The notes under the pieces were generated by a model. The model was not told where the DNA came from, did no database searches, and saw nothing but the letters and a program-made list of their open reading frames with translations. From Sandaracinus amylolyticus (lineage in GTDB: Bacteria > Myxococcota_A > Polyangia > Polyangiales > Sandaracinaceae), in assembly GCF_021631985.1 (NCBI RefSeq), contig NZ_CP070225.1:10540001-10604000 (forward strand): a stretch of DNA of 64,000 nt. The letters run 5' to 3'. This document shows positions 1 through 64,000 of the stretch, piece after piece. How positions within the stretch are numbered: the first letter of the stretch is position 1; every line of letters starts with the position of its first letter. A program made the position numbers and the translations under genes.

Positions 1-711
1 TCGAGTCTCTACGAGGCGGCGCGGCGCGCGGTGGTCGCCCGCGAGGACGTGCTCGCGATCGTCTCGCACGATCTCCGCAACCCGCTCTCCGCGATCCGCA
101 CCAGCGCGTCGCTGCTGGTCCGCACCGCCGACCAGCACGCCGCGGGCAGGCTGATCGAGACGATCCAGCGCGCGTCGGGCCGCATGGAGCGTCTGATCCG
201 CGACCTGCTCGATCTCGCCGCGATCCAGGCGGGGCGGCTGACGATCGTCGAGAAGCCCGAAGACCCCCGGGAGATCATCGCCGAGGCGCTCGAGCTGCAG
301 GAGCCGCTCGCGCGCGAGAAGGAGCTGCGCCTGGTCGCCGACGTCGCGCTGGCGCCGGTCGCGGTGCGCTGCGATCGCGAGCGCGTGCTCCAGGTGTTCT
401 CGAACCTCCTCGGCAACGCGATCAAGTTCTGCCGGCGCGGCGAGACGATCACGGTGCGCGCAGCGGTGCGCGATCGCGAGCTCGAGATCACGGTGGCCGA
501 CACCGGCCCCGGCATCGCGCCCGCGGAGCTGCCCCACGTGTTCGATCCGTATTGGTCGGCGCGCCGCCACGCGCGCCGCGGCACCGGGCTCGGCCTCTAC
601 ATCACCAAGGGCATCGTCGACGCCCACGGCGGCACGATCCGCGCGGACAGCACGATCGGCGTCGGCAGCTCCTTCACGTTCACCCTGCCGCTCGAGACGG
701 TCACTCCGTGA
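1..711 (+). CDS. Sensor histidine kinase, C-terminal part (5' truncated by window)
   Basis: This is the catalytic core of a two-component sensor kinase. The frame is open from the first base, so the sensor part lies outside the window. Visible in order are the H-box VSHDLRNPLSAIRTS with the phospho-accepting His, the N-box VFSNLLGNAIKF, the G1 box VADTGPGIAP, an F-like stretch FDPYW, and the G2 box GTGLGLYITKG. These are the complete HisKA and HATPase_c signatures, so the kinase should be able to autophosphorylate. No receiver domain follows and no response regulator is next to it, so its partner is unknown. The 3' end overlaps the convergent chitinase gene by 11 bases. Which signal it senses cannot be told from this fragment. 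Confidence 0.93.
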   Translation, partial: SSLYEAARRAVVAREDVLAIVSHDLRNPLSAIRTSASLLVRTADQHAAGRLIETIQRASGRMERLIRDLLDLAAIQAGRLTIVEKPEDPREIIAEALELQEPLAREKELRLVADVALAPVAVRCDRERVLQVFSNLLGNAIKFCRRGETITVRAAVRDRELEITVADTGPGIAPAELPHVFDPYWSARRHARRGTGLGLYITKGIVDAHGGTIRADSTIGVGSSFTFTLPLETVTP

Positions 712-2032
712 GCGCGCGCGTGAGGGTGTCCGATGCCTCGTCGCAGTTGAGCTCCCAGATCATCACGCCGCCGAGCCGCCGCGCGCGCGCGAAGTCGCGC
801 TTGATCCGGATCGAGCGGGGATCGTCGTAGGTCACGAACACGCCGCTCGACGAGTTGTAGAGATAGGGGACCTGGCCCACCGGGTCCCAGCCCTGCGTGA
901 ACCCGGCGTTCGGGAGGTAGTTGGCGGCGATGTCCTTCCACTCGATCACGCCGGGCTCCCAGGTGCCCGGGCCGGCGCCGGTCGCGCTCTGCCGCAGGCC
1001 CGAGCCGCCGCCGGTCACGCCGGTCCACGAGCGCCCGTAGAACGGCACGCCCATCACGATCCGGTCCGCCGGCACGCCGCCCTCGAGGAGGCCGTCGACC
1101 GCGTGCGCCACGCCCCAGCCCACCGGGTCACCCGGGGCCGTGACCATCGGCGCGTTGTGCCCGGTCATGCGCTCCCACGACCCGTGATAGTCGTAGGACA
1201 TCAGGTTGATCCAATCGAGCACGCGGCCGAGCTCGGGGAGCTCCAGGTTCGCGAACGCCTCGGGGCTCTGGCCCGACGCGATCGTGAGGAGGTAGGGCTC
1301 GCCGCGTCCCTGCGCCGACGCTCGCGCGACGAGCTGCCGCCGCAGCTCCTCGAGGAGCAGCGTGTAGTTGTGTCGGTCCTCGGGACGTCGGGTGTTGGTC
1401 TCGAGCCCGCCGCTGACCGGGAACTCCCAGTCGATGTCGAGCCCGTCGAAGCCGTAACGCACCATGATGTCGATGCACGACTCGGCGAACGTGCGCCGGC
1501 TCGCGTCGCTCAGCGCGACATCGGAGAACGAGCCGCTCCAGGTCCATCCGCCGACGCTGAGCAGCGTGCGCAGGTGCGGATGCGCCTGCTTCAGCAGCTC
1601 GAGCTGATGGAAGCTGCCGCGCACCGCGCCGCCCTCCCACGTGTCGCCGGGATAGGCACGCTCGATGTCGGCATAGGAGTCGCCGAGCACGCAGCGCCCG
1701 TTCTGGATGTTCAGGAACGCGTAGTTGATATGCGTCAGCTGCTCCGCCGGCATATCCATCACGTGATAGTTGCGCTGGTAGACGCTCCACGCCGAGAAAT
1801 ACCCGACCACGCGCGCACCGGGCACCGGCAGCGGATCACCCGCGTCGGTGTCGGGGTCGACCGGCCCGCCGTCGCTGCGTCCGGTCGTGCCGCCATCGTC
1901 GTCTCCCCCGTCGGCGCCGCTCGCTCCGCCGTCATCGTCGCGGCCCGGTGCGCCATCGGGAGCCGCGTCGAGCTCGGGGGTGGAACATCCGCAGGCGAGA
2001 GCCAGAGCGAGGACGAGCGTCGCGACGCGCAT
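701..2032 (-). CDS. Secreted lipoprotein chitinase, glycoside hydrolase family 18
   Basis: This is a predicted chitinase or related endo-acting N-acetylglucosaminidase anchored as a lipoprotein. The start MRVATLVLALALACGCS gives a signal peptide with a lipobox cysteine, followed by an Asp/Gly-rich linker of about 50 residues typical of exported myxobacterial lipoproteins. The GH18 fold begins at RVVGYFSAWSVYQRNY. The catalytic motif DGLDIDWEFP carries the DxxDxDxE residues, with Glu as the proton donor, and SVGGW and MSYDYHG are further family motifs. The frame is open for 126 more codons upstream, but that part is Arg-rich and runs into the divergent gene, so the lipoprotein start was chosen. 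A role in degrading chitin or glycoprotein from prey or soil is inference. Confidence 0.93.
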   Translation of the reverse strand: MRVATLVLALALACGCSTPELDAAPDGAPGRDDDGGASGADGGDDDGGTTGRSDGGPVDPDTDAGDPLPVPGARVVGYFSAWSVYQRNYHVMDMPAEQLTHINYAFLNIQNGRCVLGDSYADIERAYPGDTWEGGAVRGSFHQLELLKQAHPHLRTLLSVGGWTWSGSFSDVALSDASRRTFAESCIDIMVRYGFDGLDIDWEFPVSGGLETNTRRPEDRHNYTLLLEELRRQLVARASAQGRGEPYLLTIASGQSPEAFANLELPELGRVLDWINLMSYDYHGSWERMTGHNAPMVTAPGDPVGWGVAHAVDGLLEGGVPADRIVMGVPFYGRSWTGVTGGGSGLRQSATGAGPGTWEPGVIEWKDIAANYLPNAGFTQGWDPVGQVPYLYNSSSGVFVTYDDPRSIRIKRDFARARRLGGVMIWELNCDEASDTLTRALTE

Positions 2033-2170
2033 GACCGATAGAGGCGCGAGCGCGCCGAACCGGGTTACGGCGCGCGCGAGAAAGCGAGATCGGGGAGCCC
2101 GTTCGCCGCGCGCCGAGAGAACATCCCGGCTGCTCGCACGTCGACGGCGAGCAACAGGAGGCTCCATTCC

Positions 2171-2497
2171 ATGTCGCGTTCGATCGTCTCGTCGCTCCTC
2201 GCGCTGTCGCTCGTCGTCCTCTCCGCGTGCGGCGGATCGTCGAGCGAGCCCGCATCGACACCCGACACCACCGGCAGCGAGCAGGCCTCGTCGGACGACA
2301 CGACCACCACGCAGCACACGCCGGGCGAGTCCGAGCACCGCTGCGCGCAGGAGCTCGCGGCCGCCGACTGCAACGGCTGCACGATCCGCGAGAGCGGCGA
2401 CCCGATGCAAGCCGCGACCCCGATCTGCGAAGCGACGCGCGAAGGCGAGGTCGTCGCCTGCCTCGAAGCGTGCTGCACCGGCTGCCCGCGCGAGTGA
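2171..2497 (+). CDS. Small Cys-rich lipoprotein of unknown function
   Basis: This 108-residue protein starts with a clear signal peptide and lipobox (LSLVVLSACGG), followed by a Ser/Thr/Asp-rich spacer. Its compact C-terminal part has about eight cysteines (HRCAQEL, DCNGC, ICEAT, CLEACCTGC). The pattern suggests a small disulfide-stabilised domain on the outside of the inner or outer membrane. An AGGAGG ribosome binding site lies about nine bases before the ATG, which supports the start. The gene is divergent from the chitinase, about 140 bases away, and the two may share a promoter region. I do not recognise the family. Confidence 0.8.
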   Translation: MSRSIVSSLLALSLVVLSACGGSSSEPASTPDTTGSEQASSDDTTTTQHTPGESEHRCAQELAAADCNGCTIRESGDPMQAATPICEATREGEVVACLEACCTGCPRE

Positions 2498-2575
2498 CGT
2501 GATCGAGACCCCGCGTGCACATCGACGACGTCGAGCTCCCCGAGTGCCAGGCCGTGTGCGGCGGGTGAGGGCGCG

Positions 2576-3325
2576 TCAGCTCGCCGGCGCGTCGCCGCCC
2601 GGCGCGGGCGTGACACCGGGATCGGTGTCGCTGCTCGCGCCGCGCTCCGCGGCGGCCTCGGCCGCGCGGATGGCACCGAGGATCGGCTCCTCGTCGATGC
2701 CCTCGGCGGCGAGGTAGGCGGCGACCGAGTTGACCACGCGGATCCACTGGTTGCGCGCCGCGCCGCTCTTCAGCACGAGCTGGCCCTCTTCGCCGAGCGC
2801 CGCGCGCTTCACCTCGCCCTCGCCGAGGGCGCGCGCGCTCGACTGCAGCAGCGCGAAGAGCTCCTCGCCGGTGCGTCCGTCGAGGAACTTCAGCTTCGCG
2901 AGCGTGCGCCGCATCGACGCGCTCACGCGTGCGTCCCGCAGCTTGCCCTCGCCGGCCTCCTCCACGTAGCTACGCTGCACGATCGCGGCGCCCGTCGGAA
3001 AGAGCGCGTCGCGCAGGAGCCCGAGCGAGACGCGGGCCTCGTCGGTCTCGGCGATCACGATCTCGCTGTCGACGCGATACAGCAGCGCGCGCACGCACGC
3101 GTCGTGTCGCGCGTCGAGCGACGTCATCTCGGTCACGAGCTTCGCGAGCGCGGTGTTCGGCGGAGGCTGCGCGGCGATCATTCCGTCGTACGCGCGCTCC
3201 AGCTGTCCGAGCGGGCCCTCGGCGCCGCGCACGGCTTCGAGCGCCTTGCGTCGTTTGCCCCCTCGCGCGAGCAGCTCCGCGGTCAGCTCCACGATCTGGG
3301 CATTCGTCAGACTCTTGAGCGCCAT
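2576..3325 (-). CDS. Hypothetical protein, mostly helical, 249 residues
   Basis: This is an unrecognised cytosolic protein without signal peptide or membrane segment. It looks almost entirely helical. It begins MALKSLTNAQIVELTAELLARGGKRRKALEAV, and the N-terminal Leu/Ala/Glu-rich helices are followed by a conserved-looking core around residues 70-190. The C-terminus ends in an Ala/Pro/Gly/Asp tail. Codon use has the strong G/C third-position bias of the neighbouring genes, which supports real coding. It stands alone, with repeat-rich noncoding DNA upstream and a convergent small lipoprotein gene downstream. No catalytic motif is visible. Confidence 0.75.
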   Translation of the reverse strand: MALKSLTNAQIVELTAELLARGGKRRKALEAVRGAEGPLGQLERAYDGMIAAQPPPNTALAKLVTEMTSLDARHDACVRALLYRVDSEIVIAETDEARVSLGLLRDALFPTGAAIVQRSYVEEAGEGKLRDARVSASMRRTLAKLKFLDGRTGEELFALLQSSARALGEGEVKRAALGEEGQLVLKSGAARNQWIRVVNSVAAYLAAEGIDEEPILGAIRAAEAAAERGASSDTDPGVTPAPGGDAPAS

Positions 3326-3399
3326 CGTTCCCCCCGTTGGCTGCCGAGGTGGTAGCGGAACCGAGCGGCGCCGATCAAGAGCCGCACGCGCAGTCGCGC

Positions 3400-3805
3400 G
3401 AACCAGATCCGAGCCGGCGCGAGCCGCGCCTGCGCGTGTCGCGCGGACGGCGAGCCAGCTCGCGCTCGGTGCGCGCGTCGTCGAACCAGATCCGAGCCGG
3501 TGCGCGCTGCGTCCCCGCCTGTCGCGTCATCCGAGCTCCGGCTCGACCTGCCTCCGCGCGAGCTCGAACCGAAATGGGGCCGGCTCGAGCTGCGCCGCCG
3601 GCGGTGGCGACCGACGGGGGCCCGGCGGGAGCCGCCCTCGAATCGGTTCACATGGGCGCCGGGCCGGCTCGCGCCGGCTCGATTCCGGTTCGAGTGCCCG
3701 CGACCTCGGCTCGCGCCGGCTCGAGATCCGTCCTCGTCGCCGCCAGAACGGCGGCGGCGACGCTTCGTTTCGACGACACCGCGCCGAAGCGGCTCGCGCC
3801 GGCCA
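3400..3805. repeat. Intergenic cluster of short inverted and direct repeats (core GAGCCGGCGCGAGCCG)
   Basis: The roughly 480-base gap between two minus-strand genes holds a degenerate repeat family. An 18-base unit (GAACCAGATCCGAGCCGG) occurs identically at 3400-3417 and 3483-3500. Related copies in the opposite orientation occur at about 3664-3691 and 3705-3727, and a diverged copy lies near 3566-3588. The shared core GAGCCGGCGCGAGCCG is itself partly self-complementary, so neighbouring copies could pair. The plus-strand frame crossing this stretch codes mostly Arg/Ala/Pro and has no protein-like features, so I treat the region as noncoding repeat DNA. Confidence 0.6.
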
Positions 3806-3806
3806 C

Positions 3807-5105
3807 TCAACCGCCTCGCGCGTAGTTGTCGACGAGCCGGACGCCCGTCGCGACGCCGGGCTCGGCATGCTCGACGAAGATCGGAGTCTGCACGGCCCAC
3901 GAGATCCGGATCGCTTCGAACAGAAGCGCGTGGAGGAAGCTCTGGGTGCAGACGCTGACGTTGCGGAAGTCGAGCGAGACGGGCTCGCGGCGGAAGAGTC
4001 GCGGCTGGATCTGCTCGCGCGAGAGCCGCGCCGCCGCTTTCACGTCCTCCGACACGGTGCTCACGACGAACGTCGGTGTGCCCTTCGGCGCGGCCTCGAA
4101 GCGCACCCAAGCGGACGTGTCGCGCTGCGGGGTGCGCTGTCGCGCTTTCTCGGTGATGGTCTCGATCATTCGGGCGTGATCTGCGGGCTCGCCGAGCGGC
4201 AGCTCGAATGCGACCAGCGTTCCGGGGAACCCCGTTCCTTCCGGCGGCAGGATGTCGAGCCGGTGGCTCGCGTAGCCGCCTTCGAGATCGCCGCGGAGCC
4301 ACAAGGTTGCGCCTCGCGTCGCGAGGAGCATTCGGCCCGCGGTGAGCTTTGCCATCTCCGAGATGAAGAACAGCCCCATGCCGGCGTTCTCGGACGTGCC
4401 GGTTCGTCCGGGGCCGAAGGTCCCGGACACGTGCGGCTCGAGCGCCTTGACCACTGCGGCCTTCGCATCGGCGAGCTCCGGGTAGCTCGCCTGGAGCCCG
4501 GCGAGCACCCCTACGCCGGTGTCGGCGACCGCGACCTGCACGACGGGCTGCGGGTAGCCGCTGTACCCGGCCTTCATCAGCTGCGCCGCGATCACTCCGC
4601 CCCGCGGATCTGCCGAGTGCTGAACGGCGTTTCGCATCAGCTCGACGAGCACGTACACGATGCTCTTGCGCGACTCCTCGTCATCCGGGGACGCGATCAG
4701 CAGGGCCGCGATCTCCCGGGCGGTCGTCTCGAAGTTGCTGTGCGAGTCGATGCGCCGAAGCTTGCTGGTGCGGCCCGCTTCCCCAGCGCCCGCCGCGGGA
4801 CGGCCCTCGATGACCTCGTCGATGCCGAGGGCATGTGCGAATCGCGAAGCGTTGCTCGTGCGCGTCGCACGAAGCTCGAGCGCATCACCGCCGTTTCGGC
4901 GCGCGAGCGCTCCGAGCCCCACCAGCGACCAAGCTTCCGCGACCTCGACCGCATCGAGGTCGACGGCCGCCGGCGTGCCGGCGCGGAACAGATGGAGGAA
5001 CGAGAGCGGCTCGCGCAAGACGAATCGCTGGGGAATGGCGGGGCTCACTCGGCAAGTGTCTATCGGGTTCCACTCCGCGATGCCATGCGGCCGCCCTCGA
5101 ACCAC
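3807..5105 (-). CDS. Histidine-kinase-like ATPase with C-terminal STAS-like (DUF4325) domain
   Basis: This protein has a GHKL ATPase core but no phospho-acceptor His domain. The N-box is VYVLVELMRNAVQHS, G1 is VADTGVGV and G2 is GMGLFFISEM, lying roughly at residues 150-290. The C-terminal 100 residues (VSLDFRNVSVCTQSFLHALL) fit the STAS-like DUF4325 pattern, which is usually found with such ATPases. The N-terminal 120 residues also resemble a STAS-like fold with a hydrophobic beta core. In other systems such pairs act as anti-sigma-type kinase and substrate modules; here they are fused in one chain. No sigma factor or phosphatase lies beside it. The start is uncertain, because internal starts nearer the first hydrophobic strand are possible. 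Confidence 0.75.
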   Translation of the reverse strand: MVRGRPHGIAEWNPIDTCRVSPAIPQRFVLREPLSFLHLFRAGTPAAVDLDAVEVAEAWSLVGLGALARRNGGDALELRATRTSNASRFAHALGIDEVIEGRPAAGAGEAGRTSKLRRIDSHSNFETTAREIAALLIASPDDEESRKSIVYVLVELMRNAVQHSADPRGGVIAAQLMKAGYSGYPQPVVQVAVADTGVGVLAGLQASYPELADAKAAVVKALEPHVSGTFGPGRTGTSENAGMGLFFISEMAKLTAGRMLLATRGATLWLRGDLEGGYASHRLDILPPEGTGFPGTLVAFELPLGEPADHARMIETITEKARQRTPQRDTSAWVRFEAAPKGTPTFVVSTVSEDVKAAARLSREQIQPRLFRREPVSLDFRNVSVCTQSFLHALLFEAIRISWAVQTPIFVEHAEPGVATGVRLVDNYARGG

Positions 5106-5317
5106 GAAGCGGCCGGAGCCCCGGGTTCACGCCCGCCCGCAGACACGATCTGGGGGGACTCGAGATCGCGCCGACCGCGAAGCAACCCCACCACGACCGG
5201 CCCGCTCGACGAGACCCAGCTCGAAACTGTTGGGAGCGCGAGCGCGCACACCGAAGCCTCACGGTCAGCACCCAGGTCGTCCTCGAGATCGCGCTCTCGC
5301 GAGCGACGAGCTCGTGC

Positions 5318-6997
5318 TCAGCGCGCGCGCCGCGGGTTCTCGTACACGCTGATGATCGGCACTCCGTCGTACGTGAGGACGTACACCGGATCGACGCGTC
5401 CGAACGCCATCCAGATCTGATAGTCGACCTCCACGAAGTGATCCTCGTGGTGGACGATCGCGTAGTCGGCGCCCGCGAGATCCCAGCTCGCGCGGATGTC
5501 GTCCCGCAGACGGCCGTCGCGCTGCAGCATCCGCCACGCGCTCGGCAGGGTGTCGCAGATCCACACGCTGCCGCGCTCGGGCACGTGCTCGTTCAGCCAC
5601 GGCACCAGGCTGCCCGTGGTGAAGCCCCAGAACTGGCGCATCATCCCGAGGTCCGCCGCGCCCGGGACGCCGCCCGCCGCCGCGCCGTAGAACGAGAGCC
5701 CGTAGGGGTGGCTGTGCACGGTGTCGATCGCGCTCGGCGCGAGCAGCAGCGCCGCCGTCACCGCGGGCGTCGCCTCCTTGATCGCCGGCACGCGCTCCCC
5801 GGCCCACTCGCGCGCCGCGCGCGCGACGCGCACGAACGCGATGCCGGCGAAGATCGCCATGAACGCCCAGCCCGCGATGAAGTGCTTCGTGCCGCCGAAG
5901 ATCGGCGTCCACGGCATCGCGATCACGACCATCGGCGCGAGCATCGAGCCGAACGCGAGCACGTCGGTGCACTGGCGATCGCCCTCGACCCGGCCGTGCG
6001 GCCAGAGGCGCTTCACCAGCCACGGCGGCACCAGCGCGCGCGCCCGCAGCGCGACGCCGGCGATCGCGAGGATCACGACGACGACCGACATCGTCATCAG
6101 CGTCATCACGAAGGGGAACACGATCGGTCCCGGCGGCCCGAAGTAGGTGCGACCGAGGAACGCGGTGTTGTAGTGGACGTGGTGCAGGTGGAACGACGCG
6201 TACTCGGAGAAGCGCGCGGCGGTGTCGTGCCACATCCACGGCCAGAGCCCGACGAAGATCGGCGGCCCGAGCACCGCGAACGCGATCAGCCACCACGGCA
6301 CCAGCGTCGTGACCTTGCCCTTGCCGGCGCGCCGCGCCGCGAGCTCGCCCGGCATCACGAAGAAGAGCCAGTGCACCAGCAGCACGAGCGGGAGGATCCA
6401 CGCGTTGTGCTTGGTCTCCAGCGCGAGCCCGTACGCGATGCCCGCGACGATCGCCCACCGCGGCTCGGCGAGCGAGCGCCAGTAGCAGTACGTGACGAGC
6501 GTCAGCATCGTCACGATCGGCACGTCGAAGCAGTCGAGGTGCGAGTGGTAGAAGACGTTGGGCATCAGCGCCCACGCGACCGCGGCGAACGCGCCCACCG
6601 CGCGCCCGTAGGCGCGCGCGCCGAACGCCCAGATCAGCCAGAGCACGAGCGAGCTCATCAGCATCCCGGGGAACCGGAACGCCATCGAGTCCTCGGGGAA
6701 GAGATCCCACGTGCGGTGGGCGAGCCACGAGAGCGCGAAGAGCGACTTCGGGAGCGAGGGATGCTCGTGGTTGTTCTCCCAGTAGCGATCGATGTTCGCC
6801 TGCTCGAACGCGGCGTCGCGATCCTCGGCGAGCAGCTCGAACCACTGGGCGTAGCGCTCGGCGGCGTCGACGTAGAAGCCCTCGTCGCGGGCCATGCCGA
6901 GGTCGCGCGAGGTCGCGAGGAGCAGCGCGCAGTAGCTCACCGCGAGCACGAGGCCGACGAGGTGATCGCGCCAGCCGAGGGGACGACCGGTGATCAT
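5318..6997 (-). CDS. GT39-type glycosyltransferase, multi-pass membrane protein
   Basis: This is a polytopic inner-membrane protein of about 559 residues with roughly a dozen hydrophobic segments. The first extracytoplasmic loop contains the acidic motif ARDEGFYVDAAERYAQW and then NNHEHPSLPKSL, both typical of the dolichyl-phosphate-mannose/ArnT-like GT39 group. These enzymes move a sugar from a polyprenyl-phosphate donor to a protein or lipid on the outer face of the membrane. The ATG overlaps the stop of the preceding gene as ATGA, indicating translational coupling, and this is why the shorter start was chosen over one 11 codons upstream. Donor and acceptor are unknown. Confidence 0.85.
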   Translation of the reverse strand: MITGRPLGWRDHLVGLVLAVSYCALLLATSRDLGMARDEGFYVDAAERYAQWFELLAEDRDAAFEQANIDRYWENNHEHPSLPKSLFALSWLAHRTWDLFPEDSMAFRFPGMLMSSLVLWLIWAFGARAYGRAVGAFAAVAWALMPNVFYHSHLDCFDVPIVTMLTLVTYCYWRSLAEPRWAIVAGIAYGLALETKHNAWILPLVLLVHWLFFVMPGELAARRAGKGKVTTLVPWWLIAFAVLGPPIFVGLWPWMWHDTAARFSEYASFHLHHVHYNTAFLGRTYFGPPGPIVFPFVMTLMTMSVVVVILAIAGVALRARALVPPWLVKRLWPHGRVEGDRQCTDVLAFGSMLAPMVVIAMPWTPIFGGTKHFIAGWAFMAIFAGIAFVRVARAAREWAGERVPAIKEATPAVTAALLLAPSAIDTVHSHPYGLSFYGAAAGGVPGAADLGMMRQFWGFTTGSLVPWLNEHVPERGSVWICDTLPSAWRMLQRDGRLRDDIRASWDLAGADYAIVHHEDHFVEVDYQIWMAFGRVDPVYVLTYDGVPIISVYENPRRAR

Positions 6998-7983
6998 CGC
7001 GCCGCCTCCCGCGTGCTCGCGGCCCAGCACAGCGTGCGCAGGTGCGGGTTGGGCGCGCTGACGTCGACGTCGATCGTGCCGCGCTGGCCGCGCAGCGCCT
7101 CGGGGATCGCGGCCTCGATGCGCTTCCAGCCGTCGCCGTCGCGGTGCACGAGCCGACCGATCTCCTGCCCGTCGACGCGCACCACGACGTCGACCTCACC
7201 GCCGCTCATCGTGCGCTCGTGCTCCCACCACAGGCCCGCGTGCAGCACCACGCGCTCGCCGAGCGGCACGTCGCGATAGGTCGCGCGCACCGGCTCCTCG
7301 CCCGGCGGGTGCTGCCACACGCAGCGACGCGGCAGCATCTCGAGATCCTCCTCGACCGTCGCGCCGACCCAGAGCCAGGGGCGGCGCGGATCGCACACGT
7401 GCCGCTCGGCGGGCGTCATCGGGCCCGAGCCGAGCCCGCCGCCCGAAGGCCGACCGCCGCGCTGGGGGCGACAGGCGCGCGCCTCGTCGCCCTCGATCAG
7501 CGCGACCTCGGCGTCCATCACGTGCTCGACGAGGTCGTAGAGGATCGGCTCGGGCGCGAGGTCCCAGCGCTCGATGCGCACCCGCCCCACGAGCTCGACG
7601 TGATCGGGCGCGCGCTGCGGGGCCTCGGGGGTGCGGTGGCCGCGGATCGAGAGCTGCCAGAGGCGCGAGTAGGGCGCGAGGTCGGCGCGCCCCGCGCTGC
7701 GCACGTCGAGCAGATCGCCCACCGCCGCGCGCATCAGCGGATCGGCCCAGTGGGGCGCCGACGTGACCACGTCGCCCTCGCGCCACTCGGCGCGCACGCG
7801 CGCGGCGGCGGCCTGCCAGTCGGACCACGGCACGACGCGCGACTGGGTCACGACGTGCGCGACGATCTCGACCACCGCCAGCGCGAGCACGAGCAGCCAC
7901 GCGCGGCTCGCGCGCGGGCGCTGCGTGGGAGCGCGCGGAGGGGGCGCGGCGGGAGCGGGATCGGGCGGGGGGCGCGAGGTCAC
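6994..7983 (-). CDS. Membrane-anchored hypothetical protein coupled to the GT39 enzyme
   Basis: This 329-residue protein has a Pro-rich cytoplasmic start, one transmembrane segment (WLLVLALAVVEIVAHVV, about residues 29-46) and a large extracytoplasmic domain. The domain contains DWQAAAARVRAEW and GDVVTSAPHWADPL near its start and several Cys residues later (ACRP, HVCDP, RRCVW, LCWAA). Its last bases overlap the start of the glycosyltransferase, so the two are almost certainly translated together. It may deliver, hold or modify the acceptor of that enzyme; this is inference from linkage alone. I do not recognise a named family. Confidence 0.75.
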   Translation of the reverse strand: MTSRPPPDPAPAAPPPRAPTQRPRASRAWLLVLALAVVEIVAHVVTQSRVVPWSDWQAAAARVRAEWREGDVVTSAPHWADPLMRAAVGDLLDVRSAGRADLAPYSRLWQLSIRGHRTPEAPQRAPDHVELVGRVRIERWDLAPEPILYDLVEHVMDAEVALIEGDEARACRPQRGGRPSGGGLGSGPMTPAERHVCDPRRPWLWVGATVEEDLEMLPRRCVWQHPPGEEPVRATYRDVPLGERVVLHAGLWWEHERTMSGGEVDVVVRVDGQEIGRLVHRDGDGWKRIEAAIPEALRGQRGTIDVDVSAPNPHLRTLCWAASTREAAR

Positions 7984-8099
7984 GGGGGCGGCAGGATCGC
8001 GCCCTCGGCGCGTTCGCGGCCGAATCCTAGCCCGAAGACCACTCGTGTCGATCGTCGCCGTTCGACGACCACGAGCGTCGGCGACGCGGTGTCGTCAGC

Positions 8100-11000
8100 T
8101 CACTCGGCCGGCACGCAGGTGTAGGTGACCGCCATGCGCTCGAGGTTCGGCGTCGCGGCGCGGGTCGGGCCGGACGAGAGCAGCGCGGTCACGCGCAGGT
8201 GGCGCATGCCGTCGGCGTAGCCGCGCGCGCGCAGCGCCGGGAGGATCTCGCGGGGCGAGGTCGCGGACGGCACCGTGATGATCGCGCGGGGCGCGCCCGC
8301 GACGTCGGTGGCGACGTCGGCGGCCTGCAGCTGGAATTCGAGGCTGGTGCCGGTCGGCACGGTCGCGGTCCAGCTGAGCGTGCCCCAGTCGGGCCGCTCG
8401 TTCGCGGCGCAGCGCGCGGTCGAGTCGTAGTCGCGCCAGTAGCTGCCGCTCGCCGGGTACTCCGCGCGGATCGGCGGGACGACGATGCGCACCGGCACGC
8501 TGTCGAGCACGTAGGTGCCGTCGCCGACGAGCTGCAGCTCGAAGTCGAACACCTGGGGCATCGCCGTGCGCGGCACGCCGCCCGGCGCGACGCCGGTGTT
8601 GTGGAAGACGACGTCGAAGCCCACGTCGCTGCCCGGCAGGCACTGCCCGCACATCGAGCCGGTGCGGGGCCCGGTGCAGCGCGACGCGGGGCAGTTGTTG
8701 ATCGTGATCGACTGCACGAAATTGCGCTCGTCGAACGTCGTCGCGGGGTTGTCGGTGGCGCGCGCGCTCACGTCCATGCGCGAGTAGTTGGCGAGCCGCT
8801 GGACCGCCTGCACCACGGTGCTGTCGAGGCCCGAGCCGTCGTTCGAGATCGTGTAGACGAAGGGATCGCCCGCGTCGTCGACGCTGCCGGTGGTGGTCGC
8901 GACGTCGCGCAGATCCTGGAGCAGGTCGGGGCAGAACGTGCCCTCGTCGCCGCTCGCGCCGTCGCTGCAGGAGCGGATGCCGATGAACTTCACGTTGCGC
9001 GCGCGCAGCGCGTGCGAGGTGTGCTCCCAGTACGCCGGCGCCTGGGCGCTCGGGTAGGGCGGCGAGCCGTCGGTGGGCACGCGGCCGTTGACCGAGAGGT
9101 AGTAGCTGCCGTCCGCGCCGTCCCAGCCGTCGACGACGACGTAGTAGGTGCCGGGCTCGAGCACCGTCGTGATCATCGACGCGGTGCCGCTGAAGTAGAT
9201 GTCGTCGCTGCAGGTGACGCGGTTCGCCGCGGTCACCGAGTCGCGGAAGAGCGAGAGCACCGTGTCGTAGCTGCTGTACTGGCTGTACGTCGTGAGCTGC
9301 ACGCGGCGGCGCTCGGTGAGCGTGAAGCGGAACACCGCGTCCTCGCCCGAGGCGTTGCACCCGACGACGCTGGTGTCGTAGTCGTTGCCGAGGCGATAGG
9401 TCGAGCTGCCCTGCGACCAGCGGGTGCGGCCCTCGTACACGCGCTGCTGGTTCGAGCCGATCATCGTCGTGATGTCGCCCATGTCGTGGGCGGAGGCCTG
9501 GGTGTCGTTGCGGTAGCGCATCGAGGCCGAGCCGCTGTTCTCGAGCGAGATCGTGGTGGCTGCGGGCCAACGCTCGTCGAACGCGTAGTCGAACTGGCGA
9601 TCGGGGCCCTCGTGCATCGGCGCGTCGCTGAAGCCGATCACGATCGGGATCGCGCCGGTGCGGAAGCAGCCGTAGCCCCAGCGATCCGCGGCGCACGCGG
9701 AGAACGCGGCGTTCCCGGAGCGCGCCGGATAGTACGAGCCGAGCCCGTTGCCCGTGACCGTCGCGTAGAGGCCCTGGGCCATGGACTCGGGCCAGTCGAC
9801 GTTGCCCTGGGTGACGAGCCCGTTGACCGCGTTCTGCACCGCGGTGAAGTCCGACGTGACGTCCTGCACGTGCACGTAGACCGGGTTCTCGGCGGAGCCG
9901 TAGGGCGTGCGCGGGTACTCGCGGAAGTAGCCGACGCCGAACTGCGCGTTCGGGATGATGCAGTTGATCGCGCCGAGGATGCCGCGGCACGCCGACGAGC
10001 CCTGGAACTGCACGTTCATCGCGTAGGTGCCCGCGCCGCCGTTCCAGCCCTCGAGGAGGATGAAGTAGACGCCCGCCCCGAGGGTCTGCGTGATGCGCGA
10101 GCGGCGGCTGCCGCTGATGTCGTCGCTGCACGCGAGCTCGCCGAAGGTGCCGTTGCGCAGCGAGAGCACCGTGTCGTAGCCGAGGGGCTCGAGCGTCTCG
10201 ATCGTGACGACCTGCTCGGACGTGAGCTCGAAGCGGAACACCGCGTCGGCGGCCGTGCCGCCGCCCGAGCAGCCGGCCGCGTGGTCGTTCGCCATGCCCG
10301 CGGTCGTGCCGGTGACGGGGTACACGCCGGGCAGCGGATCTCGGCCGAAGTCGTGCGCGCTCCCCATCGCCTCGTTGCCGCTGACCGCGCGCGACGGATA
10401 GAGCGTGCCACCGAGGTAGTTGCCGCTGGTCAGCGCGTTGCGCAGCGTCGAGATCTCACCGGCCATCGAGGCGGTGGCGTCCATCAGGACGTAGACGTCG
10501 GCCGCGTTGATCGCGGTGCTGATCGAGATCGGATCGGGGCCCTCGGTCGCGCCCGCGGGCAGCAGGTGGAAGATGCCGCCTTCCTCGGTGAACCCGTCGC
10601 GCGTGGGGTCGTCGGGGAAGCTGTCGAAGTCGTCGGGCACGCCGTCGCCGTCGCGATCACCGCTGCCCATGTACGTGCCGCTCTGCGGGAGCTCCACGCC
10701 GGTGCCGCCGGGACGGAGCACCACGCCCGACGAGTTGCCGCCGGTGACGTCGCCCGGCGACGTCGGCTGATCGACGTACTCGAAGCAGCGCGGGTCGCAC
10801 GCGTTGCACTGGGTGGGGCCCGAGATCAGCGGGGCCGCGACCACACCGGGCGTGCTCTCGTAGGGCGCGACCTCGCACGCGGTCCACGCGCCGTCGCGGC
10901 AGTAGCGCTCGCCCGCGCCGAGGCAGACGCGCTCGCCGCCGACGACGACCGGCTCGGGGTAGCACTCGACCGACTCGGTGCCGGGCTCGCACGGGCAGCC

Positions 11001-11174
11001 CTCCTCGGGCCGCAGGCACGACGACACGCCGCCGTCCTCGCGATCGCCGGGGCCGGGCGGTGCCGGCGTGGCGCCTCCGCTCTCGCAGGCGACGGCCGTC
11101 AGCGCGGCGAGCACGAGCCACGCGCGGCTGTGCGTTGGGGCGGACGAGCGAGAGGGGGTACGGCGGGGGCGCAT
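8100..11174 (-). CDS. Large lipoprotein: VWA domain interrupted by two PPC domains
   Basis: This 1024-residue exported lipoprotein has its lipobox at LTAVACESG. After a Cys-rich stretch comes an Asp-rich, thrombospondin-type calcium-binding run (DRDGDGVPDDFDSFPDD), then a VWA-like start with a MIDAS-type motif (LMDATASMAGE). The VWA fold appears split by two insertions that resemble pre-peptidase C-terminal (PPC) domains. The first is near GYDTVLSLRNG and GAGVYFILLEGW, the second near SYDTVLSLFRD and PGTYYVVVDGWDG. The C-terminal 350 residues are beta-rich and end in TCVPAE. It is the second gene of a pair with the Cys-rich lipoprotein upstream, 14 bases away. Adhesion or binding at the cell surface is the likely role, by analogy. 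Confidence 0.85.
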   Translation of the reverse strand: MRPRRTPSRSSAPTHSRAWLVLAALTAVACESGGATPAPPGPGDREDGGVSSCLRPEEGCPCEPGTESVECYPEPVVVGGERVCLGAGERYCRDGAWTACEVAPYESTPGVVAAPLISGPTQCNACDPRCFEYVDQPTSPGDVTGGNSSGVVLRPGGTGVELPQSGTYMGSGDRDGDGVPDDFDSFPDDPTRDGFTEEGGIFHLLPAGATEGPDPISISTAINAADVYVLMDATASMAGEISTLRNALTSGNYLGGTLYPSRAVSGNEAMGSAHDFGRDPLPGVYPVTGTTAGMANDHAAGCSGGGTAADAVFRFELTSEQVVTIETLEPLGYDTVLSLRNGTFGELACSDDISGSRRSRITQTLGAGVYFILLEGWNGGAGTYAMNVQFQGSSACRGILGAINCIIPNAQFGVGYFREYPRTPYGSAENPVYVHVQDVTSDFTAVQNAVNGLVTQGNVDWPESMAQGLYATVTGNGLGSYYPARSGNAAFSACAADRWGYGCFRTGAIPIVIGFSDAPMHEGPDRQFDYAFDERWPAATTISLENSGSASMRYRNDTQASAHDMGDITTMIGSNQQRVYEGRTRWSQGSSTYRLGNDYDTSVVGCNASGEDAVFRFTLTERRRVQLTTYSQYSSYDTVLSLFRDSVTAANRVTCSDDIYFSGTASMITTVLEPGTYYVVVDGWDGADGSYYLSVNGRVPTDGSPPYPSAQAPAYWEHTSHALRARNVKFIGIRSCSDGASGDEGTFCPDLLQDLRDVATTTGSVDDAGDPFVYTISNDGSGLDSTVVQAVQRLANYSRMDVSARATDNPATTFDERNFVQSITINNCPASRCTGPRTGSMCGQCLPGSDVGFDVVFHNTGVAPGGVPRTAMPQVFDFELQLVGDGTYVLDSVPVRIVVPPIRAEYPASGSYWRDYDSTARCAANERPDWGTLSWTATVPTGTSLEFQLQAADVATDVAGAPRAIITVPSATSPREILPALRARGYADGMRHLRVTALLSSGPTRAATPNLERMAVTYTCVPAE

Positions 11175-11188
11175 GCGAGACTCCTCGG

Positions 11189-12241
11189 TCACATGGCAGA
11201 GCCGGCGACGCATCGGGGCGGCGCCTCGCGGTCGAACGTCGCGCAGACCTGGCGGGGCGGGCACTCGGTGGTCGAATCGCAGGTGCCGCTCGGACGCGCG
11301 CACTCGGATCGACCCTGGCCCGAGAGGTCGACGCACTCCACCAGACCTTCGTCGGTGCAGTCGGCGACCGTGCGGCAGAGGCCGCCGTAGCGGGTGCACT
11401 CGGTGCTGCGGCTCACCGGGAACACCGTGCACACGTTGCCGGGATCGCAGTCGGCGTTCGTGGTGCACGCGAGGCTCGGGAGCGAGCACTCGAGCGCGCC
11501 GTCGGCGTCCACGTCGACGCAGCGGCCGCCCGGCAGGTCGGTGCAGCCGGCGTCGCTCGCGCAGGGGCGGTGGACGCGCTGGCAGAAGCCGCCGCCGAGC
11601 GTCGTCGTGGGGATGCGGCAGACGTAGCCGCGCGGGCAGTCCTCGACCTCGACGCAGGGCACGCGGCGATCGACGCAGGTGCGCGCGCCCGTGCCCTCGC
11701 ACTCGAAGCCCTGCGGGCACTCGCGGCTGTCGGTGCAGCCCGCGACCGGACGCTGGCAGGTGCCGCCGACGCACGCGGAGCCGGCGGGGCAGTCGGTCGG
11801 CGCGCCGCACGGGGCGCCGGCGGGATGGCAACGCGCGGTTCCGCACACGTCGGCGATGCAGCGCTCGCCGGCGGCACAGCTCGCGTCGCCGGTGCACGCG
11901 GGCGCGGGGCGCGGGCAGGGGCAGAGGTCGCTGCAGGCGCCGCCGTCGACGTCCTCGTCGCCGCCGTCGGGCTCGGCGGGGCCGGCGTCCAGCTTCATGG
12001 CGTCGAGGGGCTGCGCGTCGGCGGGGACGTGGCCGTCGTCGGGCGTCGTGGCGTCGAAGGGCGTGCTCGCGTCGACGCTGCCGTCGATCTGCCCGGCGTC
12101 GAGGCCGTCTCCTCCGGCGTCGGAACGGGAGGCGTCGCGGGGCGCGGCGTCACTCGGGACGCTCGGCGGGCGATCGCCGCCGCACGCGCTCAGCAGTGCG
12201 GCGAGCGAGCCCACGAGGGCGAGCGCCAGGACGATACGCAT
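11189..12241 (-). CDS. Cys-rich repeat lipoprotein
   Basis: This 350-residue lipoprotein has its lipobox at LAALLSACGG. It is followed by a long Asp/Ala/Gly linker (SDAAPRDASRSDAGGDG) and then about nine modules of roughly 25 residues with regularly placed cysteines, such as CTGDASCAAGERCIAD, CTDSRECPQGFECEG and CDSTTECPPRQVCATF. Such C-x5-C-x5-C modules are common in exported myxobacterial proteins and probably form small disulfide-bonded units. It is the first gene of a two-gene unit with the VWA/PPC protein. The ATG chosen is the one that gives a perfect signal peptide; 41 upstream codons in frame lack protein character. Confidence 0.85.
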   Translation of the reverse strand: MRIVLALALVGSLAALLSACGGDRPPSVPSDAAPRDASRSDAGGDGLDAGQIDGSVDASTPFDATTPDDGHVPADAQPLDAMKLDAGPAEPDGGDEDVDGGACSDLCPCPRPAPACTGDASCAAGERCIADVCGTARCHPAGAPCGAPTDCPAGSACVGGTCQRPVAGCTDSRECPQGFECEGTGARTCVDRRVPCVEVEDCPRGYVCRIPTTTLGGGFCQRVHRPCASDAGCTDLPGGRCVDVDADGALECSLPSLACTTNADCDPGNVCTVFPVSRSTECTRYGGLCRTVADCTDEGLVECVDLSGQGRSECARPSGTCDSTTECPPRQVCATFDREAPPRCVAGSAM

Positions 12242-12380
12242 GGTCGGGCGTTGCCGGACAGCAAGGAACGTTCCGGTGGGCACGCAACGCGAGATTCCGC
12301 GTGATCCCGCGCGCGTGGTGCGCGGGGCACCCGCACCAAGTTGCAGAGTCTGCATTTTTTTCACCCGATGAAGGCCGGGT

Positions 12381-13691
12381 TCAATCGCACTGCACGCGCG
12401 TCAGCAGGACCCGGGTGCGCGCGCCCTCGACGTCGACCCGGGCGATCGCGAGCCGTCCGTCGCCGGTCGCGCGCATCACCAACGAGCCGTCGGTGGTCGC
12501 GGGGCCGAGCGGCACCGTCGAGCGCGGCAGGAGCGTCGTGTCGAGGAACGCGAGCGTCAGGTCCGCGCCTCCACCGGCGCGCGGCGCGCGGTACGCGACC
12601 GCCCAGGTGCCGCCGAAGCGCGCGATCGAGGGCTCGGTGCCGGTGCCGACCACGCGCTCGGTGCTCAGCGTGCCGAGGCGATCGAGCGCGCGCACGCGCA
12701 CCTGGCGCTGGCCGCCGCCCGCGACCGCGGTGAACACGACGACGGCGTCGTCGTCCTCGGTCGCGAGATCGAGCGAGCCCTCGGCCGTCCGCTCGGCGCT
12801 CACGATGCGGGACGCGCCCGCCGACGACACGCCGCGCGCGTCGAGCGGGACCGCGACGACGTCGCTGTCGCTGCCCGACTCGCGGCTCCACGCCGCGTAG
12901 GGCCCGGTGGTGGCGGGCGCGAGCACGGACGTGAGCGGCACCTCGTCGCCGGTCGCGAGCGGATGCGCGGTGCCCTGCGGCGTGCCCGTCGCGTCGATCC
13001 ACCGCGTGAGGAACGCGCTCGATGCGCCGCCCGGCGCGGTCTCGTTCCACGCCGCGACGAGGCCGCCATCGCTCGCGACGAGCGCGAGCCGATCGTCGCG
13101 GCCGGGATGGGTGGTGAGCCGCCACGCCGACGCGGCCTCGGGCGCGCCGTTCGCGCCGACCGGCAGCGCGTACACCTCGTAGTCGGCCTCGGGGTTCGCG
13201 TAGTAGCCGACGACGTAGCCGGTGCCTCGGGGCGCCGCGGCGGGCCCGCCGAGCAGCGAGCGCAGCATCGTCGAGCGCGGCGCGGGCGGATCGCCGCTCG
13301 CGGGCACGATCGTCCACTGGAGCTCGGTGTAGGTGTCGACGCGGCCCACCCACGCCGCGAGCCACGCGCTCGCGCCCGCGGCGAGCGCCACGCGGTCGTT
13401 GCGGATCTCCGAGAGGTCCGCGAGCGTGACCTCGTCGCCGGTGCAGGGGAGCGTGCCGCCGTCGATCGGGCCCGCGTCGTCCTCGGTGCCGCCGTCGTCC
13501 GGCGCGCCGCCGTCTTCGTCGGGGGCGCTTCCGTCCTCGTCGTCGCCGCCGCCGTCCGCGCGCGCGGCGTCGCGCACCTGGGCGTCGCGTGGGCCGGCAT
13601 CGGTCGGCACCGAGGGCACGTCGTCGTCGCCGCAGCCGGCGAGGGCGAGGAGGACGGCGAGCATCGAGCCGACCGGGGAGAGCGAGCGCAT
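12381..13691 (-). CDS. Lipoprotein with repeated beta-strand (propeller-like) C-terminal domain
   Basis: This 436-residue lipoprotein starts MRSLSPVGSMLAVLLALAGCG and has a 60-residue Asp/Gly/Ala linker. The remainder consists of recurring units with the pattern hydrophobic-strand, AAW/AVY, then a loop (ASAWLAAWVGRV, GGLVAAWNETAPGG, GPYAAWSRESGS, DAVVVFTAVAGG, TWAVAYRAPRAG). This is the usual look of a WD40- or BNR-like propeller seen in many myxobacterial surface lipoproteins. Ligand and function are unknown. A frame on the same strand runs further, but it is Arg-rich and off-phase, so it was not used. A divergent promoter region of about 80 bases separates it from the flavin oxidase gene. 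Confidence 0.82.
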   Translation of the reverse strand: MRSLSPVGSMLAVLLALAGCGDDDVPSVPTDAGPRDAQVRDAARADGGGDDEDGSAPDEDGGAPDDGGTEDDAGPIDGGTLPCTGDEVTLADLSEIRNDRVALAAGASAWLAAWVGRVDTYTELQWTIVPASGDPPAPRSTMLRSLLGGPAAAPRGTGYVVGYYANPEADYEVYALPVGANGAPEAASAWRLTTHPGRDDRLALVASDGGLVAAWNETAPGGASSAFLTRWIDATGTPQGTAHPLATGDEVPLTSVLAPATTGPYAAWSRESGSDSDVVAVPLDARGVSSAGASRIVSAERTAEGSLDLATEDDDAVVVFTAVAGGGQRQVRVRALDRLGTLSTERVVGTGTEPSIARFGGTWAVAYRAPRAGGGADLTLAFLDTTLLPRSTVPLGPATTDGSLVMRATGDGRLAIARVDVEGARTRVLLTRVQCD

Positions 13692-13770
13692 CGGGCGCGA
13701 GGATATCCCGCGTCCTCGCAGGCGCGGTAGCTTGCGGCGGATCACGAAGGAGCCCAGAACGGCCATTCCG

Positions 13771-15177
13771 ATGCGCGCCGACGTCGATCGATGCCTCGCC
13801 GCGATCGCGCGCTCGCTGCCGGACGATCGCGTGATCACCGACCCCGACGTGTGCGCGGCGCACGCGCGCGACGAGAGCGAGGCGACCGGTGCGATCCCCG
13901 ACGCGGTGATCCGAGCGCGGGGCGCGGAGGAGATCGCGGTCGTGATGCGCGAGGCGAGCGCGCACGGCGTGCCGGTGACGCCGCGCGGCGCGGGCACCGG
14001 GCGCACCGGAGGCGCGGTGCCGGTGCGCGGCGGGATCGTGCTCGCGTGCGATCGCATGCGCGACGTGATCGAGATCGATCGCGTCGACTCGCTCGCGGTG
14101 GTCGAGCCCGGGCTCGTGACCGGCGCGCTCTACGAGGCGGTCGAGCGCGAGGGGCTCTTCTGGGGGCCCGATCCGAACTCGTGGGAGCAGTGCACGATCG
14201 GCGGGAACATCGCGGAGAACGCGGCGGGCCCGCGCGCGTTCAAGCACGGCTCGACGCGCGACTGGGTGCTCGGGCTCGAGGTGGTGACCGCCGAGGGCAC
14301 GATCCTTCCGCTCGGTCGTCGCACCAAGAAGGGTGTGACCGGCTACGACCTCACGTCGCTGATCGTCGGCAGCGAGGGCACGCTCGCGTTCGTGACCCGC
14401 GCGGTGCTGCGCCTCGCGCCGCTCGCGGAGCGCGTGATCACCGTGCTCGCGTTCCTCGATCGCGAGGACGCGATCGCGCCCGCGGTGAGCGCGGCGCTGA
14501 GCGCGCGCGTGGTGCCGCGCTGCATCGAGCTGCTCGACGCGGAGACGCTCGCGATCCTGCGCGCGAGCGCGTCGGCGATCGCGATCCCCGAGGCCGCGAA
14601 GGCGCTGCTCGTGATCGAGCTCGAGGGGACGAGCGAGACCGTCGAGGGCGAGCTCGCGCGGCTCGGCGATGCGCTGGTGAGCGTGTCGCCCTTCGATCCG
14701 CTGGTCGCGACCGAGTCGAGCGAGCGCGAGCGCTTCTGGCGGGTGCGGCGCGACATGTCGCGCGCGCTGCGTCGCAGCGCGGGGTTCAAGCTGAGCGAGG
14801 ACGTCGTGGTGCCGCGGCGCCGTCTCGCCGAGCTGATCACCAAGTGTCGCGAGATCGCGGCGCGCCGAGGGATCCGCATGCCGGCCTACGGTCACGCGGG
14901 CGACGGCAACCTGCACGTGAACCTGCTCTGGGATCACGCCGAGCAGGAGCCCGCGGTGCAGGCGGCGATCCGCGAGCTCTTCGAGACGACGATCGCGCTC
15001 GGCGGCACGCTGAGCGGCGAGCACGGCATCGGCGTGCTCAAGGCGCCCTATCTCCCGCTCGAGCAGCCCGAGCCGCTGATCGCGCTGCAGCGGCGCCTCA
15101 AGAACGTGTTCGATCCCCGCGGGGTGCTGAACCCCGGCAAGATCTTCCCGGGGGATGGCCACCGACAGGGGTGCTGA
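13771..15177 (+). CDS. FAD-linked oxidase, GlcD / D-lactate dehydrogenase type
   Basis: This is a 468-residue flavoenzyme that oxidises a 2-hydroxy acid such as glycolate or D-lactate to the 2-oxo acid. The FAD_binding_4 domain spans about residues 35-215, with the motifs PVTPRGAGTGRTGGAVP and GGNIAENAAGPRAFKHG. The FAD-oxidase C-terminal domain contains YGHAGDGNLHVNLLW and SGEHGIGVLKAPYLPL, which hold the residues that bind flavin and the substrate carboxylate. The length matches GlcD. The Fe-S subunit (GlcF) and GlcE are not adjacent, so it may work alone or pass electrons to a partner encoded elsewhere. The next gene begins 46 bases downstream on the same strand. Confidence 0.9.
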   Translation: MRADVDRCLAAIARSLPDDRVITDPDVCAAHARDESEATGAIPDAVIRARGAEEIAVVMREASAHGVPVTPRGAGTGRTGGAVPVRGGIVLACDRMRDVIEIDRVDSLAVVEPGLVTGALYEAVEREGLFWGPDPNSWEQCTIGGNIAENAAGPRAFKHGSTRDWVLGLEVVTAEGTILPLGRRTKKGVTGYDLTSLIVGSEGTLAFVTRAVLRLAPLAERVITVLAFLDREDAIAPAVSAALSARVVPRCIELLDAETLAILRASASAIAIPEAAKALLVIELEGTSETVEGELARLGDALVSVSPFDPLVATESSERERFWRVRRDMSRALRRSAGFKLSEDVVVPRRRLAELITKCREIAARRGIRMPAYGHAGDGNLHVNLLWDHAEQEPAVQAAIRELFETTIALGGTLSGEHGIGVLKAPYLPLEQPEPLIALQRRLKNVFDPRGVLNPGKIFPGDGHRQGC

Positions 15178-15223
15178 TGCGGCCGGAATCCTGGCACCAT
15201 CCGGGCTCGGGGGGACGGGGAAC

Positions 15224-16666
15224 ATGGGCGCAGAGACGCAGGTCGAGCGCGCCGCGACGAACGTCGCGCGCATGACGAACGACGATCACGAATCACCGCC
15301 GCCGCGCGGCGACATGCGCAGCTTGCGGCGCGAGCACGGCTGGGAGCCGATGGAGATCGAGGGGCGCATCCCCGAGGGACTGCGGGGCACGCTCCATCGC
15401 GTCGGGCCGGGGCTCTACGACTCGTTCGGGCGCGAGGTCGCGCACTCGTTCGAGGCCGACGGCGCGCTGTGCTCGGTGCGGCTCGAAGGGCCCACCCGCG
15501 CGCTCGCCGCGAAGCGCGTGATCGAGAGCGCGGAGTACCGCGAGGAGAAGCGCGCGGGCGCGCCGCTCTACGGGTCGCGCGCGATGCCGTGGCGGCGCGT
15601 GATGAACGGGCTGCTGCGACGCCGCAAGAACACCGGCAACACCGCGCTGATGCGCTGGCAGTCGCGCCTCTTCGCGCTGGTCGAGTCGTCGTGGCCCACC
15701 GAGATCGACGCGCGCGATCTGAGCACGATCGGCGAGACCGATCTCGGCGTGCTCGGGAGCACGTTCACCGCGCACCCGCACCGCGTGAACGCGCGCGACG
15801 CGATCTACGGGTTCGGGATGCGCTGGGGCCCGAAGAACGCGATCGAGCTCGCGGTGCTGCCCGATCGCGGCGCGCCGCGGATGCTCGGCGAGATCCCGCT
15901 CGAGCACGGCGTGCTGCTGCACGACTTCGCGGCGACCGAGAAGCACCTCGTCTTCCTGGTGCCCCCGATGCGCTTCCAGCTCGTGAAGGCGCTGCTCGGG
16001 ATCGGCGGGGCGAGCGACATCTTCGCGTGGACGCCGGAGGACGGCGTCGAGGTGATCGTCGTGCCGATCGACGATCCCAGCGCCATCGTGCGCTTCCGCG
16101 TCGACACGTTCTTCCAGTGGCACTTCGCCGGCGCCTGGGAGGAGAACGGCGAGATCGTGCTGCACATCGCGCGGTGGCCCGACTTCGACAGCTACGAAGG
16201 GCTGCGCGCGAGCGGCCAGACCGGGGGCAAGGCGTACCTCCATCGCGTCGCGATCGACCCAGCGCGCAAGACGTTCCGCAGCGAGCCGGTGTGGGGCGCG
16301 CCCTGCGAGTTCCCCGAGATCGATCCGCGGCGCGAGGGCGCGCGGTATCGCACCGTGTTCCTGACGACGACGAAGGGCGCGCGTCGTGGGGTGGCGCGCG
16401 TCGAGCTCGAGCGCGGCGAGGACGACGTGTTCCTCTTCGAGCGCGGCGCGTGCCCGAGCGAGCTCGTCTACGTGCCGCGCGACGCGACGTGCGCGGAGGG
16501 CGAGGGCTGGGGGCTCACGATGGTCTACGAGCCCGCGCGCGACGCGACGTGTCTCGCGATCTTCGACGCGCGTCGTCTCGCCGACGGACCGATCGCGCGA
16601 TGTTGGATGCGCGATCACGCGCCGATGACGTTCCACGGTGTCTGGGTGGAGGACGCGATAGACTGA
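15224..16666 (+). CDS. Carotenoid oxygenase (carotenoid cleavage dioxygenase family)
   Basis: This is a non-heme iron enzyme of the retinal-pigment-epithelium/CCD family that cleaves a carotenoid or stilbene double bond. The four iron-binding histidines are recognisable from context: FTAHPHR, LLHDFAATEKH, FFQWHFAGAWE and, near the C-terminus, MTFHGVWVED. The N-terminal IPEGLRGTLHRVGPGLYD matches the family signature (P-x-GLxGxxxRxGPG). The size, about 480 residues, is normal. Two starts are plausible: this ATG, with a G-rich ribosome binding site, or the ATG at 15272. Carotenoid biosynthesis genes are not visible nearby, so the substrate is open. Confidence 0.9.
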   Translation: MGAETQVERAATNVARMTNDDHESPPPRGDMRSLRREHGWEPMEIEGRIPEGLRGTLHRVGPGLYDSFGREVAHSFEADGALCSVRLEGPTRALAAKRVIESAEYREEKRAGAPLYGSRAMPWRRVMNGLLRRRKNTGNTALMRWQSRLFALVESSWPTEIDARDLSTIGETDLGVLGSTFTAHPHRVNARDAIYGFGMRWGPKNAIELAVLPDRGAPRMLGEIPLEHGVLLHDFAATEKHLVFLVPPMRFQLVKALLGIGGASDIFAWTPEDGVEVIVVPIDDPSAIVRFRVDTFFQWHFAGAWEENGEIVLHIARWPDFDSYEGLRASGQTGGKAYLHRVAIDPARKTFRSEPVWGAPCEFPEIDPRREGARYRTVFLTTTKGARRGVARVELERGEDDVFLFERGACPSELVYVPRDATCAEGEGWGLTMVYEPARDATCLAIFDARRLADGPIARCWMRDHAPMTFHGVWVEDAID

Positions 16667-16670
16667 TCCG

Positions 16671-17444
16671 ATGCGCGCAGTCGTCTGGTGCTTCGTGGTC
16701 GTGGTCGCGCTCGCGAGCGTCGGCTGCAGGCGTGGCTCGGATCCCCACACCGAGGTGCCACGCGTCGACGCGCGTCGACTACGCAACCTGCACCACGCCG
16801 CGTCGCGCGCGCTCGCGTGCCCCGCGGCGGCCTTGCAGGCGCGTCAGCTCACCGATCGCGTGTGGCAGGTGAGCGGCTGCGGTCAGGTGCGCGAGTTCGC
16901 GATCATCGGGCGCGGGCACGGGCGCTATCGCAGCGCGCGCTGGGTCGCGATGCAGACGATCGCCGAGCGCGCGTCGTACGAGATGGCGTGCCCGCCGCAG
17001 TCGCTGACGATCGCGGCGCCGATCGAGACCGAGCGCACGGTCGCGGGCTGCGGCCGGAGCGCGAGCTATGCGGTGGTCTGCGGCGAGGTCGACTGCGCGT
17101 GGGTGATGAGCGGTCGCGCGGGCGCGTGGGCCGAGCCGACGCCCGCGCCGGTGCCGGCCGCGACCGCGCAGGTCGTGGTGGTGGTGGATCCCGCGCCGGT
17201 CGCGCCCGAGGTGGATGGAGCGCTCCGGCGCGCGATCGAGGCACAGCGCGCGACGATCCTCGCGTGCGGCGGCGGTGTCGGGCCGCTCGCCGTGGTCGCG
17301 CGCTGGGGCGCCGACGGAGCGGTGACGGTGGGGCTCGGCGCGCCCCACGCGGGCAGCGCGATCGAAGCATGCGCGCGGGCGGCGCTCGGCGCGATGCAGG
17401 TGACGACCGGCGCCCCGGGGGAGCTCATCCACGTGGTGCGCTGA
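16671..17444 (+). CDS. Lipoprotein of unknown function, C-terminal TonB-like half
   Basis: This 257-residue lipoprotein (lipobox LASVGCRRG) follows the carotenoid oxygenase by four bases and is probably cotranscribed. The first half contains two similar segments with paired Cys: ACPAAALQARQLTDRVWQVSGC and ACPPQSLTIAAPIETERTVAGC. Each looks like a short Cys-bonded domain, so an internal duplication is likely. A Pro/Ala/Val linker follows. The last 80 residues (IEAQRATILACGG, VTVGLGAPHAG, IEACARAALGAMQV) resemble the AgmX/PglI C-terminal type seen in many myxobacterial proteins. Function unknown. Confidence 0.72.
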   Translation: MRAVVWCFVVVVALASVGCRRGSDPHTEVPRVDARRLRNLHHAASRALACPAAALQARQLTDRVWQVSGCGQVREFAIIGRGHGRYRSARWVAMQTIAERASYEMACPPQSLTIAAPIETERTVAGCGRSASYAVVCGEVDCAWVMSGRAGAWAEPTPAPVPAATAQVVVVVDPAPVAPEVDGALRRAIEAQRATILACGGGVGPLAVVARWGADGAVTVGLGAPHAGSAIEACARAALGAMQVTTGAPGELIHVVR

Positions 17445-17533
17445 GCAGATCTCCCCGTCCACCGTTGGGGGATCATTCTCTTGTTGCCGAATGGAGCATC
17501 GAGCGAGTCTCCGCGCCCGGAGCAGGGGGGAGC

Positions 17534-18271
17534 GTGTCTCGAGCGAGGTCCGGCAGTCCGCCGCCGTGGCGAGCATCTGCACACGTGCGCGCGACGATCG
17601 ACATCGTCGGAGAGATCGCGGAGGGAGAGCTCGCAGGGCTCACGTCGAGCGGCGCGACGCTCGTCCTGCCGGCGCCGCGTCGCCTCGCGCGGGGGTCGGG
17701 CCTCGACGTGTCGCTCCAGCTCGCGGAAGGAGGCGCGATCAGCGCGCGTGCGGTCGTCCGCTCGTGCCGCGCCGGGGGCGTCGACGAGCCCATGCTGGCG
17801 GAGCTCGACCTCGCGCACAGCGACTGCGCGACCCCGAGCTTCCTCGCGCGGAGGCGCCGCGGCGCCCCGCTCTCGGCCGCGCTGAAGCTGAAGTACGCGG
17901 TGCATCCCGACGCGCACGGCCGGCTCGCGATCGTGCTCGCGGGCGTCGTGCGCGCCGACGAAGCGCAGGACGTGCTCGAGCTCGTCCGCCGCGCGCTCGC
18001 GAGCGACGATCGCGGCCGGGGGCTCGTGGAGCTCGACGTCCGCGAGCTCCGCGTCTGCAGCGCCGAGGTCCTGGGCGCGTTCCGCGAGTCGCTCGTGCTC
18101 CTCGCGCGGCGCGGTGTCCTGGGCGTGCTGCTCGGTCCGGCCTCGCTCGCGCAGTCGCAGCTCGTGCGCTCGGCGCGCGAGACCGGCATGGCCGAGATGC
18201 TGCTCGGCGCGAACGACCGCGCCGAGGCCGACGCGCTCTGGAAGGCGATCGACGCGGGGGTCGCGTCCTGA
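17534..18271 (+). CDS. PilZ-like plus STAS-like two-domain protein
   Basis: The N-terminal 95 residues (TIDIVGEIAEGELAGLTSSG, ISARAVVRSCRAG) have the strand pattern and small-residue turns of a PilZ-type domain. I do not see the RxxxR arginine motif for cyclic di-GMP at its start. The C-terminal 120 residues (YAVHPDAHGRLAIVLAGVV, LVELDVRELRVCSAEVLGAF) resemble a STAS domain with its central strand and following helix. The start is uncertain: this GTG has a G-rich stretch very close upstream, and GTG 17585 and TTG 17465 are alternatives. A regulatory or scaffold role is inferred from the domain types only. Confidence 0.6.
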   Translation: MSRARSGSPPPWRASAHVRATIDIVGEIAEGELAGLTSSGATLVLPAPRRLARGSGLDVSLQLAEGGAISARAVVRSCRAGGVDEPMLAELDLAHSDCATPSFLARRRRGAPLSAALKLKYAVHPDAHGRLAIVLAGVVRADEAQDVLELVRRALASDDRGRGLVELDVRELRVCSAEVLGAFRESLVLLARRGVLGVLLGPASLAQSQLVRSARETGMAEMLLGANDRAEADALWKAIDAGVAS

Positions 18272-18274
18272 GGC

Positions 18275-19633
18275 TCACCGCAGCTCGAACGTCAGCGTGC
18301 GCTCGGCGAGCACGGTCCCGCTCGCGTCGAGGCTGCGCAGCACGAACGTCCGCGCGCCGAGCGTGCTGAACGTGTAGCGGACCGCGAGGCGCGGGCTGCG
18401 CGTCGCGCCGCTCACCTCGTCGGTGAGCACGAAGCCGTCGACCTCGACCTCGAGCGCAGCGACCTCGGACGACGCGCGCTCGAGCGCGATCTCGTAGGTC
18501 GACGCGCCGCGCGGGCGGATGGCGATCGCGGTGCCGCCGCTCGCCTCGAGCAGGCCGACCGCGCGCGCGAGCTCCGCGTTCGCCGCGTCGCGTGCGATCG
18601 CCTCGACGACGTGGGTGTCGTGGTCCTCGCAGGTGCCCGCGACCATCGCGAAGTCGGTGCCCCACGTGCGGATCGCGGTGCCGATCACGCGGCCATCGAT
18701 CGTGTACTCGACGCTCTCGGTGGTCTCGGGCGCGCTCGCGGTGAGCACGTACTCGCCGCTCGTCTCGCGGCGCCAGTCGATCGCGAGGCGCGCCGGCATC
18801 GGCATGGGCATCGGCTCGGGCTCGGGCTCGGGCTCCGGCTCGTCGCAGCGCGCCCCGATGGGGAAGCCCTCGGAGGGTGCGCGCGCGAGGCGCGACTCGG
18901 TCTGCGGCCCGTAGAGCCCGTCCTCGTCGATCGGGTCCTCGGGATGGTTCCGGTTCCACAGCTTCTGGAACGCGAGCACCGAGAGCCCGCTCAGATCCAC
19001 CGTGCCCCCGCCGACGTAGTCGAAGTGCACCGGGTCGCTGCTGCCGAGCCAGCGGAACGAGCGCGCCTCGAGCCGGCTGCGCCACGCCGAGTGGTCGCTC
19101 GTGTCGAGGGCGAGGCCCGACTCGTGGTTGCTGCGACCGGGGCGCGCCGCGAGCGAGATCCCGCAGCGACCGGTCTGGTACCAGCGGTAGAGCAGGTACT
19201 GCTGCGGCAGCGTGCGCAGCGTCGAGTTGAGCGAGAGCGTCCCGCCGCCCGAGGTCGCGGCGCGCAGCGCGTCGGTCGCGGGGCGCTGCATCCAGGGGAA
19301 CGTCGCGCTGCCGAGGCGCACCCCGGGGATGTCGTCGATGCGCGCCATCGAGCCGGGGCGCAGGCACTGGATCTCCTGCACGAGCTGCTCGCTGAGCGCG
19401 CGCACCACGCTCGTGCTGCACGCGCCGCTCACCGCTTCGCCGATGGTGAGGCGCTCGCTCGACGTGCCGAGGTCGTCGGGCACGAAGCAGACCTCGGGCT
19501 CGGGCTCCGGCATCTCGTGCACGTCGCCGTCGTCGGCTGGCATCCCGCCGTCGCCGATCGGGCCCGCGCCGGCGAGCTCGGCGTGGCAGGCGGTCAGCAG
19601 TGCGAGCGCGGCGAGCGGGGCGAGCGTGCGCAT
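18275..19633 (-). CDS. VanY-like D-alanyl-D-alanine carboxypeptidase lipoprotein with peptidoglycan-binding domain
   Basis: This is a 452-residue lipoprotein (LALLTACHAE) predicted to trim peptidoglycan stem peptides. The M15 zinc peptidase core holds SNHESGLALDTSD, matching the SxHxxGxAxD motif with its zinc-binding His and Asp, and DPVHFDYVG, supplying the second zinc His. A PG_binding_1-like domain follows (LSGLSVLAFQKLWNRN, GLYGPQTESRLA). Then comes a low-complexity linker of about nine EP or MP dipeptides encoded by a hexamer-like DNA repeat near 18801-18840, and a C-terminal beta-sandwich of about 150 residues. The three-part structure with an unusual C-terminal Ig-like half is noteworthy. 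The gene is convergent with the PilZ/STAS gene, three bases away. Confidence 0.85.
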   Translation of the reverse strand: MRTLAPLAALALLTACHAELAGAGPIGDGGMPADDGDVHEMPEPEPEVCFVPDDLGTSSERLTIGEAVSGACSTSVVRALSEQLVQEIQCLRPGSMARIDDIPGVRLGSATFPWMQRPATDALRAATSGGGTLSLNSTLRTLPQQYLLYRWYQTGRCGISLAARPGRSNHESGLALDTSDHSAWRSRLEARSFRWLGSSDPVHFDYVGGGTVDLSGLSVLAFQKLWNRNHPEDPIDEDGLYGPQTESRLARAPSEGFPIGARCDEPEPEPEPEPMPMPMPARLAIDWRRETSGEYVLTASAPETTESVEYTIDGRVIGTAIRTWGTDFAMVAGTCEDHDTHVVEAIARDAANAELARAVGLLEASGGTAIAIRPRGASTYEIALERASSEVAALEVEVDGFVLTDEVSGATRSPRLAVRYTFSTLGARTFVLRSLDASGTVLAERTLTFELR

Positions 19634-19842
19634 CGGGGCGCGCACCTGCGCAAGCGACGTGCCTCGCGCGCGGTGATGTGCGGCGGCGCGGGCTGCGGCG
19701 TCGAGGCGGCATTCGCGTGACCAACCGCGTGCGACGGCCCGCGTGCGCGCCCGCTCCGCGTCCAAGTCCTGGACGCGGCGCAGCCAGGATGAGAATTCTC
19801 AACCCCTCCGTACTCACGGTCCGCGTTAGAGTCGTCGCTTCG

Positions 19843-21405
19843 ATGGCGCACCAGAAGGAGTCCGCGGCGCCCACGCGTGAGGTCGAGCCGGCGCTGCGCG
19901 ATCCCGAGCGGCTGATCGGCCAGACGCTCGGCGGCAAATATCGCGTGTCGGGCGTGCTCGCGCGCGGCGGGATGGGCCGCATCTACCGAGCCGAGCAAGT
20001 ACCGCTCGGACGCCCCGTCGCGCTCAAGGTGCTGCACTCGGAGCTCGACGAGACCGGCGGCGATCCCGGCTTCCAGAAGCGCTTCCTGCTCGAGGCCGCG
20101 AGCTGCGCGCAGCTGCGGCACCCGAACATCGTCGTCGTGTACGACTACGGCCGGCTCGAGGAGTCGTCGCGCGAGGCGTACTTCATGGCGATGGAGCTGA
20201 TCGAGGGGCCGACCCTCGGTCAGGTGCTGCGCGACGAAGGGCCGCTCGCGATCGCGCGGGCGCTGCGCATCACGCGCGAGGTCGCGCGCGCGCTGCGCGA
20301 GGCGCATCGCCAGGAGATGGTCCACCGCGACCTCAAGCCGTCGAACGTGATGCTGGTGACGACGGGCGAGGGCGAGCAGGTGAAGGTGCTCGACTTCGGG
20401 CTCGTGAAGGTGATGCGCGACGACTCGGAGGAGCTGACGAAGGAAGGCCACTTCCTCGGCTCGCCGAAGTACATGGCGCCCGAGCAGATCCGCCGCGGCC
20501 CGGTCGACGGGCGCGCCGATCTCTACGCGCTCGGCGTGCTGCTCTACCAGATGATCTCGGGGCGCGTGCCCTTCGAGGGCGACGATCCGGTGCAGACGCT
20601 GATGGCGCACCTGAACGATCCGGTGCCGCCGATCCCGAGCACGATCGAGGTGCCGCCGAGCGTGCAGCAGCTCTTGCTGCGCTGTCTGCAGAAGGACCCG
20701 GCGCTGCGCTTCGCGAGCGCCGAGGAGCTCATCCGTGCGATCGACGAGATCGCGCCGATGGTCCCGGGCTGGAGCGCGCAGGCGCGGCACGCGATGACGG
20801 TGTCGGGGGAGATCGCGACGATGGGCTCGTCGTCGTTCCCGCTCTCGCTCGGCACCGCGCCGCCGCCTCCGGTCGCGGCGGCACCTCCGGCGCGCACGGG
20901 GCGCGGCGCGCGGATCGCGATCGTGGCGGGTGTCGCGGTCGCGGCGGGGCTCGCGGCGATCGCGAGCAGCGGCGGTGGCGAGCCCGAGATCGCGGCGCCG
21001 CCGGTGATCGCGACCCCGCTGCCGCCGAGCCCGCCGCCGGTCGAAGCGCCGGCGCCGCGGTTCACGCTCTTCGTCGCGAGCACGCCGCAGGGCGCGACGC
21101 TGCGGCGCGGCGACGAGGTCATCGGCACCACGCCGACGTTCGTCGAGCTCGAGCGCGCGGCGCTCGAGAGCTCGCCCGCGACGTTCCGCGTCGAGCTCGA
21201 CGGATACGCGCCGTACGTGTGGACCCAGGGCCCTTCGAGCGACGACGTGCACGTCTCGGCGGAGCTCGCGGCGCTGCCTCCGGCGGTGGTCGCGCCTCCG
21301 GTCGAGCCGACGCCCGAGCCGCGCGTCGAGCGACGCCGTCGCGATCGTGATCGAACGACGACGACGACGGGCGGAGAGGACTTCGCGATCAAGACGCGCC
21401 GCTGA
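19843..21405 (+). CDS. Ser/Thr protein kinase with transmembrane anchor and PEGA-like extracytoplasmic tail
   Basis: This is a eukaryotic-type kinase of 520 residues. The Gly loop is ARGGMGRIY (about 40-48), the ATP Lys is in VALKVL (62), the catalytic loop is HRDLKPSN (161-168) and DFG is at 184-186, with APEQ after it. All key residues are present, so it should be active. A single transmembrane helix (IAIVAGVAVAAGLAAIA) follows at about 350, then a Pro-rich linker and a PEGA-like domain (LFVASTPQGATLRRGDEVIG) placed outside the cytoplasm. The TonB-dependent receptor gene begins 22 bases downstream, so the two probably form an operon. The ATG is the first that fits the kinase domain; the upstream frame is not protein-like. 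Confidence 0.92.
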   Translation: MAHQKESAAPTREVEPALRDPERLIGQTLGGKYRVSGVLARGGMGRIYRAEQVPLGRPVALKVLHSELDETGGDPGFQKRFLLEAASCAQLRHPNIVVVYDYGRLEESSREAYFMAMELIEGPTLGQVLRDEGPLAIARALRITREVARALREAHRQEMVHRDLKPSNVMLVTTGEGEQVKVLDFGLVKVMRDDSEELTKEGHFLGSPKYMAPEQIRRGPVDGRADLYALGVLLYQMISGRVPFEGDDPVQTLMAHLNDPVPPIPSTIEVPPSVQQLLLRCLQKDPALRFASAEELIRAIDEIAPMVPGWSAQARHAMTVSGEIATMGSSSFPLSLGTAPPPPVAAAPPARTGRGARIAIVAGVAVAAGLAAIASSGGGEPEIAAPPVIATPLPPSPPPVEAPAPRFTLFVASTPQGATLRRGDEVIGTTPTFVELERAALESSPATFRVELDGYAPYVWTQGPSSDDVHVSAELAALPPAVVAPPVEPTPEPRVERRRRDRDRTTTTTGGEDFAIKTRR

Positions 21406-21427
21406 TCGCTTCTGCAGTAAGGACGAC

Positions 21428-24382
21428 ATGACGACGACGCCGCGCTCGGCGCGATCCCTGGCTCTCCGCTCCTGGCTCTTCTCGACGCTCCTCCTCGTGA
21501 TCGTCCCATCGCGCGCCCACGCGCAGGCGAGCGAGGAGACGCAGATCGATCTCGCGACCGAGGCCGACGTGCGCTTCGAGCTCGGCGTCGACGCGCAGCG
21601 TCGCGGCGACTGCCGAGGTGCGCTCCAGCACTACCTCGCGTCGCAGCGCCTCGTCCCGAACAAGAACGTCGTCTTCAACATCGCGCGCTGCTTCGAGGAG
21701 CTCGAGCGATATCCCGAGGCGTTCCGCTACTACGCCGACTACCTCGAGAGCGATCTCGACGACTCGGAGCGACGCGTCGCCGAGGCCGCGGTGCAGCGCA
21801 TCCGCCCGCGCGTCGCGCTGGTGCGCGTCGAGACCGATCCTCCGGGCGCGCTCGTCTATCTCGATCGGCGCGATCTCGGATCGCGCGGTCGCACGCCGCG
21901 CACGCTCGCGGTCGAGCCGGGCGCGCATCGCGTGCTGGTGCAGGCCGAGGGCCACGAGCCCGCGCAGTCCGACGAGGTGCGCGCGACGGTCGGCGGCGAG
22001 GTCGTGGTGAGCGTCCCGCTGGTGCGCATCCTCGGCAGCGCGCGTGTCGTCGGCGCGCCGCAGGGCGCGGCGATCCGCGTCGACGACGAGGAGTCGCCGT
22101 CGCTCGGCGTGGTGCCCGCGACCATCGAGCTCACGCCCGGCGCGCACACGCTGATCGTGAGCGCGCCGGGCCGGCAGACGACGCGCGTGCCGGTGAGCGT
22201 CGCGGCGCGCGAGACGACACCCGTGTCGATCGATCTGCCGCTCGAGACCGGCTCGCTCGTCGTCGACGCGCAGGAGCGCGGCGCGCTGATCGAGATCGAC
22301 GGCGAGGCCGCGGGGTTCACGCCGGCGGTGCTGAGCGAGGTGCCGAGCGGTCGTCACACCGTGCGCGTGGTGCGCCCCGGGTTCCGTCCCTACGAGGACG
22401 AGATCGACATCCAGCCGCGCGAGCAGACGCGCATCGACGCGCGCCTGCGCCTCTTGCAGGAGGTCACCGCGGCATCGCGCGAGGCGGAGTCGATCGAGGA
22501 CGCGCCCGCGAGCGTGTCGCTGATCCCGCAGGAGGAGCTGCGCGCGTTCGGGTACCAGACGCTCTGGGACGCGGTCGCGGGACAACGCGGCGTGTACCAG
22601 ACGAACGATCTGACCTACGCGTCGCTCGGCATCCGCGGGTTCTCGCAGCCGAGCGACTACGGCAACCGCGTGCTCGTGCTCACGAGCGGTCACTCGATGA
22701 ACGACGATCTGCTCGGCAGCTCGTACGTCGGCTACGACGCACGCGCCGATCTGATCGACGTCGAGCGCATCGAGCTCGTGCGCGGCGCGGGCTCCGCGCT
22801 CTACGGCACGAACGCGTTCTTCGGCGTGATCAACGTGGTCACGCGCGATCGCGACTCGCTGCTCGGACCGCACGTGTCGATCGCGACCGACGCGCAGCGC
22901 ATGGTGCGCGCGCGCGTCGGCGGTGGGACGCGCTTCTCGCGCGACGCGGGCTTCTGGGCGACCGCCGCGGGCATCTACTCGCAGGGCCACGACTACTCGT
23001 TCCCCGAGTACGCGCCCGACGGCGACGTGCAGGGCGCGGACGAGTTCCACACCGCGCACGCCGCGGCGCGCGGATGGATCGGCGACCTCACGCTCGAGCT
23101 CTCGTTCAACCGCCGCGACAAGCGCATCCCCACCGGCGCGTTCGATACGATCCTCGGCGATCCGCGCTCGCGTGGCGTCGACACCCGGGGCTTCCTCGAG
23201 CTGCGCTGGGAGCCGCGCTTCGGTCGCGAGCTCTCGCTCTTCGTGCGCGCGTTCTCCGACCTCTATCTCTTCGAGGGCGACTACGCGTACGAGGGCGAGG
23301 CGCCCGGCGATCCGAGCTACGTGAGCGAGGATCGCTGGCGCGGCGTGTGGGTCGGCGGCGAGGCGCGCGCGACGTGGTCGCCGCTCGAGTGGCTGCGGCT
23401 CACGGCGGGCGCGGAGACGCGCGGCTCGGCGCTCGCGGAGCTCGAGGGTCGCGTGCGCGGACAGGACCCCTTCCTGAATCCTTCGGGGTCCGAAGGATTC
23501 TGGGTCGCGGGTGGATACGCGGTCGCGCAGATCGAGCCGATCCGCGAGATCACGATCGACGTCGGAGGTCGCTTCGACTACGTGTCGACGTTCGCCGACG
23601 GCGCGGTGTCGCCCCGCGCGGCGCTGATCTTCCGGCCCTGGGAGGGCGGCACGATCAAGCTGCTCGGCGGCGGCGCGTTCCGCGCGCCGAGCGTGTACGA
23701 GCTCCGCTACAACGACGGAGGCGAGACGCAGATCAGCCCCGCGTCGCTCGTCGCGGAGCGCATCTGGAGCGGTGAGCTCGAGATCTCGCAGCGCATCGAC
23801 GAGGTCACGCTGATCGCGAACGCGTTCTACAACCGCATCGATCACTTCGTGACGCTCGATCAGGTCGTCGATCCGGGCACCGGCGACCTCGTGCTGCAGT
23901 ACGCGAACAGCGCGGACATCGCGCAGACGATCGGCGCCGAGGCCGAGGTGCGGCGCGACTTCCGACAGGGCTGGATGGTCGCCGCGACGTACTCGTTCCA
24001 GCGCACGCGCATCGGCGATCTGCTGAGCGACGCGGACGAGGCGCGCCTCACGAATTCGCCCGAGCACCTCGTCGGCCTGCGCGGCGTCGCGCCGCTGGTG
24101 CCCGAGCTGCTCTCGCTCGCCGCGCGGCTCCGGGTCGAGGGCCCGCGCCTCGGTCGTCGCATCGAGACCGACGGCACCACGACGCTGGTCGAGGGCGACG
24201 TGCCGGTGATCGCCGATCTGATCCTCAGCGGCGAGATCGCGCCGATCCACCTCACGTGGGCCGCGGGCGTGCGGAACCTGTTCGACTGGCGCTACGGCTA
24301 CCCGGGCGGCGACGACGTGCGGCAGGTGTTCGTGCCCCAGAGCGGGCGGGAGCTCTTCGTCCAGACGACGATCACGTTCTGA
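21428..24382 (+). CDS. TonB-dependent outer-membrane receptor with N-terminal TPR and PEGA repeats
   Basis: This 984-residue outer-membrane protein has a signal peptide ending at SRAHAQA. A TPR-like region (FELGVDAQRRGDCRGALQHY, residues about 40-110) and three PEGA-type repeats (VRVETDPPGALVYLD, ARVVGAPQGAAIRVD, LVVDAQERGALIEID) come before the receptor. The plug is recognisable from VSLIPQEELRAFG, GIRGFSQPS, RIELVRGAGSALYGTNAFFG and INVVTRD. The rest is a 22-strand-type barrel that ends in a C-terminal Phe (TTITF). It probably takes up an iron chelate, cobalamin or a carbohydrate, but the substrate is unknown. The gene follows the kinase by 22 bases, and an AAGGA site precedes the ATG. Confidence 0.92.
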   Translation: MTTTPRSARSLALRSWLFSTLLLVIVPSRAHAQASEETQIDLATEADVRFELGVDAQRRGDCRGALQHYLASQRLVPNKNVVFNIARCFEELERYPEAFRYYADYLESDLDDSERRVAEAAVQRIRPRVALVRVETDPPGALVYLDRRDLGSRGRTPRTLAVEPGAHRVLVQAEGHEPAQSDEVRATVGGEVVVSVPLVRILGSARVVGAPQGAAIRVDDEESPSLGVVPATIELTPGAHTLIVSAPGRQTTRVPVSVAARETTPVSIDLPLETGSLVVDAQERGALIEIDGEAAGFTPAVLSEVPSGRHTVRVVRPGFRPYEDEIDIQPREQTRIDARLRLLQEVTAASREAESIEDAPASVSLIPQEELRAFGYQTLWDAVAGQRGVYQTNDLTYASLGIRGFSQPSDYGNRVLVLTSGHSMNDDLLGSSYVGYDARADLIDVERIELVRGAGSALYGTNAFFGVINVVTRDRDSLLGPHVSIATDAQRMVRARVGGGTRFSRDAGFWATAAGIYSQGHDYSFPEYAPDGDVQGADEFHTAHAAARGWIGDLTLELSFNRRDKRIPTGAFDTILGDPRSRGVDTRGFLELRWEPRFGRELSLFVRAFSDLYLFEGDYAYEGEAPGDPSYVSEDRWRGVWVGGEARATWSPLEWLRLTAGAETRGSALAELEGRVRGQDPFLNPSGSEGFWVAGGYAVAQIEPIREITIDVGGRFDYVSTFADGAVSPRAALIFRPWEGGTIKLLGGGAFRAPSVYELRYNDGGETQISPASLVAERIWSGELEISQRIDEVTLIANAFYNRIDHFVTLDQVVDPGTGDLVLQYANSADIAQTIGAEAEVRRDFRQGWMVAATYSFQRTRIGDLLSDADEARLTNSPEHLVGLRGVAPLVPELLSLAARLRVEGPRLGRRIETDGTTTLVEGDVPVIADLILSGEIAPIHLTWAAGVRNLFDWRYGYPGGDDVRQVFVPQSGRELFVQTTITF

Positions 24383-24446
24383 CGACGCCGCGCGTTCGTT
24401 GCGCCACCAAGTATTTCGCTGCGCCCTCTGGAATCGTCCGCCCAGA

Positions 24447-24983
24447 ATGTGTAGCGTCGTCACCAGCGTGGCGACACTCGAGCCAGAGCTCGGCCGGCCC
24501 CTCGTGGATCGAGGGGACGTTGGGATCTTCGAGTTCCACGACTTGATGGTCGCGATGTATCGCGGCCGCATCACCGTGGACGTGCTCAAGGCCGTATCCG
24601 CGAGCCAGCGCCGGCTCCACGAAGTGCACGGAAAGATCGCCGGCCTGACATTGCTGCTCTCGACCGAGTCGTTCTCGCGGCCCGACCCCTCGGTCCGCCA
24701 GTACGGCGAGACGGTCAGCAACGAATTCGACGGGATGGCCTATGCCTCGGCGATCGTGCTGACCGAGTCGGGCCTCCACGGCGCGCTCGTGCGCAGCATT
24801 CTCACCGGGATCCAGCTGACCTCGAGGCGACCGGTCCCCCAGAAGGTGTTCGCGGGCATCCGCGAAGGCGTCGAGTGGATCGTCTCGAGGAACGCGGAGA
24901 GCGTGTTGACTCCTCGGCTCGCCGAGGTGCAGCGACGCATCGAGACGCTCGCCGCGAAGCCGGCGCGAAAGCCCGTCAGGTAG
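24447..24983 (+). CDS. Hypothetical protein of a STAS/SpoIIAA-like size class
   Basis: This 178-residue cytosolic protein has no signal peptide or membrane segment. It starts MCSVVTSVATLEPELGRPLVDRG; GTG 24468 is an equally possible start. The core has an alternating strand/helix pattern (VGIFEFHDLMVAMYRGRI, KIAGLTLLLSTESF, GMAYASAIVLTESGLHGALV) that suggests an alpha/beta sensor-like fold of about 130 residues. Similar unnamed proteins are frequent in Polyangiales genomes, in my recollection. It lies between the receptor gene and the large flavin oxidase, all on the plus strand. Function unknown. Confidence 0.7.
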   Translation: MCSVVTSVATLEPELGRPLVDRGDVGIFEFHDLMVAMYRGRITVDVLKAVSASQRRLHEVHGKIAGLTLLLSTESFSRPDPSVRQYGETVSNEFDGMAYASAIVLTESGLHGALVRSILTGIQLTSRRPVPQKVFAGIREGVEWIVSRNAESVLTPRLAEVQRRIETLAAKPARKPVR

Positions 24984-25028
24984 TGAGAGAGCGAGTCATT
25001 TCCCCAACGCACATAGCTCGGAGGTGCG

Positions 25029-28000
25029 ATGCGCCCGTGGATGTTCGGTGTCTCGCTGGTGGTCCTCCTCGGCGCCGTGAATCCAGCACGCGCGCAGCTC
25101 TGTCCCGCAGTGACCGGACTGACACTCACGTGCGGCAACGGCACGTGCGATGTCGGTGAGTCCGCCACGAGCTGCGTGACCGACTGCGTCGATCGGAATA
25201 CGCGCGCCGTCGGTTATTACTCCGAATACTCGCACTGCCCGGAGAGCCTGATCTATCGGCCCCGGACCATCGCCGAGATGCAGATGGCAGTGCGTGAGCT
25301 CGTCGCCCAGAACCGGCGGATCAAGTTCATGGGAAGCGGCCATTCGACGGCCGGCAACTTCTGCTCCGACGGCGGTGTGATCATCACTCAGGCGCTCGAC
25401 GGAATCTCCGAGATCGAGCCGTGGAACGGCCACGAGACGGTGGTCGTCGAGCCCGGCGTCAGCTTCACTCAGCTCACCGATCATCTCGCCGCGCGCGGCA
25501 AGTGGCTCGGCTACACGGTGGTGGGCTACGGCCCGATCAACGTCGTGGGCGGAGTCGCGACGGGCATCCACGGATCGAGCACCGGAGGCACGGCCGCGAT
25601 CTCGAGCCGAGTGCTCGAGATCGACATGGTCCGGCCCGACGGGACGATCGTGCGCAGGAACGCGCAGAACACCACGGCCGACGAATGGCGCGTGCTGCGC
25701 GCGAACCTGGGCGCGCTCGGCGGCATGGCGCGAGTCCGTCTCGCGGTCGACGACATCACGAACCTCCGCGGGCACTCCGAGGAGATCGCAGTCACGCAGA
25801 GCATCGTCCCCGAGGACATCGACGCGCTGACCGCCGGGTGCGACTACGCGTTCTTGATGTTCTATCCCGGCAACGACCGCTGGGTGCGATTCTGCGGCGA
25901 GGAGACGAGCGCGCCGGTCACTCATCCCGGCGCGGTGAATCACCTCTTCTCTCCCGACGTGACGCCGTTCGAGTCCGACTTCTTCCAGACCTCGGCGCAG
26001 CTCTCGGCGTGCACGCCGAGCCTCGAGCCGTTCTTCGAGAGCCAGGCCATCGAGCGCATGGCGTCGAGCCCGATCTGCATTCCCGACGGCGCAGGTGGCT
26101 GTGCTGATCGCGTGAACGACGCGGTCGGGCCCGGCCATCGCATGCTCACGATCGATCGCTTTCCCGACACCCAGCCTCGGTATTCGCAATACGACCTCGA
26201 GGTCTCGGTGCGCGCCGAAGAGGCGGCGGCGATCCTGAACTACATCAACGACCGATTCGATCGCGACGGGCGAGGGATGCCGCTGGTCGGCGCGGTCGTG
26301 CGGTTCGACGAGGCGCGCGACGACACGCTGTTCGGCAGCAACGCGGTCCGTCCGGGGATCGCGGCGGGTGATCGGATCGTGCACATCGAATTGCCGTTCT
26401 TCCGGCCCTATTCGTTCACCGATGCGCAGCTCGCCGCGTACTCGCGACCGTACACCGACACGATGGAGTGGATCACCGCGCGCTACCCGCACGCTCAGCT
26501 CCATTTCGGCAAGAACACGGCGGCGCTCTTCGCCAATGCGGCGCATCGCGCGAACACCGCGGCCCGACTGGCGCGCTTCCAGGCGGTCATCGACGCGTGG
26601 GATCCCTATGGCGTCTTCGCGAACGACTACCTGCGGAACCTCGGATTCACCTGGCCGAGAGACGGACAGCGATTCTCCTCGGTCTACGTCACGGGCGACG
26701 TCGCGACGTCCGCGCACTCGCAGACGGGCGCGCTCTTCGCGATCCGGAGCGAGTCGTCGGGGCGCTGTCTCTCGATGATCGGTGAGCCCGGGCTCTTCCT
26801 CGACGGGAGCATCCTCGGGATCTTCCCGGGTGAGACGCGGAGCTGCACCGGCGCGACCGAGGAAGCCAATCCGCGACAGCGCTTCTTCGTGCGAGACGTC
26901 GCGAGCGGGAAGTTCGTGCAGACGCTCGAGCGGAATCGGCGCTATTCGATCCATCCCGAGGACAATCCGTACGCGATGTGCCTCGACTCGCTCTGGGGCC
27001 TCGACTACCGATTCGCCGCCTGCAACGGCTCGACCGCGCAGCAGTTCATGCTCGAGCTCGACGCCAACGGCATCGGTCGCGTGGTCGCGATGAACAACAC
27101 GACCGGCGGGTGCATGAACGACCTCGCAGGGAGCGACGCAGTCGCCGTCGGCTTCTGCTCGCCGTGGAGCAATCCCGCGAATCTCCGCTGGCGATTCAGC
27201 CCGCTCGAGACGCGCACGATGCTGCGAGTCGCGGGCGTCGGCGGTGATCCGTACTGGATCGATCGGCTGGCGATCGCGGGGCTGGATCTCTCGCAGGTGA
27301 GCGCGATGAGCCTGCCCCAGCTCTCGGCGCTCATCGACGACGACTCGGTGATCGTCTATCGGCAGCGTGTCGTGGACAACCGCAGCGGCGCTGCCGCGCC
27401 CGGGTTCCGAGTGTGCCCGCGAGCGCCCGACGGCACGATCCTCCGCGGCGCCGACGGCCGCGAGCTCGCCTGTGCGTACACCGATACGAACGGGTACTTC
27501 ACGATGCTCGGTCTGCCGCGGAACGTCGATGTCGCACAGACCATCTCGCGCAAGGGATTCCTCCAGGCGACGATCGTCTTCAGCACGACGTACGAAGACT
27601 ATTTCGAGCAGGAGTACAGCGGCACTGCCTCGGTCACCGCAGCGAGCCTCGGGCTCGGTGTCGACTCGCGCTTCCCGTTCACGTGCGGATACGGTCGTCG
27701 CCCCGGATACGGCGACGCGGCGCTCACCGTCGTGGACGAGCAGGATCCCGTGGGCTCGCGCGGCTACGGCGTGATCGAGGCCGGCGACTACGACGGTCAC
27801 GGCACCGGCGGCGCGACGTTCCGCATCTTCACGGACGACGGGTCGGGCACGTTCGCGATTCCGTATCCCGACGTCGTCGGCAATCGCCCCGATGGTCCTT
27901 CGGGGCCGGACGGAATCCCCGACGGGCTCAAGTACCTCGGGCCCTCCACGAACATCCTGCTCGGTGGCTCGGAAGTGCCCACCAACGACCGAGTCGACAC

Positions 28001-28190
28001 CTACGATCCGTATGGCGGCGCGATGGTGTTCAGCATGCCCGACGGCATCTACGAGGCCGAGGTGCACCACCCGAATCCCGCGGTGAGCTGCTATCCCGGG
28101 CTCGACGCGTGGCTGGGCACGACCGCCGATCGCGCGCGATTCGTGATCGTCGAGGGACACCTCAGCGACGTGCGCTTCTTCTGTGAATAG
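25029..28190 (+). CDS. Large secreted FAD-linked oxidase with lectin-like and carbohydrate-binding C-terminal regions
   Basis: This 1053-residue exported protein has a signal peptide ending NPARAQ, then a short Cys module (CGNGTCDVGESATSC) of a type common in secreted myxobacterial proteins. An FAD_binding_4 domain follows (about residues 70-220) with GSGHSTAGN, where the His at 105 is the usual site of covalent flavin attachment, and VGGVATGIHGSS. The next 320 residues resemble the ALO (arabinono-lactone oxidase) C-terminal domain, ending at AWDPYGVFANDYLRNLG. Residues about 550-730 look like a ricin-type beta-trefoil (ESSGRCLSM, CLDSLWGLDYRFAACNGSTAQQF, GGCMNDLAGSD). The final 320 residues include a carboxypeptidase-regulatory-like segment (TDTNGYFTMLGLPRNV). 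Sugar or sugar-acid oxidation is the likely activity, with the substrate unknown. Confidence 0.85.
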   Translation: MRPWMFGVSLVVLLGAVNPARAQLCPAVTGLTLTCGNGTCDVGESATSCVTDCVDRNTRAVGYYSEYSHCPESLIYRPRTIAEMQMAVRELVAQNRRIKFMGSGHSTAGNFCSDGGVIITQALDGISEIEPWNGHETVVVEPGVSFTQLTDHLAARGKWLGYTVVGYGPINVVGGVATGIHGSSTGGTAAISSRVLEIDMVRPDGTIVRRNAQNTTADEWRVLRANLGALGGMARVRLAVDDITNLRGHSEEIAVTQSIVPEDIDALTAGCDYAFLMFYPGNDRWVRFCGEETSAPVTHPGAVNHLFSPDVTPFESDFFQTSAQLSACTPSLEPFFESQAIERMASSPICIPDGAGGCADRVNDAVGPGHRMLTIDRFPDTQPRYSQYDLEVSVRAEEAAAILNYINDRFDRDGRGMPLVGAVVRFDEARDDTLFGSNAVRPGIAAGDRIVHIELPFFRPYSFTDAQLAAYSRPYTDTMEWITARYPHAQLHFGKNTAALFANAAHRANTAARLARFQAVIDAWDPYGVFANDYLRNLGFTWPRDGQRFSSVYVTGDVATSAHSQTGALFAIRSESSGRCLSMIGEPGLFLDGSILGIFPGETRSCTGATEEANPRQRFFVRDVASGKFVQTLERNRRYSIHPEDNPYAMCLDSLWGLDYRFAACNGSTAQQFMLELDANGIGRVVAMNNTTGGCMNDLAGSDAVAVGFCSPWSNPANLRWRFSPLETRTMLRVAGVGGDPYWIDRLAIAGLDLSQVSAMSLPQLSALIDDDSVIVYRQRVVDNRSGAAAPGFRVCPRAPDGTILRGADGRELACAYTDTNGYFTMLGLPRNVDVAQTISRKGFLQATIVFSTTYEDYFEQEYSGTASVTAASLGLGVDSRFPFTCGYGRRPGYGDAALTVVDEQDPVGSRGYGVIEAGDYDGHGTGGATFRIFTDDGSGTFAIPYPDVVGNRPDGPSGPDGIPDGLKYLGPSTNILLGGSEVPTNDRVDTYDPYGGAMVFSMPDGIYEAEVHHPNPAVSCYPGLDAWLGTTADRARFVIVEGHLSDVRFFCE

Positions 28191-28198
28191 AGCTTCGT

Positions 28199-28247
28199 AT
28201 CAGGAGAGCAGGACTCCCATCCTCCGGATCGCTCCTGCTCTCCTGAT
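28199..28247. terminator. Strong inverted repeat between convergent genes
   Basis: The 15-base arm ATCAGGAGAGCAGGA at 28199-28213 is followed by 19 bases and its exact complement at 28233-28247. The loop also contains a small nested hairpin (ATCC/GGAT). It lies 9 bases after the stop of the flavin oxidase gene and 12 bases before the stop of the NRPS gene, so it serves both convergent genes. No U-tract follows on either strand, so the role as terminator is inferred from position and stem strength. Confidence 0.7.
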
Positions 28248-28259
28248 GAGTTAGCGCTC

Positions 28260-31200
28260 TCAGCGCCGCGCGCGGGCGGCGCGCCGTGCTGCGGCGCGGC
28301 TCGCGACGGCATCGAGCTGCGCGTCGGGCTGCGCGGTCCCGCCGAGCTGCGCCGCGAACGCGCGCACCGTCGGGAAGCGGAACACGTCGGTCATCGCGAT
28401 CGGCTTGCCGATCGCCTCCACGAGCCTGCGGTGCAGGCGCACCGCGAGCAGCGAGTGCCCGCCGAGCTCGAAGAAGTTGTCGTCGCGACCGACCTCCGCG
28501 ACGCCGAGCACCTCGCGCCAGATCGCGGCGACGTCGCGCTCGAGATCGTTGGCGGGCGGTGCGCTCGTCGCCTCGGGCGCGCTCGTGGTCGCGTCGTCGG
28601 GCGCGGGCAGCGCGTTGCGATCGACCTTCTTGTTCGGCGTGAGCGGGAAGCGCTCGAGCGCGACGAAGCGCGAAGGGACCATGTAGCTCGGCAGCGTCGC
28701 GCGGAGGTGCTCGCGCATCGTCTTCGCGTCGACCGGCGGATGGGCCGTGACGTACGCGACGAGCTCGGCGTCGCCGCCGGTGCCGGCGCGGGCGATCACC
28801 ACGGCTTCGCGCACGCCCTCGCACGTCGCGAGCGCGGCCTCGATCTCGCCGAGCTCGATGCGATACCCGCGCACCTTCACCTGATGATCGACGCGCCCGA
28901 GGAACTCGAGACGGCCGTTCGCGCGCCACCGCACGCGATCGCCGGTGCGGTAAATGCGCGCATCGGGATCGCTCGAGAACGGATCGCGCACGAAGCGCTC
29001 GCTCGTGAGCTCGGCGCGATGGAGGTACCCGCGCGCCACGCCGCGCCCGCCGATCCACAGCTCGCCCGATGCGCCCAGCGGCACGAGCCGGCGTCGCTCG
29101 TCGAGCACGTAGAACGTCGTGTTCGCGATCGGCGTCCCGAGCGTGATCTCGTCGCGCACGGTGTCGGTCGAGGACCAGATCGTGGTCTCGGTCGGCCCGT
29201 ACATGTTCTCGATGTGCTCGACGCCGGCGCGCCGCAGCTCGTGGACCAGCGTGCTGGGGAGCGCCTCGCCACCGATCATCAGGTGCTTCACGCGGCCGAG
29301 CGCAGCGCGCGATGCGTCGTCGAGCAGGAGCATCCTCGCCATGCTCGGGGTGCACTGCAGGTGCGTGACCGCGTGTCGCGCGACGTCGCGCGCGAACGGG
29401 TGCTCGGTCGCGATCGGCGGCTCGGGGCGCGCGGTGCGACGCACCACCTCGGCGAGGTGCGGCAGGCTCGCGAGCACCGTCTTCGTCTCGACGCCGAAGT
29501 CGATGAGGCACGCGATCTCGTCGACGCCGAGCGCCTTCAGCTGCTGCACGCGAGCGACGCAGTCGTCGACCGATCCCAGAAGTCCGCTCTCCTCGAAGTA
29601 GCGGTGGAACGCGTACTCGAGCACCGCGTCGATCTCCTCGGCGTCGAGCGTCGCGAGATCGATGTTGTCGGGGTGGCTCGCCCCGTGCGGACGCTTGAGC
29701 GCGGGGAACATCCACACGTACTGCTTGATCAGCGACGCCGCGCTCGCGAGGTACTTCTTGAGCGGCTCGCGCGTCGCTTCGCGCGCGATCTCGCGATCGG
29801 GCGCGACGAACGTGTGGAGCATCAGCGTGACCTTGCCCGACGCAGGATCTCTCCCGAGCTCGGCGAGCCGATCGCGATAGATGCGGATCTTCCCCGCGAG
29901 CTCCTCGATCGACTGACCGAGCAGGTGCGTGAGCACGTTCGCGCCGATGTCCGCGGCCTGCCGGTACGACTCGGGGTTGAGCGCGATCGTCAGCCAGATC
30001 GGGAGATCGCGTTGCACGGGCCTCGGCTGGCTCACGACCTCGTGCAGGCTGCCGTCCTTGCGCGCGAACGCGACGCGCTCGCCGCGCCACACGCGACGCA
30101 GCACCTCGATGTCGCGGAACATCGCGTCCTTCGCGGCCGGCGGCGTGTTCTCGGGGCGCAGCACGAAGTCGTCGGGCTGCCATCCCGACGCGATGCCGAG
30201 CCCCACGCGCCCTTCGGTGAGGTTGTCGATCATCGCCCACTCCTCGGCGACGCGGAGCGGATGATGGAGCGGCAGCACCACGCTCGCCGCGCGCACGTGG
30301 ACGTTCTTCGTGATCGCCGCGACCGCCGCGCCCGAGACCGACGGGTTCGGGAAGGGACCGCCGAACGCGTGGAAGTGCCGCTCGGGCGTCCACACTGCGT
30401 GGAACCCGTTCGCGTCGGCGAAGCGCGCGCCCTCGAGCAAGAGCTCGTACTTGCCCTTGCCCTCGCGATCGTCGTTGCCCCAGTAGCAGAGGCCGAAGTC
30501 CATCGGCTTCGCCGCGATCTCCGGCGGCACGATCGGCGCGGGCGCGGCGCGCGGCTCGTCGTCGCGCTCGCGATCACGATCGCGATGCACCACGACGCGG
30601 AACCCGCGCGAGAGCGTCCACAGCAGCTCGAGCACCGAGATGTCGAACGAGAGGCTCGTCACGGCGAGCCACACGCCCGGCGGGTCGTGCGCGATGCGCG
30701 CGTCCATCCCGACGAAGAAGTTGGCGACCTGACGGTGCTCGACCATCACGCCCTTCGGGCGGCCCGTCGATCCCGAGGTGTAGAGCACGTAGGCGAGGTG
30801 CTCGGGGCGCGCGTCCACGTCGCCGATCCGCGTGCGGCTCGTGATGTCGCGTAGCTCGTCGACCCGCACCGTCGTCACGTGCGAGAAGCGCGGCGCGAGC
30901 GAGCGCTGGGTGACGACCACCTGCGCGCCGCTGTCCTCGAGCATCATCGCGACGCGATCGCGCGGGAACGCGGGATCGAGCGGGAGGTACGCGCCGCCCG
31001 CCTTGAGCACGCCGAGCACCGCGACGACGAGCTCGATCGAGCGCTCCACCGCGACGGCGACCAGGCGCTCCGGGCCGACGCCGAGCGTGCGCAGGCGATG
31101 CGCGAGCGCGTTCGCGCGCGCATCGAGCGCGCGATACGTGAGCGTCTCGTCCTCGAAGGCGAGGGCGATCGCGTCGGGCGTGCGATCGACCTGCTCCTCG

Positions 31201-32810
31201 AAGAGCCGCTGCAGGCAGGCCTCGCGCGTCTCGACCGCGCTGCGGTTGAGGTCGACGAGCAGCCGCGTGCGCTCGTCGTCGGACAGCAGCGAGAGCGAGC
31301 GGACCCTGCGCTCGGGCTCGCGCGCGATCGTCGCGAGCAGCGTCTCGAGCGACGCGATCCCCTGCGGGCAGACCGCTCCGTCGCGCACCACGCCGACGCG
31401 CCCATCGTCCGAGACGTGCAGCGTGAGCAGCGCGCCGCGCGCATCGAGCGTCTCGGGCAGCTGCGCGTGCCGCACGATCACGACCGCATCGCGCTCCGAG
31501 CGCGTTCGAGCCCGCAGATCCCGCGCGAACGTGCCCTCGTCGCGCATCGCCGCGAGCTCGCTCTGCACCTGCCCTAGGGCGCTCGCGACCGTCGTCTCGT
31601 CGTCGATCACGACGCGCAGCGGGATCACGTCGGCGAACCACCCCTCGACGCCGCGCACTCGCTCCGCGAGCGCCGCGTCGGTCCAGCCGATCCGCGTCGC
31701 GTCGAGATCTCCGATGCGCGCCAGCGCGACCGCGAGCGATGCCGCGACGGCATCTCCATCACCGCTCGTCGCGAGCATCCTCGGCGCCGGATGCTGCGCG
31801 TCGCTCGCCTGCGGCAGCACCGGCGCCGGCGCGCGCAGCCGCGCCGCCCACCACCGCTCGTGCCCGCACAGCTCGCGGTGCATCGCGCTCAGCCGATCGC
31901 TGGTCGCCGCATCGAGCGACTCGAGGCACGCGCCGGCCGCGATCGTGATCGGCCCGCCGTCCGCGTCCGCGATCGACGTGATCGCGATCGCGCCATCCCC
32001 ACACGCGACCACGACGCCGTCCTCACCGACCTCGAGCACCTCCCCGGGGCGCGCGCCGCCGCGCTCCACCACCTTCGCCGCGCGCACCAGCAGCACGCGA
32101 TCGCCGAGCCGCGTCTTCGCGATCGCGAGCGGGTTCTCGTAGCTCCCGAAGTCGAGCGCGCGCACCAGCGCGAGCACTTCGCGCGCAGGGCGCGACCAAT
32201 CGATCGTCGCGACGGCAGCCGGCCGATCGTGCCGTGCGAAGTAGGTGCGCCGCGACAGATCCTGCGCGCGGGGTGCGAGCGTTCCGTCTTCGATCGCGCC
32301 GAGCATCTCGCGGAACGTGTCGATGCCTGCCGCGAAGCACTTCGCGTCGAGCGTGAACGCGGTCTCGTCCTCCGCGATCTCGATCTCGCGCTGCGCGCAG
32401 ATGCGCCCTTCGTCGACACCGCCTTCGATGAGGTGCCACGTCACGCCGTGCGTGCGCTCGCCCGCGATCAGCGCCCAGCTCGTCGCGTGCAGCCCCGCGT
32501 AGCGAGGCAGCGGGCCGTCGTGGAAGTTGATCGCGCCGTGCTTCGCCTTCGCGAGGACGTCGTCCGGCACGATGCGCAGGTTCGCCGCGCTGAGGATCCA
32601 GTCGACCTCGATCGACTCGAGCCGCGACGCGAGATCACGCCCCGGCGCGACGACCCGCAGCGCGCGCTGCTCGGCCCACGCGCGCACGTCCGGCGCGTCG
32701 GTCACGAGCGCGGGGATCGTGTGCCCGCGCGCGAGGAGCATCTCGCCGCATTGAACGGTGAGTGACTGCGCTCCGAGGACGAGGAACGCGAGCGGACGTC
32801 GTTCGTGCAT
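28260..32810 (-). CDS. Formylating single-module NRPS with luciferase-like monooxygenase inserted in the A domain
   Basis: This 1516-residue synthetase has an unusual domain order. A formyltransferase domain spans about 1-300, with INFHDGPLPRYAG near 95 and GGVDEGR near 130. Residues about 315-480 resemble the C-terminal part of a condensation domain (GWFADVIPLRVVID) but lack HHxxxDG. Adenylation follows: A1 LTYRALD near 559, A2 LKAGGAYLPLDP near 604, A3 LYTSGSTGRPKG near 675, and A4 FDISVLELLW near 723. A luciferase-like monooxygenase occupies about 769-1120 (MDFGLCYWGNDD, GRVGLGIASGWQPDD). A5 MYGPTETTIW follows near 1203, and A8 is GRVDHQVKVRGYRIELGEIE. The carrier domain has GGHSLL near 1451. 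No thioesterase is present. The closest described class is the MupA/Atu3671 type. Hand-read specificity residues D-L-Q-M-G-M-I-W suggest an alpha-amino acid of unknown kind. Confidence 0.93.
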   Translation of the reverse strand: MHERRPLAFLVLGAQSLTVQCGEMLLARGHTIPALVTDAPDVRAWAEQRALRVVAPGRDLASRLESIEVDWILSAANLRIVPDDVLAKAKHGAINFHDGPLPRYAGLHATSWALIAGERTHGVTWHLIEGGVDEGRICAQREIEIAEDETAFTLDAKCFAAGIDTFREMLGAIEDGTLAPRAQDLSRRTYFARHDRPAAVATIDWSRPAREVLALVRALDFGSYENPLAIAKTRLGDRVLLVRAAKVVERGGARPGEVLEVGEDGVVVACGDGAIAITSIADADGGPITIAAGACLESLDAATSDRLSAMHRELCGHERWWAARLRAPAPVLPQASDAQHPAPRMLATSGDGDAVAASLAVALARIGDLDATRIGWTDAALAERVRGVEGWFADVIPLRVVIDDETTVASALGQVQSELAAMRDEGTFARDLRARTRSERDAVVIVRHAQLPETLDARGALLTLHVSDDGRVGVVRDGAVCPQGIASLETLLATIAREPERRVRSLSLLSDDERTRLLVDLNRSAVETREACLQRLFEEQVDRTPDAIALAFEDETLTYRALDARANALAHRLRTLGVGPERLVAVAVERSIELVVAVLGVLKAGGAYLPLDPAFPRDRVAMMLEDSGAQVVVTQRSLAPRFSHVTTVRVDELRDITSRTRIGDVDARPEHLAYVLYTSGSTGRPKGVMVEHRQVANFFVGMDARIAHDPPGVWLAVTSLSFDISVLELLWTLSRGFRVVVHRDRDRERDDEPRAAPAPIVPPEIAAKPMDFGLCYWGNDDREGKGKYELLLEGARFADANGFHAVWTPERHFHAFGGPFPNPSVSGAAVAAITKNVHVRAASVVLPLHHPLRVAEEWAMIDNLTEGRVGLGIASGWQPDDFVLRPENTPPAAKDAMFRDIEVLRRVWRGERVAFARKDGSLHEVVSQPRPVQRDLPIWLTIALNPESYRQAADIGANVLTHLLGQSIEELAGKIRIYRDRLAELGRDPASGKVTLMLHTFVAPDREIAREATREPLKKYLASAASLIKQYVWMFPALKRPHGASHPDNIDLATLDAEEIDAVLEYAFHRYFEESGLLGSVDDCVARVQQLKALGVDEIACLIDFGVETKTVLASLPHLAEVVRRTARPEPPIATEHPFARDVARHAVTHLQCTPSMARMLLLDDASRAALGRVKHLMIGGEALPSTLVHELRRAGVEHIENMYGPTETTIWSSTDTVRDEITLGTPIANTTFYVLDERRRLVPLGASGELWIGGRGVARGYLHRAELTSERFVRDPFSSDPDARIYRTGDRVRWRANGRLEFLGRVDHQVKVRGYRIELGEIEAALATCEGVREAVVIARAGTGGDAELVAYVTAHPPVDAKTMREHLRATLPSYMVPSRFVALERFPLTPNKKVDRNALPAPDDATTSAPEATSAPPANDLERDVAAIWREVLGVAEVGRDDNFFELGGHSLLAVRLHRRLVEAIGKPIAMTDVFRFPTVRAFAAQLGGTAQPDAQLDAVASRAAARRAARARR

Positions 32811-32895
32811 GGCCCGCGTGAGCTACGAACACACGCGGGCGAAGTGGTGCGCTCACTCACTCACCCGCCATCGAGGGCGCGTACCTGCCGCCGCG
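32811..32895. promoter_or_regulatory. Divergent intergenic region between NRPS and diiron oxygenase
   Basis: The 85 bases between the two start codons must carry the promoters for both divergent genes, unless transcripts start further away. The region contains CTCACTCACTCACCCG (a short CTCA tandem, about 32860-32873). I could not identify a convincing -35/-10 pair or operator. Their back-to-back layout suggests shared control of both biosynthetic genes. Confidence 0.4.
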
Positions 32896-33768
32896 ATGAC
32901 CCGCACCGACGAGCTGTCCCGCCGTCTGATCGCCGCGTCGCGCGACGAGCTCTACGACGTCTATCGTCGCTTCGAGTGGACCGATCGGCTCGACCGCGAT
33001 CGGTACGCGATGCCACCGGAGCTCCTCACGCTCCACGGCACGCCGATCTGGGGTGATCTGAGCGACGAGCAGCGCCATCGCCTCTCGATCGCGGAGACCG
33101 CGAACCTCTTCGCGAACACGCTGCACGGAGAGCAGGCGCTGGTCGCCGGGCTCAGCGAGCGCCTCTACGGCGCGAAGCTGAGCGACGAGATCACCGACTA
33201 CCTCCATCACTTCCTCGACGAAGAGAACAAGCACATGGTGATGTTCGGCGTCTTCTGTCGGAAGTACGTCGGCCGCGTGTACCCCGATCGCAGCGTCGCG
33301 TTCCCGAAGATGCTCGCGCCCGGCGAGGACGAGATCGGCTTCTACGCGATGGCGATGGTCGTCGAGGACTTCGGCGACTTCTACAACGTGCGGACCATGA
33401 AGGACGATCGCTGCGACGCGCTGGTGCGCGAGATCTCGCTGCAGCACCACATGGACGAGTCGCGCCACCTGGCGTTCGATCGCGCGTACCTCGGCGAGCT
33501 GACCGAGCGCTGGCTGCCCCAGTGGGACGAGGCCCAGCGCGCGAAGTTCGCGGCGTGGCTGCGCGGCTTCATGGAGGCCAACTGGTCTCTCTACTACAAC
33601 CCGAGCGCGTACAAGGACGCGGGGATCGACGAGCCCTACGTCGCGCGCAACCTCGCGATGGCGCACCCCGCGCAGGTCGCGCACCGCACGCGCGTGTCCG
33701 CGAAGCTCGTGCGCTTCTTCGAGAAGATCGGACTGCTCCCGGCTACGGCGGAACCGGACGCAGCCTGA
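32896..33768 (+). CDS. AurF-like diiron oxygenase (N-oxygenase family)
   Basis: This 290-residue ferritin-like enzyme matches the AurF family, whose members oxidise amines to hydroxylamines, nitroso or nitro groups. Two metal-binding motifs are visible, LDEENKHMVMF and HHMDESRHLAFD, plus ETANLFANTLHGEQALV, which supplies the early Glu-x-x-His type ligand. The start MTRTDELSRR is preferred over an open frame of 46 codons upstream that overlaps the NRPS start region. The gene is divergent from the formylating NRPS. AurF-like enzymes also occur with NRPSs in the ham/mgo-type diazeniumdiolate loci, which supports a joint role in making a small N-oxidised compound. The actual product is unknown. 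Confidence 0.9.
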   Translation: MTRTDELSRRLIAASRDELYDVYRRFEWTDRLDRDRYAMPPELLTLHGTPIWGDLSDEQRHRLSIAETANLFANTLHGEQALVAGLSERLYGAKLSDEITDYLHHFLDEENKHMVMFGVFCRKYVGRVYPDRSVAFPKMLAPGEDEIGFYAMAMVVEDFGDFYNVRTMKDDRCDALVREISLQHHMDESRHLAFDRAYLGELTERWLPQWDEAQRAKFAAWLRGFMEANWSLYYNPSAYKDAGIDEPYVARNLAMAHPAQVAHRTRVSAKLVRFFEKIGLLPATAEPDAA

Positions 33769-34036
33769 GCTCGATCGTCGTCGTGCCCGAGGGCAGATCG
33801 ACCTCGAGGTCGTGCGGGAAATAGCCGTCCGCGGTGATCGTGAAGCGACGCGTCCCGGGGCGCGTCTCGAACGGCCGCGCATCGAGCACGCGCCCGGTGC
33901 CGAGGAAGCGCTCGTCGGTGTACACGCGCGCGGTGTCCGGCGTGACCACGAAGCGCGCGCGCGCCGGCGCAGCGCCGCGCTGCGCACCGCCGCACCCTGC
34001 GATCCCGATCACGAGCGCGAGCGCGAACGATCTCAT
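33743..34036 (-). CDS. Small PEGA-type lipoprotein
   Basis: This 97-residue lipoprotein has its lipobox at VIGIAGCGG. The mature part is a single PEGA-like beta domain: FVVTPDTARVYTDERFLG, then GTRRFTITADGYFPHDLEVDLP and the closing strand TIELRLRPVP. Its ATG overlaps the stop of the previous gene as ATGA, making it the third gene of the guaA unit. The 3' end overlaps the convergent diiron oxygenase gene by 26 bases. PEGA domains are thought to bind cell-surface components; no specific partner is visible. Confidence 0.82.
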   Translation of the reverse strand: MRSFALALVIGIAGCGGAQRGAAPARARFVVTPDTARVYTDERFLGTGRVLDARPFETRPGTRRFTITADGYFPHDLEVDLPSGTTTIELRLRPVPP

Positions 34037-34467
34037 CGCGACCACGGCAGTCCCCTCTCGCTGCTCACCTCGCGCAGCGCCGCGAGCGGCACCGCGACCT
34101 CGACCACCGCGCCACCATCGGCGAGCGCGCGCACCCGCGTCACCTCGGCGCGCGCGTCGATCACCCGATGCACCTCGGCCGCGACCGTCGGCGCTGCCGA
34201 CACCCGCGCCAGCGCGTCGTCCGCCCACGCGTGGATCGCCGCCTTCGCGCGCTCCTCACCACGCGATCGCGCCGCAGCGCGCCGCGCGCTCAGCCGACCG
34301 AGCCGCTCGTCGGGCAGCCCGAGCCCGGCCGCGACCACGCGATCGTCGGCGATCGCCGGCGCGACGTCGCTCCACGGCGCCTCGAACGCGGCTGGCAGCG
34401 ACTGCGCCGCTGCCGATGCCGACGCACCGACCATCAGCATCGCGACGATCGCGACGCCTCGCCTCAT
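34033..34467 (-). CDS. Exported hypothetical protein, LPP20-like
   Basis: This 144-residue protein has a cleavable signal peptide ([19 protein letters not shown]). The mature part is helical, then beta-rich: [51 protein letters not shown]. The overall pattern resembles small LPP20-type periplasmic proteins, but I am not sure of the family. The start overlaps the guaA stop as ATGA and the stop overlaps the next start in the same way, so all three are translationally coupled. Why it travels with guaA is unclear. Confidence 0.75.
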
Positions 34468-36035
34468 TCCCACTCGATCGTGGCGGGCGGCTTGCTCGAC
34501 ACGTCGTAGACCACGCGATTGATCCCGCGCACCTCGTTGATGATGCGCGAGCTGACCTTCGCGAGGAACTCGTAGGGCAGTCGCGCCCAGTCCGCGGTCA
34601 TGCCGTCCTTCGACGTCACCGCGCGCAGCGCGAGCACGTTCTCGTAGGTGCGTCCGTCGCCCATCACGCCGACGCTGCGCACCGGCAGGATCACGCTGAA
34701 CGCCTGCCACACCTGCTCGTAGAGCTCCGACGCGCGCAGCTCCTCGATGAAGATCGCGTCCGCCTCGCGCAGCACGTCGAGCTTCTCTTGCGTGATCTCG
34801 CCGAGGCAGCGGATCGCGAGGCCGGGCCCGGGGAACGGATGACGCCACAGCACGTGGTGCGGCATGCCGAGCGACGCGCCGACCTCGCGCACCTCGTCCT
34901 TGAAGAGCTCGCGCAGCGGCTCGCAGAGCTTGAGGTTCATGCGCTCGGGCAGACCACCGACGTTGTGGTGCGTCTTGATCGTCGCGCTCGGGCCCTTGAA
35001 CGACACGCTCTCGATCACGTCGGGGTAGAGCGTGCCCTGCACCAGGTGCGTCGCGCCCTTCACCTTCGCAGCCTCGCGCTCGAAGACCTCGATGAACACG
35101 CGCCCGATGATCTTGCGCTTCTGCTCGGGGTCCTCGACGCCGTGCAGCGCGTCCATGAAGAGCTTGCTCGCGTCGACGTGCACGAGGTTGAGGCGCCCCT
35201 CGCCGTGATCGCCGATCGCGACCTGCTCCTTGAACATCTTCACGACCTCGGCGGCCTCGTTCTTCCGGAGCACGCCGTTGTCGACGAAGATGCAGGTCAG
35301 GCGATCGCCGATCGCGCGCGACACGAGCACTGCCGCGACCGACGAGTCCACGCCGCCCGAGAGCCCGCAGATCGCGTGCGCGTCGGGCCCGATCTGCGCG
35401 CGGATCTTCTCGACCGCCTCCTCGACGAACGAGCCCGGCGTCCAGTCGGGCGGGAGCTTCGCGACGTCAAACAGGAACGCGCGCAGCATCTCCACGCCGC
35501 GCGGCGTGTGCACGACCTCGGGGTGGAACTGCACGCCGAAGATGCGGCGCGAGAGGTTGCCCGCCGCCGCGAAGGGCGCGTTCGGCGTGCTCGCGAGCGT
35601 CTCGAACCCGGGCGGCAGCGCGTGCACGCGATCGCCGTGGCTCATCCACACGTCGACGTGCTCGCCGCGCTGGAAGCCCTCGAGCAGTCCCTCGGCCTTG
35701 CGCACCTCGATGCGCGCCGGGCCGTACTCGCGCTCGGCCGCCTTCTCCACGCCGCCGCCGAGCAGGTGACAGAAGAGCTGCATCCCGTAGCAGATGCCGA
35801 GCACCGGCACGCCGAGCTCGAACACACCGCGATCGACGCTCGGCGCGCCTTCCTCGAACACGCTCGACGGACCGCCGCTCAGGATCACCGCGCGCGGCTC
35901 CATCGCGCGGATCTGCGCGAGCGGGATCGTGCACGGATGGATCTCGCAGTAGACGCGCTGCTCGCGGACGCGCCGCGCGATGAGCTGGGTGTACTGCGAG
36001 CCGAAGTCGAGGATGAGGACGAGCGAGCGGTCCAT
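34464..36035 (-). CDS. guaA: GMP synthase (glutamine-hydrolysing)
   Basis: GMP synthase converts XMP, ATP and glutamine to GMP, the last step of guanine nucleotide synthesis. The protein is 523 residues, normal for bacterial GuaA. The N-terminal class I amidotransferase contains [25 protein letters not shown] and the nucleophile loop GICYGMQ (Cys about 82), with the catalytic His in GVQFHPEV. The ATP-pyrophosphatase domain has [12 protein letters not shown], and the C-terminal dimerisation domain contains [17 protein letters not shown] and ends [18 protein letters not shown], as in the family. The start at MDRSLVLIL fits the family; ten in-frame upstream codons were excluded. It heads a coupled three-gene unit. 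Confidence 0.97.
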
Positions 36036-36093
36036 GATGGGCCGCGGGCATACCACGCGACGCAAGTACGATCGACGCGGGCTGCTGAGTCCT

Positions 36094-36172
36094 CGCCGGA
36101 GTGCTCGTCCCGCCGGTCCCGGACGGGAGCGCGCGAAGCGCGCGGACGGTAGGGCCGGCGGGCCAGCCGATT
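36094..36172 (-). repeat. 79-bp intergenic repeat, copy 1 (hairpin-forming)
   Basis: Read on the minus strand, this element begins AATCGGCTGGCCCGCCGG about 13 bases after the stop of the lysozyme-like gene. It contains the near-palindrome GCGCGCTTCGCGCGCTCCCG and ends with the conserved CGAGCACTCCGGCG. A second copy at 47302-47380 matches it over the whole length in the opposite genomic direction. Both sit directly downstream of a stop codon in the same orientation relative to that gene. A terminator or REP-like element is the likely role. Confidence 0.75.
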
Positions 36173-36185
36173 TTTCGCGAGCCTC

Positions 36186-37505
36186 TCAGCGCACGCGCCG
36201 GCGGCGCGCCATCAGGGCCAGCCCGAGCGCGATTCCTGCGGCGATCGCGCGGTTTTCTCCACCGCGCGAGGCGACCCCGCACCCACACCCCGACACCGTC
36301 TCGCGCCCTCGGGCCACGCCCGCGTCGGCGCCGATCGCGGCGTCCGTCTCGATGATCCCACCGGCGTCCGGCGCGCCCACCGGCCGCACCTCGATCGCGT
36401 CGGCGACGATTGCGATCATCTCGCTCACCGGCTCGCCGCTGTCGTCGTCGACCCGCACCTCGTAGTCCACGCCCGGCTCGAACCCGAAGACGCCGAGCGA
36501 CTGCAGCGCGCCCGCGGTCTGATCGACGATCACCTCGCGCGGCCCTTCGCGCGAGGTGATGGTGTAGGGGGCGACCCGGCTCTCGGCGTACGCCGCGTCG
36601 AGGTGCGCGAAGAGCTCGTACTCGCCGCCCGCCTCGAAGCGCAGTGTCCACGTCGCGTAGTTGGCAGGTGCGGTGTCGTCGGTCGCGTTCGTCCAGCGCA
36701 GCGATCCGCCGTAGCCCGCGTCGGTCGCGGTGCGCCAGTAGCGACGATCACCGCCGAGCGTCGTGCACGCGTCGAGGTCGTCGATCACGCGCCCTCCCGC
36801 GCCGATCACCTCGCACGGCGGGGCCATCCCCATGCCCCAGAAGTCCGCGCCCATCTCGTCCCACACGCGACGCAGCGCCTCGTCGTAGTGCATCGAGCGC
36901 GTCTCGTAGACCGAGCAACCGGTGGGTGTGCAGCCGTTGTAGTAGTGGGTGACGGTCTGGATCCACGCGGTGTGTCCCGCGCCCCCGACCACCACCGAGT
37001 CCATCCACGCGATCGCCTGCTCGCGGGTGTCGACTCCGTCGACGTAGACCGAGCGGATCACCATCGTGACGACGAAGTCGATCGCCGCCTCGACGTTCCC
37101 GGCGATCGACAGGATGCGCTCGCCCTCGCGCGCCAGCGTCTGCTCGTGCGTGCCCGCGTCGAACTGGAACATGCCGAGCCCGCCCTGCAGGTCCTCGCAC
37201 GGTCCGTCGCCCGCGCCCGCGATCACCGGGCCTCCGCCGCAGTCCGCGCTCACCGGGCCCTGACACGCCCACGTCGCCTCGGACCAACAGTGCGCGAGCC
37301 CGGTCTCCGCCTGCGCGATGCCCGCGAGCAGCACGCCGTTGTCGAGCCCCGCGGCCGCGGCGGCATCGCGGATCTGGGTGAGCCGCACCCTTCGCTCCTC
37401 GGCGGTCAGGGTCGACTCGATCACGCCGACCTCGCGACCTGGGCTCTGCGCGCAGCTCGCGAGGACCAGCGCCGCGACCACCACCGACGAGCGCGCGCGT
37501 GTCAT
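36186..37505 (-). CDS. Lysozyme-like exported protein with golvesin-type domain and MYXO-CTERM-like tail
   Basis: This 439-residue protein starts with a lipobox (LVLASCAQS) and ends in a MYXO-CTERM-type sorting signal: SGCGCGVASRG, then a transmembrane helix (AIAAGIALGLALMA) and RRRRVR. The N-terminal domain has the transglycosylase-like pattern ITQAETG/HCWSEA, here AGIAQAETGLAHCWSE, followed by GGLGMFQFDAGTHEQTL. A middle beta domain (YGGSLRWTNATDDTAPANYATW) resembles golvesin-like domains. Cleavage of cell-wall glycan is inferred from the first domain. Having both a lipobox and a C-terminal sorting tail is unusual and worth checking. The 79-bp repeat follows it directly. Confidence 0.8.
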   Translation of the reverse strand: MTRARSSVVVAALVLASCAQSPGREVGVIESTLTAEERRVRLTQIRDAAAAAGLDNGVLLAGIAQAETGLAHCWSEATWACQGPVSADCGGGPVIAGAGDGPCEDLQGGLGMFQFDAGTHEQTLAREGERILSIAGNVEAAIDFVVTMVIRSVYVDGVDTREQAIAWMDSVVVGGAGHTAWIQTVTHYYNGCTPTGCSVYETRSMHYDEALRRVWDEMGADFWGMGMAPPCEVIGAGGRVIDDLDACTTLGGDRRYWRTATDAGYGGSLRWTNATDDTAPANYATWTLRFEAGGEYELFAHLDAAYAESRVAPYTITSREGPREVIVDQTAGALQSLGVFGFEPGVDYEVRVDDDSGEPVSEMIAIVADAIEVRPVGAPDAGGIIETDAAIGADAGVARGRETVSGCGCGVASRGGENRAIAAGIALGLALMARRRRVR

Positions 37506-37529
37506 GCGCGCCGAGAATACACTGACCGC

Positions 37530-37952
37530 TCAGTCCTGTGTTCCGTTGCCGCTGCGATCGCCGCCGAGATCGGGCCTGCGCAGCGCGGTGCCGCTCCGCG
37601 AGATCGCGCCCACCAGCGCCTCGAGCACGGTGCGCGACACCGGCTTCGTCAGCAGATCGGTGGCGAGGTCCGGGTCGACCTCGCGCAGCGCCGTGCGATC
37701 CCCGCTCGAGAGCGCGCGCCGCGTGATGCCGAGCGCGCGCGCTCGCTCGAGCACCGCGGTGCCGAGCCCGTCGGGCAGGTGCAGATCGCTCAGCACCATC
37801 GTGAAGCCCGCGCCCGGGACGAGCTGCGCGAGGCCGTCGGTGACGCACTCCACCGCGACCACCTCGGCGCCCGCCTCCTCGAGGATCCGCCGCAACGCCA
37901 AGCGCAAGGTCGGCTCGTCCTCCACGATCAGGACTCGTTGGCGTGGGCTCAT
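37530..37952 (-). CDS. Single-domain response regulator
   Basis: This 140-residue protein is a CheY-type receiver without an output domain. It shows the acidic pair EDE at 11-13, the phospho-acceptor Asp56 in LSDLHLPDG, Ser in ALSSGD and Lys in TKPV. All the residues for phosphotransfer are there. A basic and polar tail of about 20 residues follows the last helix. It probably passes a signal by protein contact or competes for phosphate. The partial histidine kinase in this window is 37 kb away, so no cognate kinase is evident. The rhomboid gene lies just upstream on the same strand, about 40 bases away. Confidence 0.9.
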   Translation of the reverse strand: MSPRQRVLIVEDEPTLRLALRRILEEAGAEVVAVECVTDGLAQLVPGAGFTMVLSDLHLPDGLGTAVLERARALGITRRALSSGDRTALREVDPDLATDLLTKPVSRTVLEALVGAISRSGTALRRPDLGGDRSGNGTQD

Positions 37953-37992
37953 GGGCCTGGCTCCGACTGCATGTCCACCTCCGCGCGAGCCT

Positions 37993-38607
37993 TCACGCGC
38001 GCGCCGCCTTCTCGCGCCGCGCGAGCACCCACGCCATGAGGGCCCCCGCGAGGAACCCGAAGAGATGGGCCTCCCACGACACGCCCGGGGTGCCCGGGAG
38101 CACGCCCCACACGAGCCCGCCGTAGAGCACCGCGACCAGGAGCGACCCCAGGATCGTGCTCACGCGCCGCTCGAACCATCCGCCGAGCAGCAGGTAGCCG
38201 AGCCACCCGAAGACGAGCCCGCTCGCGCCGATGTGCACGCTGCCGGTCTGCCCGAACATCCACACGCCGAGCCCACCGAGCACGATCACCGCGGCGCTCA
38301 CCGCGAAGAAGTGCCAGGTCTCGCGCAGCATCACGAACCAGCCGAGCACGATCAGCGGCACCGTGTTCGCGATGAGGTGCGGGAACCCCGCGTGGAGGAA
38401 GGGCGAGAGCGGGATGCCGATCAATCCCGCGATCTCGCGCGGACGGATGCCGAACGCGTCGAGGTAGCCGCCGAGGAAGACGTCGACGATCTCCTCGGCC
38501 CACAGCACCGCGACGAGGATCGCGAGCACGAGGCCGTGCAGCTTCAGCTCGCGACCGAGGTCGGCGAACGTCGGCTCGCGAACGCGCTTCGTCGGTGCAG
38601 CGGCCAT
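37993..38607 (-). CDS. Rhomboid-family intramembrane serine protease
   Basis: This is a 204-residue six-helix membrane protein. The catalytic Ser lies in HIGASGLVFGWLG (GASG motif) and the catalytic His in SWEAHLFGFLAGAL. The oxyanion-type residues are in FLHAGFPHLIANTVPL (HxxxN). Rhomboids cut transmembrane helices of other proteins inside the membrane. The first helix starts at ELKLHGLVLAILVAVLWAEEIV. The start is taken at MAAAPTKRV, because the 13 codons before it are unlikely. No substrate can be named; several single-pass exported proteins are encoded nearby, including the MYXO-CTERM-like one. Confidence 0.9.
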   Translation of the reverse strand: MAAAPTKRVREPTFADLGRELKLHGLVLAILVAVLWAEEIVDVFLGGYLDAFGIRPREIAGLIGIPLSPFLHAGFPHLIANTVPLIVLGWFVMLRETWHFFAVSAAVIVLGGLGVWMFGQTGSVHIGASGLVFGWLGYLLLGGWFERRVSTILGSLLVAVLYGGLVWGVLPGTPGVSWEAHLFGFLAGALMAWVLARREKAARA

Positions 38608-38770
38608 CGTGCCTTCGAACAGGCTAGCAGACGCGGTCCTTCCCATCGCTCACCCCGCGGGCGCGGTGGCGTCGCGTCGCGCGTGGGGCGGAGTGCCTCG
38701 CGGTGCGGCCCTCTCGCACGTCCCCGGCACGGGCACGCGCGATGCGATGCCCGTGGCCAGGAGGCCGGAC

Positions 38771-39097
38771 ATGCCGCGGTGGAGCCCGAAGGACGAGCGC
38801 AAGTACGAGCACATCAAGGAGAGCCAGGAGGAGCGCGGCACGCCCGCCCCGCGCGCGAAGCAGATCGCGGCGCGCACCGTGAACAAGCAGCGCCGCCAGG
38901 AGGGCCGCACGCCCAACAAGACGACGCAGGGAACGGGCAACCCGCGGCGCTCGCTCGAGGACCGCACCAAGCAGGAGCTCGTGAACCTCGCGCGCGAGAA
39001 GGGCATCGCGTCGCCGAGCCGGAAGAAGAAGGACGAGCTGGTGCGCGAGCTGCGGAGCGGTCATCGCGCGGCCGCACGTCGCTCGCGCTCGCGTTGA
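38771..39097 (+). CDS. Small basic protein with Rho-N/SAP-like C-terminal motif
   Basis: This 108-residue, Lys/Arg-rich protein begins MPRWSPKDERKYEHIKESQE. This motif is shared by a widespread family of small bacterial proteins of unclear role (previously noted as plasmid-stabilisation-like). The C-terminal half (TKQELVNLAREKGI, KKKDELVRELRSG) fits a Rho N-terminal or SAP-type helix-extended-helix that binds nucleic acid. A perfect AGGAGG lies six bases before the ATG, which fixes the start. The high positive charge suggests binding to DNA or RNA. Probably cytosolic. Confidence 0.85.
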   Translation: MPRWSPKDERKYEHIKESQEERGTPAPRAKQIAARTVNKQRRQEGRTPNKTTQGTGNPRRSLEDRTKQELVNLAREKGIASPSRKKKDELVRELRSGHRAAARRSRSR

Positions 39098-39130
39098 TCG
39101 GGGGGCGCGCGGCGGGTAAGTCGGCTCGCC

Positions 39131-39616
39131 ATGACGAAGACGACCGACCTCTGCGATGCCCATCCCGAGCTCGTGCGCGTGTGCGATCCGATCTTCCGCT
39201 CGTACGGCGCGCGCGTCGTGTTCGACGGACCGATCGCGACGCTGAAGATCCACGAGGACAACGCGCTGGTGCGCAAAGCGCTCGAGGAGCCGGGCGCGGG
39301 GCGCGTGCTCGTGGTCGACGGCGGAGGATCGATGCGGCGCGCGCTGGTGGGCGATCAGCTCGCGGCGCTCGGCGCGAAGAACGGCTGGTCGGGCGTGGTC
39401 GTCTACGGGTGCATCCGCGACAGCGCGGACATCGCGACGATCGATCTCGGGGTCGTCGCGCTGGGCACCCACCCGCGCAAGAGCGACAAGCGCGGAGTCG
39501 GCGTGGTGAACGAGCCGGTGACGTTCGCGGGCGTGACGTTCGTGCCGGGGCAGCACGTGTGGGTCGATCACGACGGCGTCGTCGTCACCGAGCGCAAGGT
39601 CGAGGTCAGCGGGTGA
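39131..39616 (+). CDS. rraA: RraA family protein (regulator of RNase E activity / HMG aldolase fold)
   Basis: This 161-residue protein belongs to the RraA family. Key motifs are VDGGGSMRRALVGDQLAALG, followed by NGWSGVVVYGCIRDSADI, the conserved GCIRD loop. RraA binds and inhibits RNase E in some bacteria; other members with the same fold act as 4-hydroxy-4-methyl-2-oxoglutarate aldolases, and the sequence alone does not decide. The metal-binding Arg and Asp (GxxxD and IRD) are present. It starts about 30 bases after the small basic protein on the same strand, which may also bind RNA. The 3' end overlaps the next minus-strand gene by 11 bases. Confidence 0.92.
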   Translation: MTKTTDLCDAHPELVRVCDPIFRSYGARVVFDGPIATLKIHEDNALVRKALEEPGAGRVLVVDGGGSMRRALVGDQLAALGAKNGWSGVVVYGCIRDSADIATIDLGVVALGTHPRKSDKRGVGVVNEPVTFAGVTFVPGQHVWVDHDGVVVTERKVEVSG

Positions 39617-40241
39617 GATCGAACGCGGCGCGCCGCTTCGCCTTCGCGGCGGAGCGCAGCGCGCCGCGCACCACGAGCGCGCCGAGCTGAGAGCCCAGGA
39701 TCGCGAGAAGCAGCGTCGGCTCGACGGTCCAGCGCGACACGAGCGAGAGCAGCAGCCCGGTGCCGACGCACACGCCGAGGATCCGGAACCACACCGGCCG
39801 CCCGCGCACGCCGCCGAAGCGCGCCGCGCGCAGGCTCAGCAGCGCGAGCGCCAGCGCCGACGCCAGCACGAGCGGCAGCGCGACCACCGTGAGCGCGATG
39901 TCGGCCCATCGCCCGACGCCCTCGGTGCGCGGGTGCGGCAGGACGAGCCCCTCGACGATGCCCGGCTCGTCGTCCGGTCCTTCCACGTCGAAGCCGTCCT
40001 TCACCGCGGCGACGGTGACCAGCGCGCGCGCCTCGTCGCTCGTCACGTCGCGGATCGGCGTGCGCGGCTTCGCAGGCTCGGCTGGCCGCGCCGGCTCGCG
40101 ATAGGCCTCGTTCTTCTTCGCGACCGGCGGCGCGGCGGGCGCGTCCTTCTTCTTCGCCGCCTGGAACGCGCCGCAGTGCGGACAACGCACCGCGGTCGGG
40201 CTCATCGCCCGACCGCACGAATCACAAGCCCTGCCTCCCAT
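39606..40241 (-). CDS. Zinc-ribbon membrane protein, hypothetical
   Basis: This 211-residue protein starts with a double CxxC zinc ribbon (CDSCGRAM, RCPHCGAF), followed by a charged Lys/Ala/Pro linker and a short acidic domain. Two or three transmembrane helices follow, ADIALTVVALPLVLASALALALLSL and GLLLSLVSRW onwards. Such zinc-ribbon plus helix proteins are common in myxobacteria and mostly unstudied. It lies 36 bases after guaB, on the same strand, and may be cotranscribed with it. No catalytic motif is visible. Confidence 0.8.
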   Translation of the reverse strand: MGGRACDSCGRAMSPTAVRCPHCGAFQAAKKKDAPAAPPVAKKNEAYREPARPAEPAKPRTPIRDVTSDEARALVTVAAVKDGFDVEGPDDEPGIVEGLVLPHPRTEGVGRWADIALTVVALPLVLASALALALLSLRAARFGGVRGRPVWFRILGVCVGTGLLLSLVSRWTVEPTLLLAILGSQLGALVVRGALRSAAKAKRRAAFDLTR

Positions 40242-40277
40242 GCCGCGAGTATGACCCGCGGCACCGAGGACGAGCGA

Positions 40278-42783
<2,506 letters not shown>

Positions 42784-42874
42784 CGCGAATGGCGGGAGCA
42801 ATCCGAGGACCGCGCTCTTCCCGCGAGGCAGCGCGCCTCAGCGGCTCGCCTACCGTCCGCGCGCTCCGGAGGGC

Positions 42875-43129
42875 TCAGGGCTCGCGCTGCAGATGCTCGG
42901 CGGCGTCGTGCCGGCCCTGCTTGATCACGCCGCCCGGGATCGCGGCCACGATCGACTCGAGCGTCGCGCCGGGCAGGCGCGCTGCGTCGTGCACGCGGCG
43001 CTCGATCTCGTCGGGGTCGTCGTTGCCGAGCATCCACTCCGCGTAGCGGCGATCGCCGTCGGCCACGATGATGCGCATGCCCGGCATGCGGATGAAGCGA
43101 TCGACGTGCAGCGCCATGAGCACGATCAT
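42875..43129 (-). CDS. Small hypothetical protein, 84 residues
   Basis: This short cytosolic protein (MIVLMALHVDRFIRMPGMRI) has one predicted alpha/beta module: strand MRIIVADGDRRYAEW, then helix RRVHDAARL, then ESIVAAIPGGVIKQGR. It has no signal peptide. Codon bias matches the neighbours, so it is probably a real gene. It sits between the helical lipoprotein and the broken gene downstream, all on the minus strand. I do not recognise the family. Confidence 0.6.
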   Translation of the reverse strand: MIVLMALHVDRFIRMPGMRIIVADGDRRYAEWMLGNDDPDEIERRVHDAARLPGATLESIVAAIPGGVIKQGRHDAAEHLQREP

Positions 43130-43178
43130 CGACGCGCGCGCTCACCCGACAACACAGGCGAGCGCGCGCTCCGATCGC

Positions 43179-43510
43179 TCAGCGGCAGGTCTGGGCGCGC
43201 GGCACCGTCTGGGGCTGGCAGGTGAGCGGCTGGCAAACGGTCACCCACTGGCCCACCGCGCCGCACGGCGCGACCGCGCCGCTCCAGCCCGACGTCATCG
43301 AGCACGAGAGCGAGCCCGAGCAGCGCCCGACGATCGGGTCCGACGACTGCACCGTGCCGTCGCGCACGCGCCCCAGCGCCCGTCGTCGTCCTCGAGCGTG
43401 ACCGGCCCGTCCTCGCGCACGAAGAAGCGATAGGTCGCGGTCGTCGTGCTCTCGGCGACGATCGAGATCGTGCGCGGGTTCTCCGGGCACCACGGGGCGC
43501 GCGCGGAAAC
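43179..43510 (-). pseudogene. Cys-rich protein fragment disrupted by a frameshift
   Basis: Two parts of one protein appear in different frames. The upstream part (APWCPENPRTISIVAESTTT, FFVREDGPVTLEDDDGRW) is open in one frame, and the downstream part (DGTVQSSDPIVGRCSGSLSC, GQWVTVCQPLTCQ) continues in another. The change occurs near the C4 run at 43371-43374 on the plus strand; one extra base there would join them. There is no good start codon for the upstream part before the divergent enoyl-CoA hydratase gene. It may be a decayed lipoprotein gene or a base error in the sequence. Confidence 0.55.
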
Positions 43511-43560
43511 GGGGAGCGACCTGGAATCGTCCAGGGCGAGCCGTGGTATCTCCCGCGCCC

Positions 43561-44352
43561 ATGAGCCACCAGCCCACGGTCCACCTCGAGCGCGACGAGC
43601 ACGGCGTCGTCACGCTGATCCTCGACGACGCGAAGCGCCGCAACGCGATGACACCCGAGCTCGGCGATGCGCTCGCGGCGCGGGTGCGCGAGCTGGTGAA
43701 GGACGAGACGGTGCGCGCGGTGGTGCTCACCGGCGCGGGCGGCGCGTTCTCGGGGGGCGGCGATCTCGCGATGCTCGAGCGGCTCCGCACCGTGAGCGCC
43801 GCGGAGGCCGAGTCGTTCATGCTCGACTTCTACGCGCGCTACCTGTCGATCACGCAGCTCGGGGTGCCGACCCTCGCCGCGATCGAAGGACCGGCGATCG
43901 GCGCGGGGCTCTGCGTGGCGCTGGCCTGCGATCTCTGCGTCGTCGACGAGGACGCGAAGCTCGCGCTCAACTTCGCGAAGCTCGGCCTCCACCCCGGCAT
44001 GGGCGCGACCTACCTCGCGCCGCTGCGAGCCGGCCCGATGCGGGGCGCCGAGCTGCTCTACACCGGGCGCCGCTTCGACGGGCGCGAGGCAGTACGGCTG
44101 GGCCTCGCGCTCGAAGCGGTGAAGGCGAGCGACGTGCGCGCGCGAGCCGTCACGATCGCGCGTGAGATCGCCAGCGCCGCGCCGCTCGCGATCCGCGGGC
44201 TGCATCGGGTGATGGGCATCGATCGCGGCGCGCTGATGGCCGCGCTCGCCCACGAAGCGCGCGAGCAGGCGGTGAGCTACGCGAGCGCGGATCTCGGCGA
44301 AGGCTTGAAGGCCGCGAGCGAGAAGCGCGCGCCGAAGTTCGCGGGCCGCTGA
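43561..44352 (+). CDS. Enoyl-CoA hydratase/isomerase family protein
   Basis: This 263-residue crotonase-family enzyme probably adds water to a 2-enoyl-CoA or isomerises it. The oxyanion-hole motifs are GAGGAFSGGGDLAML and PAIGAGLCVALACDLCV, and LGLHPGMGATYLAPLRAG follows. The last of these usually supplies a catalytic Glu (here the G-M-G-A-T region has none in the usual place), so hydratase activity versus isomerase or another reaction is open. The rest of the fold, including the C-terminal EGLKAASEKRAPKFAGR, is normal. No other beta-oxidation genes are adjacent. Confidence 0.88.
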   Translation: MSHQPTVHLERDEHGVVTLILDDAKRRNAMTPELGDALAARVRELVKDETVRAVVLTGAGGAFSGGGDLAMLERLRTVSAAEAESFMLDFYARYLSITQLGVPTLAAIEGPAIGAGLCVALACDLCVVDEDAKLALNFAKLGLHPGMGATYLAPLRAGPMRGAELLYTGRRFDGREAVRLGLALEAVKASDVRARAVTIAREIASAAPLAIRGLHRVMGIDRGALMAALAHEAREQAVSYASADLGEGLKAASEKRAPKFAGR

Positions 44353-44388
44353 GTGGACGCGCGCCGACATCCCTGAGATCGTCCGCGC

Positions 44389-45636
44389 ATGCGCGCTGTC
44401 CTGCTGTCTGCGCTGATCCTCCTGAGCGGCTGTCACGAGGCCCGCGTCGCCGAGAGCGATGCGGGCGCGCTCGAGCCCGACGCCCCGCGCCCACCCGAGG
44501 GGCCAGTCCCCGAGCACTGCGAGCTCGATTGGATCGTCGAGCGCGCTGCGCGTGCCGACGCACTGCCGTCCGCCGATCTCGCCATCGCCGAGGGCGAGGT
44601 CGTCATCGCGCGGCTCTCGGGCCTCGATCCGACGACGGTCGGCGACACCGTGACCCTCGGGGTGAGCGCCGGGGGCGACCTCGCGTTCGAGCGAACGTTC
44701 TCGATCGGTCTCGAGCTGCTCCAGGTCGGCGGGCACGTCGTCGTCCAGCGCACCGATCGGTCCTCCGATTCCCACCGCATCGAGTGGGTCGCGCTCGATC
44801 CGCGGACCGGCGCCGACCGCAGCGCGCTCGCGCGCATCGACGTGGCGCCCGGGGTCGACGTCTTCGCGCGCTCGATGCTCGCGATCGGCGGCGGCCGCTA
44901 CCTCGTCGAGGGGTGGGTCATGGGTGAGCTCGTCGACCGAGAGGGCCGGGCGACGTCGTTCCCCGATCGGTCGAACGCGCTGCTGCTGGTCGACGAGGCG
45001 GGGCTGGTCCGCGCCACGTCCATCGAGGGCTTCAGGCTCTGGCTCTCGAGCGCGGGCGAGCAGGTCGTCGCGATCGTCGAGGCCGCGGCTCCGGGGTGCG
45101 TCTTCGACGCGTGCTTCGGAGCGGGCACCACGCGGCTGCAGCTGCGCGGCGACGGCTCGGCGTCGCCGCTGGCTCCGCTCTCGTCGTGGGCGGGTCTCCG
45201 GGAGTACCGCCACGCCGGCAGCGAGTCGTTCGCGATCGCGTCGTACGACCACGTCACGGCGTTCGGCGACGACGGCGCGGAGCGGTGGTCCGAGGCGCTG
45301 CCGGCGCGCTTCAACCTCTGGGATCTCGAGCTCGACCTCGCGCGGCGGAGGGTCGTGGCGTTGACGTCGATCGGGACCGACGAGTCGTGGAGCTACGCCG
45401 GCCGCGCCATCGAGACCGGCCCCGCGACGCGCGAGCTGTTCCTCGAGATCGACGCCGATGACGGCTCGCCGCGGCGGTGGTGGTCGATGGCCACGGAGAT
45501 CGGCAGGTCGGGCGCGATGGAGTGGGCGCTCGGCGCGTCGGGACGGTTCTACGTCGCTGGCAACGCCCAGCCCGAGGTCGAGCTCTGCGGCCGCGTGATC
45601 CGCGACGCGGTGTTCGTCGCAGCGCTCCGACCCTGA
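44389..45636 (+). CDS. Lipoprotein with propeller-like repeats
   Basis: This 415-residue lipoprotein has its lipobox at LILLSGCHEA and a short Asp/Pro linker. The mature part has recurring strand units such as GRYLVEGWVMG, NALLLVDEAGLVRAT, ESFAIASYDHVTAFG and GRFYVAGNAQPE. This pattern resembles the beta-propellers in many secreted myxobacterial lipoproteins. Three Cys pairs near residues 240 and 400 may form disulfides. It starts 37 bases after the enoyl-CoA hydratase gene. Function unknown. Confidence 0.75.
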   Translation: MRAVLLSALILLSGCHEARVAESDAGALEPDAPRPPEGPVPEHCELDWIVERAARADALPSADLAIAEGEVVIARLSGLDPTTVGDTVTLGVSAGGDLAFERTFSIGLELLQVGGHVVVQRTDRSSDSHRIEWVALDPRTGADRSALARIDVAPGVDVFARSMLAIGGGRYLVEGWVMGELVDREGRATSFPDRSNALLLVDEAGLVRATSIEGFRLWLSSAGEQVVAIVEAAAPGCVFDACFGAGTTRLQLRGDGSASPLAPLSSWAGLREYRHAGSESFAIASYDHVTAFGDDGAERWSEALPARFNLWDLELDLARRRVVALTSIGTDESWSYAGRAIETGPATRELFLEIDADDGSPRRWWSMATEIGRSGAMEWALGASGRFYVAGNAQPEVELCGRVIRDAVFVAALRP

Positions 45637-45679
45637 GCCGTCGCGAGCGAGTACCATCGCGCGCCAAGGGGGCTCTGCC

Positions 45680-46417
45680 ATGACTCGCTCGTTCGCCGCT
45701 CGTGATCTGATCTCACTGCCGTCCGTCACCGCCGAGGACGCGTACGCGCTCGCTTCGCAGCTCTTGACCGAGGCCCGCGAGGCCCGCGCTCCCGCCGCCG
45801 TCGGCGATCGCCTCGACTCGCTCGAGGCCGCGCGAGGCCTGCTCTCCGCGCAGCTCCTCAGCCGCCGCGTCGGCCCGGGCGTCAATCCCCTCTCCGCGGT
45901 CGAGGCCGATCGCGCGCTCGACGACGCCTGGGGCCTCATGAGCCAGTGGCTCGGCGCGTTCCGACGCCTCGACGACCTCCTGCAGGCATCGGAGGTCGCC
46001 GAGCTCCACAGCTTCCTCTTCGGCGAGGGCCTCACGTTCCTCTCGCTCAAGTTCAAGGCCGAGTGGACCGCGTCGGAGACGCGCGTCACCGCGCTCCGCA
46101 CCCGCCGCAACGAGGATCTCGTGCGCGCGCTCGGCGGCGGGCCCTTCCTCGATCGCCTCTTCGCGGCGCACGCGCGCTACGGCGAGGCGCTCGGGATCAC
46201 CGCGCCGGCGCCGGTCGCGAACGACACCAAGGTGCGGGAGGCGCTCGACGGCGTGCTCGACGCGATCCGCGACTACGTCGTCGCGGTCGCGAGCACCGTG
46301 CGCCGCGATCGGCCGGCCACCGTGAAGCGCGCCGACCAGCTCCTCCGCCCGCTCACCGAGTGGCAGAGCGAGCCGCGCGAGGCCCCGACCGGAGGGGATC
46401 CCCCGCCCGCGACGTGA
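45680..46417 (+). CDS. Hypothetical helical protein, 245 residues
   Basis: This is a cytosolic, mainly helical protein without signal peptide. It begins MTRSFAARDLISLPSVTAEDAYALASQLL. A central region (AELHSFLFGEGLTFLSLKFKAEW) and a later one (VREALDGVLDAIRDYVVAVAS) look conserved. AAGGGGG before the ATG serves as the ribosome binding site. It ends before the tandem repeat region. It may be related to helical proteins that occur near lipoproteins in myxobacteria, but I cannot name the family. Confidence 0.7.
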   Translation: MTRSFAARDLISLPSVTAEDAYALASQLLTEAREARAPAAVGDRLDSLEAARGLLSAQLLSRRVGPGVNPLSAVEADRALDDAWGLMSQWLGAFRRLDDLLQASEVAELHSFLFGEGLTFLSLKFKAEWTASETRVTALRTRRNEDLVRALGGGPFLDRLFAAHARYGEALGITAPAPVANDTKVREALDGVLDAIRDYVVAVASTVRRDRPATVKRADQLLRPLTEWQSEPREAPTGGDPPPAT

Positions 46418-46485
46418 TCGATCGGGGGCTCTGGACCCCGAGAGGGTCAAGACAACGGCACGCGTGTCGACCGACGTTGGCCTCA

Positions 46486-46643
46486 GGGGTCGACCGAACG
46501 GCACGCGTGTCGATCGTTCGGGGGTAGCCACCCCCAATCATCGAGATCGATCCCGTCGAGACGCCCCCCGCGGGGTCGACCGAACGACACCCGTGTCGAT
46601 CGTTCGGGGGTAGCCGCCCCCAACTACCGGGATCGATCCCGTC
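46486..46643. repeat. Tandem repeat, two 72-bp copies with 86-bp period, each with palindromes
   Basis: Copy 1 (46486-46557) and copy 2 (46572-46643) share GGGGTCGACCGAACG, then GTGTCGATCGTTCGGGGGTAG, and end GATCGATCCCGTC. A third, partial unit with ACGGCACGCGTGTCGACCG lies at about 46454-46473. Each copy has arms CCGAACG and CGTTCGG around a CACGCGTG-like centre, and a small hairpin GGGGGTAGCCACCCCC. The repeats fill part of the 400-base gap between the two plus-strand genes; nothing else is seen in that gap except a terminator-like hairpin. Confidence 0.75.
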
Positions 46644-46646
46644 AGC

Positions 46647-46669
46647 GCGACCCCTCGGGGGCTTTTTCT
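46647..46669 (+). terminator. Rho-independent-type terminator after the tandem repeats
   Basis: The stem GACCCC-TC-GGGGGC is followed by TTTTTCTC, the classical form of an intrinsic terminator. It lies about 230 bases after the stop of the preceding plus-strand gene and after the tandem palindromes. It would end transcripts that pass through the repeats. Confidence 0.55.
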
Positions 46670-46817
46670 CGGTTGCCCCCAGTGATCCCGAGCCCTGCGG
46701 CGGCGCCGTGATCATCGTGGACGGGCACCAGCCGCGAGCGCGCGGTCGGTGGCTGGGTCGCGGCGGCCGCCGCGACGCAGGAAGCTCCGGTCACTCTCGC
46801 TCCGTAGACCGCAGCGC

Positions 46818-47291
46818 ATGATCATCTACGGCACGCGGATGTATGGGCGGGTCGACGAGATGCCCGAGGGCTACGTCGCCACGCAGTTCGTGCACATCTG
46901 GTTCGTCCCGCTCGTCCCGCTGAGCAGCATGCTGGTCACCGACGACTCGAACGACCGCAGCGTGCGCGGCGTGAAGCTCGGGTGGAGCGGCAAGTCGATC
47001 CTCGCCGCGTATCTGCGGGCCGGCGGCGTGCTCGCGACGATCGTGTTCCTCGGCTTCGCGATCATCACCGCGCTCTCGATGCTCGACGGCGGCATGGAGC
47101 ATCTCTTCCAGCGCTGGGATTACTACTCGCAGTCCTGGGTGATCGACTGGACGACGCTGATCGCGCTGCCGTTCTCGTTCGGCGCCGCGATCTTCTCGGC
47201 GCTCGTCGTGTGGGGCAGCTACAAGCTGCTCGGCCCGTGCAGCGAAGCGCGCCGCCGCATGCTGCTCGAGGCCGCGACCCAGCGCCGCTGA
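46818..47291 (+). CDS. Small membrane protein of the MxxYGTRxYGxVD type
   Basis: This 157-residue protein starts MIIYGTRMYGRVDEMPEGYV, a motif shared by a family of unstudied myxobacterial membrane proteins, in my recollection. Two transmembrane helices are visible: SILAAYLRAGGVLATIVFLGFAII and TLIALPFSFGAAIFSALVVWGSY. The loop between them is about 40 residues with many aromatics. No catalytic motif is seen. The 79-bp repeat lies 11 bases after its stop codon. Confidence 0.8.
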   Translation: MIIYGTRMYGRVDEMPEGYVATQFVHIWFVPLVPLSSMLVTDDSNDRSVRGVKLGWSGKSILAAYLRAGGVLATIVFLGFAIITALSMLDGGMEHLFQRWDYYSQSWVIDWTTLIALPFSFGAAIFSALVVWGSYKLLGPCSEARRRMLLEAATQRR

Positions 47292-47301
47292 GCGTCCACA
47301 C

Positions 47302-47380
47302 AATCGGCTCGCCGCCGGTCCCTCCCGTGCGCGCGCTCCGCGCGCTCCCGTCCGGGACCGTCGGACGAGCACTCCGGCAG
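47302..47380 (+). repeat. 79-bp intergenic repeat, copy 2 (hairpin-forming)
   Basis: This copy starts AATCGGCTCGCCGCCGGTCC 11 bases after the stop of the small membrane protein gene and ends CGAGCACTCCGGCAG. It matches copy 1 (36094-36172, minus strand) throughout, with about a dozen differences. The GC-rich near-palindrome in the middle can form a hairpin. Four bases later the convergent OYE gene ends, so the element may terminate transcription from both sides. Confidence 0.75.
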
Positions 47381-47384
47381 GGGC

Positions 47385-48536
47385 TTACTTCGCTCGGCGC
47401 CGCACCGCGTACCCGTACTGCGTCGGCCACGACTGCTCTTCGTCGAACGCGTGCTGGGCGCGCAGCATCCAGTAGGGCTCGCGCAGCAGCTCGCGTCCCA
47501 GCAGCACGAGGTCGGCGTCGCCGCCGGTGATGACCTCGTCCGCCTGGTGCGCATCGGTGATGAGGCCCACCGCCCCGGTCGCGATGTCCGCGTCGTCCCG
47601 GATGCGCCGCGCGAACGGCACCTGGTAGCCGCGCGCGACCGGGATCTTCGCGACCGGCGTCATGCCGCCCGACGAGACGTCGATCACGTCGACGCCTCGC
47701 ACCTTGAGGCGCTTCGCGAGCTCGACCGAGCCCTCGACGTCCCAGCCTCCCTCGATCCAGTCGGTCGCGCTGAGGCGCACGAAGAGCGGCAGCTCCGGAG
47801 GCATCACCGCGCGGAATCGCTCCGCGACGCGCAGCACGAGCCGCATGCGGTTGTCGAGGCTGCCGCCGTACGCGTCGGTGCGCCGGTTGCTGATCGGCGA
47901 GAGGAACTCGTGCAGCAGATAGCCGTGCGCCGAGTGGATCTCGAGCACGCGGAACCCCGCGTCGAGCGCGCGCCGCGCCGCGGCCTCGAAGGCGTCGACG
48001 AGCGCGTCGATCTCCTGCTCGTCGAGCTCGTGCGGCATCGGGCTCTGCGCGTCGAAGGGGATCGCGCTCGGCGCCACCGGCTGCCATCCGCCGTCGCTCG
48101 CCGCGACCGCGCCTCCGCCGTGCCAGGGCGGCGCCGTGCTCGCCTTGCGTCCCGCGTGCGCGAGCTGGATCCCCGGCACCGCGCCCTGTGACTCGACGAA
48201 GCGCGCGATGCGCGCGAGCGGCTCGACGTGGGCGTCGCTCCAGAGCCCGAGATCGTTCGGCGAGATGCGCCCGTCGGGGGTGATCGCGGTCGCCTCGACC
48301 ATCACCAGCGCCGCGCCGCCGACCGCGCGGCTGCCGAGGTGCACGAGGTGCCAGTCGTTCGCGAAGCCGTCGCGCGCGCTGTACTGGCACATCGGCGACA
48401 TCACGACGCGATGCCGCAGCGTGACGCCGCGCATCGTGTAGGGCGTGAGCAGATCGATCTCCGGGACCTCGCGATCGTGCTGCGTGTCGGCGCGGCAGCC
48501 GTGTCCCGTCGGAGCCTCTCGCGCGAGCTCGCTCAT
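47385..48536 (-). CDS. NADH:flavin oxidoreductase, Old Yellow Enzyme family (YqjM-like)
   Basis: This is an FMN enzyme of 383 residues that reduces activated C=C bonds, usually of enones or nitro compounds. The sequence has MSPMCQYSA near the start (the YqjM-type Cys), IQLAHAGRKAS, IHSAHGYLLHEFLSPISNRR (substrate-binding His residues), DAYGGSLDNRMRL and VRLSATDW. The FMN phosphate loop is GLITDAHQADEVI and GDADLVLLGRELLREP. The start MSELAREAP extends about 25 residues before the usual first strand, so a later start is possible. It is divergent from the BREX-like ATPase gene. Confidence 0.93.
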   Translation of the reverse strand: MSELAREAPTGHGCRADTQHDREVPEIDLLTPYTMRGVTLRHRVVMSPMCQYSARDGFANDWHLVHLGSRAVGGAALVMVEATAITPDGRISPNDLGLWSDAHVEPLARIARFVESQGAVPGIQLAHAGRKASTAPPWHGGGAVAASDGGWQPVAPSAIPFDAQSPMPHELDEQEIDALVDAFEAAARRALDAGFRVLEIHSAHGYLLHEFLSPISNRRTDAYGGSLDNRMRLVLRVAERFRAVMPPELPLFVRLSATDWIEGGWDVEGSVELAKRLKVRGVDVIDVSSGGMTPVAKIPVARGYQVPFARRIRDDADIATGAVGLITDAHQADEVITGGDADLVLLGRELLREPYWMLRAQHAFDEEQSWPTQYGYAVRRRAK

Positions 48537-48617
48537 CGTCGTCCTCCGTCGCCCGCCGACGGAGCAAGCGCCGCGCCCGGTTGACGCGGCCCCCGGGGCG
48601 CGACGACGCTCGCGCAC

Positions 48618-50582
48618 ATGGACGAACGCTGGCTCGCGCACCTCGTCGCGTCGCGCGCGCAGACGCTCGAGGACGTCGCGGCCGCAGGCCTCTCGACGGT
48701 CGCGATCCTGTCGGGCGACGCCGCGCCCGATCCGGTGCTCGACGCGCTCGCCGCCGACGCGCTGGAGCGCGGCTTCGCGATCGCGACGTGCTCGCTCGCC
48801 GACGGAGGGCTGCACGATCTCGACGTCGTGGTGGGCAAGCTCGCGTCGTCGCTGCGGCTGCCGGGCACGGATCCCGGGCGCCGTCATGGGCTGGTGGTCG
48901 CGCTCGATGCGTTCGTGGCGAAGCACAAGAAGCACGCCGAGGAGCGCTTCGAGGCGCTCGCCGAGGAAGAGGCGCTGGCGGGCGAGCTGCGCGTGCTCGC
49001 GTCGCAGTACCTCGCGGCAGCGACCGGGCGCACCGAGGCGCGTCGGCTCCACGCGTGGCTGGGCGGCAAGGAGGTCCCGACCGAGCTCGCGATGCGCCCG
49101 CTCGCGGCGCGCACCGCGAAGCGCGCGCTCGCGCAGCTGACGCGTCTGGCGCGGGTGCTCGGTGCGCGCGGGACCCGCGTCGTGCTGCGCGACGCCGAGG
49201 CGCTGGTCGATCTGAGCGGCGGCCGTCGCGACGTCGCGTACACGGTGCTGCGCGAGCTGGTCGACAACGCCGACGGCGGGCGGGGCACCGTCGCGACCGA
49301 GATCCTGGTGGTGGGCAGCGGCGCGCTCGATCGTCGCGCCCACTCGCTCACCGAGCATCCGGCGCTCGCGTCGCGCATCGCGCCGGTGTTGCCGCCGGGA
49401 TTGCCGGTGCCGCACCAGAGCTGGCTCTCGCTCGAGCCGCCGGTCGACATCGATCGCGACGCGCCGAGCGTGCGTGCGATCGAGGGCAAGCGCGCGGGCG
49501 CGATGCGCGCGCTGGTGCGGGTCGCGCAGGGCCTGCCGCCGCTCGAGGCGATCGCCGAGCTGACGGTGGGGATGGACGAGGTCGACGCGCGCATCGAGCA
49601 GCTCTTCGCGCACGCGTCGAACGACGGCTCGGTGTTCGCGGTGCTCGTCGGCGAGTACGGCGCGGGCAAGACCCACCACCTGCTGCACATGGAGGCGCGG
49701 GCGCTCGCGGATCAGCGGCCGGTGCTGCGACTGGCGGTGGAGCGGCTCGACGAGGATCTCGGCAACCCGCAGCGTCATCTGCGGCGACTGATCGAGAACG
49801 CAGCGCTGCCGCTTCGACGGCGCGCGACCCCGATCGATCGGCTCGAGGGCTGGCTGCGCACCCCGGCGACACGGAAGCGACTGCGCGCGTCGCTGGACGC
49901 GATCGCGCAGGGGGACAGCGACGCGGCGCGCGCGGCGGAGCGATGTCTGCGCGGTGCCGAGGCGGGCGAGCTCGAGGACGCGGCGGTGATGGAGACGCTG
50001 GGCGCGCTCGACCTCGAGACCAAGCCGGGCAACCCGTCGTACCGCAAGGACGCGTACGGGCGCCTGCTGCTGTGGCTCGATCTGCTGGCGCGGCTCGAGG
50101 GGTGCGAGGGCCCGGTGCTGATCCTCGACGAGGCGGAGAACCTCTATCGCGCGGGGGTGTCGCGCGCGGAGCGGAGGACGGCGCTGCGCTCGCTGGGGTT
50201 CTACTGCGGCGGCGCGCTGCCGCGGGCGTGCGTGGTGCTCGCGGTGACGCCCGACACGCTGGGCGCGCTGCGCGAGGAAGCGGCGGAGCTGCTCGACCAG
50301 ATCGAGGCGCAGTCGACGCTGCTGCCGACGGAGGACGTGGCGATGCTGCGGCGGAGGCTGCTGCGCGCCCGGCCGATCCCGGTGACGAAGCTGGGGCGCG
50401 AGGGCCTGGCGACGCTGGCGGAGCAGGCGCACCGGCTCGCGAAGGACGTGCACGGCAAGCGGGTGGAGCGAGCGCGCGACGAGGACACGATCGCGAAGGT
50501 GGTGCGCGAGGCGAGGACCCCGCGCGAGCTGCTGCGCCGGGTGGTGATGCAGGGCGAGCGCGCGGCGTGGCTCGGGGAGTGA
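48618..50582 (+). CDS. BREX-type (DUF2791-like) P-loop ATPase with degenerate N-terminal module
   Basis: This 654-residue protein resembles BrxC/BrxD-type ATP-binding proteins (DUF2791). The active P-loop is VGEYGAGKTHHLLHME (Walker A, about 343-358) and the Walker B is GPVLILDEAENLYRAG (about 497-512). The N-terminal half (residues about 1-270) looks like a second copy of the module without Walker A; its Walker B position reads GTRVVLRDAEALVDLSG. No BREX methylase, phosphatase (PglZ) or other defence gene is adjacent; neighbours are an OYE reductase and a RAYT transposase. It could be an orphan with a different job. ATP hydrolysis is inferred from motifs. Confidence 0.8.
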   Translation: MDERWLAHLVASRAQTLEDVAAAGLSTVAILSGDAAPDPVLDALAADALERGFAIATCSLADGGLHDLDVVVGKLASSLRLPGTDPGRRHGLVVALDAFVAKHKKHAEERFEALAEEEALAGELRVLASQYLAAATGRTEARRLHAWLGGKEVPTELAMRPLAARTAKRALAQLTRLARVLGARGTRVVLRDAEALVDLSGGRRDVAYTVLRELVDNADGGRGTVATEILVVGSGALDRRAHSLTEHPALASRIAPVLPPGLPVPHQSWLSLEPPVDIDRDAPSVRAIEGKRAGAMRALVRVAQGLPPLEAIAELTVGMDEVDARIEQLFAHASNDGSVFAVLVGEYGAGKTHHLLHMEARALADQRPVLRLAVERLDEDLGNPQRHLRRLIENAALPLRRRATPIDRLEGWLRTPATRKRLRASLDAIAQGDSDAARAAERCLRGAEAGELEDAAVMETLGALDLETKPGNPSYRKDAYGRLLLWLDLLARLEGCEGPVLILDEAENLYRAGVSRAERRTALRSLGFYCGGALPRACVVLAVTPDTLGALREEAAELLDQIEAQSTLLPTEDVAMLRRRLLRARPIPVTKLGREGLATLAEQAHRLAKDVHGKRVERARDEDTIAKVVREARTPRELLRRVVMQGERAAWLGE

Positions 50583-50589
50583 TCGGGGC

Positions 50590-50693
50590 ACTCAACCTGG
50601 GTGGCGGAACGCGGCGCGGCACGCCCGCTGTCGCCGCACGTGGCTGACGGCCCGTCAGGCGGTCGCCGCCGGCCCCGCCAACCCACGTTGAGT
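50590..50693. repeat. Imperfect 104-bp inverted repeat (REP/BIME-like) upstream of the RAYT gene
   Basis: The outer arms are ACTCAACCTGGGTGGCGG (50590-50607) and, inverted, CCGCCAACCCACGTTGAGT (50675-50693), differing by two positions. Between them lies a smaller palindrome CTGACGGCCCGTCAG at 50644-50658 and other GC-rich pairing stretches. Such structured elements are the typical substrates of REP-associated tyrosine transposases, and this one ends 56 bases before such a gene. Single copy in this window, as far as I can see. Confidence 0.65.
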
Positions 50694-50749
50694 ATTCTCG
50701 TATTTCGTGCTCGGAACACCCGGCACGCGACGTGCGCATCCGCGCCGCC

Positions 50750-51664
50750 ATGACCCAACCCCGCCTGATCGAGCCCGACGCCGTCTACCTCATCACGCGC
50801 CGGGCCGTGCGCCGCCATCACCTGTTCGCGCCCGATCCGCGGATGAACCGAATCTTCCTCTACACGCTCGCGGTCGCCGCGAAGCGGGCCGGGGTCCGCG
50901 TCCATGCCGCCGTGCTGATGAGCACTCACGAGCACCTCGTCGTCTCCGATCCCGACGGCCGTCTCCCCGAGCTCCTCCACTACCTGCACCGCCACGTCGC
51001 GCTCGCGACGAAGGTCCTGCGTCGCTGGGAGGGCTCCGTGTGGGACCACGAGCCGACGAGCGTCGTCGAGCTCCGCACACCGAACGCGGTCGTCGAGAAG
51101 ATCGCGTACGCGATCGCCAACCCCGTCGCCGCATGCCTCGTTCCGCGCGCGAAGGACTGGCCCGGCGTCACGACGCGCCCACACGAGCTCGGAAGGGCGA
51201 CGTGGCGCATCGAACGTCCGACCGAGTACTTCGGCCGCGATGACGACAAATGGCCGCCCTTCATCGAGCTGCACCTCGAGGTGCCCCGCGCCGCCCGCCA
51301 GCTCGAGGTCACCGACGACGCGTTTCGGGAGCTCGTGGCTCACGAGGTCGCAGCGCTCGAGTCGACCGCGCGCGCTCGAGCCCGCGAGGCCGGCGGAACG
51401 TTCCTCGGCGCCGACCGCTGCGCCAAGCTCTCGCCGTTCCGCCGTGCGACCTCGCGGGAGCCCATCCGCGACACGAACCCCACGTTCGCCGTCGGGCGCG
51501 GCAACCACGTTGCATGGCGCGAGTGCGCGGAGCGCGTCCGCGCATTTCGCACAGCCTACCGTCGAGCGCGCGAAGGCTGGCGCCGCGGCCGGCGCGACGT
51601 TCCGTTCCCAGTCGGTACGTGGCTGATGCGCGAGGAGCACGCGGCGTTGATCTCCGCCGCGTGA
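50750..51664 (+). CDS. REP-associated tyrosine transposase (RAYT, Y1/HUH family)
   Basis: This 304-residue protein has the HUH motif VLMSTHEHLVVSD, in which the two histidines HEH bind the metal, and the catalytic Tyr region KIAYAIANPVAACLV. RAYTs cut and join single-stranded REP palindromes and are thought to be domesticated IS200/IS605 relatives. The C-terminal part (about residues 170-304) is an Arg-rich extension, longer than in the smallest RAYTs. GTG 50732 is a possible alternative start. The inverted repeat just upstream is its probable substrate. Terminal inverted repeats of a classical IS are not seen. Confidence 0.85.
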   Translation: MTQPRLIEPDAVYLITRRAVRRHHLFAPDPRMNRIFLYTLAVAAKRAGVRVHAAVLMSTHEHLVVSDPDGRLPELLHYLHRHVALATKVLRRWEGSVWDHEPTSVVELRTPNAVVEKIAYAIANPVAACLVPRAKDWPGVTTRPHELGRATWRIERPTEYFGRDDDKWPPFIELHLEVPRAARQLEVTDDAFRELVAHEVAALESTARARAREAGGTFLGADRCAKLSPFRRATSREPIRDTNPTFAVGRGNHVAWRECAERVRAFRTAYRRAREGWRRGRRDVPFPVGTWLMREEHAALISAA

Positions 51665-51674
51665 CCCCGAGACG

Positions 51675-53780
51675 CTACTGCAGCGTGACCGCCGCGCTCT
51701 CCGCGCTCTGCCCCGAGCGCGTCTGCACCCGGAACGTCGCCGTCCCCATCATCCGCCGGTGCACGTTCAGCTCGAGCTCGACCGGCGACGCGCGACGCAC
51801 CCGCACCCGCTGTCCGCCGAACGTCACCCACTGATCGTTCGGCCGCGCGCCGAACCCGTGACCGCGCACGATCACGGTGCAGCCCTGGCGCACGCACCCG
51901 CGGCTCTCGACCGACGTGATCGCCATCCCGCCCGGCGGCGGCGTGACGTCGACCCGCGGGCTCGCCTCGCGACCGTCCGCGGTGCGCACCGCGAGCGCGC
52001 CGCTCGACGCGCCCATCGGCACCACCACGCGGATCTCCGCGCTGCTCACGAACGTGTAGGGCACCGGCGTCGGCACGCCCGCGAAGCGCACCTCCATGCC
52101 CGTCGGGGTGAACCCGCTGCCGCGGATCGTCAGCCACTGCCCGGGGTACGCGTTCGCCGGCTCGAGGCCGCTCACCGTGAACGCGCCGAGCACGTTGAAG
52201 ACCTGCTGGCTCTGCGCGCTGCCCTGCAGGCGCACCGTGACCCGCAGCTGCCCGCTGGTCGCGCCCTCGGGGATCACCGCCTCGATGCGCTGATCGGTCA
52301 CCGAGCGCAGCTGCATGCGCCGATCACCGATCGCCGCCTCCACGAGCGCCGCGTTGTTGCCGAAGCTCGCGCCGTGGATCGTCACCACGCTCCCCGGCAG
52401 GCCCTGCGCCGGCTCGAAGCGCGCGATGAACGGCGGGGTCGTGACGACGAACGGCTGGCCCGAGCGCGCCGTGCCCGCGTTCTGCACCTCGACCTGGATC
52501 GGCCCGCTCGCCGCCGCCGGCATGCGCACGCGCAGCTGGGTCGGCGCCGCCGCGATCACCTGCGCCGCGACGCCCGAGATCGACACCCGGTTCTGCGCCG
52601 CGACCGGGCTGAAGCCGCTGCCGGTGATCACGACCTCGGTGCCCACACCGCCGCTGCGAGGCTGGAAGTCGGCGATCGCCGGCGCGCTGAGCACGCTGAA
52701 CACGCCGCTCGATCGCACCGGCCCGACGCCGTTCACGATCACCGAGATCGGCCCGCTGGCCGCGCCCTGCGGGATCTCGACGACGATCTCCTGGGCCGAG
52801 AGCCCGCGCACGACGCCGGGCACGTTGCCGAAGATCACCTGCACGACCCGAACGTCGGTGCCGAAGTTGCTGCCGCGCACCCGCACCATCGAGCCCGGCG
52901 GGCCCGCGGGCGGATCGAACGACGCGACCACCGGCGCGGCCTGCACCACGAACGGCGTCGACGAGTACGCGCGCCCGGTGCGCCGGATGTCGACCATGAT
53001 CACGCCGCTCGTCGCGGAGGGCGGCACCTCGATCACGATCGCGGTCGGCGACGCGCTCACGACGCGCACCGCGGTGTTGCCGATGAAGACCTGCTGGGCG
53101 CGCGGCGAGCTGTGGAAGCCGCTGCCGCTGATCGTGACCTGGGTGCCGGGCGCGCCGACCGCGGGCGAGAACCCGGTGATCGCGAGCGGCACGCCGATCT
53201 GCAGATCGAAGGGCGCGACGGTCTCTCCCGAGCCCGCGACGCGCACCGTGAAGCGCCCGGTCTGCGCGGTCGGCGGCACGATCACGACGAGCTCGTTCGG
53301 CGTCGCCGTGCGCACCACCACCCCGACGCCCCCCAGCGTCACGAGGTTCTCGGTGATGCGCGGCGAGAAGTTCTCTCCGACGATCCGCACCTCGGCGCCC
53401 GGCGCGACGGCGCGCGGCTGGAGGTCGGTGATCACCGGCGGCGGCGCGGCGGCGAGCACCCGGAACTCCGGGCCGATCGTGGTGGTGATGCCGGGCACCT
53501 CGACTGCGATGCGACCGCTCTGCGCGCCCTGCGGGATGCGCAGGGTCCAGCGGTTCGGCATCTGCGAGAGCACCTCGACCGGCTGTCCCGCGAGGCGCAC
53601 CTGCTGCCCGGGCCGGAAGTAGCGGCCGATCATCTGCACCACGGTGCCCGGCGGCCCCGACGTGGGCTCGAGCCGCTCGATCACCGGCGGCGGCTGCTCG
53701 ACCTGCGCGTGCGCCGGCGGCGCGATCAGGGCGGCGAAGAGCGCGAGCACGAAGGGGAGGGCGCGAAGGATGATTCTCAT
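51675..53780 (-). CDS. Exported protein with eight IPT/TIG repeats
   Basis: This 701-residue protein has a signal peptide (LPFVLALFAALIAPPAHAQ) and then eight IPT/TIG-type Ig-like domains of about 85 residues. Each starts with a strand of the form VIxxxxPxxGxPGT and continues with VxIxGxxF: VIERLEPTSGPPGT, VITDLQPRAVAPGA, AITGFSPAVGAPGT, VVASFDPPAGPPGS, AIADFQPRSGGVGT, FIARFEPAQGLPGS, TVSGLEPANAYPGQ and AITSVESRGCVRQGC. The last one has diverged and carries a Cys pair. No anchor is seen at the C-terminus. Such repeats form elongated adhesive or scaffolding rods. It is convergent with the RAYT gene, 10 bases apart. Confidence 0.9.
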   Translation of the reverse strand: MRIILRALPFVLALFAALIAPPAHAQVEQPPPVIERLEPTSGPPGTVVQMIGRYFRPGQQVRLAGQPVEVLSQMPNRWTLRIPQGAQSGRIAVEVPGITTTIGPEFRVLAAAPPPVITDLQPRAVAPGAEVRIVGENFSPRITENLVTLGGVGVVVRTATPNELVVIVPPTAQTGRFTVRVAGSGETVAPFDLQIGVPLAITGFSPAVGAPGTQVTISGSGFHSSPRAQQVFIGNTAVRVVSASPTAIVIEVPPSATSGVIMVDIRRTGRAYSSTPFVVQAAPVVASFDPPAGPPGSMVRVRGSNFGTDVRVVQVIFGNVPGVVRGLSAQEIVVEIPQGAASGPISVIVNGVGPVRSSGVFSVLSAPAIADFQPRSGGVGTEVVITGSGFSPVAAQNRVSISGVAAQVIAAAPTQLRVRMPAAASGPIQVEVQNAGTARSGQPFVVTTPPFIARFEPAQGLPGSVVTIHGASFGNNAALVEAAIGDRRMQLRSVTDQRIEAVIPEGATSGQLRVTVRLQGSAQSQQVFNVLGAFTVSGLEPANAYPGQWLTIRGSGFTPTGMEVRFAGVPTPVPYTFVSSAEIRVVVPMGASSGALAVRTADGREASPRVDVTPPPGGMAITSVESRGCVRQGCTVIVRGHGFGARPNDQWVTFGGQRVRVRRASPVELELNVHRRMMGTATFRVQTRSGQSAESAAVTLQ

Positions 53781-53957
53781 GCAATGCCTCGAAGAGCGGG
53801 CCTCGGGGGAAGGGCGCGCGAGCATACGACGCCTCGGTCGCGCGGCGCTCGAACGCGGACGGTCCGCTCGAAGCCAGTCGACGTGCGCTCGTCGCGATCG
53901 ATTTCGTCGCGCGAGGACCTTGCGCGGAGATCCCTTCGTCGTGTAAGCCACGGTTCA

Positions 53958-53975
53958 CCTGAACACGAGTTCAGG
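53958..53975. promoter_or_regulatory. Perfect palindrome upstream of the AT-hook protein gene
   Basis: The sequence CCTGAACACGAGTTCAGG has seven-base perfect arms around ACGA. It lies 16 bases before the GTG of the AT-hook protein and within the 210-base divergent gap to the IPT/TIG gene. This size and place are typical of an operator bound by a dimeric repressor. The binding protein is not known. Confidence 0.45.
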
Positions 53976-53991
53976 CATACGGAGGCAGGCC

Positions 53992-54486
53992 GTGCACGAC
54001 GACATCCGCGATCCCGTTCCCGCTCTCGCCCGCGAGATCCTCGAGCTGTACCGCGGTCCACTCACCGAGGTGCGCTTTCCCGATCTCGATCGGTCGATCC
54101 TCGAGACCGCCGAGGGCGAGCTGATCGACGCCCAGCGCACCCTCGAGGCGGCCGAGCGCGCGCTCGAGGCGGCGCGCGCGGTGGTCGCGGAGCGAACCGC
54201 GACGCTGACCGCGAAGGCCCAGCGTGGCCTCTCGTACGCGAAGGTGTTCACCGAGGACCAGCCCGAGCTGCGCGAGCGCGTCACCGCGATCGCCGCGATC
54301 GCGTCGGTGGTCCGCCGGCCCGAGCCCGCGCGCGACGAGGCGTCGGCGGCGGCGAACGCGCCGAAGAAGCGCGGCCGCCCGCGGAAGATCCGCGAGGAAG
54401 AGGGGGCCGCGCCGCTCTTCGCCGAGGGCGCCCCGAGCACCGAGCTCGAGCTCGACACGGAGCTCGCCGACTCCGAGGCCGCGTAG
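53992..54486 (+). CDS. Coiled-coil protein with AT-hook motif
   Basis: This 164-residue protein uses a GTG start with GGAGG 11 bases upstream. The first 80 residues form a heptad-type helix (LIDAQRTLEAAERALEAARAV). A basic segment KKRGRPRKI matches the AT-hook consensus (GRP flanked by Lys/Arg), which binds the minor groove of AT-rich DNA. An acidic tail (ELELDTELADSEAA) ends the chain. In a genome this rich in GC, an AT-hook could mark regulatory DNA. Function unknown; a nucleoid or regulatory role is inferred. Confidence 0.75.
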   Translation: MHDDIRDPVPALAREILELYRGPLTEVRFPDLDRSILETAEGELIDAQRTLEAAERALEAARAVVAERTATLTAKAQRGLSYAKVFTEDQPELRERVTAIAAIASVVRRPEPARDEASAAANAPKKRGRPRKIREEEGAAPLFAEGAPSTELELDTELADSEAA

Positions 54487-54620
54487 CCCGCGGCCGCCCC
54501 CGGAGGGGAGTTCCGCTCTGGCCGCAACTCTCCCGGGTCGACCGCCCGGCTTGATTCCCGGACGCGCTCCCGGGTATGGAGGACTGGCGTCGGCAGTTTC
54601 GCGCACAATCCGGAGGCGGA

Positions 54621-56858
54621 ATGGCTCGAGCGACACTTGGTTCCTTGGCCTGGCTGGCAATCGCAGCGCTGGGCACGCTCCTCTCGCTCACGGTTCCAGC
54701 GACGCGCGCCGAGGCGCAGCGCGGCATCCCGGTCAACGTCGAGTCCGTTCCCCCGGGCGCGACCGTCTATCTCGACACGCCCGACGGGGCGCCCCTCGGC
54801 ACCACGCCGCTCACCGCGGTCCGCGTCCCCGCGGGCGCGCACACGCTGATCTTCCGGATGCCGAACTTCGAGGAGGCGCGGCTCACGGTGACGGTGCGCC
54901 GTCGCCGCGAGACGTTCCGCGCCGTCCTCCGTCCGCTCGGCACCATCGAGGTCAGCGCGGGCAACGAAGGCGCGCGCGGCGCGCAGGTGCGGATCGACGG
55001 CCAGGTCGTCGGCGGAGGCACCCTCGGATCGCTCCCGATCCGGGTGGAGAGCCTCCAGCCGGGCCGGCACCAGGTCGAGATCTCGCGCGAGGGCTACAAC
55101 AACTTCGAGCAGTGGGTCGAGGTGCAGGGCGGACAGGTGGTCCGCGTCACCGCGATGCTCGAACGTGCGGCGCCGACGACGGGCTCGATCCTCGTCAGCG
55201 CCGACATCCAAGGCGCACCGATCTTCCTCGATGGTCAGCCACGAGGCGCGACGACGACGGTGCTCGACGACGTGCCCGCGGGCATGCACCAGATCGAGAT
55301 CCGGCCGGAGGGCGAGGACGTCCAGCCGTTCTCGCAGCAGGTGCTGGTGCAGGCGGGACAGCGCGCGACGGTGAGTGCGACGCTGCGCCGCGCGCAGACC
55401 GCGCCGACGACCGGATCGATCGCGGTCATCACCGACGCGCCGAACGCCGAGGTGCGCATCAACGGTCAGCCGCTGCCGCTCGGCACGTTCTCGCGCGACG
55501 GTCTCGCGCCGGGCAACTACGTCGTGCAGGTGATCGCGGAGGGGCACCAGGCGTTCCGCCGCGAGGTCACGGTCACGGCGGGACAGACGACGTCGGTCGA
55601 CGCGCAGCTCGCGCGCGAGCTCGGTCCGCCGGGCCGCATCAACATCGTAGTCGCGAACGTCTCGGGCGCCCGGGTCACGGTCGACGGCGAGGAGCGCTCG
55701 GCGCCGTTCGTCGTGAACCAGCCGGAGGCGGGCACGCACGCGGTGGTGGTTCGCGCCGACGGCTACGAAGAGGTCAGCTTCACCTGCTCGACCGCGCCGG
55801 GCGCGCCTCCGGGCGACTCGTGTGATCGCACGATCAACATGGCGCCCCTCGCGGTGGCGCTGCGGGTGACGCTGCAGGAGGAGATCGAGGGCGTCGCGGT
55901 GCTCACCGTCGACGGTCGCGAGATCGGCCAGGTGCCCTACGAGGGCCGGGTCCCGGTGGGCGATCACACCTTCGAGGTGAGCGCCGAGGGCTACGAGCCG
56001 TTCCGCCGGCAGATGCTGGTGAGCTACGGCGAGGGCGCGATCACGATCGACGCGCACCTGCGCGACTCGAGCGAGGAAGCGGCGGCCGAGGGCACGACGC
56101 ACTCCGCGCTGCCGATCGCGATGAACCACCCGATGATCGACGCGTCGATCGGCTGGCCGTACCTCGCCGAGCTGCGCCTCTCGATCGGCCTGCACGAGCT
56201 CTTCGACGCGGGCTTCGGCATTCGCACCTTCGGGCGCATCACGGAGTTCGAGGGTCGCCTGCGCTTCGGCGGTCGCGTGCTGCGTCAGCTCGCGTTCGGT
56301 GTGCAGACGCGCTTCGGCGGCGGCATCGGGCCGAGCAGCAGCGTCGGCACCCCCGACTACTCGGAGTTCGACGGCGATCCGACGATGGCGGGCGACCAGC
56401 CGCTGCCGAACGAGCTCCACCAGGAGTACCGCCCGGGCGTGCCCGGTGAGGCGCGCTGGGATTACCCGGTCAACACCGCGTTCTTCTCGGTCGAGGGCCT
56501 GATGTCGCTCCTCCTCGAGCCGATCGCGGCGGTCACGCTCTGGCTCGGGATGGACATCACGAGCGACGAGTACGCGGCGAGCGCGCGCAACTCGAGCGCC
56601 TACGCCGACTTCAACTCGGAGGGCGGCCCGATCTGCGTGACCGACGGGACCGAGCTGCACTGCGATCGCCAGGACATGGCGCGCTTCCGCCTCGGCGGCG
56701 CGGTGGACTTCGTCCTCTCGGCGAACTTCAACATCTGGTTCATCTTCGAGGGCGTGCTCGCGCAGACGAGCGATCACCGGCGCATGCTGAGCGGCTTCAT
56801 CGGCGACGCGCTGGACATCCGCATCTATCCGCGGCTCGGCATCACCTACAAGTTCTGA
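54621..56858 (+). CDS. Outer-membrane protein with six PEGA repeats and a C-terminal beta-barrel
   Basis: This 745-residue protein has a signal peptide (LAIAALGTLLSLTVPATRAEAQ) and six PEGA-type domains of about 70 residues each: VNVESVPPGATVYLD, IEVSAGNEGARGAQVRID, ILVSADIQGAPIFLD, IAVITDAPNAEVRIN, INIVVANVSGARVTVD and LTLQEEIEGVAVLTVD (as LRVTLQEEIEG). The last 220 residues (RLSIGLHELFDAGFGIRTFG, GVQTRFGGGIG, FRLGGAVDFVLSANFNIW, RLGITYKF) look like an outer-membrane barrel ending with Phe. The ATG with GGAGG four bases before it is preferred to one 15 codons upstream. It ends before a strong terminator hairpin. Confidence 0.88.
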   Translation: MARATLGSLAWLAIAALGTLLSLTVPATRAEAQRGIPVNVESVPPGATVYLDTPDGAPLGTTPLTAVRVPAGAHTLIFRMPNFEEARLTVTVRRRRETFRAVLRPLGTIEVSAGNEGARGAQVRIDGQVVGGGTLGSLPIRVESLQPGRHQVEISREGYNNFEQWVEVQGGQVVRVTAMLERAAPTTGSILVSADIQGAPIFLDGQPRGATTTVLDDVPAGMHQIEIRPEGEDVQPFSQQVLVQAGQRATVSATLRRAQTAPTTGSIAVITDAPNAEVRINGQPLPLGTFSRDGLAPGNYVVQVIAEGHQAFRREVTVTAGQTTSVDAQLARELGPPGRINIVVANVSGARVTVDGEERSAPFVVNQPEAGTHAVVVRADGYEEVSFTCSTAPGAPPGDSCDRTINMAPLAVALRVTLQEEIEGVAVLTVDGREIGQVPYEGRVPVGDHTFEVSAEGYEPFRRQMLVSYGEGAITIDAHLRDSSEEAAAEGTTHSALPIAMNHPMIDASIGWPYLAELRLSIGLHELFDAGFGIRTFGRITEFEGRLRFGGRVLRQLAFGVQTRFGGGIGPSSSVGTPDYSEFDGDPTMAGDQPLPNELHQEYRPGVPGEARWDYPVNTAFFSVEGLMSLLLEPIAAVTLWLGMDITSDEYAASARNSSAYADFNSEGGPICVTDGTELHCDRQDMARFRLGGAVDFVLSANFNIWFIFEGVLAQTSDHRRMLSGFIGDALDIRIYPRLGITYKF

Positions 56859-56883
56859 CCTCGCGGGTCGGAACGATCACGAT

Positions 56884-56913
56884 GCGCCCCGGGACGAGCT
56901 CGTCCCGGGGCGC
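56884..56913. terminator. Perfect 30-base palindrome after the PEGA barrel gene
   Basis: The half-site GCGCCCCGGGACGAG (56884-56898) is followed by its exact complement up to 56913, so the stem has no mismatch and no loop. GTTCGTTTC follows on the plus strand. It lies 25 bases after the PEGA protein stop and about 70 before the next gene's start, a typical terminator position. An ATG at 56882 lies in its edge and is therefore not a real start. Confidence 0.75.
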
Positions 56914-56916
56914 GTT

Positions 56917-56947
56917 CGTTTCGGAAACCGAACCGACATCCGAAACG
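56917..56947. promoter_or_regulatory. Inverted repeat CGTTTCGG...CCGAAACG before the beta-barrel gene
   Basis: The eight-base arms CGTTTCGG (56917-56924) and CCGAAACG (56940-56947) are perfect and enclose 15 bases. A smaller inverted pair, TTCGG-AAA-CCGAA, sits inside the left part. It lies about 40 bases before the chosen GTG and after the terminator, so it could be an operator for the next gene. This is inference from position only. Confidence 0.4.
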
Positions 56948-56983
56948 GAGTCACCTCGCGCGGCCGGTGGTACGTTCGCGTCC

Positions 56984-58030
56984 GTGGTGCGCGGCCTCGC
57001 GCGGATCTTCGCTCTCGTCGTCCTGTTGCTCGCGCCGACCTCGCTCGCCGCGGCCCAGGAGGCGTCCGCGGGCGCCAGCCCACGACGACCCGAGCAGCTC
57101 GATCCAGCTGCGCCGCTGACGTTGCGTCCCGAGGCCCCGCTCCGGCCGCTCGCCGAGCGGGTCGCGCGGATGCTCTCGCTGCGCGCCCAGGTCGAGATCA
57201 CGGTGGGCGAGCCTCCGCCTCCCGGCGTGCCCGAGGCCGTGCCCGCCGCGCACGTCGGACTGATCCGCGAGGGCGCCGAGGTGCTCGTGACGCTCGGCGG
57301 GCCCCAGGGGCTGCTCTACCAGAGCCGGCTCGATCTCCCCCCGGCGCGCGACGCCGCGGTGCGCGCGGTGGCGCTGGCGGTCGAGGCGCTCCGCGATGCC
57401 GCGCTCGAGGGACCGCCCCCCAGCGATCGCGCCGAGGGCCCGGGCGCACGCCCCGGCGAGCGGGTGAGCTTCGTGTACTACGAGCAGGAGGGCGGGCTCT
57501 TCGGGGTGCGGCGCCGCATCGAGCCGATCGCGCGCCCCACGATCTACCTGCGGCTCCTGCTCGGGTTCTCGACCGCGCGCGACACCGCGCTGGTCGGCCC
57601 CGGCGTCGGCGTCGGCCTCTGCATCGACATGAGCTGTCTCGTGCTCGAGGGCGATCTGCCGCTGATCCCCGAGGAGCGATCGACGTCGCTGGGCGAGATC
57701 GTCCAGTACCGGCCGATCAGCGTCGGGATGCGCTTCCAGCTGCGCCCCTGGCGGTGGGGTGACTTCGTGCCCGCGCTCACGTTCGGCGTGCTCACCCGCT
57801 TCGGGAACGCGTGGATCGAGGCGACCGACGCCTCGCAGACCGTGACGGCGTTCGGGCTCCGGGCCACGCTCGAGCTCGCGTGGATCTTCGCGGCGCCGTT
57901 CGAGATCGTGCTCGAGCCCGGCATCGATTTCGTGAGCAATCCCGCACGTTTCGTGCGTGATGGCGAGGCCGTCTTCCTGGAAGACGTGGTGACGGTCTGG
58001 GGCGTGATCGGCGTGAGGCTGCGGCCGTGA
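56984..58030 (+). CDS. Exported beta-barrel-like protein, hypothetical
   Basis: This 348-residue protein has a signal peptide (LARIFALVVLLLAPTSLAAAQE). After it comes a 130-residue helical/strand part (VEITVGEPPPPGVPEAVPAAHVG), then a beta-rich C-terminal half with alternating residues (RLLLGFSTARDTALVGPGVGVG, ISVGMRFQLRPWRWGDFVPAL, ALEIVLEPGIDFVS-type strands). The chain ends in VIGVRLRP. The gene uses a GTG start, either here or at 56987; an ATG further upstream lies in the terminator palindrome. I suspect an outer-membrane protein, but the family is not known to me. Confidence 0.75.
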   Translation: MVRGLARIFALVVLLLAPTSLAAAQEASAGASPRRPEQLDPAAPLTLRPEAPLRPLAERVARMLSLRAQVEITVGEPPPPGVPEAVPAAHVGLIREGAEVLVTLGGPQGLLYQSRLDLPPARDAAVRAVALAVEALRDAALEGPPPSDRAEGPGARPGERVSFVYYEQEGGLFGVRRRIEPIARPTIYLRLLLGFSTARDTALVGPGVGVGLCIDMSCLVLEGDLPLIPEERSTSLGEIVQYRPISVGMRFQLRPWRWGDFVPALTFGVLTRFGNAWIEATDASQTVTAFGLRATLELAWIFAAPFEIVLEPGIDFVSNPARFVRDGEAVFLEDVVTVWGVIGVRLRP

Positions 58031-58184
58031 TCCATGCCACGATGCGCACGGCGCCCGTTCCGTCGGCGCTTGGAATTCTCGGCTGTCGAGGACGACCCCC
58101 CGGCGTGATGGACGTGACCACGAGCACGCGCGAGAGCGCCCTGGAGCCGCTCGAGAGGGCGCTGCCGTGAGACGGGACGTGGCG

Positions 58185-58832
58185 ATGCGCGTCATCGAAG
58201 GGGGCGGAGCCGACGCCGGGCGCGCGGAGTCGCGCTCCCCGGTGGACCAGGAAGAGCGCGCGCTGCTCACGCGCGCGGCAGGGGGCGACGACGCCGCGGT
58301 GCGGCGGCTGTACCGCGACCACGTCGACCGCGTGTTCCGCACCGTCGCGCGGATCCTCGGCTCGAGCGATCCCGACGTCGAGGACGTGGTCCAGCAGACC
58401 TTCCTCGCCGCGCTCGACGGGGCCGATCGCTTCGACGGGCGCTCCAAGCTCTCGACGTGGATCATCGGCATCGCGACCCGCCGGGCCCTCGACCAGGCGC
58501 GCGACCGCTGGCGTCGCTCCCGCTGGCAGCGGGTGACCGAGTGGGTCGGCCTGGGGCGCGCCGCAGGACGTCCCGACGACACCCACGACTCGCGATCGCT
58601 CGCGGAGTGGGCCCTCGCGAAGCTCACCCCCGACCAGCGCACGGTGTTCGTGCTGCACGAGGTCGAGGGGCACACGCTCGCCGAGGTGAGCGCCATGACC
58701 GGCACCGGCATCTCGACGCTGCACGCCCGCCTGGTCGCGGGTCGGAAGCGGCTCGATGCCGCGCTCGCGTCCATCGGCGCCGAGACGCATTCGCTTCCGG
58801 GCAGTGGAGGAGACGATCATGACGCGACGTGA
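58185..58832 (+). CDS. ECF-type RNA polymerase sigma factor
   Basis: This is a sigma-70 family factor of the extracytoplasmic-function group, 215 residues. Region 2 contains LYRDHVDRVFRTVARILGSS, DVEDVVQQTFLAAL and SKLSTWIIGIATRRALDQAR. Region 4 contains LTPDQRTVFVLHEVEGHTLAEVSAMTGTGI and STLHARLVAGRKRL, a helix-turn-helix that reads the -35 element. GTG 58167 is an alternative start. The gene overlaps the FecR-like gene by 14 bases, the typical sigma/anti-sigma arrangement. Target promoters are unknown, but its own operon is a likely target. Confidence 0.92.
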   Translation: MRVIEGGGADAGRAESRSPVDQEERALLTRAAGGDDAAVRRLYRDHVDRVFRTVARILGSSDPDVEDVVQQTFLAALDGADRFDGRSKLSTWIIGIATRRALDQARDRWRRSRWQRVTEWVGLGRAAGRPDDTHDSRSLAEWALAKLTPDQRTVFVLHEVEGHTLAEVSAMTGTGISTLHARLVAGRKRLDAALASIGAETHSLPGSGGDDHDAT

Positions 58833-60144
58833 TGCGAGCGCGCGAGCCGTGGATGCGCTCCGGGCGTCGCCGCCGGAGCTCGACGAGCTGCGGCGCGCGC
58901 GGATGGAACGGCGGCTCGTGGACGCGGTGGGCCGCGGAGAGCGGGCGCGCGAGACCGGCGTGGAGCCGCGCAGGAGCGGTGGGCGCGCGTGGGCCGCAGC
59001 GGGCGGTGCGCTCGCGGTCGCGGCGGTGGTCGGGCTCGCGGTGATCGTGCGTCCGGTGCTGTTCGGCGGCGGCGAGCAGCGCCCGGTGGCGCGCTTCGAG
59101 ATGGGTGGGACGCGCACGGCGAGCGGGACGCTCGACGTGGGCGGTGCGCTCGAGGTCGGTCCGGGCGAGCGCGCCGAGGTGCGCGTGGGCGGCGTGGAGC
59201 TCGACCTCGAGGGCGGCAGCGCGATGCGCTTCGGCTCGCTCGACGTGCGCGACGTGCGCGTGGAGCTGACGAGCGGCGGCGTGGACGTCGCGTTCCATCC
59301 GCGCGAGCGCGGTCGCGAGCGGCTGAGCATCGAGACGCCGAGCGCGCGGGTCGAGGTCGTGGGCACCGTGTTCTCGGTGCGGCTCCAGGGCGGCGCGACG
59401 CGCGTCGCGGTGCGCGAGGGCACGGTGCGGGTGGTGCCGCGCAGGGCGTCGGAGAGCGCGGTGCTGGTGCACGCGGGCGAGAGCGTCGAGATCGACGGCG
59501 AGCCCGCGGCGGAGGCGCGCGCGCCCGAGCCCGCTGCGGCGCCGGTCGAGACGGTGGAGCCGCCGGTCGCGGTGGTGGTCGAGGCCGCTCCGCGCGCGCG
59601 CCGCGAGACCGCACCTGCAGCGCCGATCGCGCCCGCGCTCCCGCGCGCGGTCGAGCCCGCGGCCATCGAGATCGCCGACGAGGTCCCGAGCGCGGTGGTG
59701 CAGCCGCCCGAGGTCGCGCCGGTCTCGCCGCGACAGCGCCTCGCCGCCGCGCGCCACGTGCTCGAGGACCTGCGCGATCATCCGCGCGCCCGCGCGATGC
59801 TCGTCGAGCTGGTGCGCGATCGCGATGCGCCGATCGACGTGCGCGCCGAGGCGCAGACGCTGATCGCCGATTCGTTCCTCGCGACCGGCGAGGCGCACGA
59901 GGCCGCCGACGCGTACGAGCGCGCGGCGGCGCTGGGGCGTGGTCGTCCCGAGGGCGCGAACGCGCTCTTCTCGCTCGCGCGCCTGCAGGAGGGCGCGCTG
60001 CGCGATCGCGATGCCGCGCGTGCCACCTACGTGCGCTACCTCCAGGAGGCGCCGCACGGCGCGCACGCCCAGCTGGTGCGCGCGGCGGTCTGTCGGCTCG
60101 GCGGCGATCCCGCGGTCCCGTGCGGAGGAGGAGGCGCGCGTTGA
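58819..60144 (+). CDS. FecR-domain membrane protein with C-terminal TPR region
   Basis: This 441-residue protein is probably the anti-sigma regulator of the ECF factor it overlaps. A cytoplasmic N-terminal part of about 55 residues (ELDELRRARMERRLVDAV) is followed by a transmembrane helix (AWAAAGGALAVAAVVGLAVIV), then a FecR-type periplasmic domain (LSIETPSARVEVVGTVFSV, VREGTVRVVP) at about 130-225. A Pro/Ala/Val linker leads to a C-terminal TPR-like region (TLIADSFLATGEAHEAADAY, ANALFSLARLQEGAL). The TPR tail is unusual for a FecR protein. GGAGGAG lies before the ATG. The stop overlaps the next gene's TTG start. Confidence 0.9.
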   Translation: MTRRDASARAVDALRASPPELDELRRARMERRLVDAVGRGERARETGVEPRRSGGRAWAAAGGALAVAAVVGLAVIVRPVLFGGGEQRPVARFEMGGTRTASGTLDVGGALEVGPGERAEVRVGGVELDLEGGSAMRFGSLDVRDVRVELTSGGVDVAFHPRERGRERLSIETPSARVEVVGTVFSVRLQGGATRVAVREGTVRVVPRRASESAVLVHAGESVEIDGEPAAEARAPEPAAAPVETVEPPVAVVVEAAPRARRETAPAAPIAPALPRAVEPAAIEIADEVPSAVVQPPEVAPVSPRQRLAAARHVLEDLRDHPRARAMLVELVRDRDAPIDVRAEAQTLIADSFLATGEAHEAADAYERAAALGRGRPEGANALFSLARLQEGALRDRDAARATYVRYLQEAPHGAHAQLVRAAVCRLGGDPAVPCGGGGAR

Positions 60145-61373
60145 CCCCGCGCGCGATCGCGATCGTCCTCGCCGCGCTGGTGATCGGCGGGTGCTATCGC
60201 GACGTGACGATCACCGATCCGCTGTGGCGTGACGCGTCCGCGACGCACCTCGACGCGGGCGTGATCGACGCCGGGCGGCCGGACTCGGGATGGCGCGAGC
60301 CGGGCGGCACGTGCACGGAGTCGACGCCGGTCGATCTCCTGCTCGTCGTCGACTCGTCGGGCTCGATGGCGGAGGAGCAGGACAGCCTCGTCAGGCAGCT
60401 CCCGCGGCTGGTCGGCGAGCTCGTCGATCCGCCCGACCGCGACGGCGATCGACAGCCCGACTGGCCCGCGATCACCGATCTCCACGTCGGCGTGATCACG
60501 CCCGATCTCGGCAGCGGAGGCTTCGAGGTCCCGAGCTGCGCCGCGGGCCGCTTCGGGGTGCGCTTCGGCGACGACGCGGTGCTGCGCGAGACCTCTTCGG
60601 TCAGCGAGTGCAGCGCGACGTATCCGCCGGTCTTCGAGTTCGGCGCGGGCGACGATCCCGACGTCTTCGCGGCCGAGGTGGCGTGCGTCGCGCGCGTCGG
60701 CACCGCCGGCTGCGGCTTCGAGCAGCCCCTCGAGGCCGCGCTCAAGGCGGTCTCGCCCTCCACCCCTCAGCCCTACACCGCGCCGGACTACGTGCCGCCG
60801 ACCTTCGTCGAGGGCACGTCGGGCCACGCCGACGGCGCGAACGCCGGGTTCCTGCGCGATGACTCGCTGCTCGCGGTGGTGATCCTCACCGACGAAGAGG
60901 ACTGCTCGGTGCGCGACGTCGAGCTCTTCGACACCTCGTCGCCCCGCTACGTCTCGGATCTGAACCTGCGCTGCTTCGCGTACCCCGAGGCGCTGCATCC
61001 GGTCGAGCGCTACGTCGACGGGCTGCTCGCGCTGCGCGCCGATCGTCCCGACCTCTTCGCGCTCGCGGTGATCGCAGGGATCCCGGTGGACGCCGCGGTC
61101 GATCTTCCGTCGGCCGACGACTACGACCGCATCCTCGCGCGCCCCGAGATGGAGGAGCGCCTCGACCCCGAGATGCCGACGCGCCTCGTGCCCTCGTGCA
61201 ACGGACCGACCGGGATCGCGTTCCCCCCGCGGCGCCTGGTGCGCGCGGTGGCGGGGCTCGGCCGTGGCCGAGGGACGGTGCAGTCGATCTGCCAGACCGA
61301 CTTCACGCCGGCGGTCGCGCCGATCGTGTCGCTGATCGGACGTCGTGCGTGCGCCGAGCACGCGCCGCTCTGA
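60141..61373 (+). CDS. VWA-domain lipoprotein, third gene of the ECF operon
   Basis: This 410-residue lipoprotein uses a TTG start that overlaps the FecR stop (TTGA), with a very strong GGAGGAGGAGG six bases upstream. The lipobox is LAALVIGGCYRD. A VWA-type domain starts at DLLLVVDSSGSMAEEQD, whose DSSGS is a complete MIDAS motif. Further characteristic stretches are DLHVGVITPDLGSGG, LAVVILTDEEDCSVRD and LFALAVIAGIP. The Cys at VPSCAAG, SECSATY, VACVARV and CGFEQP may pair. It is coupled with the sigma and FecR genes, so it may be sensed or controlled by them. Confidence 0.88.
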   Translation: MTPRAIAIVLAALVIGGCYRDVTITDPLWRDASATHLDAGVIDAGRPDSGWREPGGTCTESTPVDLLLVVDSSGSMAEEQDSLVRQLPRLVGELVDPPDRDGDRQPDWPAITDLHVGVITPDLGSGGFEVPSCAAGRFGVRFGDDAVLRETSSVSECSATYPPVFEFGAGDDPDVFAAEVACVARVGTAGCGFEQPLEAALKAVSPSTPQPYTAPDYVPPTFVEGTSGHADGANAGFLRDDSLLAVVILTDEEDCSVRDVELFDTSSPRYVSDLNLRCFAYPEALHPVERYVDGLLALRADRPDLFALAVIAGIPVDAAVDLPSADDYDRILARPEMEERLDPEMPTRLVPSCNGPTGIAFPPRRLVRAVAGLGRGRGTVQSICQTDFTPAVAPIVSLIGRRACAEHAPL

Positions 61374-61394
61374 TCGCGTGTTAGGGTCCGCCCC

Positions 61395-62048
61395 ATGATC
61401 GAGGGGCTCTTCATCGTCCTCGAGGGCGTCGACGGCGCAGGCACCACGACGCACACGAAGCGACTCGCCGACGCGCTGCGCGACCGCGGCCTGCCGGTGC
61501 ACACCACGCGCGAGCCGAGCGACGGCCCGATCGGCGTGCAGATCCGGCAGATCCTCACCGGGCGCCTGGTGGTGCCGGGCATGACCGGCCCGCGACCGCC
61601 CTCGTGGACGACGATGGCCCTGCTCTTCGCCGCCGATCGCATGGACCACGTCGAGGCGTCGATCACGCCGAACCTGATGGACGGCGTCACCGTGATCAGC
61701 GACCGCTACTACCACTCGTCGGTCGCGTACCAGTCGATCACCGGCGGCGGCGAGCCCGAGACGATCGCGTGGGTGAAGGAGATCAACCGCCACGCGCGGC
61801 GTCCCGACCTCACGATCGTGCTCGACGTGCCCGACGAGGTCGCGGCGCGACGTCGTGCGGCGCGGGGAGCGAGCCGCGAGCTCTTCGACGACTACGAGCT
61901 GCAGACCCAGCTCGCGGCGTTCTACCGGCGCTTCGCCGAGCACTTCCCGGGCGAGCGCATCGAGTTCGTCACGGCCGACCGCGACGTCGAGGAGGTCGCG
62001 GCCGACGTGCTCGTGATCGTGAAGCGCCTCCGGCGCGATCCCGACTGA
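61395..62048 (+). CDS. tmk: Thymidylate kinase (dTMP kinase)
   Basis: dTMP kinase makes dTDP for DNA synthesis. The protein is 217 residues, within the normal range. The P-loop reads EGVDGAGTTTHTKRL, where most relatives have GKS or GKT, so the usual Lys is replaced by Thr; I recall this form in other deltaproteobacterial Tmk proteins. TTREPSDGPIG matches the DRx/REP-type motif, ISDRYYHSSVAYQSI carries the DRY motif, and DLTIVLDVP and RRRAARGASRELFDDYE fit the lid region. It is followed by the TetR gene 64 bases on. No other nucleotide gene is adjacent. Confidence 0.93.
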   Translation: MIEGLFIVLEGVDGAGTTTHTKRLADALRDRGLPVHTTREPSDGPIGVQIRQILTGRLVVPGMTGPRPPSWTTMALLFAADRMDHVEASITPNLMDGVTVISDRYYHSSVAYQSITGGGEPETIAWVKEINRHARRPDLTIVLDVPDEVAARRRAARGASRELFDDYELQTQLAAFYRRFAEHFPGERIEFVTADRDVEEVAADVLVIVKRLRRDPD

Positions 62049-62090
62049 GCCTCGTGCACGACGTCGCTTGACGGCTCGTGCTCGGTCGCG

Positions 62091-62109
62091 TACGGAATGA
62101 ACGTTCCGT
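62091..62109. promoter_or_regulatory. Operator-like site upstream of tetR-type gene
   Basis: TACGGAATGAACGTTCCGT lies 3 bases before the start of the TetR gene. It has near-palindromic arms ACGGAA and TTCCGT around TGAACG. The first 16 bases occur again at 62722-62737, before the SDR gene. Two copies of one motif before the regulator and its neighbour indicate a common operator for a TetR dimer, which fits autoregulation. Confidence 0.6.
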
Positions 62110-62112
62110 CGC

Positions 62113-62697
62113 ATGACTCCGCCTCGCAGCGATCCCGACACCGGCAAGCGCGACGTCATCCTCGACGCCGCGCTCGAGCTCTTCGCGGAGCGGGGCTTCC
62201 ACGGGACGGCGGTGCCGCTGGTCGCGGAGCGCGCGAAGGTCGGCGCCGGCACGATCTATCGCTACTTCGAGAGCAAGGAGCACCTCGTCAACGCGCTCTA
62301 CCGCCGCGAGAAGCAGCGCATGACGGCGGCGCTCGCCGACGGGTTCCCCTTCGATCGCCCGGCGCGCGAGCAGTTCCACGTGCTCTTCGAGCGCGCGATC
62401 GTGTTCATGAAGGCCAACGCGGTCTCGGTGCGCTTCCTCGAGCTGCACCACCACGCGGACTATCTCGACGCCGAGAGCCGCGCCCTCGAGGAGCAGGGCA
62501 ACGCGATGGTCGAGGCCGCGTTCCGCGTCTCGATCGCACAGCTCGCGATGCGCGACCTGCCGCCCGCGCTGCTGGTCGCGATCGTGTGGGGCGTGTTCGA
62601 CGGGCTGCTCCGCGCGTGGTCCGAGGGACGGCTCGAGCTGAGCGAGGAGACCGTCGCGCAGGCCGAGCAGTGCTGCTGGGAGGCGATCCGACGCTGA
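62113..62697 (+). CDS. TetR-family transcriptional regulator
   Basis: This is a 194-residue TetR-type repressor. The N-terminal DNA-binding domain has the usual form, KRDVILDAALELFAERGFHG (helix 1), VPLVAERAKVGAGTIYRYF (helix-turn-helix) and ESKEHLVNALY. The remaining 130 residues form the ligand-binding domain (FHVLFERAIVFMKANAVSVR, FLELHHHADYL, LLVAIVWGVFDGLLRAW), which determines the inducer. It is followed by an SDR gene 58 bases on, with a copy of the same operator-like motif in between. The ligand may be a substrate of the SDR enzyme; this is inference. Confidence 0.93.
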   Translation: MTPPRSDPDTGKRDVILDAALELFAERGFHGTAVPLVAERAKVGAGTIYRYFESKEHLVNALYRREKQRMTAALADGFPFDRPAREQFHVLFERAIVFMKANAVSVRFLELHHHADYLDAESRALEEQGNAMVEAAFRVSIAQLAMRDLPPALLVAIVWGVFDGLLRAWSEGRLELSEETVAQAEQCCWEAIRR

Positions 62698-62721
62698 GGA
62701 TCGCCCCTTTTTTGTCCTGAA

Positions 62722-62739
62722 TACGGAATGAACGTTCAT
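62722..62739. promoter_or_regulatory. Operator-like palindrome upstream of the SDR gene
   Basis: TACGGAATGAACGTTCAT contains the perfect palindrome ATGAACGTTCAT at 62728-62739. It shares its first 16 bases with the site before the TetR gene. It lies 16 bases before the SDR start and overlaps an ATG in the same frame, so that ATG is not used as the start. It is a likely TetR binding site. Confidence 0.6.
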
Positions 62740-62754
62740 CCCCTGGAGGCGAAG

Positions 62755-63633
62755 ATGGCGTCGAAGCAGATCGTCCTGATCACCGGTGGCACCGCGGGCA
62801 TCGGCAAACACACCGCGCTGCACCTGCACGCGCGCGGGCACCGCGTGATCGCGACCGGGCGCAACGAGAAGGCGATGGCCGAGCTGCGCCGGCACGGCAT
62901 CGAGACGGTCGCGCTCGACGTGACGAGCGCCGAGTCGATCCGCGCTGCGAAGGACACGATCGATCGCATGACCGAGGGCCACGGCGTCGACGTGCTCGTG
63001 AACAACGCGGGCTACGGGCTCTTCGGTCCGGTGGAGATGCTGTCCGACGAGGACGTGCGCGCGCAGTTCGACACCAACGTGTTCGGCCTGCTCGCGGTCA
63101 CGCGCGCGTTCGTGCCGCAGATGCGCGCACGCGGCGCGGGGCGCGTGATCAACGTGAGCAGCGTCGGCGGGCGCATGGTGTTCCCGCTGGGCGGCGTCTA
63201 TCACGCGACGAAGTACGCGGTGGAGGCGCTCAGCGACGCGCTGCGGATGGAGCTGCGCCAGTTCGGGATCCGGGTGTCGGTGATCGAGCCGGGGTACATC
63301 AAGACCGAGTTCACCGCGACGACGATGGGGCTGCTCCGCAAGTACGAGGCGGAGGGCTCGCCGTATGCGCGCGCGATGGCGGTCGCGGGGAAGGCCGACG
63401 AGGCGATCGGGCCGCTCGCGGTGGGGCCGGAGTCGGTCGCGCGGGCGATCGAGCACGCGGCGGTGTCGCGATGGCCGCGCGCCCGCTACGTCGCGCCGTT
63501 CTACAACGCGCTCGGGCCGGTGATGCTCGCGCTGCTGCCGCGCTGGCTGAGCGATTGGGCGTTCCGGCGCGTCGCGGGGCTGAACGCGGGCGCGCCCAGC
63601 GACGCGCCGCGGCTGCCGGCGCAGGCGGCGTGA
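62755..63633 (+). CDS. Short-chain dehydrogenase/reductase (SDR)
   Basis: This is a classical SDR of 292 residues that oxidises or reduces a hydroxyl/keto group with NAD(P). It shows the cofactor loop VLITGGTAGIGKHTA, the NNAGYG motif, catalytic Ser in VINVSSVGG and YxxxK in VYHATKYAVEAL. Basic ATGRNEKA after strand 2 suggests NADP. The C-terminal extension (LGPVMLALLPRWLSDWAFRRVAG) is hydrophobic and may associate with membrane, as in retinol-dehydrogenase-like SDRs. The start has GGAGG five bases upstream. It is probably under control of the TetR gene just before it. Confidence 0.93.
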   Translation: MASKQIVLITGGTAGIGKHTALHLHARGHRVIATGRNEKAMAELRRHGIETVALDVTSAESIRAAKDTIDRMTEGHGVDVLVNNAGYGLFGPVEMLSDEDVRAQFDTNVFGLLAVTRAFVPQMRARGAGRVINVSSVGGRMVFPLGGVYHATKYAVEALSDALRMELRQFGIRVSVIEPGYIKTEFTATTMGLLRKYEAEGSPYARAMAVAGKADEAIGPLAVGPESVARAIEHAAVSRWPRARYVAPFYNALGPVMLALLPRWLSDWAFRRVAGLNAGAPSDAPRLPAQAA

Positions 63634-63669
63634 CGCGGCGCGCGGGGCGCGTCGCGGCGAGGGCGGGGG

Positions 63670-63723
63670 CGAAGGCGGGTGAGGGGGCGAGGGCGGGTGA
63701 GGGGGCGAGGGCGGGTGAGGGGG
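63670..63723 (+). repeat. Three tandem copies of an 18-bp G-rich unit
   Basis: The unit CGAGGGCGGGTGAGGGGG (first copy with A for G at position 4) is repeated three times at 63670-63687, 63688-63705 and 63706-63723, then breaks off in CGAGGGCGCGCG. It lies 36 bases after the SDR stop. The frames that cross it are not protein-like. The remaining part up to 63939 is GC-rich and holds nothing I recognise. Confidence 0.7.
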
Positions 63724-63939
63724 CGAGGGCGCGCGCGAATGCGTGCGAGCGCGGGTGCGCGCTGCGCGCGGCATGGCGAGCCGGAACGCCGATCGCGGCG
63801 GCGCGACGGGCAGCTCGCGGATGCGGCACGCGGCACCTGGTGGGCCGAGTTCCCGCTCGGGTCGTGCACCGACATACGCACGTTGCGAGCTGACCGCGTC
63901 AACGGCGCGTCCTCGGCGCCGCTGCTCCGCGGCGGCGCC

Positions 63940-64000
63940 TCAGTCGACGATCGGGAAGCGCAGCTCGCGGCGCTCTTCGCCGCGCAGCACGACGATCGTG
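63940..64000 (-). CDS. C-terminal end of an unidentified gene, cut by window
   Basis: Reading the minus strand from the window end gives TIVVLRGEERRELRFPIVD and a stop. The strand-like pattern VVLRGEERRELRFPIV looks like the last beta strands of a PDZ-type or similar domain, as found at the end of some proteases. The rest is outside the window, so nothing more can be said. Confidence 0.45.
   Translation of the reverse strand, partial: TIVVLRGEERRELRFPIVD

Follow-up and report, generated by a model that had tools for sequence, protein, structure and literature searches.

A predicted glycine-type NRPS-like protein that unites a formyltransferase with a luciferase-like monooxygenase inside its adenylation domain, and its relatives in exopolysaccharide loci

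In the myxothiazol and melithiazol pathways, a monooxygenase housed within a glycine adenylation (A) domain hydroxylates the alpha carbon; the peptide is then released in amide form and the carrier keeps a glyoxylyl group, according to the parts of the two papers available to us (PMC10204066, PMC11342130). This monooxygenase is placed between core motifs a4 and a5 in the accessible text of PMC10204066, and that of PMC11342130 counts 38 corallorazine-like pathways with a monooxygenase inside a glycine A domain. In solanimycin, as far as the excerpts go, the hydroxyglycine stays in the product and the domain lies between a8 and a9. Conglobatin begins with a formylating, glycine-specific loading module followed by a polyketide synthase (PKS), and oxazolomycin does likewise; the gramicidin F domain acts on a carrier-bound residue in vitro, as cited in the same partially available paper (PMC4504003).

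Here, we describe an NRPS-like protein of Sandaracinus amylolyticus in which formyl capping and oxidation inside the A domain, each known singly, are united in one protein. No description of a formyltransferase (FMT), an A domain with a luciferase-like monooxygenase (LLM) and a carrier in combination was found in the open-access literature. The gene lies in a stretch of 64,000 nucleotides (the window; G000:C1:10540001-10604000) within a 10.96-Mb genome (G000). The features that the analysis draws on are as follows.

28260..32810, minus strand: NRPS-like protein of 1516 aa, FMT - C-lobe - A(LLM) - PCP; start ATG 32810, with 32741 possible (ORF call, Pfam, NCBIfam)
31920..32810, minus strand: formyltransferase, residues 1-297, ArnA/Fmt type with C-terminal part; N95, H97, D133 triad (Pfam, ArnA fold match, alignment)
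31251..31910, minus strand: condensation-domain C-terminal lobe, about residues 301-520 (sub-threshold Pfam match, profile match, EntF model alignment)
30546..31220, minus strand: A domain part 1 (A1-A4), residues 531-755; pocket D723, I724, L727 (Pfam, NCBIfam, alignment)
29445..30497, minus strand: luciferase-like monooxygenase insert (TIGR04020), residues 772-1122 (NCBIfam, structure match, alignment)
28608..29393, minus strand: A domain part 2 (A5-A10), residues 1140-1401; remaining pocket residues (Pfam, alignment)
28347..28535, minus strand: peptidyl carrier protein, attachment Ser1453 in GGHSLL (Pfam, alignment)
32896..33768, plus strand: divergent AurF-type di-iron oxygenase, ATG 32896, earlier start codons open (Pfam, genome profile search, alignment)
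G000:C1:2578846-2583516 (L054:13846-16000 with L055:1-2516), minus strand: second copy, FMT-C-lobe-A(LLM)-PCP, 1556 aa, with 48% identity to the copy in the window

The Pfam analysis of the NRPS-like protein revealed Formyl_trans_N (57-158), Formyl_trans_C (201-291), AMP-binding in two stretches (the best at 537-750), Bac_luciferase (783-1098, 164.7 bits), AMP-binding_C (1322-1395) and PP-binding (1426-1488). The stop codon follows 28 residues past PP-binding, so no thioesterase is present after the carrier, whose serine was kept in 40 of 44 alignment rows. The A4 motif (FDIS) was located at residues 719-729 and the A5 motif (NMYGPTE) at residues 1201-1212, with the monooxygenase at 772-1122 between them, as the preliminary description had proposed. 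That description gave the insert about 400 residues; the barrel itself comprises about 351 residues (29445-30497), and the earlier interval takes in linkers too. The insert passed the curated NCBIfam threshold of TIGR04020 (244.45 bits) with a score of 468.8 bits. The statement that this placement is reported for other oxidising modules agrees with the myxothiazol, melithiazol and corallorazine-like systems, as portrayed in the available text of PMC10204066 and PMC11342130.

The AlphaFold2 predictions used alignments restricted to proteins of the window and the loci. For residues 305-1412, the model had a pLDDT of 85.3 and a pTM of 0.62, a value at which the relative orientation of the domains is uncertain. 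Within this model, the A core of TycA was superimposed over 384 of 399 residues at 1.9 Å (model positions 221-1003), with the alignment spanning the insert, while the insert matched the flavin monooxygenase domain of PuwE (6ket) with a TM score of 0.92 (target length), 2.6 Å and 47% identity, and with 353 bits at the sequence level. The preliminary description had asked whether both folds are intact; in the predicted structure the A core is closed around the insert, a complete PuwE-like barrel is seen and the flavin pocket is judged only by homology with PuwE. In the model, therefore, the A fold and the barrel both look complete.

The specificity pocket was read by motif at what we take to be the GrsA pocket positions, and D723, I724, L727, Q1152, M1178, G1180, M1203, I1211, W1212 and K1395 gave the code DILQMGMIWK. 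The suggested comparison with annotated A domains placed this code one residue away from DILQLGMIWK, which four glycine domains with MOX share in the portion of PMC12283262 at hand; the window code is thus of the MOX-bearing glycine type. The pattern DILQ-x-G-[MLV]-[IV]-W-K was observed in all 42 complete codes of an alignment of 44 rows, which includes the window and a few rows without FMT. Judged by this code, the A domain of the window protein is glycine-type.

The region ahead of the A domain was modelled with high scores (residues 1-530, mean pLDDT 92.4, pTM 0.88). N95, H97 and D133, which are presumably the catalytic residues of the formyltransferase, were invariant in the 32 rows of alignment A2 and present in 37 of the 44 rows of the wider alignment, in which rows without an FMT domain are included. 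Behind the formyltransferase, Pfam gave a Condensation match under the cut-off (383-441, 17.6 bits). A profile of 32 sequences (the window and 31 relatives) matched the C domains of McyB and teixobactin synthetase (Txo) from chain residue 252-261 onward, and the alignment of the 305-1412 model with EntF starts at EntF residue 179. The HHxxx[DE] motif was not found ahead of the A domain; a complete upstream condensation domain (HHxxxDG) is therefore absent, and its N-lobe was not found. Taken together, the profile match, the EntF alignment and the missing motif show that the condensation domain retains its C-terminal lobe but not its N-lobe, and that the formyltransferase occupies the position of the N-lobe, which we infer it has replaced. 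When VIA-align was searched for the condensation-lobe fold, the list was filled by formyltransferases, and the lobe rests on the profile and the EntF alignment.

Chance or an assembly artefact as the source of this architecture was ruled out, since the LLM is 80% identical in the related genome G001 and the same domain order is kept in dozens of loci. A 62%-identical relative was also found in a Sandaracinaceae MAG. A scan of genome contigs yielded 50 loci, and the formyltransferase motif was present in 49 of 62 A-LLM-A rows, a set that includes plasmid and near-identical rows. By domain BLAST and motif check, the same order occurs in Rhodobacteraceae, Aminobacter, Rhizobium, Myxococcota and Planctomycetota. 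The FMT - C-lobe - A(LLM) - PCP architecture is thus a conserved family. Within the phylum of the window, the formyltransferase part was detected in 21 of 235 genomes (E <= 1e-40). An LLM match was present in nine of the ten genomes of the window's family, and the window type of LLM (at least 80% identical) in two of the ten (G000 and G001).

A tree of the A and LLM part (61 rows, quick method, SH-aLRT, 19 of 57 inner branches open) paired the window copy with that of G001 (100); the larger set around it (100) has 38 rows, among them Alphaproteobacteria and two myxococcal MAGs. The second G000 copy joined those of other family members (99). A single origin of the FMT fusion is at most a tentative view, as this tree calls for four changes for the FMT rows, some of the others being truncated at contig ends. 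When the surroundings of the window copy were compared with those of G001:C14, its nearest relative, a single match turned up apart from the NRPS itself, at 33% identity; it involves the window ORF 19843-21405, which Pfam assigns to the protein kinases. The closest relative (L081:1-14620) lies near a 2267-aa NRPS-like protein and a FAD_binding_4/GST_C protein. No NRPS neighbour like the 2267-aa one was called beside the window copy, and the FAD_binding_4 proteins near the two copies did not match each other in the neighbour comparison.

In the window, ten neighbouring ORFs were scanned with Pfam, and none was recognised as a flavin reductase, a thioesterase, a PKS or another NRPS module. At 25029-28190, a FAD_binding_4/lactone-oxidase-type protein of 1053 aa is convergent to the NRPS, and its second half gave no clear Pfam match. 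A neighbour had a borderline MYXO-CTERM match (20.2 bits, cut-off 20), which, with the relative in the Sandaracinaceae MAG, indicates a myxobacterium. The AT skew was strongly positive at 38001-40000 (0.243) and 6001-8000 (0.180), with the other 2-kb blocks within about 0.12 of zero.

The relatives are mostly located in exopolysaccharide loci, to which the window copy is an exception. Their neighbours, as identified by Pfam, comprise Wzz, O-antigen ligase, an initiating sugar transferase, Poly_export/SLBB, glycosyltransferases, a KS-AT-KR-DH-ACP-TE PKS and a PPTase. At least one polysaccharide marker was detected by phmmer in 27 of 36 FMT loci vs none of 13 other loci, a count that is partly circular because the marker queries were drawn from FMT loci and partner plasmids, and in which L027 and L034 among the 13 are probably FMT-type loci cut at contig ends and several have short flanks. 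The chance figures for these marker counts were made after the data had been seen. The nine markerless FMT loci are L004, L006, L008, L024, L029, L030, L031, L039 and L043. Poly_export, a Wza-type export gene, was found within 6 kb of 11 of the 16 copies in the window's order and of 12 of the 29 copies in its phylum (11 found by LLM and 18 by FMT), which leaves one of 13 outside the order, where many contigs are short; each genome with these copies has just two to four Poly_export genes. In the five family copies whose surroundings were read (G002, G005, G007, G008 and the second copy of G000), the genes run Poly_export, NRPS, Wzz-type, with a PPTase in between in G005; the second copy of G000 accordingly sits between a Poly_export and a Wzz-type gene. 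Around the window copy, no polysaccharide marker was found in the 64 kb, and the nearest Poly_export gene is about 194 kb away.

Twelve plasmid records covered at least 80% of the query; seven were examined, two of them without a gene table, and the tables of all five others agree with a polysaccharide setting. These tables give the TIGR04020 family name to whole relatives. A marker was present in seven of nine examined plasmid loci with the FMT motif (none in L062, Methylobacterium, and L063, Aliiroseovarius) and in none of five loci without it, though the gene table of L066 (Deinococcus) lists capsule and polysaccharide genes. At L066:11074-21899, an A-LLM-A protein without the formyltransferase motif is followed by a PKS, with capsule-type genes at the flanks, and this locus is possibly the same pathway minus the formyl cap. 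The preliminary description stood as regards the placement of the insert and its precedents; the glycine residue, the C-lobe remnant, the second copy, the family and the polysaccharide setting had no mention in it.

We consider it fairly likely that the window protein acts by itself as an initiation module that is specific for glycine, formylates it and contains its own oxygenase, on the grounds of the glycine code, the A4-A5 precedents, the conglobatin loading module and the PKS and PPTase in the loci of relatives (each in 24 of 36 FMT loci). The whole of the chemistry and its order, which we infer, would run as follows. The A domain would activate glycine and load the carrier, and the formyltransferase would cap the amino group of glycyl-S-carrier with a formyl group. 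The LLM, with reduced flavin and oxygen, would then hydroxylate N-formylglycyl-S-carrier at its alpha carbon, the formyl cap being the proposed counterpart of the upstream acyl chain in myxothiazol-type modules, by which an N-acylglycine would be offered to the oxygenase. By analogy, oxidation of the loaded starter is plausible, and the formyl step probably precedes it, since the oxygenase in the precedents acts on N-acylated glycine. The product would be an N-formyl-alpha-hydroxyglycyl thioester or, on collapse, a glyoxylyl thioester and formamide, and it would be handed to a separate enzyme, which in many relatives may be the KS-AT-KR-DH-ACP-TE polyketide synthase of the same locus. In the single PKS that was scanned, KS came first, and a KS-first PKS is proposed as the natural acceptor in many relatives. 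The rule suggested is that any N-acyl cap, even formyl, can ready glycine for an LLM-type oxygenase.

The role of the formyltransferase bears on this reading. Its best structural match was the ArnA formyltransferase (Z 28.0, 281 residues, 2.4 Å), and most relatives lie in polysaccharide loci, as would be expected if it worked on an amino sugar rather than on carrier-bound glycine and were fused just for co-expression. That function is quite unlikely in our estimate: tRNA formyltransferases score alike (Z 26-27), the known formylating modules have the F-A-PCP order in the accessible text of PMC4504003, and the fusion persists at loci in which no polysaccharide gene turned up (the window and L004). 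The resemblance to sugar (ArnA) as well as tRNA formyltransferases nevertheless makes the acceptor ambiguous. L040, one of the 53 rows in the tree set, carries a complete C domain instead of FMT, which speaks against the initiation-module reading. That the insert is an inactive relic is very improbable, given the many invariant residues inside it over 37 rows and its 80% identity to the nearest relative (L004), vs 41-66% for the other domains. Whether the hydroxylated residue is retained is a branch within the preferred initiation-module reading, so that the two probabilities are not additive. The carbinolamide might collapse, with formamide leaving and a two-carbon glyoxylyl thioester staying, which would make the formyl a disposable leaving group. 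Such a collapse is described for myxothiazol and melithiazol, with an oxygenase and an A domain of the kind found in the window protein, in the parts seen of PMC10204066 and PMC11342130; we regard it as rather doubtful here, because alpha-hydroxyglycyl is retained in solanimycin (where the domain sits between a8 and a9, as far as the excerpts go) and a formyl group would be costly to spend merely to lose it.

Oxidation of nitrogen instead of carbon, by the LLM or by the neighbouring AurF-type enzyme, would yield an N-hydroxyformamide or a related N-O group. The AurF-type gene is divergent to the window copy, with a gap of 85 bases to the NRPS start if it begins at ATG 32896, and E, ExxH, E, H, ExxH, which we take to be the di-iron ligand pattern of the AurF type, was present in all five aligned sequences, the window included. 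Two of the seven AurF matches in G000 are strong (137 and 136 bits, the next 35.5); one adjoins the window copy and the other lies 11 kb from the second. AurF is also near the NRPS in G008 (same genus, 12 kb), G005 (10 kb), and G059 (about 2 kb), and lies 33 kb away in G212; it is a possible partner of the NRPS. It adjoins a separate A-domain protein in G059 (assigned by Pfam), G005 and G212, however, and may serve another residue. At E <= 1e-15 it was detected in 12 of 26 genomes and not in the other 14, and, among 55 loci, it was found in the second-copy locus only. The cited LLM precedents act on carbon, and nitrogen oxidation therefore appears unlikely. A general partnership with the NRPS was also judged weak, the enzyme being near it in only some Myxococcota. 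At L100:15993-18472, an AurF-type oxygenase lies beside a stand-alone A-domain protein, between an FMT-type NRPS and a PKS; this A-domain protein has 65% identity both with the AurF-adjacent one in G005 and with one that was read in part, close to AurF at the second G000 locus.

More tentatively, and with doubt prevailing, the initiation-module reading may be extended to a widespread class of polysaccharide-locus NRPS. In this class the single module might make an N-formyl-alpha-hydroxyglycyl (or glyoxylyl) thioester, from which a small acyl group would be built with the help of a partner PKS, a PPTase of its own and a glycosyltransferase, joined in some lineages by an AurF N-oxygenase. This group might decorate, prime or anchor a polysaccharide that is exported, and the window copy would be a secondarily freed member that keeps the AurF link. 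Assembly-line enzymes with a job in extracellular sugar coats were not found in the open-access literature; if the link is functional, such enzymes would have a role there. The single-module size allows easy testing in vitro.

Among known systems, the window protein belongs with TIGR04020, the MupA/Atu3671 family of FMN-dependent luciferase-like monooxygenases, above whose cut-off it scores. That model covers the oxygenase domain alone and is silent on product or context, whereas the window protein also has FMT, C-lobe, A domain and PCP. The NRPS of the MtaG/MelG type (presumably the protein names of the myxothiazol and melithiazol-type module) and the corallorazine-like NRPS are alike in having a flavin monooxygenase inside a glycine A domain, at the a4-a5 site for myxothiazol and melithiazol, a likeness drawn from the papers' descriptions in the parts available. 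In those same descriptions they take an upstream chain and release by thioesterase, whereas the window protein, compared with the MtaG/MelG type, lacks the N-lobe of the C domain, has a formyltransferase ahead of the C-lobe and ends after the carrier. CongA (conglobatin), OzmO (oxazolomycin) and LgrA (linear gramicidin) share with it a formyltransferase before the A domain and carrier, as far as the excerpts show; in the window protein this domain has the N-H-D triad. The LgrA initiation-module structures aligned with the 305-1412 model only from about model residue 183-206, near the A domain, with no match to the C-lobe. Glycine is predicted for CongA, and a PKS comes next in conglobatin, as in many relatives of the window protein; the available text of PMC4504003 mentions no monooxygenase for CongA, whereas the window protein carries the LLM.
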